From Pseudomonadota bacterium (GTDB lineage: Bacteria > Pseudomonadota > Gammaproteobacteria > Steroidobacterales > Woeseiaceae): a stretch of 64,000 nucleotides of DNA. The DNA lies in the NCBI GenBank assembly GCA_027621915.1, contig JAQCAD010000001.1:1-64000 (forward strand), given 5' to 3'. A program made the position numbers and the translations under genes. This document shows, piece after piece, positions 1 through 64,000 of this stretch (the stretch's first letter is position 1; each line of letters begins with the position of its first letter). The notes beneath the pieces were generated by a model. The model was not told the DNA's origin and made no database searches. It saw nothing but the letters and a program-made list of their open reading frames with translations.

Positions 1-342
1 AAACGCACATGCCCTGTGGGGCGAGTCCCTAATAAACTCGTTCCTCGAGCCCCTCGATGGGTGGATTCCCAATTCGCCCGCGTTGGTACCCGGACGCATT
101 TTGGCCGGTGCGAATTGATCTTTAGCGCAAATATTTAACGTGGCACGCTGGCAACCGGAACCCGGTGGCCCCCAATCCGCCTGCAACGTCTTTAATCATT
201 TAGAGTCCGGTGCGGATTGATCTTTAGCTAATGCGCTCAAAAAAACGCACATGCCCTGTGGGGCGAGTCCCTAATAAACTCGTTCCTCGAGCCCCTCGAT
301 GGGTGGATTCCATGTCCTCGATCCCGGAACCCGGTGGCCCCA
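1..342. repeat. Mosaic of interleaved short direct repeats at the 3' end of the lipase gene
   Basis: Bases 1-69 are identical to 243-311; the second copy contains the lipase stop codon and its last residues. An 18-base block at 155-172 recurs at 324-341, and a 22-base block at 105-126 recurs at 207-228 with one mismatch. Read along the minus strand the order is B-A-C-B'-C'-A', so this is not one simple tandem duplication. The outer copy begins at base 1 and may continue beyond the window. Bases 1-270 hold no gene that I can support. Confidence 0.9.
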
Positions 343-1560
343 CACTCTCCCCCGATACTCCGGATTCAGATGCCGCGTCACAAGGCGTTGCACAATATTG
401 AGTCGTGGTAACAAGCCGTGGAATCCGCCTACCTCGACCAACAACTTGTCGCGCAATTCGAGCGCTCCCAGATCATTTTTCGTCATACAAACGAGGCGGC
501 TATCAGGCAAGAACGGTGGCAACGCTGCAGCGAGCGGAACTGTCCCGTCTCCTGTACGGCGTGACGTCGGCTCGTCCGATGTCAATTCATTGACGAACTG
601 TTCTTCATCAATAAGGAACCAGGGCCCACGCCGGTTTTTCTGAACCGTCAGCTGGACTCGCGTTTTCTCGCCGACGCCGACAACGGCGAGCCAGTCCGAT
701 TGCCGCACACCGGTTTCCGGTAGTTTGAGTTTTTCGACGTTGCGCCGATGACGCCTGGCTCCTCCCAGCATGTCTTGCAGAATTTCGACTGCCCTGGCCT
801 GGCGATCATCACTGCGGGTTGACACTGAATAAAGGCGTACAAATTCGGTGAGGCTATCGACAATGCTCGACTGCATATTGGCATAGTTGAGCACATCAAT
901 TTCGTTACCCGCCGCGTCCGTGGTCGCCCCTTTGTAACTCGGAAACAACTGATAAAGTGCGGGCGTCACCCGCGCAGCTTCACGCTCTCGTTCTTTTGGC
1001 TCGGGACCGGTGAGTAAACTCATACCGGTCGCTATTTTGACTATCGCCTCGATTGAGCCGAGAAAAGGCGTACCTATCGTCACGACTTTCCCAACCCTGG
1101 ATCGCCGACCGAATTGCGACAGGAATTCACAAATGACGAGGCCACCCATCGAGTGCCCGACAAGGTCAACTTTCAGATCGTCCGCATCCGCGTAATGTCG
1201 CAGCAGCTTAGTTCTGGCAATCACTTCGTCAACAAACGCGCCGAGTTTTGTTGCACTGGTCTGGACGTCCATGCGCCAGTCATAAGGAAACGCGAATACC
1301 GGTGTCGGCTTATCAGCTCGTGGAGAAAGTTCATGCCGTAGTGCCCGAATCAGATCGTCATACAGCGGGAAGAGCTGACCCGCGCGAACTCGCGCGGGCT
1401 CAACGGCCTCGTAGCGCAGGTCGTCAGGGTGCAATGCGATGCGTTCATACTCTTTGTTGAACACCATCGTCCAGATTTCGTCGGCCTTGAGCGGATAGTC
1501 ATCCACTAGGCTTGATCCTGTGATGCCGGGAATAACAATGACGGGATTCTGGATTCGCAT
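271..1560 (-). CDS. LCAT-like alpha/beta-hydrolase lipase/acyltransferase
   Basis: A 429-residue protein of the lecithin:cholesterol acyltransferase-like lipase group. It opens with VIVIPGITGSS, the strand/oxyanion region of this family, has the nucleophile elbow GHSMGG (Ser nucleophile) near residue 140, and a late GGFHGLL that could carry the catalytic His. Lipid ester hydrolysis or acyl transfer is the family role; the substrate is unknown. The ATG at 1560 was chosen because GGAGGG lies about 5 bases upstream and the N-terminus then starts just before the first beta strand; longer readings add poor sequence. No signal peptide is evident. Its last codons lie in the 1-342 repeat mosaic. Confidence 0.8.
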   Translation of the reverse strand: MRIQNPVIVIPGITGSSLVDDYPLKADEIWTMVFNKEYERIALHPDDLRYEAVEPARVRAGQLFPLYDDLIRALRHELSPRADKPTPVFAFPYDWRMDVQTSATKLGAFVDEVIARTKLLRHYADADDLKVDLVGHSMGGLVICEFLSQFGRRSRVGKVVTIGTPFLGSIEAIVKIATGMSLLTGPEPKEREREAARVTPALYQLFPSYKGATTDAAGNEIDVLNYANMQSSIVDSLTEFVRLYSVSTRSDDRQARAVEILQDMLGGARRHRRNVEKLKLPETGVRQSDWLAVVGVGEKTRVQLTVQKNRRGPWFLIDEEQFVNELTSDEPTSRRTGDGTVPLAAALPPFLPDSRLVCMTKNDLGALELRDKLLVEVGGFHGLLPRLNIVQRLVTRHLNPEYRGRVWGHRVPGSRTWNPPIEGLEERVY

Positions 1561-1708
1561 ACATACCCTCCAATGGCGGGACATTCTGCCCGAAATCACT
1601 CCCGCCGACCAAAGCGCCGGCTCCAATGTGCTTTGTTTCCGGTGAATGTGTTTTCCTGCTTCAGGGCCTGAGGTATCCTCCCGAACCTGCATGTTCAGGG
1701 GGAAAAAA

Positions 1709-3712
1709 ATGAAAATAGTAGCCGCCTTACTGGCGATTTGTGCCTTCGCGGGCACCCAGGCGATGGCCCAGTCACCGGGGACCGAGCACAACGAATGGCG
1801 TTTTATCGGCGGCGATTCCGCCCATACAAGGTACTCGCCGGCAGACCAGATCGACGCGGAAAACTTCGAGGATCTGGAAGAAGCCTGGGTCTGGGATGGC
1901 GCCAGCTTTAACGCTGCAAGCGGCAGATCAACACCAACTTATATCGACGGCATCCTGTACACCGTCGCCGGACCGCGTCGCCATGTTGTTGCGATTGATC
2001 CGAGCACGGGTGAGACGATCTGGTCATACCGCGAACCGAATACGCGTCGTTACGAGTACTCAATGCGCAAAGATTACGGCAAGGGCATCGCCTATGCCGA
2101 GGTCGATGGTCGAGGCGTCATTTACATCATTTCGCCGGCATTCTTTCTCACGGCGCTGGATGCCAAGACCGGCAAACCGCTTGAGGGCTTCGGCAAGCCC
2201 GTACCGGTTGATGGCTTCCCGAAGACCGGCGTCGTCGATCTGCTGGCCGACCTTGGCCATGAATACGATCCGTACGAAGGCATCGATCTTGAAACCGGCT
2301 ATATCACATCGTCTTCACCACCAATCGTGGTCAATGGCGTAGTCGTCGTCGGCAACTCTGCCGAGCAAGGTTACAACCAGTCACGCGTCGAGAATATTCC
2401 GGGCGACATCCTGGGCTACGACGCCAAGACCGGAAAGTTCCTGTGGAAGTTCAACGTATTGCCGGGACCCGGCGAGTTTGGCCATGAGACCTGGGAAAAC
2501 GACGCGTGGAAATGGACCGGTGATATTTCATCCTGGGCGCCCCTTTCTGCGGACCAGGAACGAGGTATTGTCTACGTTCCAACCAACGGTGCGACTGTCG
2601 ATTTCTACGGCGGCTTCCGTCCGGGAGACAACCTGTTCAGTACCAGCCTGATTGCCCTGGATGTCAAAACCGGTGAGCGGAAGTGGCATTTCCAGATGGT
2701 TCATCACGACATCTGGAACTACGACACGCCGACCGCGCCTGTCCTGCTCGATGTGCAGATGGACGGCAAGACTGTGCCTATCGTTGCGCAGGTCACCAAG
2801 CAGGCGTTCACCTACACGTTCAATCGGGAAACCGGGGAACCCATCTGGCCGATCGAAGAACGACCGGTACCGGCGTCAAAAATCCCGGGTGAAAAACTAT
2901 CGGAAACTCAACCCTTCCCGACGAAACCTGCGCCGTTTGACCAGCAGGGCATGACGGAAGACGACCTGATGGATTTCACGCCGGGCCTTCGCAAACGAAC
3001 GATTGAAGCGTTGGCCGAATACGAAATCGGGCCGCTATTCCAGCCGCCGCTGCATCGCGACAACGATCTCGGAAAAGTCGGGTCGCTCTGGTGCCCGGGC
3101 GACATTGGTGGTGTAAATATCGACGGTCCTGCTGCTGCGGATCCAACTACAGGTATCCTCTACGTAACATCGCGAAAACACTGCAACACCCGCATCATTG
3201 CGCCCGGCGCTGAACGCGACGCAATACTCGATGAACCGACCGGCACGACGATCGCGGATTATGCTGTATTGAGCGGATTTGGCGTTCGTGGTCCGGACGG
3301 CCTGAACATCTTCAAGCCACCCTACTCTCGCATCACGGCTATCGACATGAACACGGGTGAGCACCTGTGGTGGATTCCGGTTGGTGAGACACCCGACGCG
3401 GTCCTGGATCATCCTGACCTCAAGGGCATGGACATTCCGAACACCGGGTATGGTCTTCGCGTTGCCCAGATGACAGTCACGCCTAATTTGCTGATATATG
3501 CCGGCAACGTGAGCGACGGCACGCCAACCATTTTCGCAGTCGACAAGGCGACCGGCGAAACGCTGGCCCAGGTGGAAGCACCCGCTGAAAGCAGCTACGG
3601 CATGATGACCTACGTCCACAAAGGCAGGCAGTACATTATGTTGCAGACGGGCCCGAAGCTGACCGCGATGGCACTGCCCGGCGAAGATTCTTCTGCTGGT
3701 GATGCCCATTAA
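1709..3712 (+). CDS. PQQ-dependent dehydrogenase (quinoprotein), periplasmic
   Basis: A 667-residue quinoprotein of the PQQ beta-propeller family, related to the catalytic domain of membrane glucose dehydrogenases and to type I alcohol dehydrogenases. A Sec signal peptide (MKIVAALLAICAFAG, cleavage near AMA-Q) is followed by propeller signatures: GGDSAHTRYSP, repeated DxxTGE(x)xW blades, HHDIWNYD and LWCPGDIGG. There is no fused haem domain, so electrons must leave through a partner such as the CLLCH cytochrome about 100 bases downstream. The ATG at 1709 follows AGGGGGA. It closely resembles the lipoprotein paralogue at 11198-13258. No PQQ synthesis genes are in the window. The alcohol, sugar or other substrate is unknown. 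Confidence 0.9.
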   Translation: MKIVAALLAICAFAGTQAMAQSPGTEHNEWRFIGGDSAHTRYSPADQIDAENFEDLEEAWVWDGASFNAASGRSTPTYIDGILYTVAGPRRHVVAIDPSTGETIWSYREPNTRRYEYSMRKDYGKGIAYAEVDGRGVIYIISPAFFLTALDAKTGKPLEGFGKPVPVDGFPKTGVVDLLADLGHEYDPYEGIDLETGYITSSSPPIVVNGVVVVGNSAEQGYNQSRVENIPGDILGYDAKTGKFLWKFNVLPGPGEFGHETWENDAWKWTGDISSWAPLSADQERGIVYVPTNGATVDFYGGFRPGDNLFSTSLIALDVKTGERKWHFQMVHHDIWNYDTPTAPVLLDVQMDGKTVPIVAQVTKQAFTYTFNRETGEPIWPIEERPVPASKIPGEKLSETQPFPTKPAPFDQQGMTEDDLMDFTPGLRKRTIEALAEYEIGPLFQPPLHRDNDLGKVGSLWCPGDIGGVNIDGPAAADPTTGILYVTSRKHCNTRIIAPGAERDAILDEPTGTTIADYAVLSGFGVRGPDGLNIFKPPYSRITAIDMNTGEHLWWIPVGETPDAVLDHPDLKGMDIPNTGYGLRVAQMTVTPNLLIYAGNVSDGTPTIFAVDKATGETLAQVEAPAESSYGMMTYVHKGRQYIMLQTGPKLTAMALPGEDSSAGDAH

Positions 3713-3762
3713 GCAGCCATTAAGGTCACGAAAGCCATAATTCAGGCAACAATCGAGCCCAG

Positions 3763-3788
3763 GGCCCGGCCGCATTTGTGGCCGGGTC
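3763..3788 (+). terminator. Hairpin after the PQQ dehydrogenase gene
   Basis: CCCGGCC at 3765-3771 pairs with GGCCGGG at 3780-3786, extended by G-C/G-U pairs around an eight-base loop. There is no clear U tract, so it may act as a weak terminator or mRNA stabiliser between the dehydrogenase and the cytochrome gene. Confidence 0.45.
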
Positions 3789-3815
3789 TGACTTGTTGCG
3801 ACAGGCATTACTAAT

Positions 3816-4220
3816 ATGGAACAGAGAATGAAATCTTTCTTTTCAAACGCATTCGCAATTGCAGTGCTCCTTTGTTCGGCCGGTTTACTCGCGGATCCGA
3901 GAAGCGTCAATGACGGCGTCTATACGAAAGAACAGGCAAAGATTGGTGAGGCGCTCTATACACAACATTGCCTGCTTTGCCATGACAAGAAATACTTTCG
4001 TCCTGTTCTCGAACGATGGCAGGGCCAGCCAATCGGCGTTATGTTTACCGTGATGAGCGCGTCGATGCCGGAAAGCAACCCCGGTTTTCTCAGTGAGAAA
4101 GAGTACGCGGACATACTGGCTTACATACTTTCCCTCAGCCGCTACGCTGCAGGCGATAGTGAGCTGGATTACAGGGACGGGGTGCTCGACGAGATCATGG
4201 TTGAGGCCAGAAAAAAGTAA
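3816..4220 (+). CDS. Small exported c-type cytochrome
   Basis: A 134-residue protein with a Sec signal peptide (MKSFFSNAFAIAVLLCSAGLLA) and one haem-binding CLLCH motif near residue 52. A later Met-rich segment (MFTVMSASMPES) could supply the axial Met, and the C-terminal helix YADILAYILSL is typical of class I monohaem cytochromes. Its place right after a PQQ dehydrogenase suggests that it accepts electrons from that enzyme in the periplasm (inference). Start is uncertain between ATG 3816 and ATG 3828, neither with a strong ribosome site; both keep the signal peptide. Confidence 0.85.
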   Translation: MEQRMKSFFSNAFAIAVLLCSAGLLADPRSVNDGVYTKEQAKIGEALYTQHCLLCHDKKYFRPVLERWQGQPIGVMFTVMSASMPESNPGFLSEKEYADILAYILSLSRYAAGDSELDYRDGVLDEIMVEARKK

Positions 4221-4234
4221 ATAGGCGTCCGTTT

Positions 4235-4264
4235 TTGGGCCAATGTCATTAAATCTGCTATCCT
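4235..4264 (+). promoter_or_regulatory. Possible sigma-70 promoter of the Tat-aminotransferase gene
   Basis: TTGGGC at 4235-4240 and TATCCT at 4259-4264 are separated by 18 bases, about 50 bases upstream of the ATG at 4314. Both boxes are imperfect, so this is only a candidate. Confidence 0.3.
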
Positions 4265-4313
4265 CCACCGGAACCCGCATCGACGGGGCCACGGCAAATA
4301 CGGGGGATACGCT

Positions 4314-5672
4314 ATGCCGCAACATGCAGGACTTAATCGCAGAAACTTTCTGAAGAGCGCCGGTTTGACCGCGCTGGCAGGTGCCGTCGGCACCAGCGTC
4401 GCCGGCACCGCAGCGGCCGCCGACATTAAACCGTACCTGATCAACGGCAGGTACGACTTCGACACGGTCTACAGCCGAGTTGGCTCCGACAGCGTCAAGT
4501 TTGACAGCCAGATTGCAAAATTCGGCAACAAACTGAAAGTCGGCATGGGCATCGCAGATACTGATTTCAGGACGGCACCCTGCATCGGTGAGGCTATGGC
4601 TGAACGACTGCAGCATGAGAATTGGGGCTACCTGAGCGGGGAAGCCATGGCTACGTATCGCGAAGTAATCGCTGAATGGAACCACAGGCGATACGGCCTC
4701 GACGTTGACCCGACCTCACTCCAGATTGCAACCGGTGTACATCCCGGCCTGATCGCCGCAATCCAGACCTACTCGCCGCCGGGAAGCAAAGTGCTGCTGA
4801 TGACCCCGACCTATAACGGTTTTTATTCGGACCTCAGAAACACACGGACACTTGAGAACGAAAGCGAGATGGTATTTGAGAATGGCCAATACTCGGTCGA
4901 CTGGGATGACCTTGAAGCCCGAATGACGCCTGACACCCATACGATGTTGCTGTGCAACCCTCAGAATCCGACCGGCAACGTCTGGTCTGAAGAGGAACTG
5001 CTGCGCATCGGCGAATTGTGTCTGAAACACCAGGTCGTTGTTCTGTCTGACGAGATTCACATGGATTTAGTGCGTCCCGGACACAAAATTACACCGTTTG
5101 CTGCGCTGCCGGACAAGGATATCGTCAATAACAGTCTTTCGTTCCGCGCAATTACCAAGACATTCAGCATACCGGCGTCGAAGAATGCTTACTGGTACTC
5201 GACTAACAGCGTCATGCTGGAGCGGGTAAAAAAGAACCACTCGGCTGGCATCAATACATTGGGTGTCGTCGCCAACACCGCCGCCTACCAACAAGGCGCG
5301 GATTGGCTGGATCAGTTGCTGGTCTATCTCGACGGGAACCACCAATTCGTTGAGGACTATATTAAAGACAACATGCCGGAAGTGGGCCATACGAAATCAC
5401 AGGGCACGTTTTTGAACTGGCTACACTTCGACGGCATTATGGAAGCTGCAGGCGTTGTAGCGAAGTCCAAGGCCAGCAAGATGAGTGACAAGCCAATGAG
5501 CGAAGCACAGGCCTTTGAGGCATGGCTGGTCGATAACTCCGGTATTCAGCTGAACGCTGGTGATAGTTACGGCAAAGGCGGCGAACGCTGTATGCGTATG
5601 AATATCGGCTGCTCTCGGCAAGTGCTTAATACAGCGCTAAGTGGCATAAAAGAGGCCATCAGAAGTATCTAG
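4314..5672 (+). CDS. Tat-exported PLP aminotransferase / C-S lyase (MalY/PatB type)
   Basis: A 452-residue fold-type I PLP enzyme of the aminotransferase I/II, MalY/PatB branch. Motifs are NPQNPTG (215-221), SDEIHMDL with the PLP-ring Asp at 246, and the Schiff-base Lys at 282 in TKTFSIP. Relatives act as cystathionine beta-lyases or aminotransferases. The unusual feature is the N-terminus: NRRNFLKSAGLTALAG followed by an Ala-rich stretch ending AAAA-D is a convincing Tat signal, predicting export of the folded, cofactor-loaded enzyme. ATG 4314 follows a GGGGG ribosome site. It sits downstream of the PQQ dehydrogenase and cytochrome genes, so a periplasmic role beside them is plausible. The substrate is unknown. 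Confidence 0.85.
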   Translation: MPQHAGLNRRNFLKSAGLTALAGAVGTSVAGTAAAADIKPYLINGRYDFDTVYSRVGSDSVKFDSQIAKFGNKLKVGMGIADTDFRTAPCIGEAMAERLQHENWGYLSGEAMATYREVIAEWNHRRYGLDVDPTSLQIATGVHPGLIAAIQTYSPPGSKVLLMTPTYNGFYSDLRNTRTLENESEMVFENGQYSVDWDDLEARMTPDTHTMLLCNPQNPTGNVWSEEELLRIGELCLKHQVVVLSDEIHMDLVRPGHKITPFAALPDKDIVNNSLSFRAITKTFSIPASKNAYWYSTNSVMLERVKKNHSAGINTLGVVANTAAYQQGADWLDQLLVYLDGNHQFVEDYIKDNMPEVGHTKSQGTFLNWLHFDGIMEAAGVVAKSKASKMSDKPMSEAQAFEAWLVDNSGIQLNAGDSYGKGGERCMRMNIGCSRQVLNTALSGIKEAIRSI

Positions 5673-5678
5673 AAACGA

Positions 5679-6320
5679 CTAATTTGCCTTGATCGCAAGA
5701 CGCACTGCTGCCTGTGCCGGTTCTATTACCGGCACAGGCAGTTTTGTTTCTGCCGTCCGTTTGATTGCCGCCATTCCGGCGCAACCGAGAATTAGCGACC
5801 TCGCACCGAATTCGTCAATCAGGCGTTTGCCGGTCGCGATGACTTTGAGCACAGTTCCTTCATCATTGGCGGCTTCGTCCACCGAAATATTCAACGGCAG
5901 TTCGCCGGCAAGAAAAGCCGCGAAACCCAGTTTCTGAATGTAAGACCTGTGGCGCCGGATCGACTCGTCCGACAGGGCAAGCACGCCAAACTTGCCTCCC
6001 AGTGATACTGCTGTTTCGACGGCGCTTTGCTGTATACCGAATACTGGTTTATCAGTCATCGCACGACACTCGCGTAGCCCGGGGTCTGAATAACAGGCGA
6101 TGACGAACGCGTCGTATTGCGGAGAATCTGAAACTTTTCGGCAGACCAGTGGAACGACATTCAATATGTCGTCATCAGATTCGATGCCAAATGGACCTTC
6201 TTCCAGTGTGCAGCATTCAATACGGGCTTCCGGCGAGAATTGACTCAGTGATTCACGCAGACCAGCTGTCACCGTTTCGTTGGAGTTCGGGTTGATGACG
6301 AGAATTCTTTTCCTGGCCAT
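5679..6320 (-). CDS. Asp/Glu/hydantoin racemase family protein
   Basis: A 213-residue member of the Asp/Glu/hydantoin racemase superfamily. Both acid/base cysteines are present: Cys76 in IACYSDPG and Cys180 in LGCAGM. The N-terminal ILVINPNSNETVT is characteristic of hydantoin or allantoin racemases. It probably interconverts the stereoisomers of the substrate opened by the hydantoinase encoded just upstream. The start codon overlaps the hydantoinase stop as TGATG (6318-6322), implying translational coupling. Its 3' coding end contains a terminator for the facing gene. Confidence 0.88.
   Translation of the reverse strand: MARKRILVINPNSNETVTAGLRESLSQFSPEARIECCTLEEGPFGIESDDDILNVVPLVCRKVSDSPQYDAFVIACYSDPGLRECRAMTDKPVFGIQQSAVETAVSLGGKFGVLALSDESIRRHRSYIQKLGFAAFLAGELPLNISVDEAANDEGTVLKVIATGKRLIDEFGARSLILGCAGMAAIKRTAETKLPVPVIEPAQAAVRLAIKAN
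5708..5749 (+). terminator. Rho-independent terminator embedded in the racemase coding sequence
   Basis: A perfect 13-base stem (5708-5720 with 5729-5741, arm CTGCCTGTGCCGG), an eight-base loop and then TTTTGTTTC. In the plus orientation this is a textbook intrinsic terminator for the aminotransferase gene that ends at 5672. It lies inside the last codons of the convergent racemase gene, where the same bases encode LPVPVIEPAQ. Confidence 0.85.
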
Positions 6321-7786
6321 CAGAGTCCAAAATCGACGCCGAAATTAAGGGAAGGATTCAGCTCTGGTGCCAGCCTGCCTGGCATTCCGGTGCAGTCGAT
6401 GGTTTTGCGCGGTACAAACGCCCCATCTCCCCGGCCAGCTTTCAATTCGTTGTTTTCTACGACGACGGTACCTCTTTGAATAACAATCGTCGGCCAGCCA
6501 GTGACTTCCATCCCTTCATAGGGTGTGTATTCCATGTTGTCGTGCATGTCTGCAGCGGTGACCACACGGGTTACTTGCGGATCCCAGATCGCGATATCAG
6601 CATCCTTACCTTCCGTTATCGATCCTTTGCAGTGATCCATGCCGTATATTTTCGATACGTTGGTTGCTGCAAGTGCAACGAAATGATTCAGAGAGATGCG
6701 TCCTTTGACGAAGCCTTCGGAAAACAGCAACGGCAGGCGCATTTCGATGCCCGGCAGGCCATTGGCAATTTTCGGAAAATCCGGTTCCGGGCCGGCATGC
6801 AGCTTGCCAGTTCCGTCGAAGCGATAAGGGGCGTGATCCGACGAGTACACCTGGAACGTGCCGTTTTGCAGGCAACGCCAGATCTCTTCCTGTGACGCCC
6901 GATCACGCAGCGGTGGGCTGCAGCAAAGCTTGGCGCCATGCATGCCCGGCAAATCCATTTGCTCCATGTTAAGGAACATGTATTGCGGGCAGGTTTCGCC
7001 GAACACCTTGCGGCCATCGTAGCGCGCTTTCGCGATGATCCTGGCACCCGCCTCTGACGAGACATGCACGATCAGGATGGGCGCGTCGAGAAAACCGGCG
7101 AGTGATATTGCGCGATTGATTGCTTCGGACTCAGCTGTCCGCGGATGGCTCAGCGCGTGATATTTCGGCGCGCCATGACCACCGTCCACAAGCTTGTCAC
7201 TCATCCACTTGATCATCGCGTGATTTTCGGCGTGGATCATCGTTAGTGCGCCGTTTTTTTTCGCAACAGCAAGGATGTCGAGCATCTGGCCATCGTCAAC
7301 AATCAATCGGTCATAGGTCATGTAGATCTTGAACGATGTAATTCCGTCCGCAATCGCCTTCGGCAATTCCCGGTGCAAAACATCGTCAGTCGGATCGGAG
7401 ATTATCAGGTGAAACGAATAATCGATGACGGATTTCGGGGCGGCACGACCGTGGTATGTTTCGAGCACCTCGGCGAGTGACTGACCACGGTGCTGCGCGG
7501 CAAAAGGCACAATACAGGTGTTGCCACCGAAAGCGGCCGAAACGCTACCCGAGTAATAGTCGTCAGAGGTCATCAGACCACTGGATGACTCCTGCTCAAT
7601 GTGGCAATGCGCCTCGATTCCACCCGGCAAAACGTATTTGCCGCCGGCGTCGATGACGCGATCTGCACTGCCAAGACTCTTGGCAATGGCGATAATTTTC
7701 CCGTCTTTGACGCCAATGTCGGCGTTAAAGGTTTCAGCAGAATTGGCAACTGTACCGCCGGAAATCTTGAGATCGAAATCAGACAC
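6320..7786 (-). CDS. Dihydropyrimidinase / D-hydantoinase family amidohydrolase
   Basis: A 488-residue cyclic amidohydrolase. Visible active-site elements are the metal ligands His60 and His62 in EAHCHIE, the carbamylated Lys153 in TSFKIYMTYD with the substrate-binding Tyr158, the later metal His in IHAEN and IVHVSSE, and SSDHAPY. The family opens the ring of dihydropyrimidines, hydantoins and related cyclic amides in the cytosol. It is the fourth gene of a minus-strand operon (symporter, DapA-like lyase, SDR-like, hydantoinase, racemase), overlapping the SDR-like gene by 8 bases and the racemase by 3. The start is GTG. No N-carbamoyl amidohydrolase is nearby, so the fate of the product is open. 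Confidence 0.9.
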   Translation of the reverse strand: MSDFDLKISGGTVANSAETFNADIGVKDGKIIAIAKSLGSADRVIDAGGKYVLPGGIEAHCHIEQESSSGLMTSDDYYSGSVSAAFGGNTCIVPFAAQHRGQSLAEVLETYHGRAAPKSVIDYSFHLIISDPTDDVLHRELPKAIADGITSFKIYMTYDRLIVDDGQMLDILAVAKKNGALTMIHAENHAMIKWMSDKLVDGGHGAPKYHALSHPRTAESEAINRAISLAGFLDAPILIVHVSSEAGARIIAKARYDGRKVFGETCPQYMFLNMEQMDLPGMHGAKLCCSPPLRDRASQEEIWRCLQNGTFQVYSSDHAPYRFDGTGKLHAGPEPDFPKIANGLPGIEMRLPLLFSEGFVKGRISLNHFVALAATNVSKIYGMDHCKGSITEGKDADIAIWDPQVTRVVTAADMHDNMEYTPYEGMEVTGWPTIVIQRGTVVVENNELKAGRGDGAFVPRKTIDCTGMPGRLAPELNPSLNFGVDFGL

Positions 7787-8567
7787 CTCGTATCGACCCC
7801 CCGTCGCAACGAATCAGTCCACCGGTCATATAGCTCGCCGCTTCGCTGCAAAGAAATGCACCGACATTGCCAAAATCTTCAACCGTGCCGTATCGCCCGG
7901 CCGGAATCAGTGCCTGTTCGGATGCGGAGACCTCTTCGACGCTCATCCCGGTTCTTTTCGCCTGCGCGGCATCCAGTTGCTTGAGACGGTCAGTCCGAAT
8001 CCTGCCGGGCAACAACATATTGACCGTAATGCCGAGCGGCGCGACTTCATTGGATAAAGACTTACTCCAACCAACCAGTGACGAGCGAATCGTATTCGAC
8101 ATCGCGAGGTTAGAAATGGGTTGCACTACGCCGGAAGATGCAACCGTAAGTATGCGCCCCCAACCCGCAACCCTCATGTCCTCCAAACAAAGGTTGGTAA
8201 TCTCGATTACCCGGATCAGCATCGTATCGATTTGTGCACGCCAGAGATCAGAGTCGGGCGTATCCACCGTACCTGGCGGAGGTCCGCCTGTGTTGTTGAC
8301 CAATATGTCGACCCCGCCCAGTTTTTTCTTTGCTGCCGCGTACAACCTTGTCGCAGCATCCCTGTCAGACAAATCAACCACTGCATAGCCTGCGCTTCCC
8401 GGACCGGCATCAGTTAGTAATTTCGCGGCCATCGCCAGTCCATTCTGGTCCCTGCCGCAAATCAGCACATTGGCGCCTTCCAGGCACAGTCTGGTTGCAA
8501 TTCCCAGCCCCAGGCCTTTACTGGATGCGAGAACCAGTGCGCGTTTTCCTTTGATTCCAAGATCCAT
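7779..8567 (-). CDS. SDR-like protein with degenerate catalytic motif
   Basis: A 262-residue Rossmann protein annotated by family as 3-oxoacyl-ACP reductase-like. It keeps the fold landmarks (NNTGG after strand 4, VASSG, a C-terminal GG(x)IRCDGG), but the cofactor motif reads LASSKGLG instead of TGxxxGxG. The YxxxK catalytic pair is missing: the segment after VASSG reads NLAMSNTIRSSLVGWSK. This matches the divergent BKR-like SDR subgroup known to lack the classical tetrad. It may be a noncanonical reductase or a non-redox enzyme. It lies between the DapA-like lyase and hydantoinase genes and shares their transcript. Confidence 0.85.
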   Translation of the reverse strand: MDLGIKGKRALVLASSKGLGLGIATRLCLEGANVLICGRDQNGLAMAAKLLTDAGPGSAGYAVVDLSDRDAATRLYAAAKKKLGGVDILVNNTGGPPPGTVDTPDSDLWRAQIDTMLIRVIEITNLCLEDMRVAGWGRILTVASSGVVQPISNLAMSNTIRSSLVGWSKSLSNEVAPLGITVNMLLPGRIRTDRLKQLDAAQAKRTGMSVEEVSASEQALIPAGRYGTVEDFGNVGAFLCSEAASYMTGGLIRCDGGSIRGV

Positions 8568-8569
8568 AT

Positions 8570-9502
8570 TTACAATGCCTCGATGTTTCGTTCGACACGA
8601 CTGATCAGCCGCGTTAATTCGTCTTTGTCTGTTGCGCTCAGCAACGGCCCGGGCGCACGCACCGTGGGAGAGGCAATTATGCCTCGCCGGTAAAGTGTTT
8701 CTTTGCGCAACGCGAGGCCGAATCCCGGTTGTTGTTCGTGCCGCACCAATGGCAAATAAGCGTCGAACACGTCTTCTGCCCTGTCCTGCTCACCGGCCAG
8801 ATGCAGCGCGACGACTGCGACGAGCATCTCAGGATAGGCAAATCCGGTCATTGCACCGTCCGCGCCGCGCGCGAGTTCCTGCGGCAGATACAAGCCACCG
8901 TTGCCAACAAGAATCGACACACGCCTCAGCCCTTCATCCGAGGCCTGGCGAACTCGCGACACTTTGGTCAGCCCCGGGCACTCTTCGTGTTTCAGCATCA
9001 CGAGCTGTTCGAAGTCAGCGACCATCCGGTTGAACAGGGGCACCGAAATTTCCGTGCGAGTTGCCTGAGGATAATCCTGGTAACACACCGGGATATCGTC
9101 GCCAAGCGCGGTGAATACCTGGCTGAGATAACTGTAGATCTTCTCCTCGGTCGCGAGACCCTGCAATGGTGCGACCATGACTCCGGCTGCTCCCTTGTCC
9201 ATGCTGATCTTCGACAGCCGTACCAGGTTATCAAGTCCGGGATCTGATACGCCCACCACTACGGGAACGGCTCCGCCGACCCGCTTCATAATTCGATCGA
9301 GAAAAGCCACGGATTCCTCAGGTGCCATTTTCTGCGCCTCTCCCATGATACCGAGGATAGTAATGCCCGAGACGCCCTTCTCGATGTAAAAGTCGACCAG
9401 TCGATCGGTGCTTTCGAAGTCGATCTCGCCATTGTCGGCGAATGGTGTCGCCGAGATAATGAACACACCCCGCGCATTCTCGTCCAGTTTCGTGTGAATC
9501 AT
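8570..9502 (-). CDS. DapA/NAL-family Schiff-base aldolase or lyase
   Basis: A 310-residue (beta/alpha)8 enzyme of the dihydrodipicolinate synthase/N-acetylneuraminate lyase family. The Schiff-base Lys is Lys171 in VMLKHEE and the catalytic Tyr is Tyr144 in CYQDYP. The usual GTTGE motif is changed to GIMGE (51-55), so the Thr proton-relay pair of true DapA is absent. It is therefore unlikely to be the lysine-pathway enzyme and more likely cleaves or dehydrates a catabolic 2-oxo acid. It is the second gene of the operon, starting 6 bases after the symporter stop and ending 2 bases before the SDR-like start. Confidence 0.87.
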   Translation of the reverse strand: MIHTKLDENARGVFIISATPFADNGEIDFESTDRLVDFYIEKGVSGITILGIMGEAQKMAPEESVAFLDRIMKRVGGAVPVVVGVSDPGLDNLVRLSKISMDKGAAGVMVAPLQGLATEEKIYSYLSQVFTALGDDIPVCYQDYPQATRTEISVPLFNRMVADFEQLVMLKHEECPGLTKVSRVRQASDEGLRRVSILVGNGGLYLPQELARGADGAMTGFAYPEMLVAVVALHLAGEQDRAEDVFDAYLPLVRHEQQPGFGLALRKETLYRRGIIASPTVRAPGPLLSATDKDELTRLISRVERNIEAL

Positions 9503-9508
9503 TGGTGC

Positions 9509-10933
9509 TTAGACCTCCTTGGTGCTGCGCGCCATTCGAACGTATTGCTTATTGCTATCTGTAACGGCCGTCGCGTAACGGTTTTGCCCGGAAAGAAAAT
9601 CTTTCATGAGGGTAACAAACACACCGCTTAGAAGTAACAATGCCACGAGATTTGGCAGTGCACTCGCCGCTACGGAAATGTTCGCCAGCGCCCACAACTG
9701 ATCGACATTTGTGACACCCGCGAATACAACGCCTGGCAGGAAATAAATCCACCGTACAACGCGAAATGTCTTTTCACCAAACAAACTGACAACAGCCGTC
9801 TCAAAGTAGACGTAAAATCCAATCTGCGTAGATAAGCAGAATGTCAGAATCGCGATCGAAATGATGGCGTTTGCAACATCGGGCGAGTAGTACGTCGCGA
9901 ATGCCTGAAGCAACATTTCAATTCCGGTACTACCATTGGCCAGGACACCAGTTGACAAAATAATAAACGCGGTAATCGTGCACACAACCGTCGTGTCGAC
10001 GAATACTTCTGCCGCACCCCATAAGCCCTGCTTGAACGGATGCGGAGTATCGGCATTTGCATGCACCATTGGTGCGGTTCCTAACCCTGCCTCATTCGAC
10101 AACATTCCGCGCGCCATGCCCATCTTGATAGCGGCCATTACAGCAGCTCCGGCAAAACCACCAACAGCGGGAGCCGGGGCAAGCGCGTAGGCGAATATCT
10201 CGCGAATCACTCCCGGTAGTTGCAGCGCGTTTGCTGCAAGAATTACAAGACCACTGAACAGATAGATGACCGTCATTAGCGGGACGAGCATTTCGCATAC
10301 GCGACCAATCCGTCGAATTCCGCCAATGGCGACCAGCGCCGTGATGATCCCCATGGCTCCGGTCACCAGGTAGGGACTCCAGCCATAGCCGGCATTGAAT
10401 GCGCGGCCCACCGTATGTGCCTGAAGCAGGGACGAGCTGAACAAACTGTTGATCGTGACGCCAATGCTGAAAAGAACCGCTAACGACTTCCACCCAAGCG
10501 CCTTGTTGATGTAGTACATCGGGCCGCCGCGGACATGTCCGTTCTCATCGACTTCGCGATAGTGAACACCGATCGTTACTTCGGCTGCCTTGGTCATCAT
10601 GCCAAACAGAGCCAGCAGCCACATCCAGAATATCGCGCCGGGTCCGCCGAGCGACAACGCAGTCGCGACGCCGGCCATGTTGCCCATGCCCACCGTGCCG
10701 GCAAGCGAAGTCGCGGTGGCCTGAAATGGTGTCATGCGATCGATTTTCTGGTCTGCGTTGCGATCGAACATCCGACCAAAAGTGTTTCGCATGATGTAGG
10801 CGAAGCCGGTGATCTGGAAGAAGCGGGTTCGAACGGTCAGATACACATAAACGAAGGCGATAAACGCAGTCGTCCACGGCCCCCACATCAGGTCGCTGAT
10901 CCGAGCGACGATAGTCAGAAAAACGTCGAACAT
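9509..10933 (-). CDS. Sodium:alanine symporter family (AGCS) amino-acid transporter
   Basis: A 474-residue inner-membrane carrier of the AGCS family with about ten hydrophobic segments. Hallmarks are WTTAFIAFVYVYLTVRTRFFQITGF at the N-terminus (the usual aromatic run), GTVGMGNMAGVATALSLGG and VRGGPMYYI. Family members import alanine, glycine or D-amino acids with Na+. As first gene of the operon it probably brings in the substrate, or an amino acid produced, of the hydantoinase pathway. The start at 10933 is supported by GGGGG about 9 bases upstream; the longer reading is not. Confidence 0.9.
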   Translation of the reverse strand: MFDVFLTIVARISDLMWGPWTTAFIAFVYVYLTVRTRFFQITGFAYIMRNTFGRMFDRNADQKIDRMTPFQATATSLAGTVGMGNMAGVATALSLGGPGAIFWMWLLALFGMMTKAAEVTIGVHYREVDENGHVRGGPMYYINKALGWKSLAVLFSIGVTINSLFSSSLLQAHTVGRAFNAGYGWSPYLVTGAMGIITALVAIGGIRRIGRVCEMLVPLMTVIYLFSGLVILAANALQLPGVIREIFAYALAPAPAVGGFAGAAVMAAIKMGMARGMLSNEAGLGTAPMVHANADTPHPFKQGLWGAAEVFVDTTVVCTITAFIILSTGVLANGSTGIEMLLQAFATYYSPDVANAIISIAILTFCLSTQIGFYVYFETAVVSLFGEKTFRVVRWIYFLPGVVFAGVTNVDQLWALANISVAASALPNLVALLLLSGVFVTLMKDFLSGQNRYATAVTDSNKQYVRMARSTKEV

Positions 10934-11197
10934 GCTAATTCCCCCGAAATGGCGCGCACTATTTGCTGTTTTCTTATTGTGCCGGTCGAGGATCATTGAC
11001 CGTCCAGCTATCAAAAAGCAATTTCAGTTGAAACACGGCCTGATGCCGGCTAGGCGACTGTAACAAAGTGGTTTTTATTCTCCAATGCCGTGGCCATTTG
11101 TCGTAAAATTCCCGGTCAACATGATCAAACGTCCGGCCTGGCAACGCCTGTCCATAGAAACGGCGTCGGGATGGAAAAACAATGTGGGGGAGCAAGA

Positions 11198-13258
11198 ATG
11201 AAGACTGCTATTTCGGCGTCGAAATATATCCGTTCCGGTGTAACTACTGTTTTTATGGTGCTGGCACTTTCCATCGCTGGGTGCTCGCAAGATCCCGCGT
11301 CTTCCGGCGCCGGGATGGCTGGCAGCATCCTGCCGGCACCCGGAACCGATGGCGGCACCTGGGGATACCTTGGCGGCGACGCCGCGCACACCCGTTATTC
11401 TCCAGCTGACCAGGTCACGCTGGAAAATTTCGAAGATCTGGAGGAATCGTGGGTCTGGGACGGCGCGAGCTTCAATGCCCAAAGCGGTCGCTCCACGCCC
11501 AGCTACATTAACGGCAAGTTGTACACGGTCGCAGGGCCACGTCGCTATGTCGTCGCGCTTGATCCGGCTACCGGTGAGCTGATCTGGTCGTATGGCGAAC
11601 CAAGAACACCTCGCTTCGAATACTCAATGCGTGCCGATTACGGCAAGGGCGTCGCTTACGCCGAGGTCGACGGACGTGGCGTCATTTACATTTCGTCACC
11701 CGGTTTTTTCCTGACCGCGCTCGATGCAGATACCGGTGAGCCGCTGGAAAACTGGGGACGCCCTGTCGGAGTCGCTGGTTTCCCGGAAACCGGCGTTGTC
11801 GACATGCTGACCGACTTACTTTCTGACCTGCCGTACGAACACGATCCGTACAAAGGCATGGATCTCAAGGACGGCTACATCACGACATCGTCGCCACCCA
11901 TCGTCGTCAATGGCGTGGTTATTGTCGGCAATTCGCACGAGCAGGGTTACTACCAGTCTCGTGTCGAAAACGTGCCGGGCGACATCCTGGGCTACGACGC
12001 TCGCACCGGCGAGTTCCTCTGGAAATTTCACGTCATTCCACGGCCCGGTGAAGTGGGTCACGAGACCTGGGAGAACGACGCCTGGAAGTGGACTGGCGAC
12101 GTATCGTCTTGGGCGCCGATGGCTGCTGACCAGGAACGCGGCATCGTCTACATTCCGACGAATGGCGCGACCATCGATTACTACGGCGGCTTCCGCCCTG
12201 GCGACAACCTTTATGGCACCAGCCTGATCGCACTCGATGCAAAAACCGGTGAACGCGTCTGGCATTACCAGCTCGTCAAACATGACATCTGGAATTACGA
12301 TACGTCGACCGCACCGATACTTCTGGATGTGAATATTGACGGTAAGAAAACGCCAATCGTCGTGCAGACGACCAAGCAGAATTTTGCTTACACGTTCAAT
12401 CGCGAAACCGGCGAGCCCATCTGGCCGATCGTCGATACGCCGGTTCCCGCTTCCGACATCCCGGGTGAAAAACTTGCGACAACGCAGCCGTTCCCAACCA
12501 GACCTGCAGCATATGGCATGCAGGGCCTGACCTATGATGACCTCGTCGATTACACGCCGGCGATGCGCGAAGCAGCTATTGAAGCGCTGAAGGATCACAA
12601 GATCGGACCGCTGTTTAACCCGCCGCTGCACCGGGACAATGACCAGGGTTACCGCGCTGCCTACTGGTGCCCGGGAGATGGTGGCGGTACGAACATCGAT
12701 GGCCCCAGCGTTGCCGATCCTGAAACCGGCATTCTGTACGTTTCGACCCGCGCCGCATGCTCATCCAGAATCATCGTCTCCGGCGAAGAGCGCGATAAGG
12801 ATATCGCAGCCCCGACCGGTTCGACTTTCGCTGACTTCGCGTCATTGCGTTCAGACCAGGTTCGACACCCGGACGGCATTCCCATGTTCAAACCACCGTA
12901 TAGCCACATCACGGCGATCGACATGAACACCGGAGAGCACTTGTGGCAGTTGCCGATTGGTGAAACACCGGAACGCGTTACGAACCTGCCGGCATTGCAG
13001 GGGATAAATATTCCAACGACGGGCACCGGGCGCAATGCTGCGATGTCAGTCACCAAATCGGTATTCATGTACGCAAGCCATGCCAGCGACGAAACGCCGA
13101 TGTTGTATTTCGTCGATAAGATCACGGGCGAACCAATAGGCGGTGTAGAGATCCCCGGCGAGGTCAATTACGGTATGTCAACTTACGTCCATGAGGGCAA
13201 GCAGTACGTCATGCTGCAGACCGGAGCAAAACTGACTGCCATGGCTTTGCCGGACTGA
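11198..13258 (+). CDS. PQQ-dependent dehydrogenase, predicted lipoprotein
   Basis: A 686-residue quinoprotein clearly paralogous to 1709-3712 over its whole length, with the same landmarks (GGDAAHTRYSP, KHDIWNYD, YWCPGDGGG) and no haem domain. Unlike its paralogue it has a lipoprotein signal: a hydrophobic stretch ending LSIAGC at residue 29 or so, so it should be lipid-anchored facing the periplasm. The ATG at 11198 follows GGGGGA; the upstream in-frame ATG at 11171 would disrupt the signal. It is divergent from the symporter operon across a 264-base gap. The substrate is unknown and is possibly different from that of the first copy. Confidence 0.9.
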   Translation: MKTAISASKYIRSGVTTVFMVLALSIAGCSQDPASSGAGMAGSILPAPGTDGGTWGYLGGDAAHTRYSPADQVTLENFEDLEESWVWDGASFNAQSGRSTPSYINGKLYTVAGPRRYVVALDPATGELIWSYGEPRTPRFEYSMRADYGKGVAYAEVDGRGVIYISSPGFFLTALDADTGEPLENWGRPVGVAGFPETGVVDMLTDLLSDLPYEHDPYKGMDLKDGYITTSSPPIVVNGVVIVGNSHEQGYYQSRVENVPGDILGYDARTGEFLWKFHVIPRPGEVGHETWENDAWKWTGDVSSWAPMAADQERGIVYIPTNGATIDYYGGFRPGDNLYGTSLIALDAKTGERVWHYQLVKHDIWNYDTSTAPILLDVNIDGKKTPIVVQTTKQNFAYTFNRETGEPIWPIVDTPVPASDIPGEKLATTQPFPTRPAAYGMQGLTYDDLVDYTPAMREAAIEALKDHKIGPLFNPPLHRDNDQGYRAAYWCPGDGGGTNIDGPSVADPETGILYVSTRAACSSRIIVSGEERDKDIAAPTGSTFADFASLRSDQVRHPDGIPMFKPPYSHITAIDMNTGEHLWQLPIGETPERVTNLPALQGINIPTTGTGRNAAMSVTKSVFMYASHASDETPMLYFVDKITGEPIGGVEIPGEVNYGMSTYVHEGKQYVMLQTGAKLTAMALPD

Positions 13259-13273
13259 CGCCCAGACCTTGAG

Positions 13274-13310
13274 GCCGGGCCCGGCGACACACCGGGCCCG
13301 GCTTATTTTG
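13274..13310 (+). terminator. Intrinsic terminator after the second PQQ dehydrogenase
   Basis: An 11-base GC-rich stem (13274-13284 with 13292-13302, arm GCCGGGCCCGG) with a seven-base loop, followed by TTATTTTG. It starts 16 bases after the stop codon. Confidence 0.85.
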
Positions 13311-13343
13311 TGACGCAATCCCACGATGTGGCATACCCTCATT

Positions 13344-13372
13344 CTGGCCACAAATTACCTTTGATATAGTCC
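13344..13372 (+). promoter_or_regulatory. Candidate sigma-70 promoter of the class III aminotransferase gene
   Basis: TTCTGG at 13344-13349 and TATAGT at 13367-13372 are spaced by 17 bases, 28 bases before the ATG at 13401 and after the preceding terminator. The -35 box is weak. Confidence 0.4.
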
Positions 13373-13400
13373 GCGACTGCCCATCATCGTTGGTATCCCA

Positions 13401-14915
13401 ATGTCCCAGACAGCAAGCCATCTCAGTAGCGAAATTCTCATCTCAAAACTCAATGAGATGAGAACCTTCGGCGGGCCTGCAATTACCAGCGGCCTCTCGG
13501 ACAACGTGATCGAGGACTTTCTTGACGACTACGATGCGCTGGCAACAGCTATCGATCGTGCCTATGACCACTTCAATGACGTAAGGGACGTGTACCCGGA
13601 GTTCCTGGCACTTGGCGAAGTCGACCAGATTCGAGAGGCGCAGGATGGCTACACCAATTTTTACTCCGAAGATGCCGTTAACCCTTATATCGCGGCCAGC
13701 GCTGCGGGCCCGTGGATCGTCAGCCTGAAAGGTGCAGTGATATACGATTGCGGCGGCTACGGCATGCTGGGTTTCGGCCATGCGCCCGAGGTTGTACTGG
13801 ATGCGATGAACCAGCCACACGTGATGGCGAACATAATGACGGCCAGTATCAGCCAGATGGAATTCGTCCGCTGTCTGAGAAACGAAATAGGGCATTCGCG
13901 AGATACCGGAACACCGTTTGTCAAATTCCTTTGTCTCAATAGTGGCTCAGAAGCCACAACGATGGCGTCCAGAATATCCGACATCAATACCAAGAATCTG
14001 ACCGACCCCGGCGCACGCCATGCCGGGCGCAAAGTTCATGGAATTACGCTCAAGGGCAGCTTTCACGGACGAACAGACCGACCCGCCCGCTATTCGGATT
14101 CCACGCTTCGTAATTACCGTAAACACCTCGCTTCTTACCGTGACAGCGATTACCTGTTAACCGTTGAACCGAACAACATCGAATCTATGGAAGTGGCATT
14201 TGCCAAAGCAGAGCGCGATAGCGTTTTTATCGAGGCTTTCTTCATGGAACCGGTCATGGGTGAGGGTAATCCTGGACTGGCAATTACAGCCGATTTTTAT
14301 CAGCGGGCAAGAGAGTTGACCAAGCAGCATGGCTCGATGCTGGTGATCGATTCCATTCAGTCCGGACTTCGAGCCCATGGCGTACTCTCCATCGTCGATT
14401 TTCCGGGTTTCCAGCATCTGGAGGGCCCGGACATGGAGGCCTACTCAAAGGCGATCAATGGAGGCCAGTTTCCACTGTCAGTTCTCGCGCTGTCCGAGAA
14501 AGCTGCGTCGATTTACCGGACCGGCCTTTATGGAAATACAATGACCAGCAACCCTCGCGCGCTGGACGTCGGGATGGCCGTATTGCAAAACTTCACGCCA
14601 GCGCTGCGCGAGAACGTTCGCGCACAGGGCGCAGCACTACTGAGCGGACTCCAGAAACTTGGGCAGGAGCTGGGCGATGCGATCACCGCGACCGAAGGAA
14701 CCGGGCTTCTTCTGAGTTGCGAATTGAATCAACGTTACAAGTGTCATGGCGCCAACAGTACGGAAGATTACTTGCGTCGGCAGGGGCTTGGTGTCATCCA
14801 TGGCGGCACGCGATCTTTACGCTACACGCCGCATTTCGCGATTAGCGACAAGGAGATTGAATTGATTATTCAGCTTACCCGGGATGCGCTCGTTCGTGGG
14901 CCGAAACTGCAGTAG
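13401..14915 (+). CDS. Class III PLP-dependent aminotransferase
   Basis: A 504-residue fold-type I PLP enzyme of the class III (omega-aminotransferase/acetylornithine) family. It contains NSGSEATTMA for phosphate binding, GSFHGRT, an IDSIQSG segment where this family usually has D-E-V-Q, and the Schiff-base Lys350 in YSKAINGGQFP. Such enzymes move an amino group from a terminal amine or omega-amino acid to a 2-oxo acid. Products of dihydropyrimidine or hydantoin opening include beta- and omega-amino acids, so linkage to the neighbouring hydantoinase is logical but unproven. It has its own candidate promoter and follows a terminator. Confidence 0.85.
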   Translation: MSQTASHLSSEILISKLNEMRTFGGPAITSGLSDNVIEDFLDDYDALATAIDRAYDHFNDVRDVYPEFLALGEVDQIREAQDGYTNFYSEDAVNPYIAASAAGPWIVSLKGAVIYDCGGYGMLGFGHAPEVVLDAMNQPHVMANIMTASISQMEFVRCLRNEIGHSRDTGTPFVKFLCLNSGSEATTMASRISDINTKNLTDPGARHAGRKVHGITLKGSFHGRTDRPARYSDSTLRNYRKHLASYRDSDYLLTVEPNNIESMEVAFAKAERDSVFIEAFFMEPVMGEGNPGLAITADFYQRARELTKQHGSMLVIDSIQSGLRAHGVLSIVDFPGFQHLEGPDMEAYSKAINGGQFPLSVLALSEKAASIYRTGLYGNTMTSNPRALDVGMAVLQNFTPALRENVRAQGAALLSGLQKLGQELGDAITATEGTGLLLSCELNQRYKCHGANSTEDYLRRQGLGVIHGGTRSLRYTPHFAISDKEIELIIQLTRDALVRGPKLQ

Positions 14916-14942
14916 TTGCGCTTCTTTCTGCGTCGTCTGTCT

Positions 14943-17441
14943 TTATCTTTCAGCCATGCTGATTTCATAAATTAAATGGCTGCGCGCCGATAACGTGCGA
15001 CGACCGACTGTCGCGACCAAGAGCAGCAGTTGCAACACCAGGGTCCAGGGCGTCATGACTCCGCCACCACCACCGCCAACTCCCTGGTTGACGCCAACAT
15101 TGACAACTCTTGTCGCAGACCCAACATTGCCCGCTCTGTTGGAAACCGAATAATTCAACGTGTATGTACCGACGACAGATGTAGTAAAACTGCCGCTCGT
15201 TACTACTGACGTTGTGAGATCACCGTCGATATCGTCCGTAGCCGTGGCACCGGGATCCTCATAAAATCCACCGGCGGGAATTGCCACTGTTGCCTCGCCA
15301 GTCAGTAAGACGACCGGCGCCACGCGATCACCGCGTCCCAGTCGGCCGATGCCGTTATTGGCATGGATCTCAACAACACTCGAATCGCGTCCGGCCATGA
15401 TCAGATCCAGGGACTGGTCATTATTGAAGTCAAGCACTACACCCCTGCGCATTCCGGAACTGACAATTTGCTCCTCGCTAAGAGCAAAGCCGCCGCCTGC
15501 GAGACCAAGATATACCTGGTGAACACCCGCTTCGTTCAACGCGACAATGTCCGGCAGCGAATCGCCGTCCACGTCACCCGCCAGCATTTTACCGAGCGGT
15601 GATGCTCCAATTTTCGCGCCGGCGGGGAACGATCCATCCGGATTCTGATAAAGGATCTTGCTTTCAGGAGCGGTCAGGTTGCCACCGTCTATGGCCAGCA
15701 AGAGGTCGGTTCTCCCGTCTCCGTTGAGATCGGCGCCTGAAACTCCCGCGACACTCCCTCGCTGCAGGCGTTGCGACGCAAAATTTCTGCCGTCACCGGA
15801 GTTTCTGAGCACCCTGACCGATCGATCACCAGACTCGACAACCAGGATATCGGCGAAACTGTCGCTGTTAGTGTCCGCAATCGACACGTCTATCCCGGGA
15901 CCGGCGGATAGCGTGGTCACCGAGAATCCGGACTGGCCGGTATTGCGAAGCAAATGCGATCCGCCGGTTCCCGTCAGGGCGAGATCGGTGAAGCCATCCC
16001 AGTCAAAATCGGCCACGCCGGCGGCCGTAATCGTGCCTGAATCAGAGTATGTGAGATCAATTGACTGCGAAAAAGTGCCATTTCCCTCATTGATGTAGAT
16101 ACGACCCGCCTTGCCGGACATTCCGGCAACCGCCACATCCGGATTGTTGTCACCGTTCCAGTCGAGCACGACCACGGCCAGACCGCCGCTGTCGGCGCCC
16201 AGACTGGTGCCGGGGGAGATCACGGTTCTGTTTCCACTATTGAAATAAACGACGGTTTGAGTTGATGCCACAACGAGGTCCTGATATCCGTCACCATTTA
16301 GATCGCCACTCGCGATATCGTGGCCGGTCGTGCTCAGGAATTGCGTAGGGCCCTCACTGAACCGCGACACAACCTGCGCACCGATCAAGGACAAGTTGCT
16401 GCCAACATTCGCGTCTTGGGACACCGCGACCGCAATCAGAGAATTGTCGCCATCCGAGTCTTGCGTACCTTGTACAGCGATGGTTTTACTGGCGCCAGCA
16501 CCTAGACTATTGAGCGAACAACGGGCCGACGGGTCTTTCGAATTATTCGCGAAAATCGTACAGTCCGGTGGCGCACCGAGCGACAGTGCCGGACCACTTG
16601 TGCTCCATTGTGCGACGAGTTCGCCTTCATCAAGATCAGATGGCCCCAGATTGTGGACAACGATATTCCACTGCGCACTTTCACCGACCGTAACAGGATT
16701 GACTGATAGGCCGGTTGCGACTGTGAGATTAGCTCGTCCATCAGAATATATGAACAGCTGAAAGCTTAGTGACGCGGTAAGACCGCCTGAATCTGTCGCA
16801 ATGACTGCCAAATCGTATGCGCTGTCCCTGGCATCAACAGCCGTGGGTGTTCCTGACAATATTCCGCTGACCAGATCTATTGACAGGCCTCCGCTAGCGG
16901 GTAGTCCAGCTGCCGAGAACTGAAGCGTGTCGCCTTCATCAATGTCGCCGAAATAATCGGCCAGCGCCAACTGAAAGAAAATGCCTTCGACTGCTCCCTG
17001 GTCGGGTGGACTGCCCACGGCAAATGGCGAAGTATTTTCAGTATCCGATATCTCGATTTTCACTTTGGCGTCTGATGAATACTCCGAACCGTCGAAAACC
17101 CGATACTTAAAATCGTCGTCTTTCGAATTCTTTCCATCATGCAGATAAGTAAACGTTCCATCTTCGTTCAGCGTCAATTCACCATGCTTGGCGTCTTTGA
17201 CGAGTTCAACGGTCAGAGGGTCATTTTCAATATCGATATCGTTATCGAGCACGCTGTCAGATCCGTTGCTTAGAGCCGTCGCCGTACCACCTTTTGCGAC
17301 CAGCAAAGTGTCGTCTGCAGCTGTTGGCGGAACGCCGGAGGCGCTTGCCAGGTTGGTAGCGATCACACCAAGCATGAGCGCGCCCAACGCAATCCGGGTT
17401 CGGCGCAAATTCTGGCGGAGTTTTTTCGGACTGATAGACAA
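14943..17441 (-). CDS. Secreted FG-GAP/VCBS-repeat protein with Gly-rich C-terminal sorting tail
   Basis: An 832-residue surface protein. It has a signal peptide ending ASA near residue 35, a cadherin-like/VCBS module (about 40-130), a putative-Ig domain, a DUF11-like domain, then FG-GAP/VCBS beta-propeller repeats (DLNGDGYQD, DWNGDNNPD, DFDWDGFTD, DLNGDGRTD, DVDGDSLPD) that look calcium-binding. An HYR/DUF5011-type Ig domain (about 730-790) follows. The end is GGGGGG, one hydrophobic helix and RR, the layout of GlyGly-CTERM-like sorting signals. The start is TTG at 17441, supported by AGGGG upstream. A surface or adhesive role is likely; the ligand is unknown. Confidence 0.85.
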   Translation of the reverse strand: MSISPKKLRQNLRRTRIALGALMLGVIATNLASASGVPPTAADDTLLVAKGGTATALSNGSDSVLDNDIDIENDPLTVELVKDAKHGELTLNEDGTFTYLHDGKNSKDDDFKYRVFDGSEYSSDAKVKIEISDTENTSPFAVGSPPDQGAVEGIFFQLALADYFGDIDEGDTLQFSAAGLPASGGLSIDLVSGILSGTPTAVDARDSAYDLAVIATDSGGLTASLSFQLFIYSDGRANLTVATGLSVNPVTVGESAQWNIVVHNLGPSDLDEGELVAQWSTSGPALSLGAPPDCTIFANNSKDPSARCSLNSLGAGASKTIAVQGTQDSDGDNSLIAVAVSQDANVGSNLSLIGAQVVSRFSEGPTQFLSTTGHDIASGDLNGDGYQDLVVASTQTVVYFNSGNRTVISPGTSLGADSGGLAVVVLDWNGDNNPDVAVAGMSGKAGRIYINEGNGTFSQSIDLTYSDSGTITAAGVADFDWDGFTDLALTGTGGSHLLRNTGQSGFSVTTLSAGPGIDVSIADTNSDSFADILVVESGDRSVRVLRNSGDGRNFASQRLQRGSVAGVSGADLNGDGRTDLLLAIDGGNLTAPESKILYQNPDGSFPAGAKIGASPLGKMLAGDVDGDSLPDIVALNEAGVHQVYLGLAGGGFALSEEQIVSSGMRRGVVLDFNNDQSLDLIMAGRDSSVVEIHANNGIGRLGRGDRVAPVVLLTGEATVAIPAGGFYEDPGATATDDIDGDLTTSVVTSGSFTTSVVGTYTLNYSVSNRAGNVGSATRVVNVGVNQGVGGGGGGVMTPWTLVLQLLLLVATVGRRTLSARSHLIYEISMAER

Positions 17442-17587
17442 ATCGCTGCCCCTGTTCTTATTATTCGACGGGTACTGTCGCAGACAGTGTAACTAAGAAG
17501 GCAGTCTGAAAACAGGTTCTTCAGAAGCGACTTTATTATAGCAAATCAGGTAGGTACTACTATTTTCTCAAGGCTTTTCTAGCCCAT

Positions 17588-18289
17588 TTACCGAACGATA
17601 AATAGCGGATTGTCGAGGATTCTCGCGGCGACCTGCTGACCGGTCACCGAGTAACCAATGTATTCATATTCGACACCCGACTTTTCAACGAATTCCTGAA
17701 ATGCCTTGTATTCGTGCTGCTGCCAGCGCGGAAAATTGTAGTACTCATCGAACAGCACGATCGCGCCAGGCTGCAGACGAGATCCAAGCTTGTCGAAAAT
17801 AGTAACGGTCGATGAGTACAAATCGCAGTCGACGTGCAGAAGCGCAATCGGGTCACTGTGCTTTTTCAGGAATTCAGATATGGTTTTGTCAAACATGCCG
17901 ATTTCGAACTGTACGTTGTCGGGAACTTTCGGCAGTTTCTTTTGAGCGAAGGCACCCACCGGATTGCCATTCCAGTACTCGGGAATACCTTCGAACGAAT
18001 CAAACCCGTAAACCACCCGATCCGCATACTCTCCAATCCAGCGAATCGACTTGCCGCGACCGACGCCGAACTCCATGTACAAACCTGGCAGGCTTGCCTC
18101 ATGAACAACGTGTTTGACGAGCTGCTGGTGCTTCTCGAAATATGGCGCATCGGCCATGTTCGCCTTTACGTAGTCAATCGTGTCTTTCTTCGCGTCGAGC
18201 TGCAAATCGACAAGCAGGTTCGATCCGTAGTGCTTGAGAACGAAACGCCGAAAAAGAAACTCACTCAATGTACGTTTGAATAAAGGCAT
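17588..18289 (-). CDS. TylF/MycF-family SAM-dependent O-methyltransferase
   Basis: A 233-residue class I methyltransferase of the macrocin O-methyltransferase (TylF) type. Visible are the SAM-binding MEFGVGRGKS, YGFDSFEGIPE, and the metal-site region HVDCDLYSST and LFDEYYN. Family members methylate sugar hydroxyls, and many uncharacterised homologues sit in polysaccharide loci. The start at 18289 has GGGAGA just upstream and removes an unlikely N-terminal extension. It lies upstream of the FG-GAP protein gene and downstream of an unknown gene on the same strand, hinting at surface-glycan modification (inference). Confidence 0.82.
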   Translation of the reverse strand: MPLFKRTLSEFLFRRFVLKHYGSNLLVDLQLDAKKDTIDYVKANMADAPYFEKHQQLVKHVVHEASLPGLYMEFGVGRGKSIRWIGEYADRVVYGFDSFEGIPEYWNGNPVGAFAQKKLPKVPDNVQFEIGMFDKTISEFLKKHSDPIALLHVDCDLYSSTVTIFDKLGSRLQPGAIVLFDEYYNFPRWQQHEYKAFQEFVEKSGVEYEYIGYSVTGQQVAARILDNPLFIVR

Positions 18290-18414
18290 GGTTCTCCCGG
18301 CGTCACAGCCAGTGATTTCATCTTTGATTGAACGCCGGCACAAGGGTCCCGATGGTGCAAAAGTTTAGCACACCATGTGACGCCGCAGATGTCCGTCGCC
18401 GAGAGACCGGCAGG

Positions 18415-19233
18415 TCAATATCCTGTCATGCTGTTCGGTCGCGCACGCAGCAATTTGAAATGATGAAATCCCATGTCAATGTAAGGCTCGAGCGGAAAGT
18501 CGACCATGCCCAGCAGATCTCGGTCCTTGATGGATTGAGAACATTGAAACTCGCCGCCCTGGTATTTGTTCAGTTTCGATATCGACAGGTAGCAGAGCTT
18601 CGACGGGCAGGTCAGCGCACATCCCGCATTCGCAAAGAGAATGATTCTGTCCTTTTGCTCTACTTCACTCAGGAATTTGAAGTCCTCGTTGAGCCGCATT
18701 GGCAAAACCACTGAATCGTAAAGTCGCAGTGCTTCATCGATTTTGCGGTGAGATTTAAGGTTCTTTATGACGCTTCCGTCCAGCTTGTAACGCGGAAAAT
18801 CAAGTCGAATCCAGCGGGCAAGATCGTCGTTCGTGACAATTATTGAATTGATGACATTATGATACCGCTTGAGTATCGGCAGACTTTTTTCATACTCGTG
18901 CCGCTCCACAAAATGATTCGACATGGGGATCCGAACACCGATGTCTGCGTTGTTAAGCTGTGCAACATCGCGTTCTGACAGTTCGCAGTTACTGAACATT
19001 CTTCCACCGTAAAGCGTCGATCGCTGTACAAAACCGAAGAGACTGTCGATTTCCCGCAAAGATAAATTACCGTACTGGCGTCGCAGAAATGCAAAAACCG
19101 GCACATCCGGGTTCTTGCTGCGAGCAGAAACGGTGAAGGTAGCAGCCGGCGCAGTCGGCGCCACAGCCGCAGTAAACACGCTTCCTTCGGGTACCGGCTT
19201 TCGGCGGGTATCCGGCTCGCCATACGGGTTCAT
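18415..19233 (-). CDS. Unknown protein with Cys cluster, possibly U32-peptidase-like fold
   Basis: A 272-residue protein that I cannot assign firmly. After a low-complexity, Ala/Pro-rich start it has VFAFLRRQYGNLSLRE, a VINSIIVTNDDLARWI segment, SVIKNL and a Cys-rich stretch AGCALTCPSKLCY. The rhythm of alternating strands and helices with a late Cys cluster resembles U32-peptidase-like barrel proteins, but this is pattern memory and not proof. No signal peptide or membrane segment is evident. The position upstream of a TylF-type methyltransferase gene suggests a glycan or natural-product context. Confidence 0.6.
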   Translation of the reverse strand: MNPYGEPDTRRKPVPEGSVFTAAVAPTAPAATFTVSARSKNPDVPVFAFLRRQYGNLSLREIDSLFGFVQRSTLYGGRMFSNCELSERDVAQLNNADIGVRIPMSNHFVERHEYEKSLPILKRYHNVINSIIVTNDDLARWIRLDFPRYKLDGSVIKNLKSHRKIDEALRLYDSVVLPMRLNEDFKFLSEVEQKDRIILFANAGCALTCPSKLCYLSISKLNKYQGGEFQCSQSIKDRDLLGMVDFPLEPYIDMGFHHFKLLRARPNSMTGY

Positions 19234-19413
19234 AGGTTGCCCGGCATTTCCTGGTCACTGGTTAAGCACACTTAAGCAAGCCAAGGCAGCACAGACCATG
19301 AGGAAATGTACTTAAGTCAGATCAGGGAGGTCCGTCCCGAGGTCGGTCGGTCTGCGGTGAATTGCGGTATATTGCCCTGCTAAAGTCGCCATCCACCATC
19401 CTCAGGGAATCCA

Positions 19414-21171
19414 ATGAAACGATGTATCTCGCTGTTTTTACTACTATTTATCCTGGGTTGCTCACCCACTGAGCGGCCCGATTCAGGTGCCGCGACAAGT
19501 CCTGAAACCGCGGCCGACGCCACACCGCGATCCTGGGCAAAGGGTGGCATGGCCACGGCTGCTAATCCGCACGCAGTCGCAGCAGCGATTGAAATGCTGG
19601 AGAAAGGCGGCCATGCCGTGGACGCTGCCATTGCCGCCCACGCAGTGCTCGGCCTTGTTGAGCCGCAGAGCTCGGGCATTGGCGGCGGTGGCTTTATGCT
19701 GGTGTACGAGTACGACGGCAGCGAACTGACGTTCCACGAAGGACGTGAGATTGCACCTGCCGGAGCCACCATTGATATGTTCATGCGCGATGGCGTAGTC
19801 ATGGAGTTCATGGAGGCGTGGCAAAGCGGCAAGGCGGTCGGCGTGCCGGGCGCTGTGGCGCTGTACAGAAGCGCCCATGATCAGCATGGCAAGTTGCCCT
19901 GGGAAGAAATTTTCGCGCCGGCCATCCGCCTGGCAACAGAAGGCTTCGTCGTATCACCGCGTCTCGCAGACTATCTCCCGAGGATGGCCCAGTTCAGTCA
20001 ACTGGCGAAAAACCCCGCGACAGCAGCCTATTTCTATCCAGGCGGCGAGCCACTTAAGGCCGGCGATCTCCTGAAGAACCCCGAGTACGCCGCAACGTTG
20101 ACGAGGATTGCGAAAGAAGGCATCAGCGCGTTCTATACAGGCGAGATCGCGGAAGCAATTGCTGCGGCTGCACAGGCGGAGCCAAACGGCGGCACGCTGA
20201 CGGCAGCGGATATCGAGGCATACAAGCCAGTGACGCGACCCGTGATATGTGGCGAATTTCGCGACTTGAGCATTTGCACGTCCTCACCCCCATCGTCCGG
20301 CGGCGCGCAAATCATGATTGCCGGCCTGTACGACCACCTGTCAGCGGACGCCACTAACCAGTCAGACAGGATCGCGGCTTTTGTCGACGCCCAGCGACTG
20401 GCTTACGCCGATCGCGATCATTATTTCGGTGACCCGGATGAGATCGACATCCCGCTGGATGACCTCCTGGATCCCGTCTACCTTAAGCACCGGGCGACCG
20501 AGCGGTTCGCACCAGGCGCCAACCCAACGCCTGGCGACCCGGGCCTCGTATTCGATCGGGAATCAACTGCATCACTTTGGGCACCGGATACGACGGAAGA
20601 AGCTGCCGGAACTACACATCTTTCAGTCATCGATAATGAAGGCAATGCCGTCTCCATGACGGCGACCGTCGAGGCGCCTTTTGGCTCCTCCCGCTGGGCA
20701 GCAGGATTTTTGCTCAACAATGAAATGACAGACTTTGCGCGCGAAGTGCCGACGGACGGGTCGCGTCTTGCCAATGCCATTACGCCCGGGCGCAGGCCCC
20801 GCTCGTCCATGTCTCCAAGCATGGTCTTTGACGACACCGGGAACCTGGTCATGGTTACAGGATCACCGGGAGGGAATTCTATTCCCGCCTATGTCGCCAA
20901 AACGTTGGTTGGCGTTCTCGACTGGGGCTTGTCCGCACAGGATGCGGTCGATCACCCCAATATTGTTGCCCGCGGCGAGACTGTCAGAGTCGAGATCAAC
21001 GTTGAACCGGGCCAGTCCATTGCAAATGACCTTAAGGAGCGCGGCTACAACGTACGGGAAAGCGACGGGGAAAACTCAGGGCTCCATATCATCGTGGTCA
21101 ATCAGGAGGGCCTGGACGGCGCAGCGGACAAGCGACGCGAAGGATTAGTTGCGGTGCCTGCGTCTAACTGA
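19414..21171 (+). CDS. ggt: Gamma-glutamyltransferase, lipoprotein
   Basis: A 585-residue gamma-glutamyltranspeptidase precursor. The autoprocessing site precedes the nucleophile Thr400 in AGTTHLSVID, giving a large subunit of about 399 residues and a small one of 186. Other landmarks are SGIGGGGFML, GREIAP and, in the small subunit, SPGGNSIP. It cleaves gamma-glutamyl bonds of glutathione or transfers the glutamyl group in the periplasm. The N-terminus ends FILGC, a lipobox, so the enzyme should be lipid-anchored rather than soluble. An AGGGA ribosome site precedes ATG 19414. It lies 96 bases upstream of the thioredoxin-flavin cluster, and both deal with thiol/redox chemistry. Confidence 0.93.
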   Translation: MKRCISLFLLLFILGCSPTERPDSGAATSPETAADATPRSWAKGGMATAANPHAVAAAIEMLEKGGHAVDAAIAAHAVLGLVEPQSSGIGGGGFMLVYEYDGSELTFHEGREIAPAGATIDMFMRDGVVMEFMEAWQSGKAVGVPGAVALYRSAHDQHGKLPWEEIFAPAIRLATEGFVVSPRLADYLPRMAQFSQLAKNPATAAYFYPGGEPLKAGDLLKNPEYAATLTRIAKEGISAFYTGEIAEAIAAAAQAEPNGGTLTAADIEAYKPVTRPVICGEFRDLSICTSSPPSSGGAQIMIAGLYDHLSADATNQSDRIAAFVDAQRLAYADRDHYFGDPDEIDIPLDDLLDPVYLKHRATERFAPGANPTPGDPGLVFDRESTASLWAPDTTEEAAGTTHLSVIDNEGNAVSMTATVEAPFGSSRWAAGFLLNNEMTDFAREVPTDGSRLANAITPGRRPRSSMSPSMVFDDTGNLVMVTGSPGGNSIPAYVAKTLVGVLDWGLSAQDAVDHPNIVARGETVRVEINVEPGQSIANDLKERGYNVRESDGENSGLHIIVVNQEGLDGAADKRREGLVAVPASN

Positions 21172-21267
21172 CTTCAAGGCAGCGACAGTCGCCCACAATA
21201 AGGGAAATCACGACTGTAGCTGGCGTTATGCGGCCGGAATAATCGACCGTCAAACCGGAGTAATTGA

Positions 21268-21741
21268 ATGAATTTCCGTAGTGCCGCTCGAAAGTTATTG
21301 CTCTTGTTGGCCGCATGCCTGTTGCTGGCCAGCGGCACATCCTTGCGGGCGGAACATTCGCTGGATCTTGGCGAATACCGCGGGAAGGTGGTCCTGCTGG
21401 ACTTCTGGGCATCGTGGTGCGTGCCCTGCCGCCGCTCCTTCCCGTGGATGAACCAGATGCAACAAAAGTATGGTGACAGCGGCCTGGTTATTATCGGCGT
21501 CAATATGGACGCAGAAGGCGGCGCCGCCCAGACCTTTCTCGATGATTACCCGGCTAATTTTAAAATCATCACCGACCCGGACGGGGCACTCGCGCGGCAG
21601 TACGACGTTATTGCGATGCCGAGTTCATACGTCATCGGTCGTGACGGCGAACTGGTAACGCGACACCTGGGATTCAAAGTCAAAAATCAGGGTGAATATG
21701 AATCGATACTGCTTGAATCATTAAGAACCGGTACGGAGTAA
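21268..21741 (+). CDS. TlpA-like periplasmic thioredoxin-fold protein
   Basis: A 157-residue exported thioredoxin-like protein. A signal sequence (about 1-28, LLLLAACLLLASG) precedes a short TlpA/AhpC-type domain with DFWASWCVPCRRSFPW, the redox pair being Cys-Val-Pro-Cys, and the cis-Pro loop IAMPSSYVI. It should exchange disulfides in the periplasm. ATG 21268 has GGAG 7 bases upstream. It is the first gene of a compact run with DUF4266, DUF3570 and ApbE genes, so one of those envelope proteins may be its client. Confidence 0.9.
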   Translation: MNFRSAARKLLLLLAACLLLASGTSLRAEHSLDLGEYRGKVVLLDFWASWCVPCRRSFPWMNQMQQKYGDSGLVIIGVNMDAEGGAAQTFLDDYPANFKIITDPDGALARQYDVIAMPSSYVIGRDGELVTRHLGFKVKNQGEYESILLESLRTGTE

Positions 21742-21745
21742 AAGA

Positions 21746-21958
21746 ATGCGAAAACTGATTATGACCATTGGAGGCCTGATGCTCGCGGGCTGCTCAACGA
21801 TGGGTGTCGAACCCTGGGAGCGCGATGTCCTCGCTAAAGAAGAAATGCGGCTGATCTCTGATCCGCTCGAAGTAGCGATCGATGAGCATATTTATTTCAG
21901 CAAAGAGGCCTCGAGTGGCGGCCGTGGATTTGGCGGCGGAGGCTGTGGCTGCAACTAG
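21746..21958 (+). CDS. DUF4266 small lipoprotein with Gly/Cys-rich tail
   Basis: A 70-residue lipoprotein matching what I know as DUF4266. The signal ends LMLAGC (lipidated Cys16); the mature part has the conserved VEPWERDVLAKEEM and a segment DEHIYFSKEAS. It then ends in GGRGFGGGGCGCN, with two closely spaced cysteines at the very C-terminus. The tail could bind metal, form a disulfide or attach to another group; none is shown. It begins 4 bases after the thioredoxin stop, whose GGAG overlaps the previous stop region, and is followed at 14 bases by the DUF3570 gene. Confidence 0.85.
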   Translation: MRKLIMTIGGLMLAGCSTMGVEPWERDVLAKEEMRLISDPLEVAIDEHIYFSKEASSGGRGFGGGGCGCN

Positions 21959-21972
21959 CCGCGTGGTCACTT

Positions 21973-23289
21973 ATGAAAACCAATAAACCGAAAACGGTGG
22001 CCGCAACTCTGGCGACCGCGACTTGCGCGCTGCTTGGAACGGGCGCCGTCACACCAGTTCAGGCCCAGGAAGAGCCGGGCTGGGCATTCGATACCGCGCT
22101 GCTCTATTACGGAGAAAGTGACAATCGCGTGGAGGACGTCAGCCTCAATTTTCTGGCATTGCGAAATTTTGTCGACGATCAAGTCCTTACCTTGTCCCTC
22201 GGCGTGGACACGCTGACCGGCGCAACTCCGATCGGCGCGATGCCGTACAACGGCCCACAAACTTTTACGAGCCCCTCAGGCAACGCCGTTGCCACACGAC
22301 CAGCCGGCGAAATTCCACTGGACGACACCTTCCTGGACACGCGCTACGCGTTGTCGGCCAGCTGGCAGCAGCCCTGGGGTCGGTTAAACACGGTCAGCGC
22401 GGGCCTGTCCGCGTCCAAGGAATATGACTACCTTCACCTCGGCGCGAACTTCAAGTTGTCGCGGGACTTCAATGAACGCAATACGACCGTCTCTTTCGGC
22501 CTCGCCTTTGCTGCCGATGAGGTGCAGCCTGTCGGTGGCACGCCGACTCCGCTGACGCCCATGGCCGAAGTTGGCAATCTTTCCAATCGGCTGGGCGACA
22601 AGTCGAAAGACGTTATCGACGTGGTGCTCGGAGTCACGCAGGTGATTAACCGCAACCTGCTGGTGCAGCTGAACTATTCTCTGAGCAATGCAGACGGCTA
22701 CCTGAATGATCCATTCAAGATCGTCAGCCTTGTGGATCCTATAACCGGTGATCCGATTGCTCGCGCTCCCACGCCGGGAGCTGATAGCCCATCCCATCAG
22801 TATCTGTTCGAAAGCCGGCCGGACACACGCACAAAACACAGCTTGTTTGGTCAGGCCAAGTACTACATGGGCGGCAAAGTGCTGGACGCATCCTATCGCT
22901 ACATGACTGACGACTGGAATATCGACTCTCATACACTCGACGTTCGCTACCGCTGGCCGATTGGCGACAACAGTTACATCGAACCGCACGTTCGGTATTA
23001 CACGCAGACCCATGCGGATTTCTATCGCACGAGCCTGGCAGGCGGCAGTCCGCTGCCGGTCAATGCGTCAGCCGATTATCGCCTTGGCGAATTCGATGCA
23101 ATTACGTTCGGTGTCAAGTACGGCTGGAAAGCAGAATCGGGCAACGAGTGGAATGCGCGACTGGAAATGTATACAGCCGATGGATCCGTACCCGGCGATC
23201 TGTTGATCGGCACAAATCAGGTGGGCCGCGATATCTATCCTGACCTGGACGCGATCATTTTTCAGCTCGGATATCGCTTCGGCAGGTGA
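21973..23289 (+). CDS. DUF3570 outer-membrane beta-barrel protein with predicted FMN-attachment motif
   Basis: A 438-residue DUF3570 protein. A signal peptide ends near VQA-Q (residue 31), followed by alternating amphipathic strands rich in aromatic residues and a C-terminal IIFQLGYRFGR whose penultimate aromatic pattern is typical of outer-membrane barrels. Residues 79-85 read D-T-L-T-G-A-T, which fits the Dxx(S/T)GA(S/T) acceptor motif used by ApbE to attach FMN to the last Thr, here Thr85 (codon 22225-22227). The apbE gene starts one base after this stop codon. I infer a flavinylated envelope protein; the redox partner is unknown. ATG 21973 has only a weak ribosome site, suggesting coupled translation. 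Confidence 0.87.
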   Translation: MKTNKPKTVAATLATATCALLGTGAVTPVQAQEEPGWAFDTALLYYGESDNRVEDVSLNFLALRNFVDDQVLTLSLGVDTLTGATPIGAMPYNGPQTFTSPSGNAVATRPAGEIPLDDTFLDTRYALSASWQQPWGRLNTVSAGLSASKEYDYLHLGANFKLSRDFNERNTTVSFGLAFAADEVQPVGGTPTPLTPMAEVGNLSNRLGDKSKDVIDVVLGVTQVINRNLLVQLNYSLSNADGYLNDPFKIVSLVDPITGDPIARAPTPGADSPSHQYLFESRPDTRTKHSLFGQAKYYMGGKVLDASYRYMTDDWNIDSHTLDVRYRWPIGDNSYIEPHVRYYTQTHADFYRTSLAGGSPLPVNASADYRLGEFDAITFGVKYGWKAESGNEWNARLEMYTADGSVPGDLLIGTNQVGRDIYPDLDAIIFQLGYRFGR

Positions 23290-23290
23290 C

Positions 23291-24193
23291 GTGACGAAAT
23301 CCGGGCGTTTAATTCGGATTTCGACAAGGCCTGGTCACGTCTCGGGCGCATTCGTTGCGATGGGCAGCCCGTGCGAATTGCTGGTTGAGTCAGGCAGCGA
23401 GTCTACTGCCAGGCAATTGACTCAAATAATTGCTGACGAGGCATGGCGAATTGAGGACAAGTTCAGCCGCTACCTGCCGGGCAACATTGTCGATCGTATC
23501 AATCGCGGCAACGGCGAGCCGGTTGAGGTGGATGAAGAAACGGCGAACCTGATCGATTTCGCAGCGACGCTTACTGAGATGAGCGAGGGGCTTTTTGACA
23601 TCACGTCAGGGGTGCTTCGCGAAGCATGGAAATTCGACGGCAGCGATAAATTACCGGACACGGCAACCGTTACTTCGATTCTCGAGAGAGTCGGCTGGCA
23701 CAAACTTGACTGGTCGCGACCTCTGCTAACTCTGCAGTCGGGCATGCAAATCGATCTGGGGGGTATCGGCAAGGAATATGCGGTCGACAAGGCTGCAGCA
23801 TTGCTGCGCGAGCTAACCACTGATTCCTGCCTGATAAACTTTGGCGGCGATATTTTCGCGACCGGCGTTTCGACCGATCGCAGGGGCTGGCAGGTTGGAA
23901 TCGAGGCACCCGACTCCGACGGCCGGATCGCCAGCAAGATCATTCACCTGAAAAACGGTGGTCTTGCGACCAGCGGTGACGCGCGCCGTTTCCTTTTGAA
24001 AGACGGGATTCGTTATGGCCATATCCTGAATCCGAAGACGGGCTGGCCGGTTACCAACGCACCGCGGTCAATCACTGTCGCAGCAGATACCTGCACGCAG
24101 GCTGGAATGCTCGCAACGCTGGCGATGCTTCGAGGGGCGGATGCCGAGTCATTCCTCAATGCTCAGGACGTAAAACACTGGTGTTATTTCTAG
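23291..24193 (+). CDS. apbE: FAD:protein FMN transferase (ApbE)
   Basis: A 300-residue ApbE-family flavin transferase, which uses FAD and Mg2+ to attach FMN covalently to Thr/Ser of target proteins outside the cytoplasm. Typical segments are FVAMGSPCELLVE, LFDITSGVLREAW, DLGGIGKEYAVDKAA, NFGGDIFATG, HILNPKTGWPV and the Mg-binding AADTCTQAGMLAT. The start is GTG at 23291, one base after the DUF3570 stop, so the two are co-translated. No obvious signal peptide or lipobox is present with this start, which is unusual for ApbE and leaves its location open. The 3' end overlaps the convergent arsR-type gene by 4 bases. Confidence 0.92.
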   Translation: MTKSGRLIRISTRPGHVSGAFVAMGSPCELLVESGSESTARQLTQIIADEAWRIEDKFSRYLPGNIVDRINRGNGEPVEVDEETANLIDFAATLTEMSEGLFDITSGVLREAWKFDGSDKLPDTATVTSILERVGWHKLDWSRPLLTLQSGMQIDLGGIGKEYAVDKAAALLRELTTDSCLINFGGDIFATGVSTDRRGWQVGIEAPDSDGRIASKIIHLKNGGLATSGDARRFLLKDGIRYGHILNPKTGWPVTNAPRSITVAADTCTQAGMLATLAMLRGADAESFLNAQDVKHWCYF

Positions 24194-24549
24194 TGACTGT
24201 CCAGTTCTTCGAGATCTTTTTGCAACTGGCTCAACAGACCTGCCGACGGCGCCGCGTAGGCGGAAATCCAGCGCTCATGAATGCGCTGAATCGGGCTTAC
24301 GTCGAGATAATTCCACCTGCAGCGGCCTTCCTTCCTGCTGATGATCAACCGGGCCTTTTCCAGCACCCCCAGGTGTTGCATGACGGTGGTTCGATCAAGG
24401 TGCGGCAGGTTCTTGCCAATGTCTCCGGTGGTCAGCGGTGCATCCCTTAAAAGATCCAGAATTCCCCGGCGATCGACGCTCGCCAGAGCCTTGAATACCA
24501 GGTCATCCTGAGCCAGGGCGCCTTTTCCCTTGTTTTTTTGCTTTGCCAT
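24190..24549 (-). CDS. ArsR-family winged-helix repressor
   Basis: A 119-residue ArsR-type regulator. The winged helix-turn-helix is visible as VFKALASVDRRGILDLLRDAPLT, with recognition helix DRTTVMQHLGVLEKARLI and wing ISRKEGRCRWNYL. There is no metal-binding Cys box, and the divergent SRPBCC gene makes this the common ArsR/SRPBCC two-gene arrangement. It probably represses itself and its partner through the palindrome at 24561-24576. It runs convergently into apbE. Confidence 0.9.
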   Translation of the reverse strand: MAKQKNKGKGALAQDDLVFKALASVDRRGILDLLRDAPLTTGDIGKNLPHLDRTTVMQHLGVLEKARLIISRKEGRCRWNYLDVSPIQRIHERWISAYAAPSAGLLSQLQKDLEELDSH

Positions 24550-24576
24550 TTGACAACCATGTTATATTTTTATAAC
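24550..24576 (+). promoter_or_regulatory. Promoter and overlapping palindromic operator for the ArsR/SRPBCC pair
   Basis: A consensus TTGACA (24550-24555) is followed at 15 bases by TATAAC (24571-24576), a slightly short but good promoter for the SRPBCC gene. A perfect inverted repeat GTTATA-TTTT-TATAAC (24561-24576) covers the -10 box. A dimeric ArsR protein bound there would block RNA polymerase in both directions. Confidence 0.7.
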
Positions 24577-24609
24577 GTATTTAGCAAGACCAGCAAAGGA
24601 GACGAAAAG

Positions 24610-25056
24610 ATGGCCCGGAACTATACAATTCAGACGAAAATCATGCGTCCTGTGGCTGACGTGTTTGACGCCGTTTTCTCGAAAGAGAAGATGTTGAACT
24701 ATTTCGTCGATGCCGCAAGCGGCGACTTGGTCGAAGGTTCGACCGTCAGGTGGCGTTGGGATCACTACGGCGAGAATCCGGTCGTTGTGAAGAAAGTGGT
24801 AGGTGACGAGTTAATTGAGCTCACGTTGAACTCCCGCGATTGGGATAAGACGAAAGATGAGGCCTACGACGTCAGGGTCATTTTTGAATTTTCAGTACTC
24901 GAGGACGGAGCGACCATGCTGTCCATCAGTGAAGAAGGCTGGAAGACGGATGCGGACGGGTTGAAAGCATCGCATGACAACTGCGGCGGCTGGCAACACA
25001 TGGCAATGTGTCTCAAAGCCTGGATCGAACACGGCATCGACCTGCGCCAGCCCTGA
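24610..25056 (+). CDS. SRPBCC (AHSA1-like) domain protein
   Basis: A 148-residue START/Bet v1-like protein of the AHSA1 type. It begins with the typical IQTKIMRPVADVFDAVFS, has WDHYGENPVVVKKV in the middle strands, and ends with NCGGWQHMAMCLKAWIEHG, the family's C-terminal helix. It probably binds a small hydrophobic ligand. The start at 24610 is set by AAGGAG about 8 bases upstream. Divergent pairing with an ArsR regulator suggests that the regulator senses or controls the ligand-related function. Confidence 0.88.
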   Translation: MARNYTIQTKIMRPVADVFDAVFSKEKMLNYFVDAASGDLVEGSTVRWRWDHYGENPVVVKKVVGDELIELTLNSRDWDKTKDEAYDVRVIFEFSVLEDGATMLSISEEGWKTDADGLKASHDNCGGWQHMAMCLKAWIEHGIDLRQP

Positions 25057-25110
25057 CCAGAGGCTCAATTGTTGGACTACACTGAACCTTGGCAACCAGG
25101 GAGTCAGATC

Positions 25111-26352
25111 ATGCTTACCCGTAGGGCCGCCCTTTTGGGCGGAACAGCCGCCGTATTCGCGCCACTCGCCTTGTCGGCGGATGAACAAGCTGCACTTGAA
25201 TTCGATCCCGCCTCGGCATTTCCACACAAGGACGCATTTATCGCGATCGACGGCACCTACCTGAACTGTGCCAGCCAGCACCCGATCAGTCGCGGAGGAA
25301 GAAAGTCGATACTTCGATACCTCGATTACAAGTCGCTCGCAGGTCAAAGCGACTACTCTGTCTCCGGGACTTACCAACGAGTGCTCGACAATTACGCAAC
25401 GTTGATTGGTGCAGACGTTGACGAGGTTTGTTTCGTTCAAAGCACCACAGTTGGAGAGAACCTCATTTTGAGGGCAATGGATTTTCCGCAAGGCCACGGT
25501 CGAATTGTTACTGACGACCTGCACTATGTCGGTTCACTGCCAACTTACGCAGAACTCGAAAATCTTGGCGTTGAAGTCGTGACATTGCGGGCCGACGAAG
25601 CCGGCAGAGTTTCGTTGCGTCAGTTCGAGGAAGCCATTAACAAGGAAACGCGATTAGTTTGTGTTTCTTCGGTGTCAATGGTCAACGGTTTCCGGCACGA
25701 CCTCAAAGGTCTGTGCGAAATTGCCCACGAAAGGGGCGCAATGGTGTTTGCAGATATTGTGCACGAAGTCGGAAGCATGCCATTTAACGTAAGGGCTTCC
25801 GGTGTCGATTTTTGTTCCGCAGCAAGCTACAAGTGGCTGATGGGCGAGCAAGGACTGGGATTTCTGTACGCCCGAAAAGACCGGCTTGCTGGTCTCACGA
25901 GGCCGTGGTTCGGCCATTACCAGCTCAAGAGTCGAAGCAGTTTCGGATTTCCCTGCACCGGGATGGGAGACTCGATAACAGCATACGAACATTACGACGG
26001 AGCGCTGGGGTACTTCGCGATGGGCTCGCAAGCCAATATTAACGCGGCCTTACTCGATCATTCTTTGCACTACCTGCTAGCCGCAGGGCCAGATCGAATT
26101 CAGAAATACCGCCAACCGATGATGGACAGGCTGCAGCGGGCGCTACCGAAAATCGGCTATATTCCGATTACACCCGCAGATTCTAAAACTGCCCTGGTAT
26201 CGTTCTTGCACAAAGGTAATGTTGACTGGTTACACGAAAAACTGAGTACTGCGAAAATTTCGATTTCGGTGGCGCAGCATCACATCCGTGTATCACCATC
26301 GGTGTTCAATGACATGGATGACATCGAGAGACTCATCCAGGCTTTAGCCTGA
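25111..26352 (+). CDS. Tat-exported class V aminotransferase family protein
   Basis: A 413-residue class V (NifS/isopenicillin-N-epimerase-like) PLP enzyme with the Schiff-base Lys241 in ASYKWLMGEQG and the Asp of VFADIVHEVG at 215. The N-terminus MLTRRAALLGGTAAVFAPLALSA has a twin-Arg pair and a hydrophobic stretch, a short but plausible Tat signal. ATG 25111 is preceded by AGGGAG. Together with 4314-5672 it is the second PLP enzyme in this window with an export signal. Relatives act as desulfurases, epimerases or lyases; the substrate is unknown. It runs convergently into sstT with a 4-base gap. Confidence 0.82.
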   Translation: MLTRRAALLGGTAAVFAPLALSADEQAALEFDPASAFPHKDAFIAIDGTYLNCASQHPISRGGRKSILRYLDYKSLAGQSDYSVSGTYQRVLDNYATLIGADVDEVCFVQSTTVGENLILRAMDFPQGHGRIVTDDLHYVGSLPTYAELENLGVEVVTLRADEAGRVSLRQFEEAINKETRLVCVSSVSMVNGFRHDLKGLCEIAHERGAMVFADIVHEVGSMPFNVRASGVDFCSAASYKWLMGEQGLGFLYARKDRLAGLTRPWFGHYQLKSRSSFGFPCTGMGDSITAYEHYDGALGYFAMGSQANINAALLDHSLHYLLAAGPDRIQKYRQPMMDRLQRALPKIGYIPITPADSKTALVSFLHKGNVDWLHEKLSTAKISISVAQHHIRVSPSVFNDMDDIERLIQALA

Positions 26353-26356
26353 ACCC

Positions 26357-27592
26357 CTACCTGTTGTCGGGCATACCGCAGACCGCCGCCGTAAAGACGA
26401 CGTCGGTCGAACTATTGAGCGCGGTCTCGGCAGAATCCTGCAGGATGCTGATGACGAAACCGACGGCAACAACCTGCATCGCAATATCGTTCGATATCCC
26501 GAATAAACTGCAACTCAGCGGAATTAGCAGGAGTGACCCGCCGGCGACCCCGGATGCCCCACAAGCTGATAACGCGGCAACGACAGAAAGAAGAAGCGCG
26601 GAGGGAAGGTCAACTGGTATACCGAGCGTGTGGACCGCAGCCAGCGTCAATACAGTAATCGTGATCGCCGCGCCGCCCATATTGATCGTCGCACCCAGTG
26701 GAATTGAAACCGCATAGGTGTTTTCGTCCAGCTTGAGTTTCTCGCACAACGCCATATTGACCGGGATGTTTGCCGCTGAGCTTCGGGTGAAAAATGCGGT
26801 GATTCCACTCTCGCGGAGTGCGGTGAACACGATTCCGTAAGGATTTCGCCGTGTTTTGATAAAAACGATCAATGGATTGATTAACAGCGCCATGATCAGC
26901 ATCGCGCTAAGCAACACGGTCAGAATCCGCGCGTACCCCTGCAAGGCTGAAAATCCGAATTCCGCCAGGTTTCCCGCCACCAGCCCGAAGATGCCAATCG
27001 GCGCCAGGCGAATGACAAACCGGACGATCAATGTTACTGCGTGCGACAGATCTGACAGCATCGCCCGCGATTCATCTTTCGCGTGCCGCATGGTGAGCCC
27101 GATCGCGACACCCCAGACGAGAATGCCGATAAAGTTACCGTTCATAACGGCACTAATCGGATTATCAACGATCTTGAAAAGCAGATTATTCAGTACTTCC
27201 CCGATACCCTGAGGCGGATTCATAACAACATCCGCTACGTTTAGCGTTAGCGTTGTCGGAAATAACGTACTCAGAAGCACCGCGAGAAAAGCGGCGCTCA
27301 ACGTGCCGATCAGGTAAAGGATCACTATCGGCCTGAGATCTGCGTGATGACCGGCTTTTTGATTCGCGAGAGCCGATGCCACGAGGACCAGGACCAATAC
27401 CGGCGCAACCGCTTTCAACGCCTGGACAAAAAGGTTACCCAGCAACATTGCCGACTTCGCAGCGTCTGGCCAGAAGCCGGCGAGGACGACGCCGGCAACG
27501 ATTCCGACCGCAATGCGCAAGACGAGATTGCCGCCGAAAAACTTCTCGATGAATGTTGAACTGCTGGAGGTTTTCGACTCTTCGAGCGACAT
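26357..27592 (-). CDS. sstT: Serine/threonine:sodium symporter SstT
   Basis: A 411-residue carrier of the DAACS family, the same length as E. coli SstT (about 414). It shows the re-entrant loop pattern [15 protein letters not shown], the [18 protein letters not shown] transport motif and [17 protein letters not shown] with about nine membrane segments. It imports serine and threonine with Na+. AGG lies just upstream of ATG 27592. It follows the creatininase-like gene on the same strand. Confidence 0.93.
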
Positions 27593-27669
27593 AGTTACCT
27601 TCTTGTTTTTATTTGGCTGGCGTTAACAATAAACGAACAGCGATGAGCCCGCGTTGCTACCCCACGTCG

Positions 27670-28569
27670 TTACATCTGCTCTCGCGCGATTGCAGCACGT
27701 ATCACTGCAGCCGCCCGGGTGCCCCGGAATGCAACCATCTTTTTACCCAGATCGATAGTTTCTTCGAGTGACGATATGTCCAGGCCGTTAATGGATGCCA
27801 TATCGGCATCCATTCGCTGCCGGTAACGCACTGTCTCGGGGTCCGTTACCATCATAATGGCCGTCACCCAGATATCATCATGGTGACCGTCACTGTCTCC
27901 TTCCACGACACCCAGAACTTCCTCTGTATACTTTTCAGTGTCTTCCCATCCCGGCGTATAAAACTCACCAATGTAATACGCGCGAACGCCACTATTGTTC
28001 CACTTATCGTTCAGCTCTTCGGCAACTGCGCTCATACCGCGCTGATTACCGCCGCTATCACCAATGAAAACGATGTTCTTGAATCCGTGTTGCTTAAGGC
28101 TACCGGCGATATCAACAAGCAACGCGTGATAGGTCTCATCACGAACTGAAAATGATCCTGGAAAATGCATCGCACCTGACGGTGGATCGATATTCCCCTC
28201 GGGAACGAAAGGAACGATAGGCGCACACAACGCATTGCCAAGCTCGGCAACAATTACAGGACAAATAGCCCTGAGAATGTAGTTGTGCTTGCCGGTCGCA
28301 AGGTATGGCCCGTTTTCTTCAATGCCACCGGTCGAAACGATAGCCGTAGTCGCGCCGTCCGCGATGCGATCACGCACCTCCATGTAGGTCAGCTCTTCGA
28401 TCCAGACCGAATCGCTCGGCTCGAGCGGGTTTGGCGCGGCCATTAACCTGCGGGTTCTCTCCGCCCGCTCGTCCGCGGTCATGCCCTGCTGCGCCTTGCT
28501 GCACGCCGGAAACACGGACAGGAAAACGGCACAAACAATCGCCGTGTGCAGGTAGTTAGGTATTCGCAA
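27670..28569 (-). CDS. Exported creatininase-family protein with altered metal-site motifs
   Basis: A 299-residue member of the creatininase family, which hydrolyses cyclic or linear amides with two metal ions. The N-terminus is a signal peptide ending FPACS, a possible lipobox. The family motif E-x-H-G-x-H-L-P reads E-E-N-G-P-Y-L-A here, followed by TGKHN, and the H-G-G-N motif reads DSGGN, so several expected metal ligands are replaced. A later acidic EGDSDGHHDD could offer ligands. It could be a variant hydrolase or a binding protein. The TTG start at 28569 is supported by GGGGG upstream. Extracytoplasmic placement is unusual for this family. Confidence 0.78.
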   Translation of the reverse strand: MRIPNYLHTAIVCAVFLSVFPACSKAQQGMTADERAERTRRLMAAPNPLEPSDSVWIEELTYMEVRDRIADGATTAIVSTGGIEENGPYLATGKHNYILRAICPVIVAELGNALCAPIVPFVPEGNIDPPSGAMHFPGSFSVRDETYHALLVDIAGSLKQHGFKNIVFIGDSGGNQRGMSAVAEELNDKWNNSGVRAYYIGEFYTPGWEDTEKYTEEVLGVVEGDSDGHHDDIWVTAIMMVTDPETVRYRQRMDADMASINGLDISSLEETIDLGKKMVAFRGTRAAAVIRAAIAREQM

Positions 28570-28653
28570 AGCAGCCCCCTGGACGATTTTGCCAATGTCA
28601 CTGATGCTGCATTCTTGATCACGACGACGGCCGACGCAATGGCAAGAACTCGT

Positions 28654-29418
28654 TTATCCCAGCGAGTTCGCGGATCGCCACACCAGGTAGGCACCCAGCG
28701 CAAGCACTGCAAACAGGAAGATCTTTTGAAAACTCTCCTCGTCTATCCGGTTTCTGGTCCAGCGACCGAGGTACACGCCGGCAAACGCTGGAGCCAGCGC
28801 AAGTACAGATAGCCGGACCTCTTGTGCGTCAATCAGGTCGTTGCTTCCCAACGAGATGGTGAGCATTAAAGTCGACAGGGCAAAAAAGAAGCCCATTGCC
28901 TGAACGAGCATGTCTTTCGGAAATCCCAGGGCCTGCATATAAAGGACTGAAGGCACCATGAAAGAACCGGTCAGCCCTGTAAGCGCTCCATTGCAGGCAC
29001 CAAGAAGAACGGAAAGTATCGGTTCACTCTCCCGCGGCACCGTAATATGAAAATCGAGGAGTCGGGATACCGCAAAGAAGAACAGTACGGCGCCGAGCAA
29101 TGCCGTGAGCCAGTTGACGTTTACGACGGTCAGGTACTGCGACGTCGTCAGCACCCCGACAGCCGCAACCAGAAAATAGAGCCACATTCGTCTCAGCACT
29201 GCGCGAAGGTGCGGCCCGGAAACGGCCTGCCAGATGTTTGTGGCAAGTGTGGGTACGATAATGATCGCCAACGCATCGATCAGCCCGATGGTCAGCGTGA
29301 GCACGACCAGGGCGATTATCGGGAAACCGAAACCGAGTACACCTTTGACGAAGCCGGCCAGCAAAAAAGCGATGGTCCCTGTGGTCAGTATTTCCACTTC
29401 GTTAGGCAATCCGGTCAT
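28654..29418 (-). CDS. TauE/SafE-family membrane transporter
   Basis: A 254-residue protein with about eight hydrophobic segments and the TauE/SafE hallmarks GFVKGVLGFGFPIIAL near the N-terminus and ACNGALTGLTGSFMVPSVLYM in the second half. Family members export sulfite, sulfoacetate or related organic anions. It is first in a minus-strand series followed by the creatininase-like and sstT genes, and is divergent from the OsmC gene. The substrate is unknown. Confidence 0.88.
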   Translation of the reverse strand: MTGLPNEVEILTTGTIAFLLAGFVKGVLGFGFPIIALVVLTLTIGLIDALAIIIVPTLATNIWQAVSGPHLRAVLRRMWLYFLVAAVGVLTTSQYLTVVNVNWLTALLGAVLFFFAVSRLLDFHITVPRESEPILSVLLGACNGALTGLTGSFMVPSVLYMQALGFPKDMLVQAMGFFFALSTLMLTISLGSNDLIDAQEVRLSVLALAPAFAGVYLGRWTRNRIDEESFQKIFLFAVLALGAYLVWRSANSLG

Positions 29419-29550
29419 GACCCGAAAACGAGGTCGAACGGAAGTAATAGTTCAATAAGAATAATAAACTCCCCCTTTCAAAAGGTGCGAATCGGGTCAA
29501 AAACGCCATCGAAACGCCTCGTCCTGCCCCACCCATTTTGGAGACACTTT

Positions 29551-29979
29551 ATGAGCCAGATAACCGCAGAACTCAATTCAGGTCTTTCGGTACACTTGAG
29601 CAATGGACGACACTCCTGGAGTGCTGACGAACCGGTGAATGCCGGAGGAACCGATACTGGCCCGAATCCGTACGAGCTGTTACTTGGCGCACTGGCCGCG
29701 TGCACCTGCCTGACCATTGCGATGTATTGCCGGCACAAAGGCATGACGCTGGATTCGATTCACGCCTCATACGAATTTGCCAATATCCACGCCGACGATT
29801 GCGAGAACTGCGGGGAAGACACGAAAGGCTTCATACAGCACATTACCAGCAACGTAAGAATTTCCGGAGACTTTGACGCCGCACAGGAGAAGCGTCTCGC
29901 ACAAATCGTTACCCGATGCCCGGTACACAAAACGTTGGCAAATGGCGTTGCAATCAAAGACAACACAACCTTTACTTAG
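29551..29979 (+). CDS. OsmC-family peroxiredoxin-like protein
   Basis: A 142-residue OsmC/YhfA-type protein. It has the two expected reactive cysteines, one in LAACTCLTIAMYCRHKG and one in TRCPVHKTLAN, and the ANPYELLLGAL-like NPYELLLGALAACT element. The family reduces organic hydroperoxides or is related to sulfur handling. The start at 29551 has GGAG about 9 bases upstream; a longer in-frame reading from 29047 covers the divergent TauE gene and is not real. It converges with the MFS gene, overlapping by 4 bases. Confidence 0.9.
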   Translation: MSQITAELNSGLSVHLSNGRHSWSADEPVNAGGTDTGPNPYELLLGALAACTCLTIAMYCRHKGMTLDSIHASYEFANIHADDCENCGEDTKGFIQHITSNVRISGDFDAAQEKRLAQIVTRCPVHKTLANGVAIKDNTTFT

Positions 29980-31169
29980 ACCGGATTCTCGCTCAATTTG
30001 ACCTTCCCAACGCGCATCTCGTTGCCTGGTGCTGGTCTGTCAGGAATATTCTGGCCCAGGCTGAGGGAACAAAACGCGAAGCCTGCGCCGATCAGGAACA
30101 CCGCCGCATTCGATGATATCCAGACCACTCCCAGTAGCGCTGGTATCACAACTGCAGCGATATGATTGATCGTAAATGACACACCCGCACTGCTGGCAAA
30201 ATCCGCCGGGTCTGCGATTTTCTGGAAGTAGGTCGACATCGCGATGTACAACGCGAAGAACATGTGATCGATAACGTAGAGTCCTGCGGCAATATAGGCG
30301 TTCTCGACGAAAGCATATGAAGTGAAGACGACAATGAGTCCCGTATACTCGATCGTCAGGGACTTTCTTTCGCCGATCCTGCGAATCAGAAGCCCGATCT
30401 TTTCGGCAAATAACCAATTGAATGAATAATTGATCAGGAACAATGCTGTTACCTGCGCTGCTGAGTAGCCGAATTTCTCCACCATTAAAAACGCTGCGAA
30501 TACCATGAAAATCTGGCGCCGTGCGCCGGAGAAAAACGTCAGTGCGTAGTACAGCCAGTAGCGCTTTCGCAAGATCAGATTGCTATGTTGCTTTATCTCG
30601 CTCTCGTAATGCGGGAACCCAAGCCATATGACAACCGCCAGCACGACGCAAATGACGCCGGAGATGAGAAGATTCCAGACATAATCAAGCTCGACCAGCT
30701 CGAGTAACACCCACAAAGCACCATAGACAATCAATGAGGTGATGGCGGCGACGGAGAGTAGCTTGCCGAGCACCTGTGGCGCTTCTTCTTTTGTCAGCCA
30801 CTGGAGTGCAAGTGACTGTTTCACAGCCTCGAAATAGTGAAATCCGAGGGACATCACTACAGTCGTAAAATACAAACCGTAGACGCTTGGAAAAAATCCG
30901 GTCGCAGCGACACCTATACCGAGCAACGCAAGCGACAAGACTGCGAACGTCTGCTCCTTCAGGACCAGCAGTACGAATACCGTCGTGAACGCGATGAATC
31001 CAGGAATTTCACGCAAGCTTTGAAGAATGCCTATTTCAACGCCAGTGAAGGCCGCGCGCTCCACGACAAAATTATTGAGTAATGCAGTCCAGGTGTTGAA
31101 TGCGATTGGCATCGCAACACTCATAAGAGTCAACAGGAAGATTGGCGATTGCCACCTGTGCGCCTTCAC
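29976..31169 (-). CDS. MFS transporter
   Basis: A 397-residue major facilitator with about twelve predicted membrane segments. It begins SPIFLLTLMSVAMPIAFNTWTALLNNFVVE and has a charged loop near residue 200 (GFPHYESEIKQHSN). Substrate-specific motifs are not evident. The GTG start overlaps the stop of the upstream unknown gene by 4 bases, so the two are coupled. It converges with the OsmC gene. Confidence 0.87.
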   Translation of the reverse strand: MKAHRWQSPIFLLTLMSVAMPIAFNTWTALLNNFVVERAAFTGVEIGILQSLREIPGFIAFTTVFVLLVLKEQTFAVLSLALLGIGVAATGFFPSVYGLYFTTVVMSLGFHYFEAVKQSLALQWLTKEEAPQVLGKLLSVAAITSLIVYGALWVLLELVELDYVWNLLISGVICVVLAVVIWLGFPHYESEIKQHSNLILRKRYWLYYALTFFSGARRQIFMVFAAFLMVEKFGYSAAQVTALFLINYSFNWLFAEKIGLLIRRIGERKSLTIEYTGLIVVFTSYAFVENAYIAAGLYVIDHMFFALYIAMSTYFQKIADPADFASSAGVSFTINHIAAVVIPALLGVVWISSNAAVFLIGAGFAFCSLSLGQNIPDRPAPGNEMRVGKVKLSENPV

Positions 31170-31918
31170 TGCGTTTCAAATTCCGGCATTGGAATGCCCC
31201 GGCCCTGGTAGTAGTTGCGCCACTCAGCAACGGGATCTCTCGCACCGGACATAACGATATCCGTGAACATGGAATAGGCATTCGCGGCCTCCTTCGCCAC
31301 GTCCTTGTCGAAAGCCGGTGGCAGTTCGAGGTCCCAACGGTAGGCGTGCTCGGCATTCACGCTGGCCGCGTGCAGAAAAGCGTCGTCCCAGTCGCCGTCA
31401 TCGACTGAATCGCCAAGCGCAATTCGGGCGGCGTTCAGCGTCTCGAGCAACCAGTAACTCTCCCAGTAGAGTCGCTGCACGACCCGAGAATAGTCCGCGT
31501 GGTTTTTCACGCCTTCCTCGCCGTATATAACCGTTCGCAAATGGTCGTTTCTCTTGAACAGATCAACCAGGTGGGCGTTTAGCTCGCCGGTTATGCCTGG
31601 CAGCCCGCGCAATGACGAAGAGTCATCTTCGGGGGCCGGCCGGATAACCAATACCTGGTACGAGGCCGTCTCCAGCATGGCTGCAGCGTATTTCTCGCGA
31701 CACGCGCTGGCAGGCTCAGTCGAGTTACAGATCCTGTTGACCTCAAGATACAGCTCACGCGCCACTTCGGCTCGGCGCTCCTCCCCGATGAAATCGCACA
31801 ACGGAATCCGGCTGTAGACTTCGGCCGATGTCTGTACAACCGATCCCACAATCGGATTCTCGCGCTGCTTCTCTACCGCAGTACGCGCACCAAACAATCT
31901 GCCAATCCAGCTAAACAC
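31166..31918 (-). CDS. Conserved-looking protein of unknown function
   Basis: A 250-residue, largely helical, acidic protein that I do not recognise. It starts with a short amphipathic MFSWIGRLFGARTAVEK, contains four cysteines in the first third (LCDF, RICNS, SACREKY) and a helix-rich second half (YSRVVQRLYWESYWLLETL). No signal peptide is clear. The GTG start is poorly supported by a ribosome site. Its stop overlaps the MFS start, so it may serve the same transport function. Confidence 0.7.
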   Translation of the reverse strand: MFSWIGRLFGARTAVEKQRENPIVGSVVQTSAEVYSRIPLCDFIGEERRAEVARELYLEVNRICNSTEPASACREKYAAAMLETASYQVLVIRPAPEDDSSSLRGLPGITGELNAHLVDLFKRNDHLRTVIYGEEGVKNHADYSRVVQRLYWESYWLLETLNAARIALGDSVDDGDWDDAFLHAASVNAEHAYRWDLELPPAFDKDVAKEAANAYSMFTDIVMSGARDPVAEWRNYYQGRGIPMPEFETQ

Positions 31919-32068
31919 GTGATGTTTTCAACTTCTTTGAGATCAACCGGGCGATTCCCCGGTCAGGTAGGTAATAAAACAGAAAACAGCCCCTTCTTCT
32001 ACGTTGATCTCACCTGGGCGAACGCAATCAGCTCGGCTGAGAAACATTCGGTCGACGTAACGCCAAGC

Positions 32069-33106
32069 TCAGGACAGGTTCGGCCAGGTATCGCTAAGCC
32101 TGTATCCCAGCGGGAACGGATCAGTCGGGTCCAATACGAGCTCCTGTCTTCCGGTTATCCAGGCGCTCCCGGTAATTGAGGCTCGAATACCGGTTTTGGG
32201 ACCAATCGTCACTTCCTCTTCGATTCGACCAGCAAATTGTGACTCGATGATGGATTGCGCAATCAACGTGTCACCAACCGCCGCCTGTCCTTTCGCATGC
32301 ATCACTGCGAGCCGGGCCGAAAGCCCGGTCCCCGTCGGAGACCGATCCACTTTACCCGGCCGGATAACCACGGCATTTTTTCCAATACGCTGACTCGCTT
32401 CCTGCCGGATCGGCAATGCGAACTGGCAGAACGATATTCGGTTAATATCCCGATTCAAAGGGTGCGTGAAACCCAGCTGTTCGTTGGCCGCTGCCGTTAT
32501 CCTGATACCCGCAACACACAAATCTCGCGCTTCCGTCGGCTTCAACGAAAAACCGACCTCCTGTGCGTCGACGATAACGAAAGTATCGCCGCCGTATGCG
32601 GTATCGACACAGAGCGTCCCGATGCCCTCGACTTCGATTTGCACGTCGAGGGCGTCCGCAAACGACGGGACGTTTCGTATCCTGATGCTTTCTGCTTTGC
32701 CGTTACGACATGTGGCAACCACATCAACCAATCCGCCGGGAGCCTCCAGTACAAACCTCGTTTCGGGCTCTTCCATAGGCACAATCCCGGTTTCCAGCAA
32801 TACTGTGGATACACAGATTGAATTTGAACCTGACATCGGCGGCGTATCCTCCGGCTCCATAATGATCCAGGCAGCGACAGCCTTCGGGTTCTTTGGCGGA
32901 ACCAGCAGGTTGGCGTGTCGAAAAACGCCACCGCGCGGTTCATTCAGAATATAGCTTCGAAGCGACTGGTCCGTGGCGATCCAGGCTGCCTGCTCCCACA
33001 CAGTCTCCCCGGGCGGCGGCGAGACGCCGCTTACGATGACGTCGCCAACCTCGCCCCCGGCATGGCAGCAGATTATTTCGATTTTTCCCTCTACACCGCT
33101 AATCAC
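32069..33106 (-). CDS. Proline racemase / hydroxyproline epimerase-dehydratase family protein with Ser/Thr catalytic pair
   Basis: A 345-residue (from GTG 33106) member of the proline racemase superfamily, recognisable from [29 protein letters not shown] and [14 protein letters not shown]. The two catalytic positions are usually Cys. Here they are Ser92 in MSGSNSI and Thr258 in DRSPTGTG. Thr at the second site is known in trans-3-hydroxyproline dehydratases, which favours dehydration over racemisation, but Ser at the first site is less usual. GGAG lies 8 bases before GTG 33106; a TTG at 33142 would add 12 residues. It is divergent from the diaminopropionate lyase gene. Confidence 0.85.
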
Positions 33107-33269
33107 CGAAAACACTCCGATGTGAAAGTGCGAGCGGCTCAACCAGGAACAGACCGATTTCAGAAACGGGCATCCGAAAACCTCTAAAGAGGACTACGTA
33201 GGGAATGATGACTCAAAAGGATACCATTGCATTGAGTTAGAATTTCCGATTGCGTAGCGTGGTACCACA

Positions 33270-34505
33270 ATGCATGACCGACTCAATATGATGCCAACCG
33301 AAATCCTGTCCCCGTCGACGGCAGATACTGAACTGTCCGCTTTCTCCGGCGTTGCCGTCGGCCATTTCGCGAATCCGGCTCGTATTCCCCGCGGCGAAGA
33401 TTCTGACGATGCAGAGCCATTGTTTTCAGAAAAAGAACTGAACAAAGCACTCGGCAGCATCATGGCCTGGCCCAACTATGAACCGACGCCATTGCGACCC
33501 CTGGCGTGCATGGCAAAAAAACTCGGCATCGCACACATCAGTTACAAGGACGAAGCCGGTCGATTTGGACTGGGAAGCTTCAAGGCGCTGGGGGGCGCAT
33601 ACGCAGTGAGCTGTTTGTTGGGGGCGAACAGCACCGATGTTTCATCAATTACGGTTGCAAGCGCGACCGATGGAAATCACGGGCTCTCTGTTGCCTGGGG
33701 CGCGAGAACGCATGGCTGTCGATGCGTTATATTTATTCATGCCAATGTCAGCGCCGGTCGGGAACAGGCGCTGAAATCGCAGGGCGCAGAAGTCGTTCGT
33801 ATTGACGGCAACTATGACGAATCGGTAAGGCAATGTTTTGCGGAGGCGGCGCACAACGGTTGGATTGTCATTTCCGACACGACAAAAGACGATTCGGGAA
33901 GTGATGTCGCACGGACAGTCATGGCGGGTTACTCGGTTATGGTTGCAGAAATCGTCGAACAGCTCGGCGAAGACGTTCCAACCCATGTTTTCATACAGGG
34001 TGGTGTTGGGGGACTTGCTGCCACCGTATGTGAATACCTTAGACTTAACTGGACATTGAATACCCCGCGGTTTGTCATCGTCGAGCCGGTACTTGCACCC
34101 TGCCTGTTCGAAAGCGCCAGATCGGGCAGACGCGTGTCTGTCGACGTACGCGAGGAAACTGTTATGGCGGGCTTGTCCTGCGGCGAGGTATCCGCGATAG
34201 CGTGGCCGACTCTCTACCAGTATGCGGATGACTTCCTGACAATTCCCGACTCAACCGTCGCACCCACAATGAGACTACTTGCTGATGCGCCGTACGGTGA
34301 CGTGCCAATCGTTGCCGGGGAGTCGGCAGTAGCAGGGTTGGCAGGACTCATCAGCGTCACACGACAGGAAGCGCTCTCCTCATCACTGCAATTGAACAAG
34401 AACAGCCGTGTACTTGTTATTGGAACCGAAGGTGCTACTGACCCGGTGCTCTACGAATCTGTAACCGGGCGCCCCGTCGCATCAGTACTGCGTGCTAGAA
34501 TTTGA
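33270..34505 (+). CDS. dpaL: Diaminopropionate ammonia-lyase family PLP enzyme
   Basis: A 411-residue fold-type II PLP enzyme resembling 2,3-diaminopropionate ammonia-lyase (YgeX). Lys105 in GLGSFKALGG should bind PLP, with ATDGNHGLSVAW for the cofactor carboxylate region and QGGVGGLAATV as the phosphate loop. It would convert 2,3-diaminopropionate, or D-Ser-type substrates, to pyruvate and ammonia in the cytosol. The next gene, guanine deaminase, starts 41 bases downstream. Specific substrate assignment rests on family resemblance. Confidence 0.85.
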   Translation: MHDRLNMMPTEILSPSTADTELSAFSGVAVGHFANPARIPRGEDSDDAEPLFSEKELNKALGSIMAWPNYEPTPLRPLACMAKKLGIAHISYKDEAGRFGLGSFKALGGAYAVSCLLGANSTDVSSITVASATDGNHGLSVAWGARTHGCRCVIFIHANVSAGREQALKSQGAEVVRIDGNYDESVRQCFAEAAHNGWIVISDTTKDDSGSDVARTVMAGYSVMVAEIVEQLGEDVPTHVFIQGGVGGLAATVCEYLRLNWTLNTPRFVIVEPVLAPCLFESARSGRRVSVDVREETVMAGLSCGEVSAIAWPTLYQYADDFLTIPDSTVAPTMRLLADAPYGDVPIVAGESAVAGLAGLISVTRQEALSSSLQLNKNSRVLVIGTEGATDPVLYESVTGRPVASVLRARI

Positions 34506-34546
34506 CGCTGCCTCGCGCGGACCAGATGCATAAGGAGCCGACCGTC

Positions 34547-35899
34547 ATGGTCGTTAAGGGAACGCTGATTCACACGCCTGTTTTTGGCGAAGTGGAATCC
34601 ATCGAGAATGCACTGGTCGTGGTCGATGGCGACGGGAAAATTTCGTCCGTCCGGGTTCCCGGTTCTGAAAATTACGCAAACGATGTTGCGGCGGCGAAAG
34701 CAAACAACCATTTGATTGAGTTGACTGACCGTCAGTATTTGCTGCCTGGACTGGTCGATCTGCATATTCACGCACCACAATGGCCGCACCTCGGGATTGC
34801 ACTGCATTTGCCACTATATGACTGGCTCCAGCAGTACACTTTTCCGCTGGAAGCCAAGTACGAGAACCTGGCATTTGCCCGACGAAATTACGAATCGCTG
34901 GTGAACAACCTGCTCGCAAATGGCACGACGACGGCAATGTATTACGGCACGGTTCATCTCGAAGCCACGAAGTTGCTTGCCGAAATATGCCTGGATAAGG
35001 GCCAACGCGCGGTTATCGGCAAAGTCGCAATGGACAATACTGAGGAGTGCCCTGAATTCTATCGTGACAAATCCGTGACTTCTGGGCTTGACGATACACG
35101 GGCGCTCATTGAATACATTCGCAATCTCCCCGGTAATGATTCAGGCAGAGTATCGCCAGCGGTTACACCCCGTTTCATCCCGGGCTGCACAGATGAAATG
35201 CTGCACGGACTCGGCGCAATCGCCAATGAATATGACTGCCATGTTCAAACGCACTGTTCAGAAAGCGATTGGGAACATGATTACGTGATTCGCCGACATG
35301 GCGTCCATGACACTCAAAGCCTCGACCGATTCGGTCTGCTTAATCGTAAAACAGTGCTCGCACACTCAAACTTCATCGACGAAGCGGACATGTCGACCAT
35401 CAGGAAAAAGGGAAGTGGCATCGCACACTGCCCCTTATCCAACGTGTACTTCTCCAACGCGGTGTTCCCGTCTCGGCGCGCCCTGGATTACGGATTAAAT
35501 GTCGGGCTGGGTACCGACATCTCCGGAGGCCCGAATCCGAGCATCTTGCACAACTGTCGTGCGGCTGTTTATTCTTCGCGACTTCTGGAAGAAGGGGTTG
35601 ATTCAACAATTCCAGCGAACAGGCGTGGCACACCGAATTCGAGAATTAACTGCCTCGAGTCTTTCTGGATGGCAACGGTCGGGGGTGCGAATGCACTCGG
35701 ACTCAAAGTCGGGCAGCTCGCAAAAGGATTTTACTTCGATGCCATCGTCGTCGACACCGATGTCACTGATACGAATTTACGTGCCGGAGAAGAATCAAAA
35801 TCTGGTGAGGAAATGCTGCAGAAAATAATTTACGGCGCAGAGCGCCAAAACATCACCAATGTCTGGGTGCAGGGCAGGATGGTCAAGAGTACCCGATAA
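34547..35899 (+). CDS. guaD: Guanine deaminase family amidohydrolase
   Basis: A 450-residue zinc amidohydrolase of the guanine deaminase/atrazine chlorohydrolase family. Zinc ligands are visible in LPGLVDLHIHAPQW, QTHCSESDWE, LAHSNFI and LGTDISGGPN, close to GuaD, which deaminates guanine to xanthine. Length matches GuaD (about 440). The ATG at 34547 is preceded by GGAG with a 9-base gap; the longer TTG reading at 34502 would overlap the lyase gene. It probably shares a transcript with the ammonia-lyase gene. Confidence 0.87.
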   Translation: MVVKGTLIHTPVFGEVESIENALVVVDGDGKISSVRVPGSENYANDVAAAKANNHLIELTDRQYLLPGLVDLHIHAPQWPHLGIALHLPLYDWLQQYTFPLEAKYENLAFARRNYESLVNNLLANGTTTAMYYGTVHLEATKLLAEICLDKGQRAVIGKVAMDNTEECPEFYRDKSVTSGLDDTRALIEYIRNLPGNDSGRVSPAVTPRFIPGCTDEMLHGLGAIANEYDCHVQTHCSESDWEHDYVIRRHGVHDTQSLDRFGLLNRKTVLAHSNFIDEADMSTIRKKGSGIAHCPLSNVYFSNAVFPSRRALDYGLNVGLGTDISGGPNPSILHNCRAAVYSSRLLEEGVDSTIPANRRGTPNSRINCLESFWMATVGGANALGLKVGQLAKGFYFDAIVVDTDVTDTNLRAGEESKSGEEMLQKIIYGAERQNITNVWVQGRMVKSTR

Positions 35900-35901
35900 A
35901 T

Positions 35902-36522
35902 TCACTCTTCCTTTTGATGTCGAGCACGCTGCGTCGAATCGAATTCCTGTTGCAACTGCGCTCGCTCGTAGATCGCTTCGGCTAATTTCGGGTTATCCGC
36001 CGCTAACCTGATCATAATTTGCTTATAGTTTTCCCTGTTCTTGCGAAGTTCACCTTCCGGCAATTTGTAGTCAAACGAAACCCCGCCCTCGCCCATGCGC
36101 CGCATCGACTTGTCATCTTCCCAGGCTTCAGACATAAGTTCGCGCTCGTATCCCGGGACACAAATGCGTCGCTTGACGTTCGTACCGGCCGAAGTCTCGA
36201 GTCGGCAGTAGGTTTTGTACAAGGGATCGTCGATCAGGGCGTTCGCGATGTCATACATCGCCAAATCCGCTCGTTCAATCTGGCGTTCGATGGCGACCAA
36301 TGAACGGGGACCCACAACCGTGATCTCGTCAATTTCTTCCCGGGTATCGACCGGAACGTCCTGGCCTGCCGGGTAGATCGACTGCCGGCGTTGTTCGCCG
36401 CCGCTCTGGCCGTCGTCCTCCGACTGCCCTGACGCCCCATGCATTGGCATGAGACAGAGAAGCCACACGCCGGCACCGAGCAGACGCCCATTTAACGGTT
36501 CGGCCCGGTATACTTTGGACAT
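35902..36522 (-). CDS. Exported protein of unknown function
   Basis: A 206-residue protein with a signal peptide (MSKVYRAEPLNGRLLGAGVWLLCLMP, cleavage near GASG-Q), a Ser/Gln/Asp-rich linker and then EEIDEITVVGPRSLVAIERQIERADLAMYDIANALIDDP, which looks like a small conserved helical domain. Two cysteines (TYCRLE and RICVPGY) may form a disulfide. The C-terminal third is charged and helical. ATG 36522 has AGGGG 9 bases upstream; in-frame Mets further up lack support. I cannot assign a function. It is divergent from the retropepsin-like gene. Confidence 0.72.
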   Translation of the reverse strand: MSKVYRAEPLNGRLLGAGVWLLCLMPMHGASGQSEDDGQSGGEQRRQSIYPAGQDVPVDTREEIDEITVVGPRSLVAIERQIERADLAMYDIANALIDDPLYKTYCRLETSAGTNVKRRICVPGYERELMSEAWEDDKSMRRMGEGGVSFDYKLPEGELRKNRENYKQIMIRLAADNPKLAEAIYERAQLQQEFDSTQRARHQKEE

Positions 36523-36751
36523 ATCGTAAATCCCCTGAAATCCCAGCATTTCACTACTCGAGACCATTAGCTTGATCTTTTCCGACTTTTGGCGCGATCG
36601 TGTCATAATTGCGAAAAACCGAGCAGATTGTCCACCCAATTCCACGCTTCGAATAATTCAGGGTAGCATCGCCTGTCACACGCCGCGATTCGTGCGACCG
36701 TAACAGATTGCGTCATTCGCAATAACCGATCCACAGGAGATTTTTCGCCAG

Positions 36752-37513
36752 ATGTTTGTCAGATCAGTAATTTTCGCCGCCCTTGCAACCCTGTCGGGAT
36801 GCGTCGCTCAGGGGCCAATACCCGATGTGCCGGAACCTCAGGAAGTCATCGAGGAAGTGCCTGTCGAAGTTGTTTTGGAACCCGCAGTGATTGAGGACCC
36901 TGTGCCGGACGCTTGTGAGATCCTGCTGACCCGTCTCGAAGAAACCCAGCCCATGCTCGCCAGTCTCGATGAGGCCCTGGCGGGACAGTCGGAACGAATT
37001 GAGAAAGCCGTTGCAAGGCTGAACAGGCCACCGCCGACGCCACAAATTCAGGAATGTCCCACAAACAGCGCGGGCGTTCTTGGCAGCAAGGGCATAATCG
37101 GTTCCCTCGAATGGATTTTTATGAACCCACCGGCTCGCCACTACCGCGCGAGAATAGACAGCGGTGCGGATACATCGTCACTGAGCGCCCGCGATGTCGT
37201 CGAATTTGAGCGAGACGGAGATGATTGGGTACGGTTCGTGTTCCAGCACGACAGTGAAGGTGACGCCGTGAATCTCGAGCTGCCCATAAAAAGGGTGGTC
37301 CTTATACGCCAACCATCAACCACAGATCTCGAGCGTCGGGTTGCTGTCGAGCTGGATATCAGGCTGGGAGACGAGTTGCAGACTACAGAATTTACGCTTA
37401 CCGACCGCAGCCGCATGACGTATCCCGTTTTGCTTGGCCGGGCGTTCCTGATGGATCTCTATGTCGTCGATGTGGCGAGATCATATACGCGCAAGCGATA
37501 CGAAGCTCCATAA
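36752..37513 (+). CDS. Retropepsin-like (RimB/PF05618-type) lipoprotein protease
   Basis: A 253-residue protein. A lipoprotein signal ends LSGC at residue 17, followed by a Pro/Glu-rich spacer and a short coiled coil, then the domain once called ATP-dependent zinc protease, now seen as a retropepsin-like aspartic protease. The active-site triplet is Asp-Ser-Gly in RIDSGADTSSLSA (about residues 131-143), and YPVLLGRAFL is the second family signature. It should act in the periplasm. It begins a four-gene run with 4-, 2- and 12-base gaps, pairing with a transglutaminase-like/7TM protein and an ATP-grasp ligase, a conserved but poorly understood set. Confidence 0.85.
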   Translation: MFVRSVIFAALATLSGCVAQGPIPDVPEPQEVIEEVPVEVVLEPAVIEDPVPDACEILLTRLEETQPMLASLDEALAGQSERIEKAVARLNRPPPTPQIQECPTNSAGVLGSKGIIGSLEWIFMNPPARHYRARIDSGADTSSLSARDVVEFERDGDDWVRFVFQHDSEGDAVNLELPIKRVVLIRQPSTTDLERRVAVELDIRLGDELQTTEFTLTDRSRMTYPVLLGRAFLMDLYVVDVARSYTRKRYEAP

Positions 37514-37517
37514 CCCG

Positions 37518-39056
37518 ATGAACAAGACCGCGCGAAACCGACGCTTCTCACTGTTTGCAATTGTCGGGTTGCTATTGGCGATCGGGATTGGGCAGTCAAT
37601 TCACAGGCACGTCGTTTATGACGTGCCGTGGGTGCCGGGAACGGAAAAAACCGTATGGTCGATCGAGGCCAGTGTCGAATTCTTTGGCAGGGGCGATCCG
37701 ATATCGGTCAATCTGCGTCGACCGAGCGACCAGGCCGGGTTTGCAGTCCTGGATGAAAGCGGCGCATCGCCGGGATATGGCTTGAGCTTCGTCGATCACG
37801 TCGGTCTGCCAACCGCACAGTGGTCGATCCGCGAAGCGCGAGGCAGGCAGACAATCTATTATCGTGCTGAAATTCTGGAGAGAGATGCTGAGGATCTGGA
37901 TTCGGAACCACCACCTCGCCTGCAATCAAGAACCTGGCAGGAGCCCTATTCAACCGCCGTCAGAACAGTCCTGGACCAGGCTTATGGTTTGTCGGCAGAT
38001 CCTTTCACTTTGACACGACAGTTAATCAAGCAATTCAGTGCCACCGACCGCGCCCAGAGTGAGCAGTTACTTCTCGACGACGTGGGCGAACAAAACCTGA
38101 CCAACTTGCTGGCCGACATGTTACAGAGCCGGAATATCCCTGCCACGACTGTTTACGGCCTGGTGCTGCAAGACGGCCGGCGACGGCAACGGCTAAAACC
38201 CCTGTTGCGCGTATGGTCCGGCGATCGTAGCGAAATTTTCCCATTGGGCCTGAGTCCGATTGAGTCTCAAATGCCATTGTTGTTGTGGCAACCGACACGC
38301 GGATTCGTCCTGGAGGTCATTGGCGGAACAGGCTCGGACCTCACGTTCTCGATGATTCGCTCTGAATCCACGAACTATGGCGGGGTCGCTGCCGAGCTGG
38401 GTGAGTTGAATGACTTTCTTGGTTTCTCCATTTATACGTTGCCGATCCAGGAACAGGTCATGTTCAAGACGATCCTGCTTATTCCGATCGGCGCATTGGT
38501 CGTATGTTTACTCCGGATCCTGATCGGCATTCGCACGTCCGGAACGTTCATGCCCGTGCTCATCGCGCTGGCATTTATCGAAACATCGCTACTCACCGGA
38601 CTCATCGGTTTTCTCCTCGTAGTTTCCGTCGGCCTGATGATACGAACGTACCTGTCTCACCTGAACCTTTTACTGGTCGCACGAATTTCTGCCGTGATCA
38701 TTACAGTCATTGCGATCATTGCGCTGTTCAGCGTTTTCAGCTACCGAATCGGTTTGACGGAGGGCCTGAAAATAACGTTCTTCCCGATGATCATCCTGTC
38801 GTGGACTGTTGAGCGCATGTCCATCCTGTGGGAAGAAGAAGGGTGGCGCGAAGTCGCGATCCAGGGAGGGGGCAGCCTGATGACGGCTGTTCTTGCATAC
38901 CTCGCGATGACCAGTCCATGGGCCCGCCACCTGACTTTCAATTTTCTTGGCCTGCAGTTCGTCCTGCTTGCGCTGATCATGCTGGTCGGCAGCTATAGTG
39001 GTTATCGCCTGCTTGAACTACGACGATTCAAACCGATCGTCGACGCGGCCGACTAG
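37518..39056 (+). CDS. Inactive-transglutaminase / 7TM membrane protein
   Basis: A 512-residue integral membrane protein. One N-terminal anchor (about 12-28) leads to a periplasmic domain of about 300 residues of the inactive transglutaminase type, with LLADMLQSRNIPATTVYGLVL. At least six to seven membrane helices follow from about residue 320 (TILLIPIGALVVCLLRILIG onward, helix by helix). This layout matches proteins described as seven-TM fused to an inactive transglutaminase. The start at 37518 lies 4 bases after the protease stop; the longer reading overlaps it. Role unknown, presumably signalling or regulating its ATP-grasp and protease partners. Confidence 0.85.
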   Translation: MNKTARNRRFSLFAIVGLLLAIGIGQSIHRHVVYDVPWVPGTEKTVWSIEASVEFFGRGDPISVNLRRPSDQAGFAVLDESGASPGYGLSFVDHVGLPTAQWSIREARGRQTIYYRAEILERDAEDLDSEPPPRLQSRTWQEPYSTAVRTVLDQAYGLSADPFTLTRQLIKQFSATDRAQSEQLLLDDVGEQNLTNLLADMLQSRNIPATTVYGLVLQDGRRRQRLKPLLRVWSGDRSEIFPLGLSPIESQMPLLLWQPTRGFVLEVIGGTGSDLTFSMIRSESTNYGGVAAELGELNDFLGFSIYTLPIQEQVMFKTILLIPIGALVVCLLRILIGIRTSGTFMPVLIALAFIETSLLTGLIGFLLVVSVGLMIRTYLSHLNLLLVARISAVIITVIAIIALFSVFSYRIGLTEGLKITFFPMIILSWTVERMSILWEEEGWREVAIQGGGSLMTAVLAYLAMTSPWARHLTFNFLGLQFVLLALIMLVGSYSGYRLLELRRFKPIVDAAD

Positions 39057-39058
39057 CC

Positions 39059-40003
39059 ATGTTCGCCTCGCCGCGCCGACTGCGGGAATTGGGCGTCGTT
39101 GGCATGAACGAGCGCAACACCAGGATAATTGGGGCGGTAAATCCGCGACGCCTGTACCCGCTCGTCGACAACAAGCTTAAAACCAAGTTGTTGTTAGCGG
39201 ATAAAGGTGTGGCAACCCCAAAACTCATCGGGGCGCTATATACGCAACATGAACTGCAGGATCTTGAGCAATTCCTGGCACCGCACAACGGTTTCGCGGT
39301 CAAACCAGCCAAGGGCAGCGGCGGCAAGGGCATTCTGGTAATCGCGTCGCAACGCAAGGGCCTGTTTATAAAAACCAATGGTCAGGAACTGGTGGTTGAC
39401 GATATTCGGCGACACATCACCAACATCCTGTCAGGCCTTTTCAGCCTGGGTGGTGCGCCGGATATCGCCATTGTTGAAGACCTGGTTCGCCCGGATCCGG
39501 TCTACGAAAACCTCTCCGTAGAAGGCGTACCCGATATACGCATCATTGTTTATCGTGGTCTCCCGATTATGGCGATGATGCGCCTGTCCACTCGCGCATC
39601 TGACGGCAAAGCGAATCTTCACCAGGGTGCCGTGGGTGTCGGACTGCGCATCTCAGATGGACAGCCGATAAACGCTGTTCAGTTCAATCGACCTGTGTAT
39701 GAGCACCCGGATTCCGGCGCGGACCTGATGTCGATTAGCCTTCCGGGCTGGCAGAATCTGCTGGAACTCGCCGCACGGTCGGCGGATGCGACCGGGCTTG
39801 GCTACATCGGGGCCGATATCGTGATCGATCGCGATCGTGGCCCGTTGCTTCTCGAGTTGAATGCGCGCCCCGGCCTGTCCATTCAGATCGCGAACCGAAA
39901 GGGCCTTGCGTTCAGAATTCGTGAAGTGAATGAAATACGCCCGAACTTCTTCCGTGAAAACGCCCATGAACGGGTAAAACGAGCAATGTCGATGTTTAAT
40001 TGA
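39059..40003 (+). CDS. Alpha-L-glutamate ligase-like ATP-grasp protein
   Basis: A 314-residue RimK-related ATP-grasp ligase. The N-terminal RRLRELGVVGMNERN and YPLVDNKLKTK are typical of the alpha-L-glutamate ligase-like family; FAVKPAKGSGGKGI is the ATP-binding loop, and GADIVIDRDRGPLLLELNARPG carries the Mg ligands. It probably adds an amino acid to a protein or small-molecule carboxylate in the cytosol. It starts 2 bases after the 7TM gene. The acceptor is not known. Confidence 0.87.
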   Translation: MFASPRRLRELGVVGMNERNTRIIGAVNPRRLYPLVDNKLKTKLLLADKGVATPKLIGALYTQHELQDLEQFLAPHNGFAVKPAKGSGGKGILVIASQRKGLFIKTNGQELVVDDIRRHITNILSGLFSLGGAPDIAIVEDLVRPDPVYENLSVEGVPDIRIIVYRGLPIMAMMRLSTRASDGKANLHQGAVGVGLRISDGQPINAVQFNRPVYEHPDSGADLMSISLPGWQNLLELAARSADATGLGYIGADIVIDRDRGPLLLELNARPGLSIQIANRKGLAFRIREVNEIRPNFFRENAHERVKRAMSMFN

Positions 40004-40015
40004 CGGAGCAAACTG

Positions 40016-41371
40016 ATGATCCAGCTTCTGGTCATCTCGATAATTCGAATCATAACCAGCACGTTTTTCCGACGAATTGATGTCGTCGGGCTGGATAACG
40101 TGCCCGCCGATGGCGCGATAATCTTTGCCGGCAATCATCCGAACGCGCTGATGGATGGATGGCTTCTGACCGCGAAATGCGGCCGTTGGCCACTCTATTT
40201 CGTTGCGAACGCAAAACTCTGGAAATACCGGCTGTTGGCGCCAATTCTGAATGCAACCGGCGCCGTACCGGTATACCGGCGGGAAGAGCACGACGGCGAC
40301 AGCGATAACCAACAGGCGTTCGAAACGCTCTATGGAGTAATAGAGTCCGGAAATTGCATGGGGATTTTTCCGGAAGGCGTGAGTCACGCCGAATCAAAAA
40401 TTCTCAAGCTCAAGACGGGGGCGGCGAGAATTGCGCTGACCGTCTCGGCCCGCGGCAATACATCGGTCAGGATCATTCCGTGCGGGCTGAATTACATTCA
40501 TCGCCACCGATTCAGAAGCCAGGTTCTCATCGAATTCGGGCCGCCCATTAATATTGATGCCGATTGGGTGGCGGCGTATCGGGAAGACAATCAGGCTACC
40601 GTCAGAAAGCTGACAGACCACCTTGCGCAAGCATTGGCAGCTGTAACGCTGAATGCTCCCGATTGGCGTACGTTGCGTTTCACCCAGACCGCCAGGAGAC
40701 TTTATAAGCCATCGTCGGTGATTCTCAGCCCAGGCGACTACGTCAAACTGACGCGCCGCTTTGTCGAACGATACGACGAATTTGCCAGCGATCCCGAAAT
40801 GCAGGTATTGCAGCGCGCTGTTGAGGACTACCAGGCACGACTGGATATGCTGGGTCTGAAGGACTATCAGCTCCGAAAGCCCATCACGCTGGGCGACGCT
40901 TTTCGAAAAATCGTGATTCGCGCACTAACGATGCTTGCGTTGCTGCCACTCGCGATTCCGGGCGCTCTGTTACACCTTCCTGTCGGCTGGATCGCTGCAG
41001 CGGTTGGGGAACGGTTCAGTTATGAAATGGACGATATCGCAACATTGAAAGTATTCGCAACCATCTTACTCTTGCCGATTCTCTACCTGATCATCGCAAT
41101 TCTGATTGGCGTTAATTTTGGTTTCTGGTGGTCACTCGCAGCAATGGTCGGACTGACGTTCAGTTTCTTCGCGTCGGTACGGCTGATCGAAGCAGAGGCC
41201 GGTTTGTTCGTCTCGATTCTGTCAGTGCTAAGGCTTGCGCGCCTCGGTAGTGAAGTTGACGACTTGCGTGCAACGAGAACAGCGCTCGTCACTGAAGTCA
41301 GAGCGTTGGTGGACCGCATGGTCGATCCCGGGACGGTCAGGATGTTTACAGGCAAGGATTTCCGTCAGTAA
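40016..41371 (+). CDS. PlsC-type glycerolipid acyltransferase with C-terminal membrane helices
   Basis: A 451-residue acyltransferase. The catalytic block is AGNHPNALMDGW (His...Asp) near residue 41, with an acceptor motif FPEGVSH near 122 and FGPPINI. The NHPN form resembles fungal Gpt2/Sct1-type glycerol-3-phosphate or dihydroxyacetone-phosphate acyltransferases rather than classical PlsC. Hydrophobic segments at about 300-325 and 345-400 should anchor it in the inner membrane. GGAG lies 7 bases before ATG 40016, 12 bases after the ATP-grasp stop, so it belongs to the same operon. Confidence 0.86.
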   Translation: MIQLLVISIIRIITSTFFRRIDVVGLDNVPADGAIIFAGNHPNALMDGWLLTAKCGRWPLYFVANAKLWKYRLLAPILNATGAVPVYRREEHDGDSDNQQAFETLYGVIESGNCMGIFPEGVSHAESKILKLKTGAARIALTVSARGNTSVRIIPCGLNYIHRHRFRSQVLIEFGPPINIDADWVAAYREDNQATVRKLTDHLAQALAAVTLNAPDWRTLRFTQTARRLYKPSSVILSPGDYVKLTRRFVERYDEFASDPEMQVLQRAVEDYQARLDMLGLKDYQLRKPITLGDAFRKIVIRALTMLALLPLAIPGALLHLPVGWIAAAVGERFSYEMDDIATLKVFATILLLPILYLIIAILIGVNFGFWWSLAAMVGLTFSFFASVRLIEAEAGLFVSILSVLRLARLGSEVDDLRATRTALVTEVRALVDRMVDPGTVRMFTGKDFRQ

Positions 41372-41402
41372 GTTAAGTGATGGACGAAGATCTGTTGCAA
41401 CG

Positions 41403-41650
41403 CTATTCGGAACCCCACTTCGTTTCTACTTTGATACCGATCTTTTGCAAGAAAGTCGTGGGGAGAATTCCACCCGCGGAAACGATAACTGCGTCATTCG
41501 GGATTTCAATGATTTCGTCGCCAAGCGAAATGACGACGGAATTCGGCCGGATTTCTTTGACGTCTGATTTGAGCAGCACAGTCAACCGGCCATCTTTGCT
41601 CATCGCTTCGACCTTCCCGCGATTTTTCTGTTTCGCTGCAAGGGTTGCGG
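41403..41650 (-). pseudogene. 3' remnant of an NAD(P)/FAD oxidoreductase gene
   Basis: The minus strand encodes, in about the last 80 codons before the stop at 41403, a segment KQKNRGKVEAM...LLKSDVKEIRP...IPNDAVIVSAGGILPT..FLQKIGIKVETKWG. This reads like the C-terminal end of thioredoxin-reductase-like flavoprotein oxidoreductases. The rest of the gene, including both dinucleotide-binding motifs, is absent and upstream sequence in this frame is not family-like. I regard it as a truncated relic. Confidence 0.65.
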
Positions 41651-41663
41651 CGAATCCGGCTGA

Positions 41664-41867
41664 TCCGACGCATACCAACCCCATACCGCCCAGTTCTCCG
41701 TCGATGCCTATTATCGGGTCACGGCAGACCAGATCCGATTGATGGCCGAAGCGCACGAAATAAGGTTGCGCACAGCCGGCGCGCGCTCCCGGGAGTTCGC
41801 ACCGTGGGACGACCAGATCGATGCGCGGAGTGAGTTACTTGAATTTCTGAATCGGACATTCTTCTGA
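41664..41867 (+). pseudogene. Possible 3' remnant of an unidentified plus-strand gene
   Basis: An open stretch from just after a TGA at 41661 to TGA at 41865-41867 encodes about 67 residues whose second half, RLMAEAHEIRLRTAG then FAPWDDQIDARSELLEFLNRT, looks like a genuine protein C-terminus with an amphipathic helix. No start codon with a ribosome site and no complete domain are present. Together with the facing oxidoreductase relic it fills the gap before the tryptophan dioxygenase gene. The family is not recognised. Confidence 0.4.
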
Positions 41868-41920
41868 CAGTCCAAAGTGCGCTACGATGCCCGCCTGAGG
41901 ATTGTTGAGAGCGCCGAAGA

Positions 41921-42769
41921 ATGAACGATGAAAAGAAAAACTTTCGACCGATGGAAGAGTCGATTGAGACGGACCTGAAAGGGAAAATGCGTTACGGCGA
42001 TTACCTTCACCTTGGGGAGATACTGTCTGCACAGAAGCCGCTGTCATCGGAACACGATGAGATGTTATTCATTGTTATCCACCAGGCAGGCGAGTTGTGG
42101 TTAAAGCTTGCCGGCTACGAAATATCTGCTGCAATCGTCAACGTCAGAAACTCCGACTTCAGCCATGCGTTTAAGGTCATTTCCCGCGTCAAACAGATCC
42201 TTAATCAGTTGGTGCATTCGTGGAACATCCTCGCGACACTGACGCCAGTCGATTACCACAAGTTTCGTGACAAGCTCGGCAGTGCCTCTGGTTTTCAGTC
42301 CTACGGTTATAGAAAACTTGAGTTTCTGCTCGGTAACAAGAACGCCGATATTCTGAAAGTGCACGAAGGCACGCCGATTGCCTATAAGGAGTTGAGTGCC
42401 ATCCTGAATCAGCCCGGTTTGTACGACGAAGTCATCAAGAAACTGAGCGAGTCGGGTTTCGATATCGATGCCAGTGTTTTGAATAGGGACGTATCACTTC
42501 CATACGAGCGCAACGAGTCTGTCATGCAGGCGTGGTTGTCAATCTACAGAAATTCGGAGAAATATTTCGAACTCTACGAGCTTGCCGAGAAACTGGTCGA
42601 TATCGAAGATGCGTTCCAGCAATGGCGGTTCAAACACATGTATACAGTACAGAGGATCATAGGCCAGCAGAGAGGAACCGGTGGCTCGTCCGGCGTGTCA
42701 TTTTTGAAGAGAGCGCTGGAGACCAGCTTCTTCCCGGAACTTTTCGAGCTGCGGACGGAACTTCCCTGA
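41921..42769 (+). CDS. kynA: Tryptophan 2,3-dioxygenase
   Basis: A 282-residue haem dioxygenase that opens the tryptophan indole ring to N-formylkynurenine. Landmarks are YGDYLHLGEILSAQ, the substrate-site HDEMLFIVIHQAGELWLK, SGFQSYGYRKLEFLLGNK and the C-terminal haem-ligand region FQQWRFKHMYTVQRIIGQQRGTGGSSG. Length is normal for bacterial TDO. It precedes the flavin monooxygenase gene by 16 bases. No kynurenine formamidase or kynureninase gene is nearby. Confidence 0.95.
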   Translation: MNDEKKNFRPMEESIETDLKGKMRYGDYLHLGEILSAQKPLSSEHDEMLFIVIHQAGELWLKLAGYEISAAIVNVRNSDFSHAFKVISRVKQILNQLVHSWNILATLTPVDYHKFRDKLGSASGFQSYGYRKLEFLLGNKNADILKVHEGTPIAYKELSAILNQPGLYDEVIKKLSESGFDIDASVLNRDVSLPYERNESVMQAWLSIYRNSEKYFELYELAEKLVDIEDAFQQWRFKHMYTVQRIIGQQRGTGGSSGVSFLKRALETSFFPELFELRTELP

Positions 42770-42785
42770 TTGCGAAGGTTCAACC

Positions 42786-44294
42786 GTGATCGCTGAGTAC
42801 GTCGATGTTGTCATTGTGGGCGCCGGACTCTCGGGTATCGGCGCCGCCTGCCATCTCAGCGAAAAGTGCCCTGAAAAGAGTTACCTGATCATGGAGTCTC
42901 GGGATGCGATGGGCGGCACCTGGGAACTCTTTCGCTATCCCGGCATTCGCTCCGACAGCGACATGCATACGCTTGGCTATAACTTCAAACCCTGGCTTGC
43001 CGACAAAGCGATCGCCGATGGACCGTCGATCCTGAAGTACATCAATGACGCCGCCAGCGAGCACAGCGTTAATAAGCACATTCGATATGGCCATAAGGTG
43101 ACGAAAGCTTCATGGTCAGGCAAAGACGCAACCTGGACAATAGAGGCCGAGACTGGTCGACCTGGTGATTTCGCAGTTATTCGCTGCGGATTCATCCAGA
43201 TGTGTTCGGGATACTATAACTATGAGTCGGGCTACCTGCCTGAATTCAAAGGTCGCGAACGATTCCACGGCGACATTATTCATCCGCAGCACTGGCCCGC
43301 CAATCTCGACTACACCGGCAAGCGCGTCGTCGTTATTGGCTCTGGCGCGACCGCGATGACATTGATTCCGGCGATGGCTGAAAAAGCCGGGCACATAACG
43401 ATGATTCAGCGCTCGCCGACATACGTGGTTTCACTGCCCGACACAGACTGGATCGCCAACTTCCTGAGGAAGATCCTGCCGGAAAAAACGGCCTATGCGA
43501 TCACACGCTGGAAGAACATAAAGTACCAGGAGTTTGTGTATCGACGCAGTCGCACCGCGCCGGAGAAAGTCAAAAAACACCTTCTCAAGATGGCACGAAA
43601 GGAGCTCGGCCCGGACTATGACATCGACAGGCATTTCACGCCGAATTACGGCCCATGGGATCAACGGCTTTGCCTGGTACCCAACAGCGACCTGTTTCTC
43701 GCAATTCGATCTGGCAAGGCTACAGTCGTAACCGGTGAGATCGAGGCGTTTACCGAGAATGGCGTCCTGATGAAGTCTGGCGACGAGCACGTCGCCGACA
43801 TCGTTATCTCGGCAACCGGTCTTAACTTGCTCGTGCTCGGTGGCACGGAGTTCATTGTCGATGGAAAAACCATCGATTTCCCCCAAACGTTTTCATACAA
43901 GGCCATGATGTACTCTGATGTTCCGAACATGATCTCGACTTTTGGCTATATCAATGCGTCGTGGACACTGAAGGCTGACCTGACTGCCGAGTACGCCTGT
44001 CGACTGCTCAGCCACATGGACGAAACAGGGATGCGTCAATGTACGCCGCGTCTGCGTGGAAAGGACCGGCACATGGTGGCGCGACCATGGATTGAGAATT
44101 TTTCGTCCGGTTATATCCAGCGGCAAATGCATGTGTTGCCAAAACAGGGTGACCACGAGCCATGGATCAATACGCAGGACTATCGGCGGGATAAGAAAAT
44201 AATCCGCGATGGCGAAATTGATGACGGCGTTCTGGAGTTCAGCAATCCCGTTATGCAACCGGGATCGGCAAACGTAGAAAGCGATGCGGCCTAG
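42786..44294 (+). CDS. Baeyer-Villiger-type flavin monooxygenase
   Basis: A 502-residue FAD/NADPH monooxygenase of the EthA-like Baeyer-Villiger group. VVIVGAGLSGIGAA is the FAD-binding motif, GGTWELFRYPGIRSD is typical of the group, the fingerprint F-x-G-x(3)-H-x(3)-W-P occurs at 160-171 (FHGDIIHPQHWP), and VVIGSGATAM is the NADPH motif. It inserts oxygen next to ketones or oxidises heteroatoms in the cytosol. GTG start, with AAGG about 7 bases upstream. It follows kynA closely, so the substrate may be an indole or kynurenine derivative (inference). Confidence 0.88.
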   Translation: MIAEYVDVVIVGAGLSGIGAACHLSEKCPEKSYLIMESRDAMGGTWELFRYPGIRSDSDMHTLGYNFKPWLADKAIADGPSILKYINDAASEHSVNKHIRYGHKVTKASWSGKDATWTIEAETGRPGDFAVIRCGFIQMCSGYYNYESGYLPEFKGRERFHGDIIHPQHWPANLDYTGKRVVVIGSGATAMTLIPAMAEKAGHITMIQRSPTYVVSLPDTDWIANFLRKILPEKTAYAITRWKNIKYQEFVYRRSRTAPEKVKKHLLKMARKELGPDYDIDRHFTPNYGPWDQRLCLVPNSDLFLAIRSGKATVVTGEIEAFTENGVLMKSGDEHVADIVISATGLNLLVLGGTEFIVDGKTIDFPQTFSYKAMMYSDVPNMISTFGYINASWTLKADLTAEYACRLLSHMDETGMRQCTPRLRGKDRHMVARPWIENFSSGYIQRQMHVLPKQGDHEPWINTQDYRRDKKIIRDGEIDDGVLEFSNPVMQPGSANVESDAA

Positions 44295-44300
44295 CTAAAG

Positions 44301-44330
44301 AATCGCCCGGCAGCGAGCCGCCGGGCGATT
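44301..44330. terminator. Palindrome between convergent genes
   Basis: A perfect 11-base inverted repeat (44301-44311 with 44320-44330, arm AATCGCCCGGC) with an eight-base loop, 7 bases after the monooxygenase stop. There is no strong T tract on either side, so it may be a bidirectional terminator or a REP-like element. Confidence 0.6.
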
Positions 44331-44640
44331 CGATATCAGCAGAATATCAGCATTCAACTCAATGGCCGGCTTCATGGGACCCGCCGGGCCCGATAGCGTC
44401 TGCAATGCTCGGGTTTTGGTGTCCGCCGCTTGCCTGTCCCGCGTCGCTCGCGGCTTTCTCCAGCCCCATGACAGACGGCGCACGCCTCGGAATCCATTGC
44501 AGCGACTGCTCATAGGCCACAAGAGCTTCCACAGGTCGATTCGTTGCCAGCAGAATATCTGCGTACAACTCGATGGCTGGTTTCATGGGATCCGGCGGGC
44601 CTGATGGTGCCTGCATTTCCCGAATTTCGATATCCGCCGC
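44315..44640 (-). repeat. Diverged partial duplication at the 3' end of the TPR gene
   Basis: A segment of about 115 bases (44315-44429) resembles 44525-44640. Translated on the minus strand both encode SGP..PMKPAIEL.ADILL..NRP; the gene uses the copy at 44525-44640 in frame. The downstream copy lies in another frame, is crossed by the gene's last codons and carries its stop at 44359. Confidence 0.8.
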
Positions 44641-45918
44641 CAGGCGTGCCGCATCAATAGCCCGTTGCTCGTCACCATTCATGAGGCTCATTACGGCAAC
44701 AACTTCATTTTCGAGAACGGAAATCTTCTTCGCGTCGTAAGCCCGGCCCGCGGTTTCCATACGCTCCTTGAGCATGCCGAGTCTGGCAGTTGCCAATTGC
44801 GCTTTCTCAGAATTTCCAAGGTAGGCCGCGCTCATGCCGACGACCGAAACCCAGTTCGCGTGGCTGCCTTCCGGCGTATCTGCCGCTGCGAGCTCAAAGT
44901 CCTCCCACTGACCGGTTTCCAGTACATGACGACCGCGCATATTCAGATAGCCGTTACGTACCATTGCAGAATCAGCATTTCGATCAAGTGTCGCACGTGC
45001 CTGAGCCAGGTTTTCGCTCGCGTCATCGAAGTTTCCAAGCATCAGATTCGCATACGCCAGCCACGACAGAGTGTGGAAGTCTTCCCGACCTTCCGCGAGG
45101 CCGAATTTCTTGTTAACGGTAACGGCAGCATCGTAAGCATCTATGTTCGAGTTGACGACGTCCTGCCACATGCCAAGTTGCAGGAAGATGTGCGAAGGCA
45201 TGTGCAGCGCATGTGCGGCTGCAGGTGCGATTTCTGCATACACTGTCGCGGCAGGCAGGGCCAGGATCGCATGATCAGGATCGTCAAAAGAATGAATGAT
45301 GAAATGTGCAGCACCGGGATGTTGCTCGTTTCGCGCGAAAACAGACTGGCTTATTGATGCAGCCAGCGCCTGGCGACGATAACCCTGATCTCCTGGTCGC
45401 ACTGTGCCCAAGAGCGATAACGCGTAAAAAATCGAGATCTCATCGTCGTCCGGCCAGCGATCGTGCATGCGAGCCATATGTTCGGAATAAGCGAAGTCCC
45501 TTTGCAACTTATCACCGGGTGAGAAGTAAAGTGTTTCCACTGCCGCAATGAACTCCTTTTCTTTCTCTGTTTTCGCAGCTTTAAGTCGTGCGTCGTAATT
45601 CGGCGCCAGTCGGTTCAGTGCAACAGATGCCGCGTCAATGTCCTGTTGCGCCCACAACGGATGATTATCGCTCATCGCCTGACCCCAGTAGGCCAGTGCG
45701 AATGACGGATCAGTCTTCTGCGCCCGTTCGAATGCGAACCTGGCTTCGTCAAACTGGAAACTGTGCAATGCTTTAACGCCTGTCAGAAAGTCCGTCTGAG
45801 CAGCCTCGGACCCCGAGTTTGGGAATGCTATGTTTCCCAGTTCCTGCGCACCGGTAACGGCGCTGGCTTGGACAAGAAACAGCGCCAGGAATAGACGCAG
45901 TGTGGTAGTAACTTTCAT
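44359..45918 (-). CDS. Exported tetratricopeptide-repeat protein
   Basis: A 519-residue secreted protein with a signal peptide (MKVTTTLRLFLALFLVQASAVTGA). TPR-like helical pairs follow, for example ALHSFQFDEARFAFERAQKTDPSFALAYWGQA, the DAASVALNRL region, and C-terminal ELYADILLATNRPVEALVAYEQSL. A His-rich middle (HPGAAHFIIHSFDDPDH, HALHMPSHIF) might bind metal or simply be conserved structure. AGGAG precedes ATG 45918. The last 21 residues (after ASGGHQNP) are read out of frame through a duplicated 3' segment and look non-native. Function is unknown, probably protein-protein interaction in the periplasm. Confidence 0.82.
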   Translation of the reverse strand: MKVTTTLRLFLALFLVQASAVTGAQELGNIAFPNSGSEAAQTDFLTGVKALHSFQFDEARFAFERAQKTDPSFALAYWGQAMSDNHPLWAQQDIDAASVALNRLAPNYDARLKAAKTEKEKEFIAAVETLYFSPGDKLQRDFAYSEHMARMHDRWPDDDEISIFYALSLLGTVRPGDQGYRRQALAASISQSVFARNEQHPGAAHFIIHSFDDPDHAILALPAATVYAEIAPAAAHALHMPSHIFLQLGMWQDVVNSNIDAYDAAVTVNKKFGLAEGREDFHTLSWLAYANLMLGNFDDASENLAQARATLDRNADSAMVRNGYLNMRGRHVLETGQWEDFELAAADTPEGSHANWVSVVGMSAAYLGNSEKAQLATARLGMLKERMETAGRAYDAKKISVLENEVVAVMSLMNGDEQRAIDAARLAADIEIREMQAPSGPPDPMKPAIELYADILLATNRPVEALVAYEQSLQWIPRRAPSVMGLEKAASDAGQASGGHQNPSIADAIGPGGSHEAGH

Positions 45919-46090
45919 GAAGAACTCCTTGGAAAATTTCCGCTTGCGGCTTTTGTTGTAGTCGGCGCTTCGGGGCTTTTACAGCCATGTCTGGCCGGAA
46001 TCTTATCACGAATGCGTCGATCCGCTGTCTAACCGGCTGGTCGCTATGTCACACTCGGACTGACCGGGAACCCTGGCAGCTGGAGATGTA

Positions 46091-46588
46091 ATGAACATGC
46101 GAGGCCTGCTTTTCCTCATGTTGCTGATGCCCTTTTTAGCTACGGCCGACGACGCCGATGCAATTGGCGTGGTCATTGATGATTTCCATGATGCTGCAGC
46201 GCACGGCGACAAGGACCGTTACCTTGGGCATATGACTGACGACGGCGTCTTTATGGGAACGGACGAATGGGAGCGCTGGCCAAAACAGGCTGAATTCGCC
46301 GAATACGTCAGCGGTCGCTTCAAAAATGGTGCCGGCTGGAAATACCGATCGGTGGAGCGGCAAATCCGCATAGCCGATTCAGGCGAAACTGCCTGGTTTG
46401 ATGAGGTGCTTTATTCCGAACAGAATGGCCGATTTCGGGGGACCGGGGTACTGTCGAAAATAGACGGAAACTGGAAGATTGCGCACTATGCGATGTCGTT
46501 CCTCGTGCTGAACGAAAACTGGACAGACGTGATTGAATTGACAAAAAAGACCAGGGCGTTAGAAGTAAAATCTGACGTCACGGAATAA
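46091..46588 (+). CDS. Exported SnoaL/NTF2-like (DUF4440-type) protein
   Basis: A 165-residue protein with a signal peptide (MNMRGLLFLMLLMPFLATA) and an NTF2-like domain: IDDFHDAAAHGDKDRYLGHMTDDGVFMGTDEWERW, WFDEVL, then GTGVLSKIDGNWKIAHYAMSF. This is the SnoaL_3/DUF4440 pattern. Members bind small ligands or act as isomerases or hydrolases; no function can be assigned. GGAG precedes ATG 46091 by 5 bases. It ends 23 bases before the zinc-finger gene. Confidence 0.85.
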   Translation: MNMRGLLFLMLLMPFLATADDADAIGVVIDDFHDAAAHGDKDRYLGHMTDDGVFMGTDEWERWPKQAEFAEYVSGRFKNGAGWKYRSVERQIRIADSGETAWFDEVLYSEQNGRFRGTGVLSKIDGNWKIAHYAMSFLVLNENWTDVIELTKKTRALEVKSDVTE

Positions 46589-46611
46589 TCGGGGCGTCCG
46601 GGAATCTGATT

Positions 46612-46878
46612 ATGGCAGGTGGGTTTGCAAAAGATGGCGCCGTACAGGACCAGATCGATGCGACCATCGAGGATGCGATAAAGCGTGCCCGCGACCAGTT
46701 GCCACGCGGACAAAGCCTGTCGCATTGTGCAGAATGCGAAAAGGAGATTCCGTCTGCACGGCGTGAGGCGGTTCCGGGAGTACGCCTTTGCGTGGGTTGC
46801 CAGGCGGAGCGCGATAAGGAGACCGCAAATTTCAGCGGATACAATCGGCGCGGCAGCAAAGACAGCCAGTTACGCTGA
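46612..46878 (+). CDS. DksA/TraR-type C4 zinc-finger protein (YbiI-like)
   Basis: An 88-residue protein matching small DksA/TraR-family proteins such as E. coli YbiI in length and layout. An N-terminal helix DQIDATIEDAIKRARDQLP precedes the zinc finger HCAECEKEIPSARREAVPGVRLCVGCQAERD (two C-x2-C pairs). It lacks the long coiled coil of true DksA, so control of RNA polymerase is doubtful. Confidence 0.9.
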   Translation: MAGGFAKDGAVQDQIDATIEDAIKRARDQLPRGQSLSHCAECEKEIPSARREAVPGVRLCVGCQAERDKETANFSGYNRRGSKDSQLR

Positions 46879-47109
46879 CAGCAACACACGATATCGGCTG
46901 CTCTAAATGGCCATTAGGTAAAGAAATTTTTCGAGGAAATCCGAAAATCAGCAACCGAGATGCTTGGAAACCTGCCCTAGACCAGCCGCAGACGGTGTGG
47001 GCAAAGAAAACCTCGGAATCATCGCTGCTGTTGTAGAATGCCCGTGTCCTCCGATATCAGCGCCCGGTTCACCAGAACCGAGGCATCGACACAGGCGTAA
47101 TTTGCCCGC

Positions 47110-49299
47110 ATGAAAAATTTACAACCGTCGCGGTTAATCGCACTGCTGTTTACACTACTGTTCGCTGCCGCCAGCCCGGCGCAGGAAACGAGCGGTGCTG
47201 CCACGCCAGTCGCGCCGGATTTCAACTCCCTGCAAACCAACTGGTGGTCGTATTTCGAAGGTCCGCGGGAAGAAGCAGAACCTCGGGTCGCGGAATTTTT
47301 GAGGTCCGTGCAGGCCGGGATCGCAAACCTGGAGGTGCAGAACCAGGCGATTGCCGAGTCTGTCCTGGTGGCAGCGCGCGACAACATCGCCGCTTACCTG
47401 GTGCTTCTCGACGACACCGAGCTGGCGCCACAGGAACTGCCGCCGCTCGCCATAAACTATTCAATTGATGAGTTGCTTAACCTGGCAGCCTTGGCCCGGG
47501 CCGCGCGTGCGGAGGCTGCAGAGGAACAACTTGAAGTTGAGCGTGAACAGCGCGTACGCGATGGCGCCAGCCGGCGACGTGATGCGGCCTTCAGGGACTA
47601 TGTCGGCGCAGCGCCAGGTGACGAGCGATGGTTAGCCGCCCTGAGGTTGCTGCGCGTACGATCTGCGCTGGCAACCTCGACAAGACGACTCGACCTGCTG
47701 ACGCAAAGGCAGGAACGGGCCACGCGCTACGCAACAGCCGTCACCGACCGGGTGGTACTGGCCAGGGGATTACTGGCGGCCACAACCGAAAGCACGGAAT
47801 TAAGCCGACGAGTCCAGTCGAACCAAAATGCGGTCGAGAGCGCCCGGGATGAACTTCGTGCGGCCCAGATCGCAGCAAGCGGGCTCGACGTCAATACGGT
47901 GCAGGGCCGTTCGCAGCAACGCCTGCAACAACAACGTTTGTGGGAGGCAGAAGTTCACCTGGCACTGGCTGAAGTGGCGCTGGCCAATTCGGATGCGCAA
48001 TACTGGTGGACACTCATTCAACTGAATGCAGCGCCTGACATCGCGCTGATTGAAGGCCACGAGCTTTCCTGGTCAGAACTCATCAGAAATGTTGGTCTGC
48101 AGGCCCCGGGTTGGAAGCGGGACACAGAGGACGAATTGCTTGCCGTGCAAACGGTTCCCCGGGACGAACTTGACCGCGAGTCACGCCGGTTGCTGGATCA
48201 AAGGTTGGGTACCGCTCAGGAAACGATTGCGGATATTACCGCATTGGACGCTGCGGTAGCTGATCTTGAATTGTTGACGGAGGTTATCGATACCGCCACC
48301 GCCGAATATTCGGGTGCACTGAGATCCTGGTGGACCAGAATCAGTCGAAATTTCAAGACGGCTTCCAGTCGGCTTTCAAATCTGGCCGACGTCACGCTTT
48401 TTTCTGTGGGTGAGACGCCTGTCGCGGGCGGCGACATTTTACGGTTCATCATCATCATGGTCGTCGCGATACTCTTGTCACGTGGCGTTCAGCACGCAAT
48501 CGGCCGCGTTGCTGCGGGCCAGAACAGTGGAACACAGGCTTCACTTTACACCGTGGGTCGGCTGACCCATTACGCAGTGATCATAATTGCCCTGTTCATC
48601 GGGCTGTCGTCGATAGGCCTCGATTTCGGAAATCTTGCGTTGGTCGCTGGTGCGCTCAGTGTCGGCATCGGTTTCGGTCTGCAGTCCATCGTCAATAATT
48701 TCGTGTCCGGCCTGATAATCCTGTTCGAGCACACACTACGAGTCGGAGACTACATCGAACTCGAGGCCGGCCTCACCGGAACCGTCAAAGCTATCAACGT
48801 ACGCAGCACGCTCATAAACACAAACGACAATATTGACATTGTCGTGCCAAATTCCGAATTTGTTTCATCCCGCCTTACCAACTGGACACTCGGGGAACGG
48901 ACGTTACGCGTTCGAGTTCCGTTCGGTGTAGCGTATGGAACCGACAAGGAACTGGTTAAGAAGGCCGCACTGGAGGCGGCAGCAGAAGTCTCCTACACGT
49001 TAACCAACATGAAGGAACGCGAGACGGACGTCTGGCTGGTTGAGTTCGGCGACAATAGCCTGAACTTTCTCCTGCTTGTCTGGGTCAATCGCCAGGGTGC
49101 GAAACGACCGACCCGAACCCGGGCGGCCTACCTTTGGGCGCTCGACACGAAACTGCATGAATACGGTATCGAAATTCCTTTCCCACAACGTGACCTGCAC
49201 CTTCGATCCGGCTGGCCACCGCCATCACCGGCATCGAGTACAGGCCGACAATCAAAAAACAAAGGCAAAGGTTTGGAGACTCCGGCGGGCGACGAGTGA
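47110..49299 (+). CDS. Large MscS-family mechanosensitive channel
   Basis: A 729-residue protein. A signal peptide (about 1-24) is followed by a long periplasmic, Arg/Glu-rich coiled-coil region (about 100-300) and membrane helices from about residue 443. The MscS pore helix segment NLALVAGALSVGIGFGLQSIVNNFVSG is followed by EHTLRVGDYIEL and the cytoplasmic beta domain with VVPNSEFVSSRLTNWT. The extra N-terminal domain places it with the large MscK/DUF3772-like members. It releases solutes on membrane tension. The 231 bases upstream hold no clear gene; no ribosome site is obvious at ATG 47110. Confidence 0.9.
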   Translation: MKNLQPSRLIALLFTLLFAAASPAQETSGAATPVAPDFNSLQTNWWSYFEGPREEAEPRVAEFLRSVQAGIANLEVQNQAIAESVLVAARDNIAAYLVLLDDTELAPQELPPLAINYSIDELLNLAALARAARAEAAEEQLEVEREQRVRDGASRRRDAAFRDYVGAAPGDERWLAALRLLRVRSALATSTRRLDLLTQRQERATRYATAVTDRVVLARGLLAATTESTELSRRVQSNQNAVESARDELRAAQIAASGLDVNTVQGRSQQRLQQQRLWEAEVHLALAEVALANSDAQYWWTLIQLNAAPDIALIEGHELSWSELIRNVGLQAPGWKRDTEDELLAVQTVPRDELDRESRRLLDQRLGTAQETIADITALDAAVADLELLTEVIDTATAEYSGALRSWWTRISRNFKTASSRLSNLADVTLFSVGETPVAGGDILRFIIIMVVAILLSRGVQHAIGRVAAGQNSGTQASLYTVGRLTHYAVIIIALFIGLSSIGLDFGNLALVAGALSVGIGFGLQSIVNNFVSGLIILFEHTLRVGDYIELEAGLTGTVKAINVRSTLINTNDNIDIVVPNSEFVSSRLTNWTLGERTLRVRVPFGVAYGTDKELVKKAALEAAAEVSYTLTNMKERETDVWLVEFGDNSLNFLLLVWVNRQGAKRPTRTRAAYLWALDTKLHEYGIEIPFPQRDLHLRSGWPPPSPASSTGRQSKNKGKGLETPAGDE

Positions 49300-49333
49300 T
49301 TTCAAGCTAAACGGATCTTCGTCAAGTCGCGCG

Positions 49334-49909
49334 TCAATCATCGCTTGCCCTTTTTTGTCCGGTCACCATGGCCTTAACCAGGTTTTCTCGGTGAATCCAG
49401 GTGGCGAACAACACGCCAGCAATATGTATCGCAACCAGGAGCAGCGTCAGGTTGGCAAAGACCTCGTGAATTTCCTCCCACAGTTCCTCGCGTTCAGCAT
49501 TCTCGCTCACCCAGGCCGCCATCGGCCCCGCCCCTTCCTCCAACCCGTACAACATCACGCCGGAAAATACCGTGCCTGCCAGAAATATGAGCAAAGCAAG
49601 GATCATCGCGCCGCCGGCCGGATTATGCCCAAGGTAGCGTCGACCGCGATTTCGGGCGAGATCAGCAAGATATCTGAAAGTGGTCGATGGCGACCGAACG
49701 AAATCCGCGAAGCGGGCGTGCCGGGAGCCGATGAAACCCCAGATCACACGAAAGCACACGACAGCGCCGATTACGTAGCCTGCCCAGACGTGTAATGTCA
49801 GGAAATCATCCTCGGTGAAATAAGCCGTAAAAAATGAAATTACGACGATCCAGTGGCCGATTCTTACAACTGGATCCCAGACTTTGATGGTGCTATCGGA
49901 GATATTCAT
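49334..49909 (-). CDS. Cytochrome b561-type di-haem membrane protein
   Basis: A 191-residue four-helix membrane cytochrome b of the Ni-Fe-hydrogenase cytochrome b/YceJ type. It starts with [16 protein letters not shown], with likely haem-ligand histidines in [22 protein letters not shown] and VAIHIAG. The connecting segment GHNPAGGAM is also typical. It shuttles electrons between quinone and periplasmic partners. It is divergent from the membrane-anchored HTH gene; a small c-type cytochrome partner gene is not adjacent. Confidence 0.9.
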
Positions 49910-50017
49910 ATTGGCATCTCAAGTAACTTTGACTGGTCTGCAGTTTCGGGATCGACTCTTCCTGATACAATCCGCCATCCGACCTACCTCGCTCATTTCA
50001 AAAGGAATACTCCGTCT

Positions 50018-50533
50018 ATGTCGGATGACGTACGTAACAACCACTCCACCCTGGCGGCTATCGCGCTTTTCGGCATCGTCGTTGTCCTGATCGGCTGGGA
50101 TTTGTACGTCGACTACGGCGAAGGCGCGAGCGTCTGGCATCTTTCGGTCGAATCTTTAATTTTCTTTGTCGCCGTATGCGGCGTAGTACTCATGTGGAGA
50201 CAGCTCGACAGGACCCGCACAGACCTGGTGGAGGCGCTTGTCGAGGCTGAGCAATGGAAGAATGAAAGCAGGGAACTAATCCAGGGTCTGGGCGCAGCAA
50301 TCGAGCGGCAATTCGAGCGTTGGAACCTTTCGGCCGCCGAATCCGAGGTGGGCCTGCTTCTTCTGAAAGGTCTCAGTCTTAAGGAAATCGCAAACATGAG
50401 ACGGACAAGTGAACGTACCGTTCGGGAGCAGGCGCGGGCGTTGTATAGAAAATCCGGACTCTCAGGACGGCCGTCATTGTCCGCTTTCTTCCTGGAAGAC
50501 CTGCTGCTGCCGCGTACAGACAGTGCCGGTTAG
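50018..50533 (+). CDS. Membrane-anchored LuxR-type HTH protein
   Basis: A 171-residue protein with two N-terminal membrane helices (about 12-28 and 42-58: ALFGIVVVLIGWDLYV; LIFFVAVCGVVLMW), a helical linker RTRTDLVEALVEAEQWKNE and a LuxR-like DNA-binding domain. In that domain LSAAESEVGLLLLKGLSLKEIANMRRTSERTVREQARALYRKSGLSGRPSL is read piecewise. A transcription factor tethered to the inner membrane is implied. The ATG at 50018 has AAGGA upstream; longer readings overlap the divergent cytochrome b561 gene, which may be its target. Confidence 0.85.
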   Translation: MSDDVRNNHSTLAAIALFGIVVVLIGWDLYVDYGEGASVWHLSVESLIFFVAVCGVVLMWRQLDRTRTDLVEALVEAEQWKNESRELIQGLGAAIERQFERWNLSAAESEVGLLLLKGLSLKEIANMRRTSERTVREQARALYRKSGLSGRPSLSAFFLEDLLLPRTDSAG

Positions 50534-50629
50534 CCTTCCGACTCCCACCGAAAATGGCCGGGCGAGCGCGCAGCAAACATTCGCTGCATAGTTCAACCGC
50601 GTACAGCAACGACAACAGAGGATCTGCTG

Positions 50630-51286
50630 GTGCAATTGAAATTGACTGCTAATGAAGCGCGCGTGATTGGCTGCCTGATCGAAAAATCTGTCGTTACGCC
50701 GGATCAGTACCCACTAACGCTCAACGCGCTGACCAATGCCTGCAACCAGAAATCCAGCCGTGATCCTGTCATGTCCCTGAAACAGGGCGAGGTGCAGCAC
50801 GTTGTCCGCGAGCTTGAGGAAAAAAGCCTGGCGCGTACCGATGAAAACTTCAAGAGCCGGACAGAAAAATACATCCAGCGCTTCTGCAATACACGTTTTA
50901 GCGGCTACCAGTTTGACCCGGCACAACTTGCAATCATTTGCCTGCTTCTGTTGCGGGGGCCCCAGACGCCAGGCGAGCTGCGTGCCCGCAGTGGGCGCTT
51001 GCACACATTTGCCGACAATGACGCAGTCGTCGCTGCGCTGAACGCGCTGGTGCAATGGGAAAACGGCCCGCTGGTCGTCAGGTTGCCACGAAGTCCCGGA
51101 CGTAAAGATGCGGAATACATGCATCTTTTTTCCGGGCCCGTCGATCTCGAAGCCTATGCGCTCGCAAGAACCGCAAGCGACGGCGGAACGTCTTCCGGGC
51201 GCGCCAGCGTATCTGACCTCGAACAAAGGGTAAGTAACCTTGAAGCCGAAGTCGCAGCGCTCAAAGAGCAACTCGGCGATCGATGA
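50630..51286 (+). CDS. yceH: YceH/UPF0502 family protein
   Basis: A 218-residue DUF480 protein. It begins LTANEARVIGCLIEKSVVTPDQYPLTLNALTNACNQKSSRDPVMSL (read in parts), the strongly conserved tandem winged-helix region, with LLLRGPQTPGELRARSGRL in the second half and a C-terminal coiled coil ASVSDLEQRVSNLEAEV. Biochemical function is not established. The start is GTG at 50630 with AGAGGA upstream. The stop overlaps the ABC-exporter start by 4 bases. Confidence 0.92.
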   Translation: MQLKLTANEARVIGCLIEKSVVTPDQYPLTLNALTNACNQKSSRDPVMSLKQGEVQHVVRELEEKSLARTDENFKSRTEKYIQRFCNTRFSGYQFDPAQLAIICLLLLRGPQTPGELRARSGRLHTFADNDAVVAALNALVQWENGPLVVRLPRSPGRKDAEYMHLFSGPVDLEAYALARTASDGGTSSGRASVSDLEQRVSNLEAEVAALKEQLGDR

Positions 51287-53106
51287 CTGACGAGAGTGAT
51301 CAGAACGCCGGATTTGTAAAGCGGGCCACAGGCGTATTCGGCTACAGTCGCCGCGCGCTGGACCTTGTCTGGACAACCAGTCCTGCCCTGACACTGACGA
51401 TCGGATTTCTTACGATTGTGGCCGGCGTACTTCCAGCGGCGATCGCCTACGTTGGTCAGCTAATCGTCGACAGCGTCGTTGCCGCGATGTCCTCAGATTC
51501 ACCCGACACTCGCGGCGTGATACTGCTGATCGGGCTGGAAGCAGTAATCGTCATTCTAGTCGCGGGCAGTCAGCGTGGTCTCTCGGCGTGCCAATCGGTA
51601 TTGCGGGCGTTACTTGGACAACGAGTCAACGTCATGATCCTGGAAAAAGCGTTGACGCTTCAGCTGTCTCACTTCGAGGACTCGGAGTTTTATGACAAGC
51701 TGACGCAGGCAAGAAGGGAAGCCTCAAGTCGACCGCTTAGTCTCGTAAACCGAACGTTCGGCCTGGTGCAAAATGCGATTTCTCTTTCCAGCTATGCCGC
51801 ATTGCTTTTCGTATTTTCACCATGGGCCGTGATCATATTGGTCGTCGCGGGCCTGCCATCATTTTTGGCAGAAGCGAAATTCTCTGGTGATGCGTTCAAA
51901 CTGTTTCGTTGGCGCTCCCCTGACACGCGCATGCAGATCTATCTTGAATCCGTGATCGCGAGAGAGGATGGCGTCAAAGAGGTCAAGTTGTTTCAGCTCG
52001 GACCACGACTGTTACAGCGCTATCGAGACATATTCGACAAGCTGTTTGTTGAGGATCGCCGCCTGACATTGCGCCGTGACGCCTGGGGTTTCACGCTCGG
52101 CCTTATTTCGACTGCGGCCTTTTACGGTGCTTACGCCTGGATTGTTATCAGCACGATCAACGGGCAAATCACGCTCGGCGCGATGACGATGTACCTGGTG
52201 CTCTTCAGGCAGGGGCAGTCCGCCGTCGCGGCGATCTTGTCGTCCGTCAGCGGCATGTATGAGGACAACCTGTACCTGTCCAACCTGTACGAGTATCTCG
52301 AGCAACCCGTACCCGGACGCGTGGGCGATGTGACAATGGGCTTGGACCCCGCACGTGGCCTGGAGTTTGAAAATGTGTCTTTCGCATACCCTGGCTCGGA
52401 GACTAAAGCGCTTAGCAATGTCAGTTTGCAGCTTCGGCCCGGGGAGAGCCTTGCCCTGGTCGGTGAAAATGGTTCAGGAAAGACAACACTTATCAAGTTA
52501 CTGACGCGGCTCTACGAACCGACAGAAGGACGCATCGTTCTCGACGGTACTCCGTTGCCGAATTGGGATGTCGATGCATTGCGACAGCGCATTGGCGTAA
52601 TTTTCCAGGATTTCGGACGCTACCAGTTCTCAGTCGGCGAAAATATCGGCGCGGGTGATGTGCGATATATCGATGACGCCGCACGCTGGGAGTCCGCGGC
52701 GAAAACAGGCATGGCGGCGCCGTTTATCGACGACATGCCTGATGGCTATGAGACCCAGCTGGGCCGCTGGTTCAAAGGTGGTCGCGAACTGTCAGGTGGG
52801 CAATGGCAAAAGATCGCGCTGTCGCGAGCGTTCATGCGCAGCGACGCGGACATTCTGGTGCTCGATGAGCCGACTGCAGCGATGGACGCAGCGTCGGAGG
52901 CGGCGATATTTGATCACTTTCGGTCACAGAGTCACAACAAAATGACGATTCTGATCTCACACCGTTTTTCAACGGTGCGTGCCGCCGATCAGATCGTCGT
53001 CATTCACAATGGCAAAATCGTGGAACACGGCAATCATGAGAGCCTGCTTGCAGCGAATGGCCGGTACGCGGGCCTGTTTAAATTGCAGGCACGCTGCTAC
53101 CAATAG
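51283..53106 (+). CDS. ABC exporter, fused permease-ATPase
   Basis: A 607-residue half-transporter. An N-terminal exporter membrane domain (six helices, about 35-325) is followed by a nucleotide-binding domain with Walker A GENGSGKTT, signature LSGGQWQKIALSRAF, Walker B DILVLDEPTAAMDA and switch His in LISHRFS. It works as a homodimer. LSGGQ carries W-Q-K after it, as in peptide/lipid exporters. Substrate unknown. Its ATG overlaps the yceH stop (ATGA), so both are translated together. Confidence 0.92.
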   Translation: MTDESDQNAGFVKRATGVFGYSRRALDLVWTTSPALTLTIGFLTIVAGVLPAAIAYVGQLIVDSVVAAMSSDSPDTRGVILLIGLEAVIVILVAGSQRGLSACQSVLRALLGQRVNVMILEKALTLQLSHFEDSEFYDKLTQARREASSRPLSLVNRTFGLVQNAISLSSYAALLFVFSPWAVIILVVAGLPSFLAEAKFSGDAFKLFRWRSPDTRMQIYLESVIAREDGVKEVKLFQLGPRLLQRYRDIFDKLFVEDRRLTLRRDAWGFTLGLISTAAFYGAYAWIVISTINGQITLGAMTMYLVLFRQGQSAVAAILSSVSGMYEDNLYLSNLYEYLEQPVPGRVGDVTMGLDPARGLEFENVSFAYPGSETKALSNVSLQLRPGESLALVGENGSGKTTLIKLLTRLYEPTEGRIVLDGTPLPNWDVDALRQRIGVIFQDFGRYQFSVGENIGAGDVRYIDDAARWESAAKTGMAAPFIDDMPDGYETQLGRWFKGGRELSGGQWQKIALSRAFMRSDADILVLDEPTAAMDAASEAAIFDHFRSQSHNKMTILISHRFSTVRAADQIVVIHNGKIVEHGNHESLLAANGRYAGLFKLQARCYQ

Positions 53107-53209
53107 GATCACCTGACATTCTGACCATCGGCGAACGCATTATCCGAACCTGGTGGGGACCAATGGTTATAATCGCCGCCCATCAGGTTCGGGGAAAAAC
53201 TCGCAAGTC

Positions 53210-55129
53210 GTGCTAAACCTCAGGCAAATCAGCATTCGTCGTGGGCGAAAACTGCTCGTCCGGAATGTGACGTTCCAGGCCCATGCCGGTCAGCGCGTGG
53301 GCGTGATCGGCGCCAACGGCAGCGGCAAGACGTCGCTGTTCGCGTTGCTATTGGGGGAGCTCGAAGCGGACGACGGTGAGCTTGGGATCGACCCTAATGA
53401 CGTCTTCGCCCACGTCGCACAGGAAAGTCCGAACTCGTCCAGCCCGGCAGTGGACTACGTAATCGATGGTGACATCGAACTGCGCAAGACAGAGGCCGCC
53501 ATCGAAAAGGGCGAAGCCAGCGCGACAAGGAACGACAAGAAACTGCATGAGCTCTATGAAAAGATGGAGGCCATAGACGGGTTTACCGCCGAATCCCGCG
53601 CAGCAAAGCTGATTAACGGCCTGGGATTCTCTACCGATGATCTTCGAAAGCCGGTTAGGGAATTTTCCGGCGGTTGGCGCATGCGCCTCAACCTCGCCAG
53701 GGCGTTGATGTGCAGATCGGACATCCTGCTGCTGGACGAGCCGACCAACCACCTCGATCTGCCGGCCATCCTGTGGCTGGAGCGCTGGCTCAAGCGCTAC
53801 GAGGGCATTCTGTTGGTCATTTCGCACGACCGCGACTTCCTTGACGAAGTGTGTACGCGCATCGGCCATATCGAAAACAACGAGATGAATTTCTATAGCG
53901 GAAACTACAGCCAGTTCGAAGCCCAACGCGCCGAGCATCTGGCGCAGCAACAGGCAATGTTCACGCGCCAGCAGAAAGACATCAAACATATCCAGGGGTT
54001 CGTGGATCGCTTCCGATACAAGGCATCAAAGGCCCGCCAGGCCCAAAGCCGGCTGAAGATGCTGGAACGCATGACATTGATCGCACCGGCACATGCGGAT
54101 TCACCGTTCCACTTTCACTTCGCGAAGCCGAAGAAGCAACCACAACACTTGCTGGGGCTGACGGATGCCGCGCTTGGTTACGCGGACAATGGCGAAGAGA
54201 TCGTGCTCGATAATGTCACGGTAAATCTTATGGCTGGAGATCGGGTTGGCCTGCTCGGCGTGAATGGCGCCGGTAAGTCCACGTTAGTCAAGGCACTGGC
54301 AAGTGGCAGTACGTTGCTATCGGGGGAACGCCTGCTCAGCAAGGACACGAAGATAGGCTATTTTGCGCAGCACCAACTCGACCTGCTTACACCGGACCAG
54401 AGCCCGCTCGATCATCTTCGACTTTATGCGCCTGACGATCGGGAATCGGATATGCGTAACTACCTCGGTCGTTTTGATTTCAGTGGCGAACGAATATTCG
54501 AACCCGTCGCGCCGTTTTCCGGCGGTGAAAAGGCGCGCCTCGTGCTGGCGCTGATGATTCGCCAGGCACCAAACCTGCTATTGCTGGACGAACCGACCAA
54601 TCACCTTGACCTTGAGATGCGCCAGGCACTGAGTATCGCACTGATCGAATACACCGGCGCGCTCGTGGTTATTTCCCATGATCGTCACCTTTTGCGAAGT
54701 GTCTGCGATGAGCTGTTGATCGTGCATGACGGCATCGTCGATCGGTTTTCCCGCAGCCTTGACGATTATCCGGCATGGCTGAAAGAGCAGCAGGACCTGC
54801 AGTCCGCAGCGGCGGCGGAAACGGTGGATCACGAAAAACAAAAGCCGCTGGTAAACAAAAAGCAGTTGCGCCAGGAAGAGGCGCAGCGGCGACAACGTTT
54901 GAAACCACTTACGGACAAGGTTCGCGAAATCGACCGACAGCTGGAAACGAGGCGCCACGCACTGCAAACCACGGAAAACAGCCTGTCTGACGAGACTATC
55001 TATACGGACCCGGAACGCAGGGATGAACTGACAGACCTTATAAAGGAGCAGTCTTCGTTGAAAACCGCGATAGATGCGCTCGAGTGGGACTGGATTGAAG
55101 CCAGCGAAGCACTGGAAAACGCGAACTAA
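53210..55129 (+). CDS. yheS: ABC-F family ATPase (YheS-like)
   Basis: A 639-residue cytosolic twin-ATPase. The first Walker A is GANGSGKTS, with signature FSGGWRMRLNLARAL and DILLLDEPTNHLD; the second has GVNGAGKST, FSGGEKARLVLAL and LLLLDEPTNHLD. There are no membrane helices. The linker and the charged C-terminal coiled coil match YheS (E. coli 637 residues). ABC-F proteins act on ribosomes. The GTG at 53210 was chosen because LNLRQISIRRG aligns with the family's start, though no good ribosome site is present; the upstream GTG reading at 53153 adds 19 unlikely residues. Confidence 0.92.
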   Translation: MLNLRQISIRRGRKLLVRNVTFQAHAGQRVGVIGANGSGKTSLFALLLGELEADDGELGIDPNDVFAHVAQESPNSSSPAVDYVIDGDIELRKTEAAIEKGEASATRNDKKLHELYEKMEAIDGFTAESRAAKLINGLGFSTDDLRKPVREFSGGWRMRLNLARALMCRSDILLLDEPTNHLDLPAILWLERWLKRYEGILLVISHDRDFLDEVCTRIGHIENNEMNFYSGNYSQFEAQRAEHLAQQQAMFTRQQKDIKHIQGFVDRFRYKASKARQAQSRLKMLERMTLIAPAHADSPFHFHFAKPKKQPQHLLGLTDAALGYADNGEEIVLDNVTVNLMAGDRVGLLGVNGAGKSTLVKALASGSTLLSGERLLSKDTKIGYFAQHQLDLLTPDQSPLDHLRLYAPDDRESDMRNYLGRFDFSGERIFEPVAPFSGGEKARLVLALMIRQAPNLLLLDEPTNHLDLEMRQALSIALIEYTGALVVISHDRHLLRSVCDELLIVHDGIVDRFSRSLDDYPAWLKEQQDLQSAAAAETVDHEKQKPLVNKKQLRQEEAQRRQRLKPLTDKVREIDRQLETRRHALQTTENSLSDETIYTDPERRDELTDLIKEQSSLKTAIDALEWDWIEASEALENAN

Positions 55130-55132
55130 ATG

Positions 55133-55246
55133 AAAAAGGGGTCGGACCCAATTTACGCCGGGGACTGAAATTAGCGAAACCACCAAAAATTGAGCGTAAA
55201 TTGGGTCCGACCCCTTTTTCTAAGAATTGGATCCGACCCCTTTTTT
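55133..55246. repeat. Large palindrome plus extra half-copy between convergent genes
   Basis: A perfect 26-base inverted repeat (55133-55158 with 55194-55219; each arm is a run of five A/T plus GGGGTCGGACCC and an AT-rich tail) encloses a 35-base loop. A further half-copy at 55225-55246 (one base changed) encodes the last residues of DbpA. It can end transcription from both sides, as it is flanked by A and T runs, and its modular copies suggest a mobile or REP-like element. Confidence 0.9.
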
Positions 55247-56659
55247 CCTGAACTCCTTCTTCTTGTCCGGGTGGCCGCGTATCTCCCTTGATCTGAACGA
55301 TCGCCCTTTGAGCTTGCCTTCCGTCAGTTTTTTGAGAGCCTCTCTGGCCGTATCGATTTTCACTGCAACATAAGACCGGTTCTCGAAAATATTAATCTTG
55401 CCGACGGCAGCGCCATCGATACCATTTTCACCGGTAAGTGCGCCAAGAATGTCACCGGGACGAATTTTTTGTTTCTTGCCTCCATCGATGAGTATTGTCG
55501 CCATCGTTGGCGGCCTCGCCGGCTCTTTGAGCAGGCTGGATGGTGGCAATGGTTCAGCGACAATTATTTGCTGCAGAAAGTCCTGCAACAGAGCAACCTT
55601 GTAGCTCTCTTTGTCACTTATCAGTGAATACGCCACCCCTTTGCTGCCGGCCCGCCCGGTTCTGCCTATTCGATGCAGGTGAATCTCCGGGTCACGGGCG
55701 ATGTGATAATTAATCACAGCTTCCAGTGAAGCAATATCGAGACCGCGGGCTGCCACATCGGTAGCTACCAACACGGCAGTGCTGTGATTCGCGAAGCGCA
55801 CCAGTGTTTCATCGCGATCGCGTTGCTCGAGATCGCCGTGTAACGCCAGCGCGGAAAAACCGTGGTCGCGAAGATCGCCAGCAATATCCTGCGCTTCACG
55901 CTTCGTATTGCAAAAGACGACCGCAGATTCAGGTCGAAACTTCAACAGCAGCAATCGCAGTGCAGTCAGGCGATCGCCATCGTTGTCAACTTCAAAGAAG
56001 CGCTGGCTGATCGTTTCGCCATCGTGTGTGGACTCGACCTTCGCCATCACCGGCTTGATCATGACCCGTTTTGCAACGGACTGAATTTCATCCGGATAGG
56101 TCGCACTGAAGAGCAACGTCTGACGTACCTTCGGCAATTGCTCGATTATGATGTCGATGGTGTCCTGAAAACCCATGTCGAGCATACGATCTGCCTCGTC
56201 CAATACCAGCGTGGTCAGACCGTCGAAATTCAATGTGCCCTTTCGCAGATGGTCTTCGACCCGCCCTGGAGTGCCTACAACAATATGCGCGCCGTGTGCG
56301 AGCGAATCTGCCTGCGCACGAAAGGGAGTGCCACCGCAGAGGATTGAGATTTTCACATTCCTGGTAGTGCGCGCCAGACGACGGATTTCCTTGGCGACCT
56401 GGTCTGCAAGTTCCCGTGTCGGACAAAGCACCAGTGACTGCGCCTTGAGGTTCGACGAGTCGAGTTTGGACAGCAAGCCGAGGCCAAATGCGGCGGTTTT
56501 ACCGGATCCCGTCTTGCCCTGTGCGATGACATCCTGACCCGCCAGAATAGGCGGCAAACTCTGCGCCTGAATTGGTGTCATCGCCTCGAAACCGAGGGAA
56601 TCGAGATTACTCAACAAGTCGGCACTCAGTTCAAGCGAAGAAAAGGCGGTCTGGCTCAA
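55220..56659 (-). CDS. dbpA: ATP-dependent RNA helicase DbpA
   Basis: A 479-residue DEAD-box helicase that remodels 23S rRNA during large-subunit assembly. Motifs are TPIQAQSLPPIL (Q), AQGKTGSGKT (I), PTRELADQV (Ia), VLDEADRMLDMG (II), FSATYP (III), HRIGRTGRAGSKG (VI), and then a DbpA RNA-binding domain with PGDILGALTGENGI. The TTG at 56659 has AGGG 7 bases upstream and gives an N-terminus like E. coli DbpA; an ATG at 56746 would overlap the DUF1415 gene. Its last residues (GVGSNS) come from the palindromic repeat. Confidence 0.93.
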   Translation of the reverse strand: MSQTAFSSLELSADLLSNLDSLGFEAMTPIQAQSLPPILAGQDVIAQGKTGSGKTAAFGLGLLSKLDSSNLKAQSLVLCPTRELADQVAKEIRRLARTTRNVKISILCGGTPFRAQADSLAHGAHIVVGTPGRVEDHLRKGTLNFDGLTTLVLDEADRMLDMGFQDTIDIIIEQLPKVRQTLLFSATYPDEIQSVAKRVMIKPVMAKVESTHDGETISQRFFEVDNDGDRLTALRLLLLKFRPESAVVFCNTKREAQDIAGDLRDHGFSALALHGDLEQRDRDETLVRFANHSTAVLVATDVAARGLDIASLEAVINYHIARDPEIHLHRIGRTGRAGSKGVAYSLISDKESYKVALLQDFLQQIIVAEPLPPSSLLKEPARPPTMATILIDGGKKQKIRPGDILGALTGENGIDGAAVGKINIFENRSYVAVKIDTAREALKKLTEGKLKGRSFRSREIRGHPDKKKEFRKKGVGSNS

Positions 56660-56726
56660 TGTATTGCCCTGGATTATTTTTACGAAACGTGGTGTGACTG
56701 GTGCGCAGCTTACACCGGGCAGCAGG

Positions 56727-57287
56727 TCAGTGTTCCCTTTTGGCATCGTCGAAGCAGGACTGCATCAGCGCAACGAGCTTATCCTTACCCAGGCGATTCA
56801 TCGTCGCAATGTTCCTCTCCGGGACCTGGTCAACTTCCGGATAGCCTGCAATAGCCTGTTCGAGACTTTCCTCCCGAATGAGATGCAACATTGGATAGGG
56901 CGAACGGTTCGTGAAATTTCCTACGTCGTCCGGCCTTGTTCCGGCAAACTGATAGTCCGGATGAAAGCTGGCAATCTGGTAGACGCCTTCCAGGCCCATT
57001 TGTACGAGCAGTTCATCAGCCAGGCTCAAGAACTGATTGTAGTGATAAAAGTCCTGTAACACGCCAGGGTGAATCAACAAGGTCGTTTCAACTGCGGAGT
57101 CCTTGCCAAGCAGCGTCAATTCCGTTTCCAGCGCTATCAGCAACTGCTCTTCGGTTGTCGCACCAGATGCCACAAAACGCACGCGATCTGTTGTCAACTC
57201 ACGACTCGCGAACGGGCAAAGATTCAAACCTATTACAATGGTTTTCACCCACTGCCGCACTACATCAGTTACGTTTTCGTTACTCAA
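56727..57287 (-). CDS. DUF1415 family protein
   Basis: A 186-residue protein recognisable as DUF1415 from VVRQWVKTIVIGLNLCPFA at the start, ASFHPDYQFAG and then NFTNRSPYPMLHLIREES, all strongly conserved in gammaproteobacteria. The conserved Cys and His could be catalytic or metal-binding, but no function is known to me. It starts 3 bases after the permease stop and ends about 67 bases before dbpA, so it may be read from the importer transcript. Confidence 0.9.
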   Translation of the reverse strand: MSNENVTDVVRQWVKTIVIGLNLCPFASRELTTDRVRFVASGATTEEQLLIALETELTLLGKDSAVETTLLIHPGVLQDFYHYNQFLSLADELLVQMGLEGVYQIASFHPDYQFAGTRPDDVGNFTNRSPYPMLHLIREESLEQAIAGYPEVDQVPERNIATMNRLGKDKLVALMQSCFDDAKREH

Positions 57288-57290
57288 GAA

Positions 57291-58247
57291 TCAGCCAGCC
57301 TTGTGCTGCGAGCGCCATCTGTCGATCAGCACGGCGACAACGATGACGGCGCCGGTTATCAATCGCTTGCTGGGCTCGGTGACACCAATCTGTGCGAGGC
57401 CGTTCTGGAGAATCGCGATGATGAGCACGCCAGCAAATGCGCCGACGACAGATCCCCGGCCTCCCATCAAACTCGTCCCACCGATTACGGCCGCCGCAAT
57501 TGCGGACAATTCGAGGCCAATGCCGGCGTTTGGATCCGCCGAACCCAGGTACGCGGCATTAAAAATCCCGCCAAGACCCGCCAGTGCGCCGGACACTGCC
57601 AACACCAGGAAGCGATAAGGGCGACTATCAATGCCGGACATTCGCGCCGCCCTTTCGTTTGTGCCGATCGCCACGATGTAACGGCCGAGTACCGTTCTCG
57701 TCAGTAGAAACTGGCCTGCGATGACCAGCACCAATGAAAAAATCAGGGCACCGGAAACGCCTGCGACCGGCAATGGCAAAGCAATTTTTTGAATCGCAGC
57801 TCCTATATAGACCGTCTGCGAATCAGTGGTGAGATACGCCAGGCCCCGAGCCATCTCGAGCATTCCCAATGTAACAATAAACGATGGAAGCGAAAGGTAT
57901 GACACCAGGAGTCCATTGACCGACCCGCAAACCAGGCCGGCAACCAGGCCCATTAAGCATGCCAACGGAATCGGCATTCCCAAACTGACAACTGCAACGC
58001 CAACCACGCTAGCACTAAAGCCAAGAACCGCTCCGACTGACAGATCGATTCCCGCCACAATCAGGACCAGGGTCATTCCAACAGTGACGGTGGTTAACGC
58101 CGGCAACTGATTGAGAATCGTTTTAAGTGTCGCCAAAGTAAAAAAGTTCTCTGCGACAATTCCGAAAAAGATGATTAACAGAATCAGCGACGCGAGAATG
58201 AAATTCTCTTCAACGTGCCTTTTGAGTAAATTGATAACCGTCATCAT
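57291..58247 (-). CDS. Ribose-type ABC importer permease
   Basis: A 318-residue permease of the CUT2 (RbsC-like) family with eight to ten membrane helices. The cytoplasmic loop signature GTNERAARMSGI couples it to the ATPase, and DLSVGAVLGFSASVVGVAV and GGIFNAAYLGSADPNAGIGLELSAIAAAVIGGTSLMGGRGS (read in parts) are characteristic. Its start overlaps the ATPase stop by one base. It works with the two following entries to import a pentose or nucleoside. Confidence 0.93.
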   Translation of the reverse strand: MMTVINLLKRHVEENFILASLILLIIFFGIVAENFFTLATLKTILNQLPALTTVTVGMTLVLIVAGIDLSVGAVLGFSASVVGVAVVSLGMPIPLACLMGLVAGLVCGSVNGLLVSYLSLPSFIVTLGMLEMARGLAYLTTDSQTVYIGAAIQKIALPLPVAGVSGALIFSLVLVIAGQFLLTRTVLGRYIVAIGTNERAARMSGIDSRPYRFLVLAVSGALAGLGGIFNAAYLGSADPNAGIGLELSAIAAAVIGGTSLMGGRGSVVGAFAGVLIIAILQNGLAQIGVTEPSKRLITGAVIVVAVLIDRWRSQHKAG

Positions 58248-59815
58248 CAGTTGTGATTGATTGACATATCGGCCACGGATCGCTCGGACCTGGTACGTGG
58301 CAGTCCTGAAGCGAATTCCTGAAATGCGGTGGCCAGAATTTCCGTCTCAGACCAGTTGCCACGTTCAAATTCCTTGACCAGTTTCCGATCAGACAGCACG
58401 AGTATGCGGCCGCATACCGTCATCAGTTCGTCGATCTCACTGGATACAATAAGTAAAGATTTTCCCATGCGTTGCATTTCAAACAAGAGCCTGTAAATCG
58501 CAACTTTCGTGCCGACATCCACGCCGCGGGTTGGTTCGTCGAACAAGAAAATCGTCGAGTCGCAATGAAGCCACCTGGCGATCAGTGCCTTCTGCTGATT
58601 ACCGCCACTCAGTTGATCGATGTCCTGACGCACGCTGGCACACTTGATATCGAGCTTCGTTGCAAGGTCGGATCCGGCGACTGATTCCCTTTTGGCATCG
58701 ACCAATCCAAGTGTCGAAGCCAATCGACGAAGGCCCGGCAGCGTGATGTTGGTGAGAACTGACTTGCCGGCAAAAAGCCCCATGGACTGTCGGTCCTCGG
58801 GCAGAAATCCGATACCGACTTTTACGGCGTGACTGGCGCTCCTGATCGATATCTTTCCGGATTCCGTACAGCGTCGGACACTCCCCCCTTTCAACGGCTC
58901 CAATCCAAACAACGCCTCAAGCAGTTCGCTCCTCCCTGACCCCGCCAATCCTGCAATGCCCACAATCTCCCCTTCGTGAAGAGTCAGACTGATGGGGTTG
59001 GGCAGGTCGGTCGTCGTGATGCCAACTGCCTCGAGTACAGGCGTTTTCCTGTGCCACGCAGGTGGCAAGTCTCCGGTGTCGCGGTTTTTTTTGCCAATCA
59101 TTCTGTCAACCAGGTCGGGTACGGACGTAGTGCTCGTCGGCAAAGAGGCAACAACCTGTCCGTCCCTTAAGACTGTAATCGTATCCGATACGTCGAGAAC
59201 GTCATCCAAACGGTGACTGATGTAAATAACAGATGTGCCCGCCGCTGCAATCCCTTTGATGATCTCGTGCAAGCGATCGACCTGATGACCGGCGAGCGCT
59301 GAGGTAGGCTCATCAAGGATCAATAGTCGACAGTCCGAGGCCAGTGCCTTCGCCAGTTCCAGAAGCTGCTGGTCCGCGAGGCTGAGTTGCTCGGCCAGCG
59401 TATCGGGAGATTCTTGTTGCAGCCCAACCAGTTTCATCAACTGTTTTGCTGTTTGATTCAATTCGCCGTTCAGAACAAAGAAGTTTTTCTGTGGCAATTT
59501 TCTGAGAAAAAGATTTTCGGCCAGGGTGAGCGTGCCGATTATGCTCAGTTCCTGCGCGGCGCAGGATATGCCGGCCGCAAAGGCCTCCTTCGGGCCGGAC
59601 GGGTTATAGCGAAGCCCATCCAGATAAATTTCACCATTATCAGGCTGCACGAAACCCGCCAGTATATTGACCAACGTCGATTTTCCTGCGCCGTTCTCGC
59701 CAACGATGGCATGAATCTCACCGCGCACCACCGATAAGTTCACGTCGATGAGAACGGGAGTCGAATACGACTTGCCAAGGTTCCTGATCGAAAGTCGCGC
59801 GTTGTTCATGTCCAC
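58247..59815 (-). CDS. Ribose-type ABC importer ATP-binding protein (double NBD)
   Basis: A 522-residue RbsA/MglA-like ATPase with two nucleotide-binding halves. The first has Walker A GENGAGKST, signature LSLADQQLLELAKAL and LLILDEPTSAL. The second has a degenerate Walker A (GLAGSGRSE) and LSGGNQQKALIARWL with IFLFDEPTRGVD, as is usual in CUT2 systems. The start may be GTG 59815 or ATG 59809. It lies 5 bases after the binding-protein gene. Confidence 0.93.
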   Translation of the reverse strand: MDMNNARLSIRNLGKSYSTPVLIDVNLSVVRGEIHAIVGENGAGKSTLVNILAGFVQPDNGEIYLDGLRYNPSGPKEAFAAGISCAAQELSIIGTLTLAENLFLRKLPQKNFFVLNGELNQTAKQLMKLVGLQQESPDTLAEQLSLADQQLLELAKALASDCRLLILDEPTSALAGHQVDRLHEIIKGIAAAGTSVIYISHRLDDVLDVSDTITVLRDGQVVASLPTSTTSVPDLVDRMIGKKNRDTGDLPPAWHRKTPVLEAVGITTTDLPNPISLTLHEGEIVGIAGLAGSGRSELLEALFGLEPLKGGSVRRCTESGKISIRSASHAVKVGIGFLPEDRQSMGLFAGKSVLTNITLPGLRRLASTLGLVDAKRESVAGSDLATKLDIKCASVRQDIDQLSGGNQQKALIARWLHCDSTIFLFDEPTRGVDVGTKVAIYRLLFEMQRMGKSLLIVSSEIDELMTVCGRILVLSDRKLVKEFERGNWSETEILATAFQEFASGLPRTRSERSVADMSINHN

Positions 59816-59820
59816 ACGGC

Positions 59821-60801
59821 TCAGTTGATAGTGTCGGCAGTAATCAAATCGACGGCGGTAATTTTGTCAGCCAGTACGGCGCCTGATTTCAGCGCATCAA
59901 GTGCGTACTCAATACCATTAACGGCCAGAAGCCCTGCGTATTGGTCGAGCGTCGCCAAAATGACTTTGCGCTTTATCAGGTCGCGAACGGCCGAAATATT
60001 ATCGATGCCAATTATCTTTATCTGGCCGCTCTTGCCGGCCTGGGTCACGGCAGCGGCCGCACCCAGTGCCATATTGTCATTGGCGCACAGAATGGCTGCC
60101 AGATCCGGATGCTGAACTAGAATGCCGGAAGTCACTGTGACGGCCTGAGTCTGATCCCACTGCGCGCTCTGTTGCGCAACGACATCAAGCCCCCTGTCGA
60201 CCATGGCTTTCAGAAAGCCGGCAGTACGTCGTTGCGAGTTATGGGCCGTTGGCACGCCCTCGAGGATGGCCACTTTCTGGCCAGCGGTCAGCTGTGCGCC
60301 CAAATACTGGCCAACCATTTCCGCACCGACGAAATTGTCGGGCCCGACAAACGGGACAGTCAGATCGTATTCCTTGAGGATATCTTCATCCAATCGGTTG
60401 TCGATGTTGATGATGACGATTCCCGCTGCGCTCGCGCGGGCCAGCGCAGGTATCAGGGCTTTTGAGTCCGCCGGTGCTATCACAATGGCATCGGCGCCGG
60501 CGGAAATCATCTGGTCAACCAGCGCCACTTGCTGTGCCAGATCGATTTCGTTTTTTATTCCATTAACAATTAGCCGATACCGATCCTCATGCGACGCCTG
60601 ATGCTCCCGGGCACCCGCCGCCATGGTGACAAAATACTCGTTCGCCAAAGACTTCATTATCAGGGCAACCGTCGGGCGCTCGCTTTTGTCGCCGCTTGAG
60701 GCAACATCACGATTGGACTCAACCGAATCGCCGCAGGCAACGACGAGCAAACAAAGAACTACTGACAAAAACTTTTTTGAATGCCTCACAGGCCGCTCCA
60801 T
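59821..60801 (-). CDS. Ribose-type periplasmic substrate-binding lipoprotein
   Basis: A 326-residue sugar-binding protein of the RbsB type. The signal ends VVACG, a lipobox, so it is tethered to the inner membrane. Two-lobe features include RPTVALIMKSLANEYFVTM, SAGADAIVIAPADS, AAGIVIINIDNRLD and CANDNMALGAAAAV. The ligand is likely a pentose, nucleoside or related sugar; with a divergent nucleoside hydrolase a nucleoside or ribose is the best guess. ATG 60801 was chosen over TTG 60807; neither has a clear ribosome site. Confidence 0.9.
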   Translation of the reverse strand: MERPVRHSKKFLSVVLCLLVVACGDSVESNRDVASSGDKSERPTVALIMKSLANEYFVTMAAGAREHQASHEDRYRLIVNGIKNEIDLAQQVALVDQMISAGADAIVIAPADSKALIPALARASAAGIVIINIDNRLDEDILKEYDLTVPFVGPDNFVGAEMVGQYLGAQLTAGQKVAILEGVPTAHNSQRRTAGFLKAMVDRGLDVVAQQSAQWDQTQAVTVTSGILVQHPDLAAILCANDNMALGAAAAVTQAGKSGQIKIIGIDNISAVRDLIKRKVILATLDQYAGLLAVNGIEYALDALKSGAVLADKITAVDLITADTIN

Positions 60802-60979
60802 TGGCAATCGCCAGTCCGTTCCGAAAGTCGATATACTCTACCCGATCACCGCTGGCAAAATCGAATCAAAGCTACGGCGATTGCAATCAATTTCCATCTG
60901 TACGAGACGTCGCGCGTCAGCGGCGACTTCAGGGACGAATGGACATGTGGCTGGATTTGAGAAAGCTGAAGGTCGACCG

Positions 60980-62023
60980 ATGACACGACTGTTTCCCATG
61001 TTGATAGGCATTTTGAGTCTGGCCGACATTCGTGTCGCTGTAGCGCAGGTCGATTACCCGGTTCCCATCATCTTTGACACTGATTTTGTCATGCCACCGT
61101 CGGACGACAGCATGGCCCTGATGCTGGCGTTACAATCACCCGAGATTGAGATTCTTGGTATTACGACTGTTGCCGGCAACGACAGTCTCGAGCGAGCCAC
61201 GTCAGACGTATTACGAATGCTGGAAATTGCCAACCAAGCCGGGATCGCCGTTTATCAGGGCGCGGACATGCCACTGGTTCACGAGAAGAGTGACTATGCC
61301 GTCCGAAAATATGGCAATTGGTACTCGAATGAAGCGCCGCCAATTCCGCCTGGCGGGTTTGCAACCAAAAAAGCCGAAGACGAAACTGCGGTTTCTTTTA
61401 TTGTTCGAACCGTCATGTCCCGGCCGCAACAGGTCACACTGGTTGCGATCGGACCACTTACCAACATTGCTCAGGCGATTCGGGCGGAGCCCGGATTTGC
61501 GAAAAACGTAAAGCAGCTGGTGATCATGGGCGGGGCAGTAGCATTGTTACCGGATGGCGCCGGGAACATGACGCCCAATGCCGAATTCAATTTCTGGGTC
61601 GATCCGGAAGCGGCGTACGTGACGCTTCGATCTGGAATACCGATAGAGTTGTCCCCGCTGAATGTCTCGCGAAAATCGGCGTTAACGAAAGCGTGGTACG
61701 AAAAAATCGTTGCTGTCGAGACGCCGCTGACACAACTATTGAGAGAAACCCTGGGACACCAATTCGAGAGCGAGCCCGACAGGGCCTGGTTAATGTATGA
61801 CCAGATCGCGATGGCGAGCGTCATTGATCCAACGCTGGTGACTTCAGAACGCCTTTACGTCGACGTAGATATCGACCATGGCATCAACTACGGTGTGTCA
61901 GTTGCTGGGCGTGAAATCTGGCCCGGCGCCGAAGGAGCGCAGCAGATCAATGTTCAGTACGAGCTTGACTGGCCCCGGTTCATCGAGATGTTTGTTGAAA
62001 GGGTCCAGAAACCTGTGCATTAA
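60980..62023 (+). CDS. Exported inosine-uridine-preferring nucleoside hydrolase family protein
   Basis: A 347-residue nucleoside hydrolase that splits ribonucleosides into base and ribose. An N-terminal signal peptide (MTRLFPMLIGILSLADIRVAVA) points to the periplasm. The calcium/ribose motif, normally D-T-D-x-G-x-D-D, reads D-T-D-F-V-M-P-P-S-D-D, a longer loop; LGITTVAGN, VAIGPLTNIAQ, NAEFNFWVDPEAA and the later D-based ligands look intact. AAGG lies 8 bases before ATG 60980. It is divergent from a ribose-type importer, giving a logical pair of periplasmic hydrolysis and ribose uptake. Confidence 0.9.
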   Translation: MTRLFPMLIGILSLADIRVAVAQVDYPVPIIFDTDFVMPPSDDSMALMLALQSPEIEILGITTVAGNDSLERATSDVLRMLEIANQAGIAVYQGADMPLVHEKSDYAVRKYGNWYSNEAPPIPPGGFATKKAEDETAVSFIVRTVMSRPQQVTLVAIGPLTNIAQAIRAEPGFAKNVKQLVIMGGAVALLPDGAGNMTPNAEFNFWVDPEAAYVTLRSGIPIELSPLNVSRKSALTKAWYEKIVAVETPLTQLLRETLGHQFESEPDRAWLMYDQIAMASVIDPTLVTSERLYVDVDIDHGINYGVSVAGREIWPGAEGAQQINVQYELDWPRFIEMFVERVQKPVH

Positions 62024-62047
62024 AAAAGGGGCCGGACGGCCCCTTTT
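62024..62047. terminator. Bidirectional terminator hairpin
   Basis: AAAAGGGGCC at 62024-62033 pairs with GGCCCCTTTT at 62038-62047, directly overlapping the nucleoside hydrolase stop region. The A and T tracts on both sides let it end transcription from either gene of the convergent pair. Confidence 0.88.
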
Positions 62048-62075
62048 CAGCGCTTTCGGCGAGAACTTCCGATCG

Positions 62076-62834
62076 TTAATTCGGCTTTTGATACTTGTGA
62101 ACGAAAGTCGTCGTCTTTCCTTCAAGCCCGGTTTCAAACCAGACATTCATCCGGTCATCATCCGGGTTCATGTAGAGTCCGGGCGCTTCGTCAGCAAATT
62201 CAAACCCAACGCCAGTAATGTCCGCTTTAGCCGTATTCGGTGGTGTTCGATGCCAGCCGGCACTTTGGGTGCGGGTAGCGCTTTCAACGGCCGCATGCTC
62301 GATAACAATGAAAGTGCCACCAGGTTTCAGTACTCGTAAGAACTCCGAAACCAGCGCCGCTGATTTTGCCGGAAACGTTTCTCCGGAGTCCTCGGCATAG
62401 TGCATGTGATGGTAGATATAGGACAGGAAAACGGTGTCGACAGAATCATCTTCGAGCGGCAAAGGCGTGCCGGACTCGGTCGGCAATAACTCGATGTTTC
62501 CGAAGGGCGCGAGCTGTTCTGTCAGCGCCGCCTTGCGCGAATCAAATCTTTCCCCTGCTGTTTGTTGCGCATAAATCTTTCCGTCGCCTCCTGCGATGGG
62601 GCTAAACAATTCCGACCAGTAACCACCGCCTGATCCGTAGTCGAGTACAACGTCGCCCGCTCCGACCGATACAAAAGCAAGCATACCCGCCGGTTTTCGC
62701 GCTCCATCACGTTCCCGGTTCGCCTCAGCCCGATTAGAGTTTTCAATTGATTCCGAAATTGTCGCGCCCTGAACGGCGCCCGCGCAGGCCGTGATAATAA
62801 AAACGGCTGCTGTAAGTCTTATTAATGCTTTCAT
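62076..62834 (-). CDS. Exported class I SAM methyltransferase-like protein
   Basis: A 252-residue protein whose N-terminus MKALIRLTAAVFIITACAGAVQGA is a clear Sec signal, followed by a class I methyltransferase fold: VVLDYGSGGGYWSELF (motif I), SVDTVFLSYIYHHMHY, and LRVLKPGGTFIVIEH. SAM is cytosolic, so an exported methyltransferase is puzzling; several such proteins exist in proteobacteria without known function. Loss of activity with a retained fold is possible. It is convergent with the nucleoside hydrolase. Confidence 0.85.
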   Translation of the reverse strand: MKALIRLTAAVFIITACAGAVQGATISESIENSNRAEANRERDGARKPAGMLAFVSVGAGDVVLDYGSGGGYWSELFSPIAGGDGKIYAQQTAGERFDSRKAALTEQLAPFGNIELLPTESGTPLPLEDDSVDTVFLSYIYHHMHYAEDSGETFPAKSAALVSEFLRVLKPGGTFIVIEHAAVESATRTQSAGWHRTPPNTAKADITGVGFEFADEAPGLYMNPDDDRMNVWFETGLEGKTTTFVHKYQKPN

Positions 62835-63281
62835 TTGCTCCCCCTGAGAATGATAGGCCCGTCACCGGTATTGCGAATTGCGGCTTCGGAGTTGAACGTC
62901 CTCTTGCGTCCGCATAAACGTGATTCTACCCGGATCGGAGTGATTTGGCTCGATCGATGCCGGGAATGAATCTGGCCGCGGCAGAGTTTTGACCACGAAT
63001 TTCGCATTTAATTCCCGCGCCGCTGGCACGAAATCCCGTTTATCTTCCCCGTGACGCGATCATCGAAAGCCCGTAGCGTGATAGAAATATGTCGACGAGT
63101 AATTGAATAACATCATGGCGGCCAAGACTACTGGTCCAGCAAAAGAATTAATCTATCGGGCTTCTGTCCACTGTGTTTTATTATAGGCAAAAGCTTCGGG
63201 GATATATCTGGTAAATTCGGGTGGATATCCAACTGCCAAGCGACTTAATAACAACGAGTATTCAATTCTGGAACAGATCTT
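62835..63281. other. Intergenic region upstream of kdsB, no gene seen
   Basis: About 450 bases between divergent genes. I find no convincing ORF, hairpin or strong promoter; an open frame on the minus strand (63153-63389) overlaps the kdsB start and has no protein-like features. AT-rich stretches around 63100-63270 could contain the kdsB promoter. Confidence 0.6.
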
Positions 63282-64000
63282 ATGAACGATTTTGTTGTGG
63301 TAATTCCGGCACGTTATGCGAGCACTCGCCTGCCCGGTAAGCCACTCCGATTGATTGCCGGCGAACCCATGATCTGGCATGTCCATCAACTTGCGCTAAG
63401 GAGCAGTGCGAAGGAGGTATGGATCGCTACTGATGACGAGCGAATAGAGGAAACGGCTTTGGGTTTTGGCGCTAAGGTCTGCATGACACGATCAGATCAT
63501 CGGTCCGGGACCGATCGCCTGGCTGAAGTAAGCGACTTGCAAAAGTGGCCTGACGACCTGGTGGTTGTCAATCTTCAGGGAGACGAGCCACTGATGCCGC
63601 CTGAATTGATTGATCAATGTGCCGCTTTGCTCAATCCTGGCACAGCGGACATGGCAACCCTGGCAAGCTCGCTAGACGCGATCACGGATTTCCACAATCC
63701 GAGTGTCGTAAAAGTCATTGTCGACAGAAACGATGATGCGCTTTATTTCAGTCGCGCGGCGATACCACATTGTCGGGAAGAACAATCGATTGAGCGTCTC
63801 GAATCAGTAGCGCTTCGTCATCATGGTATTTACACCTATCGTCGGCATGTACTGCGACAACTCGTCGAGGCTGGTCCCTGTGCCCTGGAGCAGTGCGAGA
63901 TGCTCGAGCAGTTACGGGCGCTGTGGCTCGGCATCACGTTGCGTGTCGGGCGCGCTACGACCCGGCCCGGGCCCGGGGTGGATACCGAAGAAGATTTGAG
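63282..64000 (+). CDS. kdsB: 3-deoxy-manno-octulosonate cytidylyltransferase, cut by the window edge
   Basis: The first 239 codons of KdsB, which activates KDO as CMP-KDO for lipopolysaccharide core synthesis. FVVVIPARYASTRLPGKPL is the nucleotide-binding start, and ATDDERI, SGTDRLAE, VNLQGDEPLMPP and DRNDDALYFSRAAIPH follow in order, with HHGIYTYRR and LEQCEMLEQLRALWLG near the end. The frame stays open to base 64000; full KdsB is about 250 residues, so only a few are missing. It is strong evidence for a Gram-negative host. Confidence 0.95.
   Translation, partial: MNDFVVVIPARYASTRLPGKPLRLIAGEPMIWHVHQLALRSSAKEVWIATDDERIEETALGFGAKVCMTRSDHRSGTDRLAEVSDLQKWPDDLVVVNLQGDEPLMPPELIDQCAALLNPGTADMATLASSLDAITDFHNPSVVKVIVDRNDDALYFSRAAIPHCREEQSIERLESVALRHHGIYTYRRHVLRQLVEAGPCALEQCEMLEQLRALWLGITLRVGRATTRPGPGVDTEEDL

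Follow-up and report, generated by a model that had tools for sequence, protein, structure and literature searches.

A known four-gene flavinylation cassette with a predicted surface flavin site on its DUF3570 barrel and an ApbE lacking an export signal

Gene clusters that combine a thioredoxin, a DUF4266 protein, a DUF3570 protein and an ApbE flavin transferase were described among the DsbD-type flavinylation systems by Meheust et al. 2021 (PMC8238504). According to the portions of that paper used here, the DUF3570 protein of Chlorobium luteolum is flavinylated at two [ST]GA[ST] motifs by its own ApbE. This assay was carried out in E. coli, most of the DUF3570 protein was found in the insoluble pellet, and the cloning strategy is described as similar to one using signal-peptide-truncated genes. 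Both the four-gene cassette and the flavinylation of DUF3570 by ApbE are already known and not new. In the same portions of the paper, the terms barrel and porin are absent, and the outer membrane is mentioned once, for siderophore transporters. What the present analysis adds to them is the barrel fold with its extracellular site, a group of ApbEs without signal peptide, and the weak signal of the barrel. According to a review (PMC12052999, in the parts cited here), ApbE is typically anchored in the membrane and faces the periplasm, which raises the question how FAD reaches that compartment.

The window, by which we mean the whole stretch of 64,000 nucleotides that was analysed, contains such a cassette on the plus strand at positions 21268-24193, and all four open reading frames listed by the first-pass annotation were found. 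The first encodes a TlpA/ResA-like exported thioredoxin of 157 aa (21268-21741; Pfam Redoxin 77.3 bits, AhpC-TSA 75.5 bits) with a hydrophobic N-terminal signal and a CVPC motif at nt 21418-21429. It is followed by a small DUF4266 lipoprotein of 70 aa (21746-21958; PF14086, 80.5 bits), which combines the profile match with a LAGC lipobox and a Gly-rich tail ending in CGCN, the C-terminal CxC being CGC at nt 21944-21952. The DUF3570 protein (438 aa, 21973-23289) is matched full-length by PF12094, from position 2 to 427 of the 427-position profile, and scores 423.5 bits where the cut-off is 25. The predicted signal peptide of this protein (residues 1-31, 21973-22065, cleavage site placed by eye) is weakly hydrophobic and has no twin arginine. 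An ApbE of 300 aa with a GTG start (23291-24193; PF02424, 237.4 bits) completes the cassette.

The window shares with the published DsbD-type systems the same four genes, the DUF3570 protein as ApbE substrate (here a predicted one) and the C-terminal CxC of DUF4266 (PMC8238504, portions used). Unlike the C. luteolum protein with its two motifs, the DUF3570 protein of the window has a single [ST]GA[ST]. No DsbD gene adjoins the cluster, and that paper reports 316 such clusters without an adjoining DsbD; the draft genome has a single DsbD_TM match, on contig C43, the window being contig C34. Four flanking genes were scanned with Pfam and encode a gamma-glutamyltranspeptidase, an ArsR-type regulator, an AHSA1 protein and an aminotransferase. 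The gene for the ArsR-family regulator lies just downstream of the cassette on the opposite strand and pairs with the AHSA1 gene. When the neighbours of 32 loci were compared, without Pfam annotation, no partner beyond the four core genes was evident; the families listed were antisense frames of these genes or were contributed by a few loci closely related to one another.

It had been proposed that ApbE attaches FMN to the last residue of D79-T-L-T-G-A-T85 (22207-22227). This is the sole match to D-x-x-[ST]-G-A-[ST] in the protein, and a chance occurrence was rejected (0.0059 matches expected from the composition of DUF3570, one observed). Homologues were compared in two groups, type A and type B, which are operational, since the division was made on profile score and locus number. 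DUF3570 is not rare: it was found in 75 of 275 sampled genomes of the window's class and in 17 of the 249 genomes of a second sample, drawn from the whole phylum. The aligned acceptor is Ser or Thr in all 65 ungapped type-A sequences, the window protein counted, and 52 of these have the exact motif; the lack of conservation that would have spoken against the proposal was not found. ApbE is present in 75/75 DUF3570-positive genomes versus 124/200 genomes without DUF3570 (Fisher p 4e-13, kinship ignored). Together with the published C. luteolum homologue (PMC8238504, portions used), this motif conservation gives good support to the view that ApbE flavinylates the barrel. Type-B proteins, which mostly have no adjacent ApbE, keep the site as D-x-x-[ST]-S-A-[ST] in 19/25 cases, and part of the conservation may thus be structural. 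That type-B barrels simply lost ApbE was rejected, since all 75 DUF3570 genomes have one; at five type-B loci (L096, L098, L099, L100, L104) an exported ApbE lies on the same strand some kilobases away. A C-terminal Cys-x-Cys is found in 89/89 DUF4266 sequences (CGCN in 82), which makes it plausible, judging by sequence, that the flavin carrier is linked to thiol chemistry, as had also been suggested.

The DUF3570 protein had further been taken for an outer-membrane barrel, and modelling supports this. The AlphaFold model has 16 strands (pLDDT 92.2, pTM 0.86) and matches outer-membrane barrels in Foldseek, with TM-scores by query length of only 0.32-0.47; against the PgaA barrel 4y25, VIA gave Z 20.1 over 258 residues at 3.9 Å rmsd. 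A sequence search yielded no relative with known structure, and the barrel is a prediction, which combines a signal peptide with an even number of amphipathic strands closing on themselves. In the model, every turn from an even to an odd strand is short, and the long loops are found on the opposite side. The flavin had been suggested to lie in the outer membrane or the periplasm; the strand order of the model puts Thr85 at the extracellular end: the motif sits at the end of strand b3, and Thr85 near the start of the 40-residue loop b3-b4. The flavin site is thus predicted to lie outside the cell, at the extracellular end of the barrel. Burial of Thr85 in the membrane-facing wall is unlikely because the strand assignment places it in a loop. 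Near-invariant residues, defined as 21 of the 23 alignment rows used (the short rows L045 and L052 were left out), number 77, including 7 Arg and 4 Lys. They occupy 34/164 extracellular-loop, 27/103 outer-half strand, 15/109 inner-half strand and 1/25 periplasmic-turn positions.

The first-pass annotation was supported as regards flavinylation and barrel, but not in treating ApbE as part of an envelope cassette. Neither the cassette ApbE nor its relatives carry a signal peptide, and the N-terminal signal peptide or lipobox of canonical periplasmic ApbEs was not found in the window enzyme. A hydrophobic N-terminal segment is present in 0/46 cassette ApbEs versus 25/30 controls and 12/13 ApbEs of type-B loci. 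Here each control genome contributes a single ApbE (four further matches in these genomes were left out), nine partial ApbE hits were dropped (L063, L053, L135, L018 twice, L066, L005, L137 and L069), and the identical sequences of L010 and L046 count twice within the 46. Five controls fall below the cut; by eye, L134 and L123 show lipobox-like ends, L130 and L131 show twin-arginine-like starts, and L136 shows neither; the only type-B ApbE under the cut (L103, 1.76) is signal-like by eye. A missed upstream start was rejected as an explanation: all ATG, GTG and TTG codons up to 90 codons upstream were tried and 0/46 ApbEs passed the cut, the highest score being 1.73 (L038), within an upstream open frame. 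The ApbE of L010 and L046 was flagged for a lipobox, which lies in the open frame upstream of the likely start. In a further sample, none of 11 signal-tested cassette-type ApbEs, two of them from outside the class, had an export signal; at L140, some 1 kb separates the ApbE from the barrel upstream of it, and the end of the locus truncates both L140 and L142. We strongly predict that the cassette ApbE stays in the cytosol.

The enzyme belongs to the ApbE family (PF02424) by profile match and active-site residues, Ser228 and His244 being present in 46/46 cassette ApbEs. It differs at two other positions. Glu162 (23774-23776) lies in GGIGKE, where exported ApbEs have GKG, and Glu is found there in 46/46 cassette ApbEs versus 0/43 others. 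Gly272 (24104-24106) occupies the position of the triad Asp, with Gly in 45/45 cassette ApbEs that have a residue there and Asp in 41/42 others. Gly272 was equated, by its 28-residue spacing from the His, with Asp285 of V. cholerae ApbE, a residue named as part of the catalytic triad in PMC12052999 (parts cited). Due to the absence of this Asp, activity of the cassette ApbE should not be taken for granted. Cassette ApbEs have 4.07 Cys per ApbE domain, compared with 0.57 in controls and 0.77 in type-B ApbEs, and in the tree all 46 form one side of a branch with support 100/100. Glu162 and Gly272 recur in 9/9 full-length ApbEs of the further sample. No relative of the cassette ApbE was found in viral contigs, and plasmids gave only three distant Vibrio matches (27% identity).

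Of the 62 type-A loci for which 600 nt or more of downstream sequence is available, 45 have ApbE directly downstream and 17 do not. A follow-up search covered 14 genomes holding 16 of these 17 loci (L052 was left out) and detected a signal-less ApbE of the Gly272 type in 13 of the 14, 12 with Glu162 and one with Lys; five of the 13 were already among the 46, so that 8/9 are new. In G005, this enzyme is the only ApbE found. G050 has a type-A barrel with the degenerate motif DVMTGPS, and its only ApbE is exported.

The signal of the barrel is usually weak, judged by peak hydrophobicity over 12 residues. The window protein peaks at 1.77, close to the type-A median of 1.78 (n=63; 6 at or over 2.0), compared with medians of 2.36 for type-B DUF3570 (n=25; 21 over 2.0) and 2.58 for thioredoxins of type-A clusters (n=52; 49 over 2.0); four DUF3570 rows (L045, L024, L062, L064) were dropped. 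The weak signal is not universal, since 3/11 barrels beside a signal-less ApbE in the further sample (L143, L145, L148) peak at 2.04 to 2.38. Signal hydrophobicity decides between coupled and uncoupled export, according to the part of PMC5963308 cited here. Export of the barrel by Tat was rejected on two grounds: the DUF3570 N-termini examined showed no strict twin-arginine match, and folding of a barrel in the cytosol is not to be expected.

With the site predicted outside the cell and the attaching enzyme apparently inside, the flavin is probably attached before export. We thus favour, with some reserve, a surface-exposed outer-membrane flavoprotein that would receive its FMN in the cytosol and whose surface flavin would exchange electrons with a thiol chain. 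A dedicated cytosolic ApbE would use cytosolic FAD to place FMN on Thr85 while the DUF3570 precursor is still unfolded. By keeping this precursor on the slower SecA route, which is uncoupled from translation, the weak signal may leave time for modification, after which the flavinylated chain would pass through Sec and fold into the outer membrane; passage of FMN-Thr through SecYEG is assumed. In the modelled 16-strand barrel, FMN-Thr85 would then be carried by the conserved loop of the extracellular end. Electrons would most likely run from DsbD via thioredoxin and the Cys-Gly-Cys of DUF4266, set on a Gly-rich tail that could extend from the periplasm into the barrel, to FMN and an outside acceptor, but the direction could also be reversed. 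The wider generalisation, that cytosolic ApbEs with a rebuilt site (Asp to Gly, Gly to Glu) flavinylate barrel precursors before Sec and thereby supply a haem-free conduit, in which the Cys-Gly-Cys arm of the lipoprotein and a surface flavin exchange electrons through the barrel, is put forward more tentatively, as an idea that may well prove wrong.

An exported ApbE might instead flavinylate the barrel in the periplasm, with the cassette ApbE having another cytosolic target or being inactive. The window genome does have two further ApbEs, both with export signals, the triad Asp is lost from the cassette enzyme, and some cytosolic ApbEs are known to act on intracellular targets, among them the one for Klebsiella fumarate reductase (PMC12052999, parts cited). 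However, it is the signal-less enzyme that is kept beside the barrel in most type-A loci and retained in nearly all follow-up genomes holding the remaining loci, in one case as the sole ApbE found; its invariant Ser228 and His244 and the new invariant Glu are unlike a decaying enzyme, and in the published assay DUF3570 was paired with its cognate ApbE (PMC8238504, portions used). We regard periplasmic attachment as quite unlikely. Even less credit is due to the idea that DxxTGAT is only a structural turn, unmodified in this organism. Its position at a strand end and the similar site of type-B barrels would fit such a role, but the exact ApbE motif and the Ser/Thr acceptor of type-A proteins, the presence of ApbE in every DUF3570 genome and the experimental flavinylation of a homologue at such motifs make it very improbable.

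The barrel could also serve mainly as a metal importer or exporter; FMN at its mouth would then reduce Fe(III) or Cu(II), and the CGC tail would be a metal ligand and not an electron relay. A VIT1 iron transporter occurs in 25 DUF3570 clusters (Meheust, PMC8238504, portions used), a C-terminal CxC could bind metal, Arg and Lys contribute to the near-invariant residues, and the family of the neighbouring ArsR regulator includes metal sensors. Yet no metal transporter is among the four flanking genes scanned, ArsR pairs with AHSA1, and the 32 loci gave no evident partner from outside the cassette. A metal transport role is unlikely on this evidence, though a reader may reasonably keep it in mind.

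If a surface-exposed flavoprotein modified before export is the correct reading, this would be a case in which a covalent redox cofactor is added in the cytosol and then crosses Sec on an outer-membrane protein that is still unfolded. A cytosolic ApbE with an outer-membrane substrate would avoid the problem of FAD supply, and it predicts that Sec carries the FMN-bearing chain. The cassette ApbE shares PF02424, Ser228, His244 and the GG-x-x-K region with periplasmic ApbEs such as V. cholerae ApbE and FmnB of Listeria. In contrast to these, it has no export signal, Gly for the triad Asp, Glu162 for Gly, about 4 Cys per domain, and a separate branch in the tree. In acting inside the cell, it would resemble the cytosolic ApbEs of Klebsiella fumarate reductase and of trypanosomatids, to which it is likened by location; their targets are intracellular, whereas the neighbouring target of the cassette ApbE is an exported outer-membrane protein. 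In MtrCAB-type porin-cytochrome conduits, a barrel helps electrons to cross the outer membrane. The cassette is comparable by analogy only, since it has no haem, its flavin would sit covalently on the barrel itself, and thiol proteins would be the periplasmic partner; a surface flavin on the barrel would thus constitute a haem-free link of periplasmic thiols to extracellular acceptors.

The four open reading frames that the first-pass annotation had placed in the cassette (window 21268-24193, plus strand) were found at those positions, and their family assignments were borne out: a TlpA/ResA-like thioredoxin with a CVPC motif, a DUF4266 protein, a DUF3570 protein (the barrel, 438 residues) and an ApbE. 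The barrel contains a single ApbE motif, DTLTGAT at residues 79-85, which ends in Thr85, the predicted FMN acceptor. The host is a 3.56-Mb draft genome (completeness 95%) that holds one DUF3570 gene and three ApbE genes; its one DsbD match lies on a contig other than the cassette's. The closest named matches of the barrel come from Woeseiaceae and other Gammaproteobacteria. A gamma-glutamyltranspeptidase gene adjoins the cassette on the upstream side (flanking region 19414-21171), and an ArsR-type regulator and an AHSA1-family gene follow directly downstream (24190-25056). Among related loci, the DUF3570 frame often appears to start with MQL near the point where DUF4266 ends (e.g. L006, L010 and L019), which suggests that the two genes may be translationally coupled at such loci.

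DUF3570 relatives were split operationally, by profile score and locus number, into type A, which resembles the window's protein, and type B. The acceptor proposed in the first pass is conserved in type A, with Ser or Thr at 65/65 ungapped sites and the exact motif at 52/65. The proposed co-occurrence with ApbE held: among 275 genomes of the class, ApbE is present in 75/75 genomes with DUF3570 vs 124/200 others, a count uncorrected for relatedness. Among loci whose downstream sequence extends for 600 nt or more, an ApbE gene lies directly downstream on the same strand at 45/62 type-A and 4/24 type-B loci. The aligned type-B site reads D-x-x-[ST]-S-A-[ST] in 19/25 proteins. Among type-B barrels whose retrieved stretch includes an ApbE gene, the site is S-G-A-S in L096, L097, L099 and L100, and S-S-A-S or T-S-A-S in L101, L102, L103 and L104; the glycine thus does not simply track ApbE. 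A second [ST]GA[ST] occurs about 20 residues further on in L065, L066 and L069, while the window protein has only one.

One genome (G095) has five DUF3570 matches (contigs C4, C52, C94, C102 and C149) and two ApbEs that were found, and in L005 (1366-4125), L012 (430-3141) and L142 the domain lies within open frames that span 904-920 residues, roughly double the normal size. Type-B DUF3570 genes sit inside a larger conserved run (L096, 1876-16979; L100, 3-12774; similar order in L098, L099 and L104) of an exported ApbE, a protein of about 950 residues, small barrels, a thioredoxin, DUF4266, DUF3570 and a TPR protein. The ~950-residue protein contains hydrazine-synthase-alpha-like, PD40 and CxxCH stretches; the Pfam annotation of this run covers ten L096 proteins only.

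The ApbEs of type-A loci form a group of their own. With a cut of 2.0 for mean Kyte-Doolittle hydrophobicity over 12 residues of the N-terminal region, a hydrophobic stretch was found in 0/46 of them, in 12/13 ApbEs from type-B loci and in 25/30 controls (the host genome's other two ApbEs and 28 drawn singly from genomes that lack DUF3570); of the five controls below the cut, four seem on visual inspection to be exported, with lipobox-like or twin-arginine-like features. Cysteines per ApbE domain average 4.07 in type A vs 0.77 (type B) and 0.57 (controls), and such a high number is consistent with a reducing compartment. The 46 type-A enzymes make up one side of a branch with support 100/100 in a tree of 89 rows. 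The catalytic triad of Vibrio cholerae ApbE, given as Asp285-Ser241-His257 in PMC12052999, was assigned to Gly272, Ser228 and His244 of the window enzyme by the same 28-residue spacing from His to Asp. At the triad-Asp position, Gly occurs in all 45 type-A ApbEs whose sequence covers it and Asp in 41/42 others, and Glu162 is found in 46/46 vs 0/43.

A phylum-wide sample, in which 17/249 genomes had DUF3570, gave 11 distinct ApbEs beside a barrel (that of L140 about 1 kb downstream of it), two of them from outside the class. None of the 11 has an export signal (highest value 1.53), and Glu162 and Gly272 occur together in 9/9 full-length enzymes. A genome-wide follow-up covered the 14 genomes that hold 16/17 type-A loci without an ApbE directly downstream. 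A signal-less Gly272 ApbE is present in 13 of these, 12 with Glu162 and one with Lys; G083, G095, G117, G204 and G206 were already among the 46, which leaves 8/9 as new. In the remaining genome, G050, the motif is degenerate (DVMTGPS) and the single ApbE is of the exported kind; in G005 the signal-less enzyme is the only ApbE found. The predicted location of the cassette ApbE inside the cell is well supported by these sequence features, and a cytosolic enzyme would imply that FMN is probably attached to the barrel before export.

The barrels themselves carry rather weak signal peptides. Median peak signal hydrophobicity is 1.78 in type-A barrels (n=63), lower than in type-B barrels (2.36, n=25; p 1e-9) and in thioredoxins encoded by type-A clusters (2.58, n=52; p 9e-18), both p values being uncorrected for relatedness. 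Since 3/11 barrels of the phylum-wide sample have peaks of 2.04 to 2.38, the weak signal is a tendency. Signal hydrophobicity sets coupled vs uncoupled export, according to PMC5963308. A weak signal might therefore direct the barrel to the uncoupled route and leave time for its modification. The SecYEG pore has reportedly been studied with bulky conjugates by Bonardi and others, whose work is cited in two reviews.

The fold was modelled from 23 DUF3570 proteins, aligned in their mature form. The best model (pLDDT 92.2, pTM 0.86; four others averaged 78-83) has 16 strands. On one side, long loops follow strands 3, 7, 9, 13 and 15 (40, 25, 42, 27 and 19 residues) and short ones strands 1, 5 and 11 (5, 2 and 4 residues); on the other, 7/7 even-to-odd turns span 2-5 residues, an arrangement typical of extracellular loops on the first side and periplasmic turns on the second. 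VIA matches to known outer-membrane barrels run end to end: PgaA (4y25; Z 20.1, 258 aligned, 3.9 A rmsd), CymA (4d5d; Z 18.3, 270 aligned, 3.8 A) and OmpG (2iwv; Z 17.3, 262 aligned, 4.2 A). Foldseek TM-scores by query length are modest (0.32-0.47). Thr85 lies in the b3-b4 loop, four residues past strand 3, and is thus predicted at the extracellular end of the barrel. Near-invariant residues, counted over 21 of the 23 alignment rows, favour the outer half in the model, at 34/164 extracellular-loop and 27/103 outer-half strand positions vs 15/109 inner-half strand and 1/25 periplasmic-turn positions. The DUF4266 protein combines a lipobox with a Gly-rich tail, and ends in a CxC in 89/89 sequences found, the window's included (CGCN in 82); from its composition, the tail may reach into the barrel.

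Flavinylation of DUF3570 has been reported for C. luteolum in PMC8238504, the one open-licence paper found on DUF3570 or DUF4266, and the central claim of the first-pass annotation, that ApbE flavinylates DUF3570, was thus already known. In the available part of that text, 'barrel' and 'porin' are absent and 'outer membrane' appears once, about siderophore transporters. A later paper from that group presents models of further flavinylated domains, with no occurrence of '3570'; the main text of open-licence literature yielded neither a flavin position on the barrel nor a signal-less ApbE for DUF3570. The cassette belongs to a known system. Two parts deserve attention: a signal-less, catalytically altered ApbE group is paired with a substrate that is exported to the outer membrane, and the site is predicted to be extracellular.
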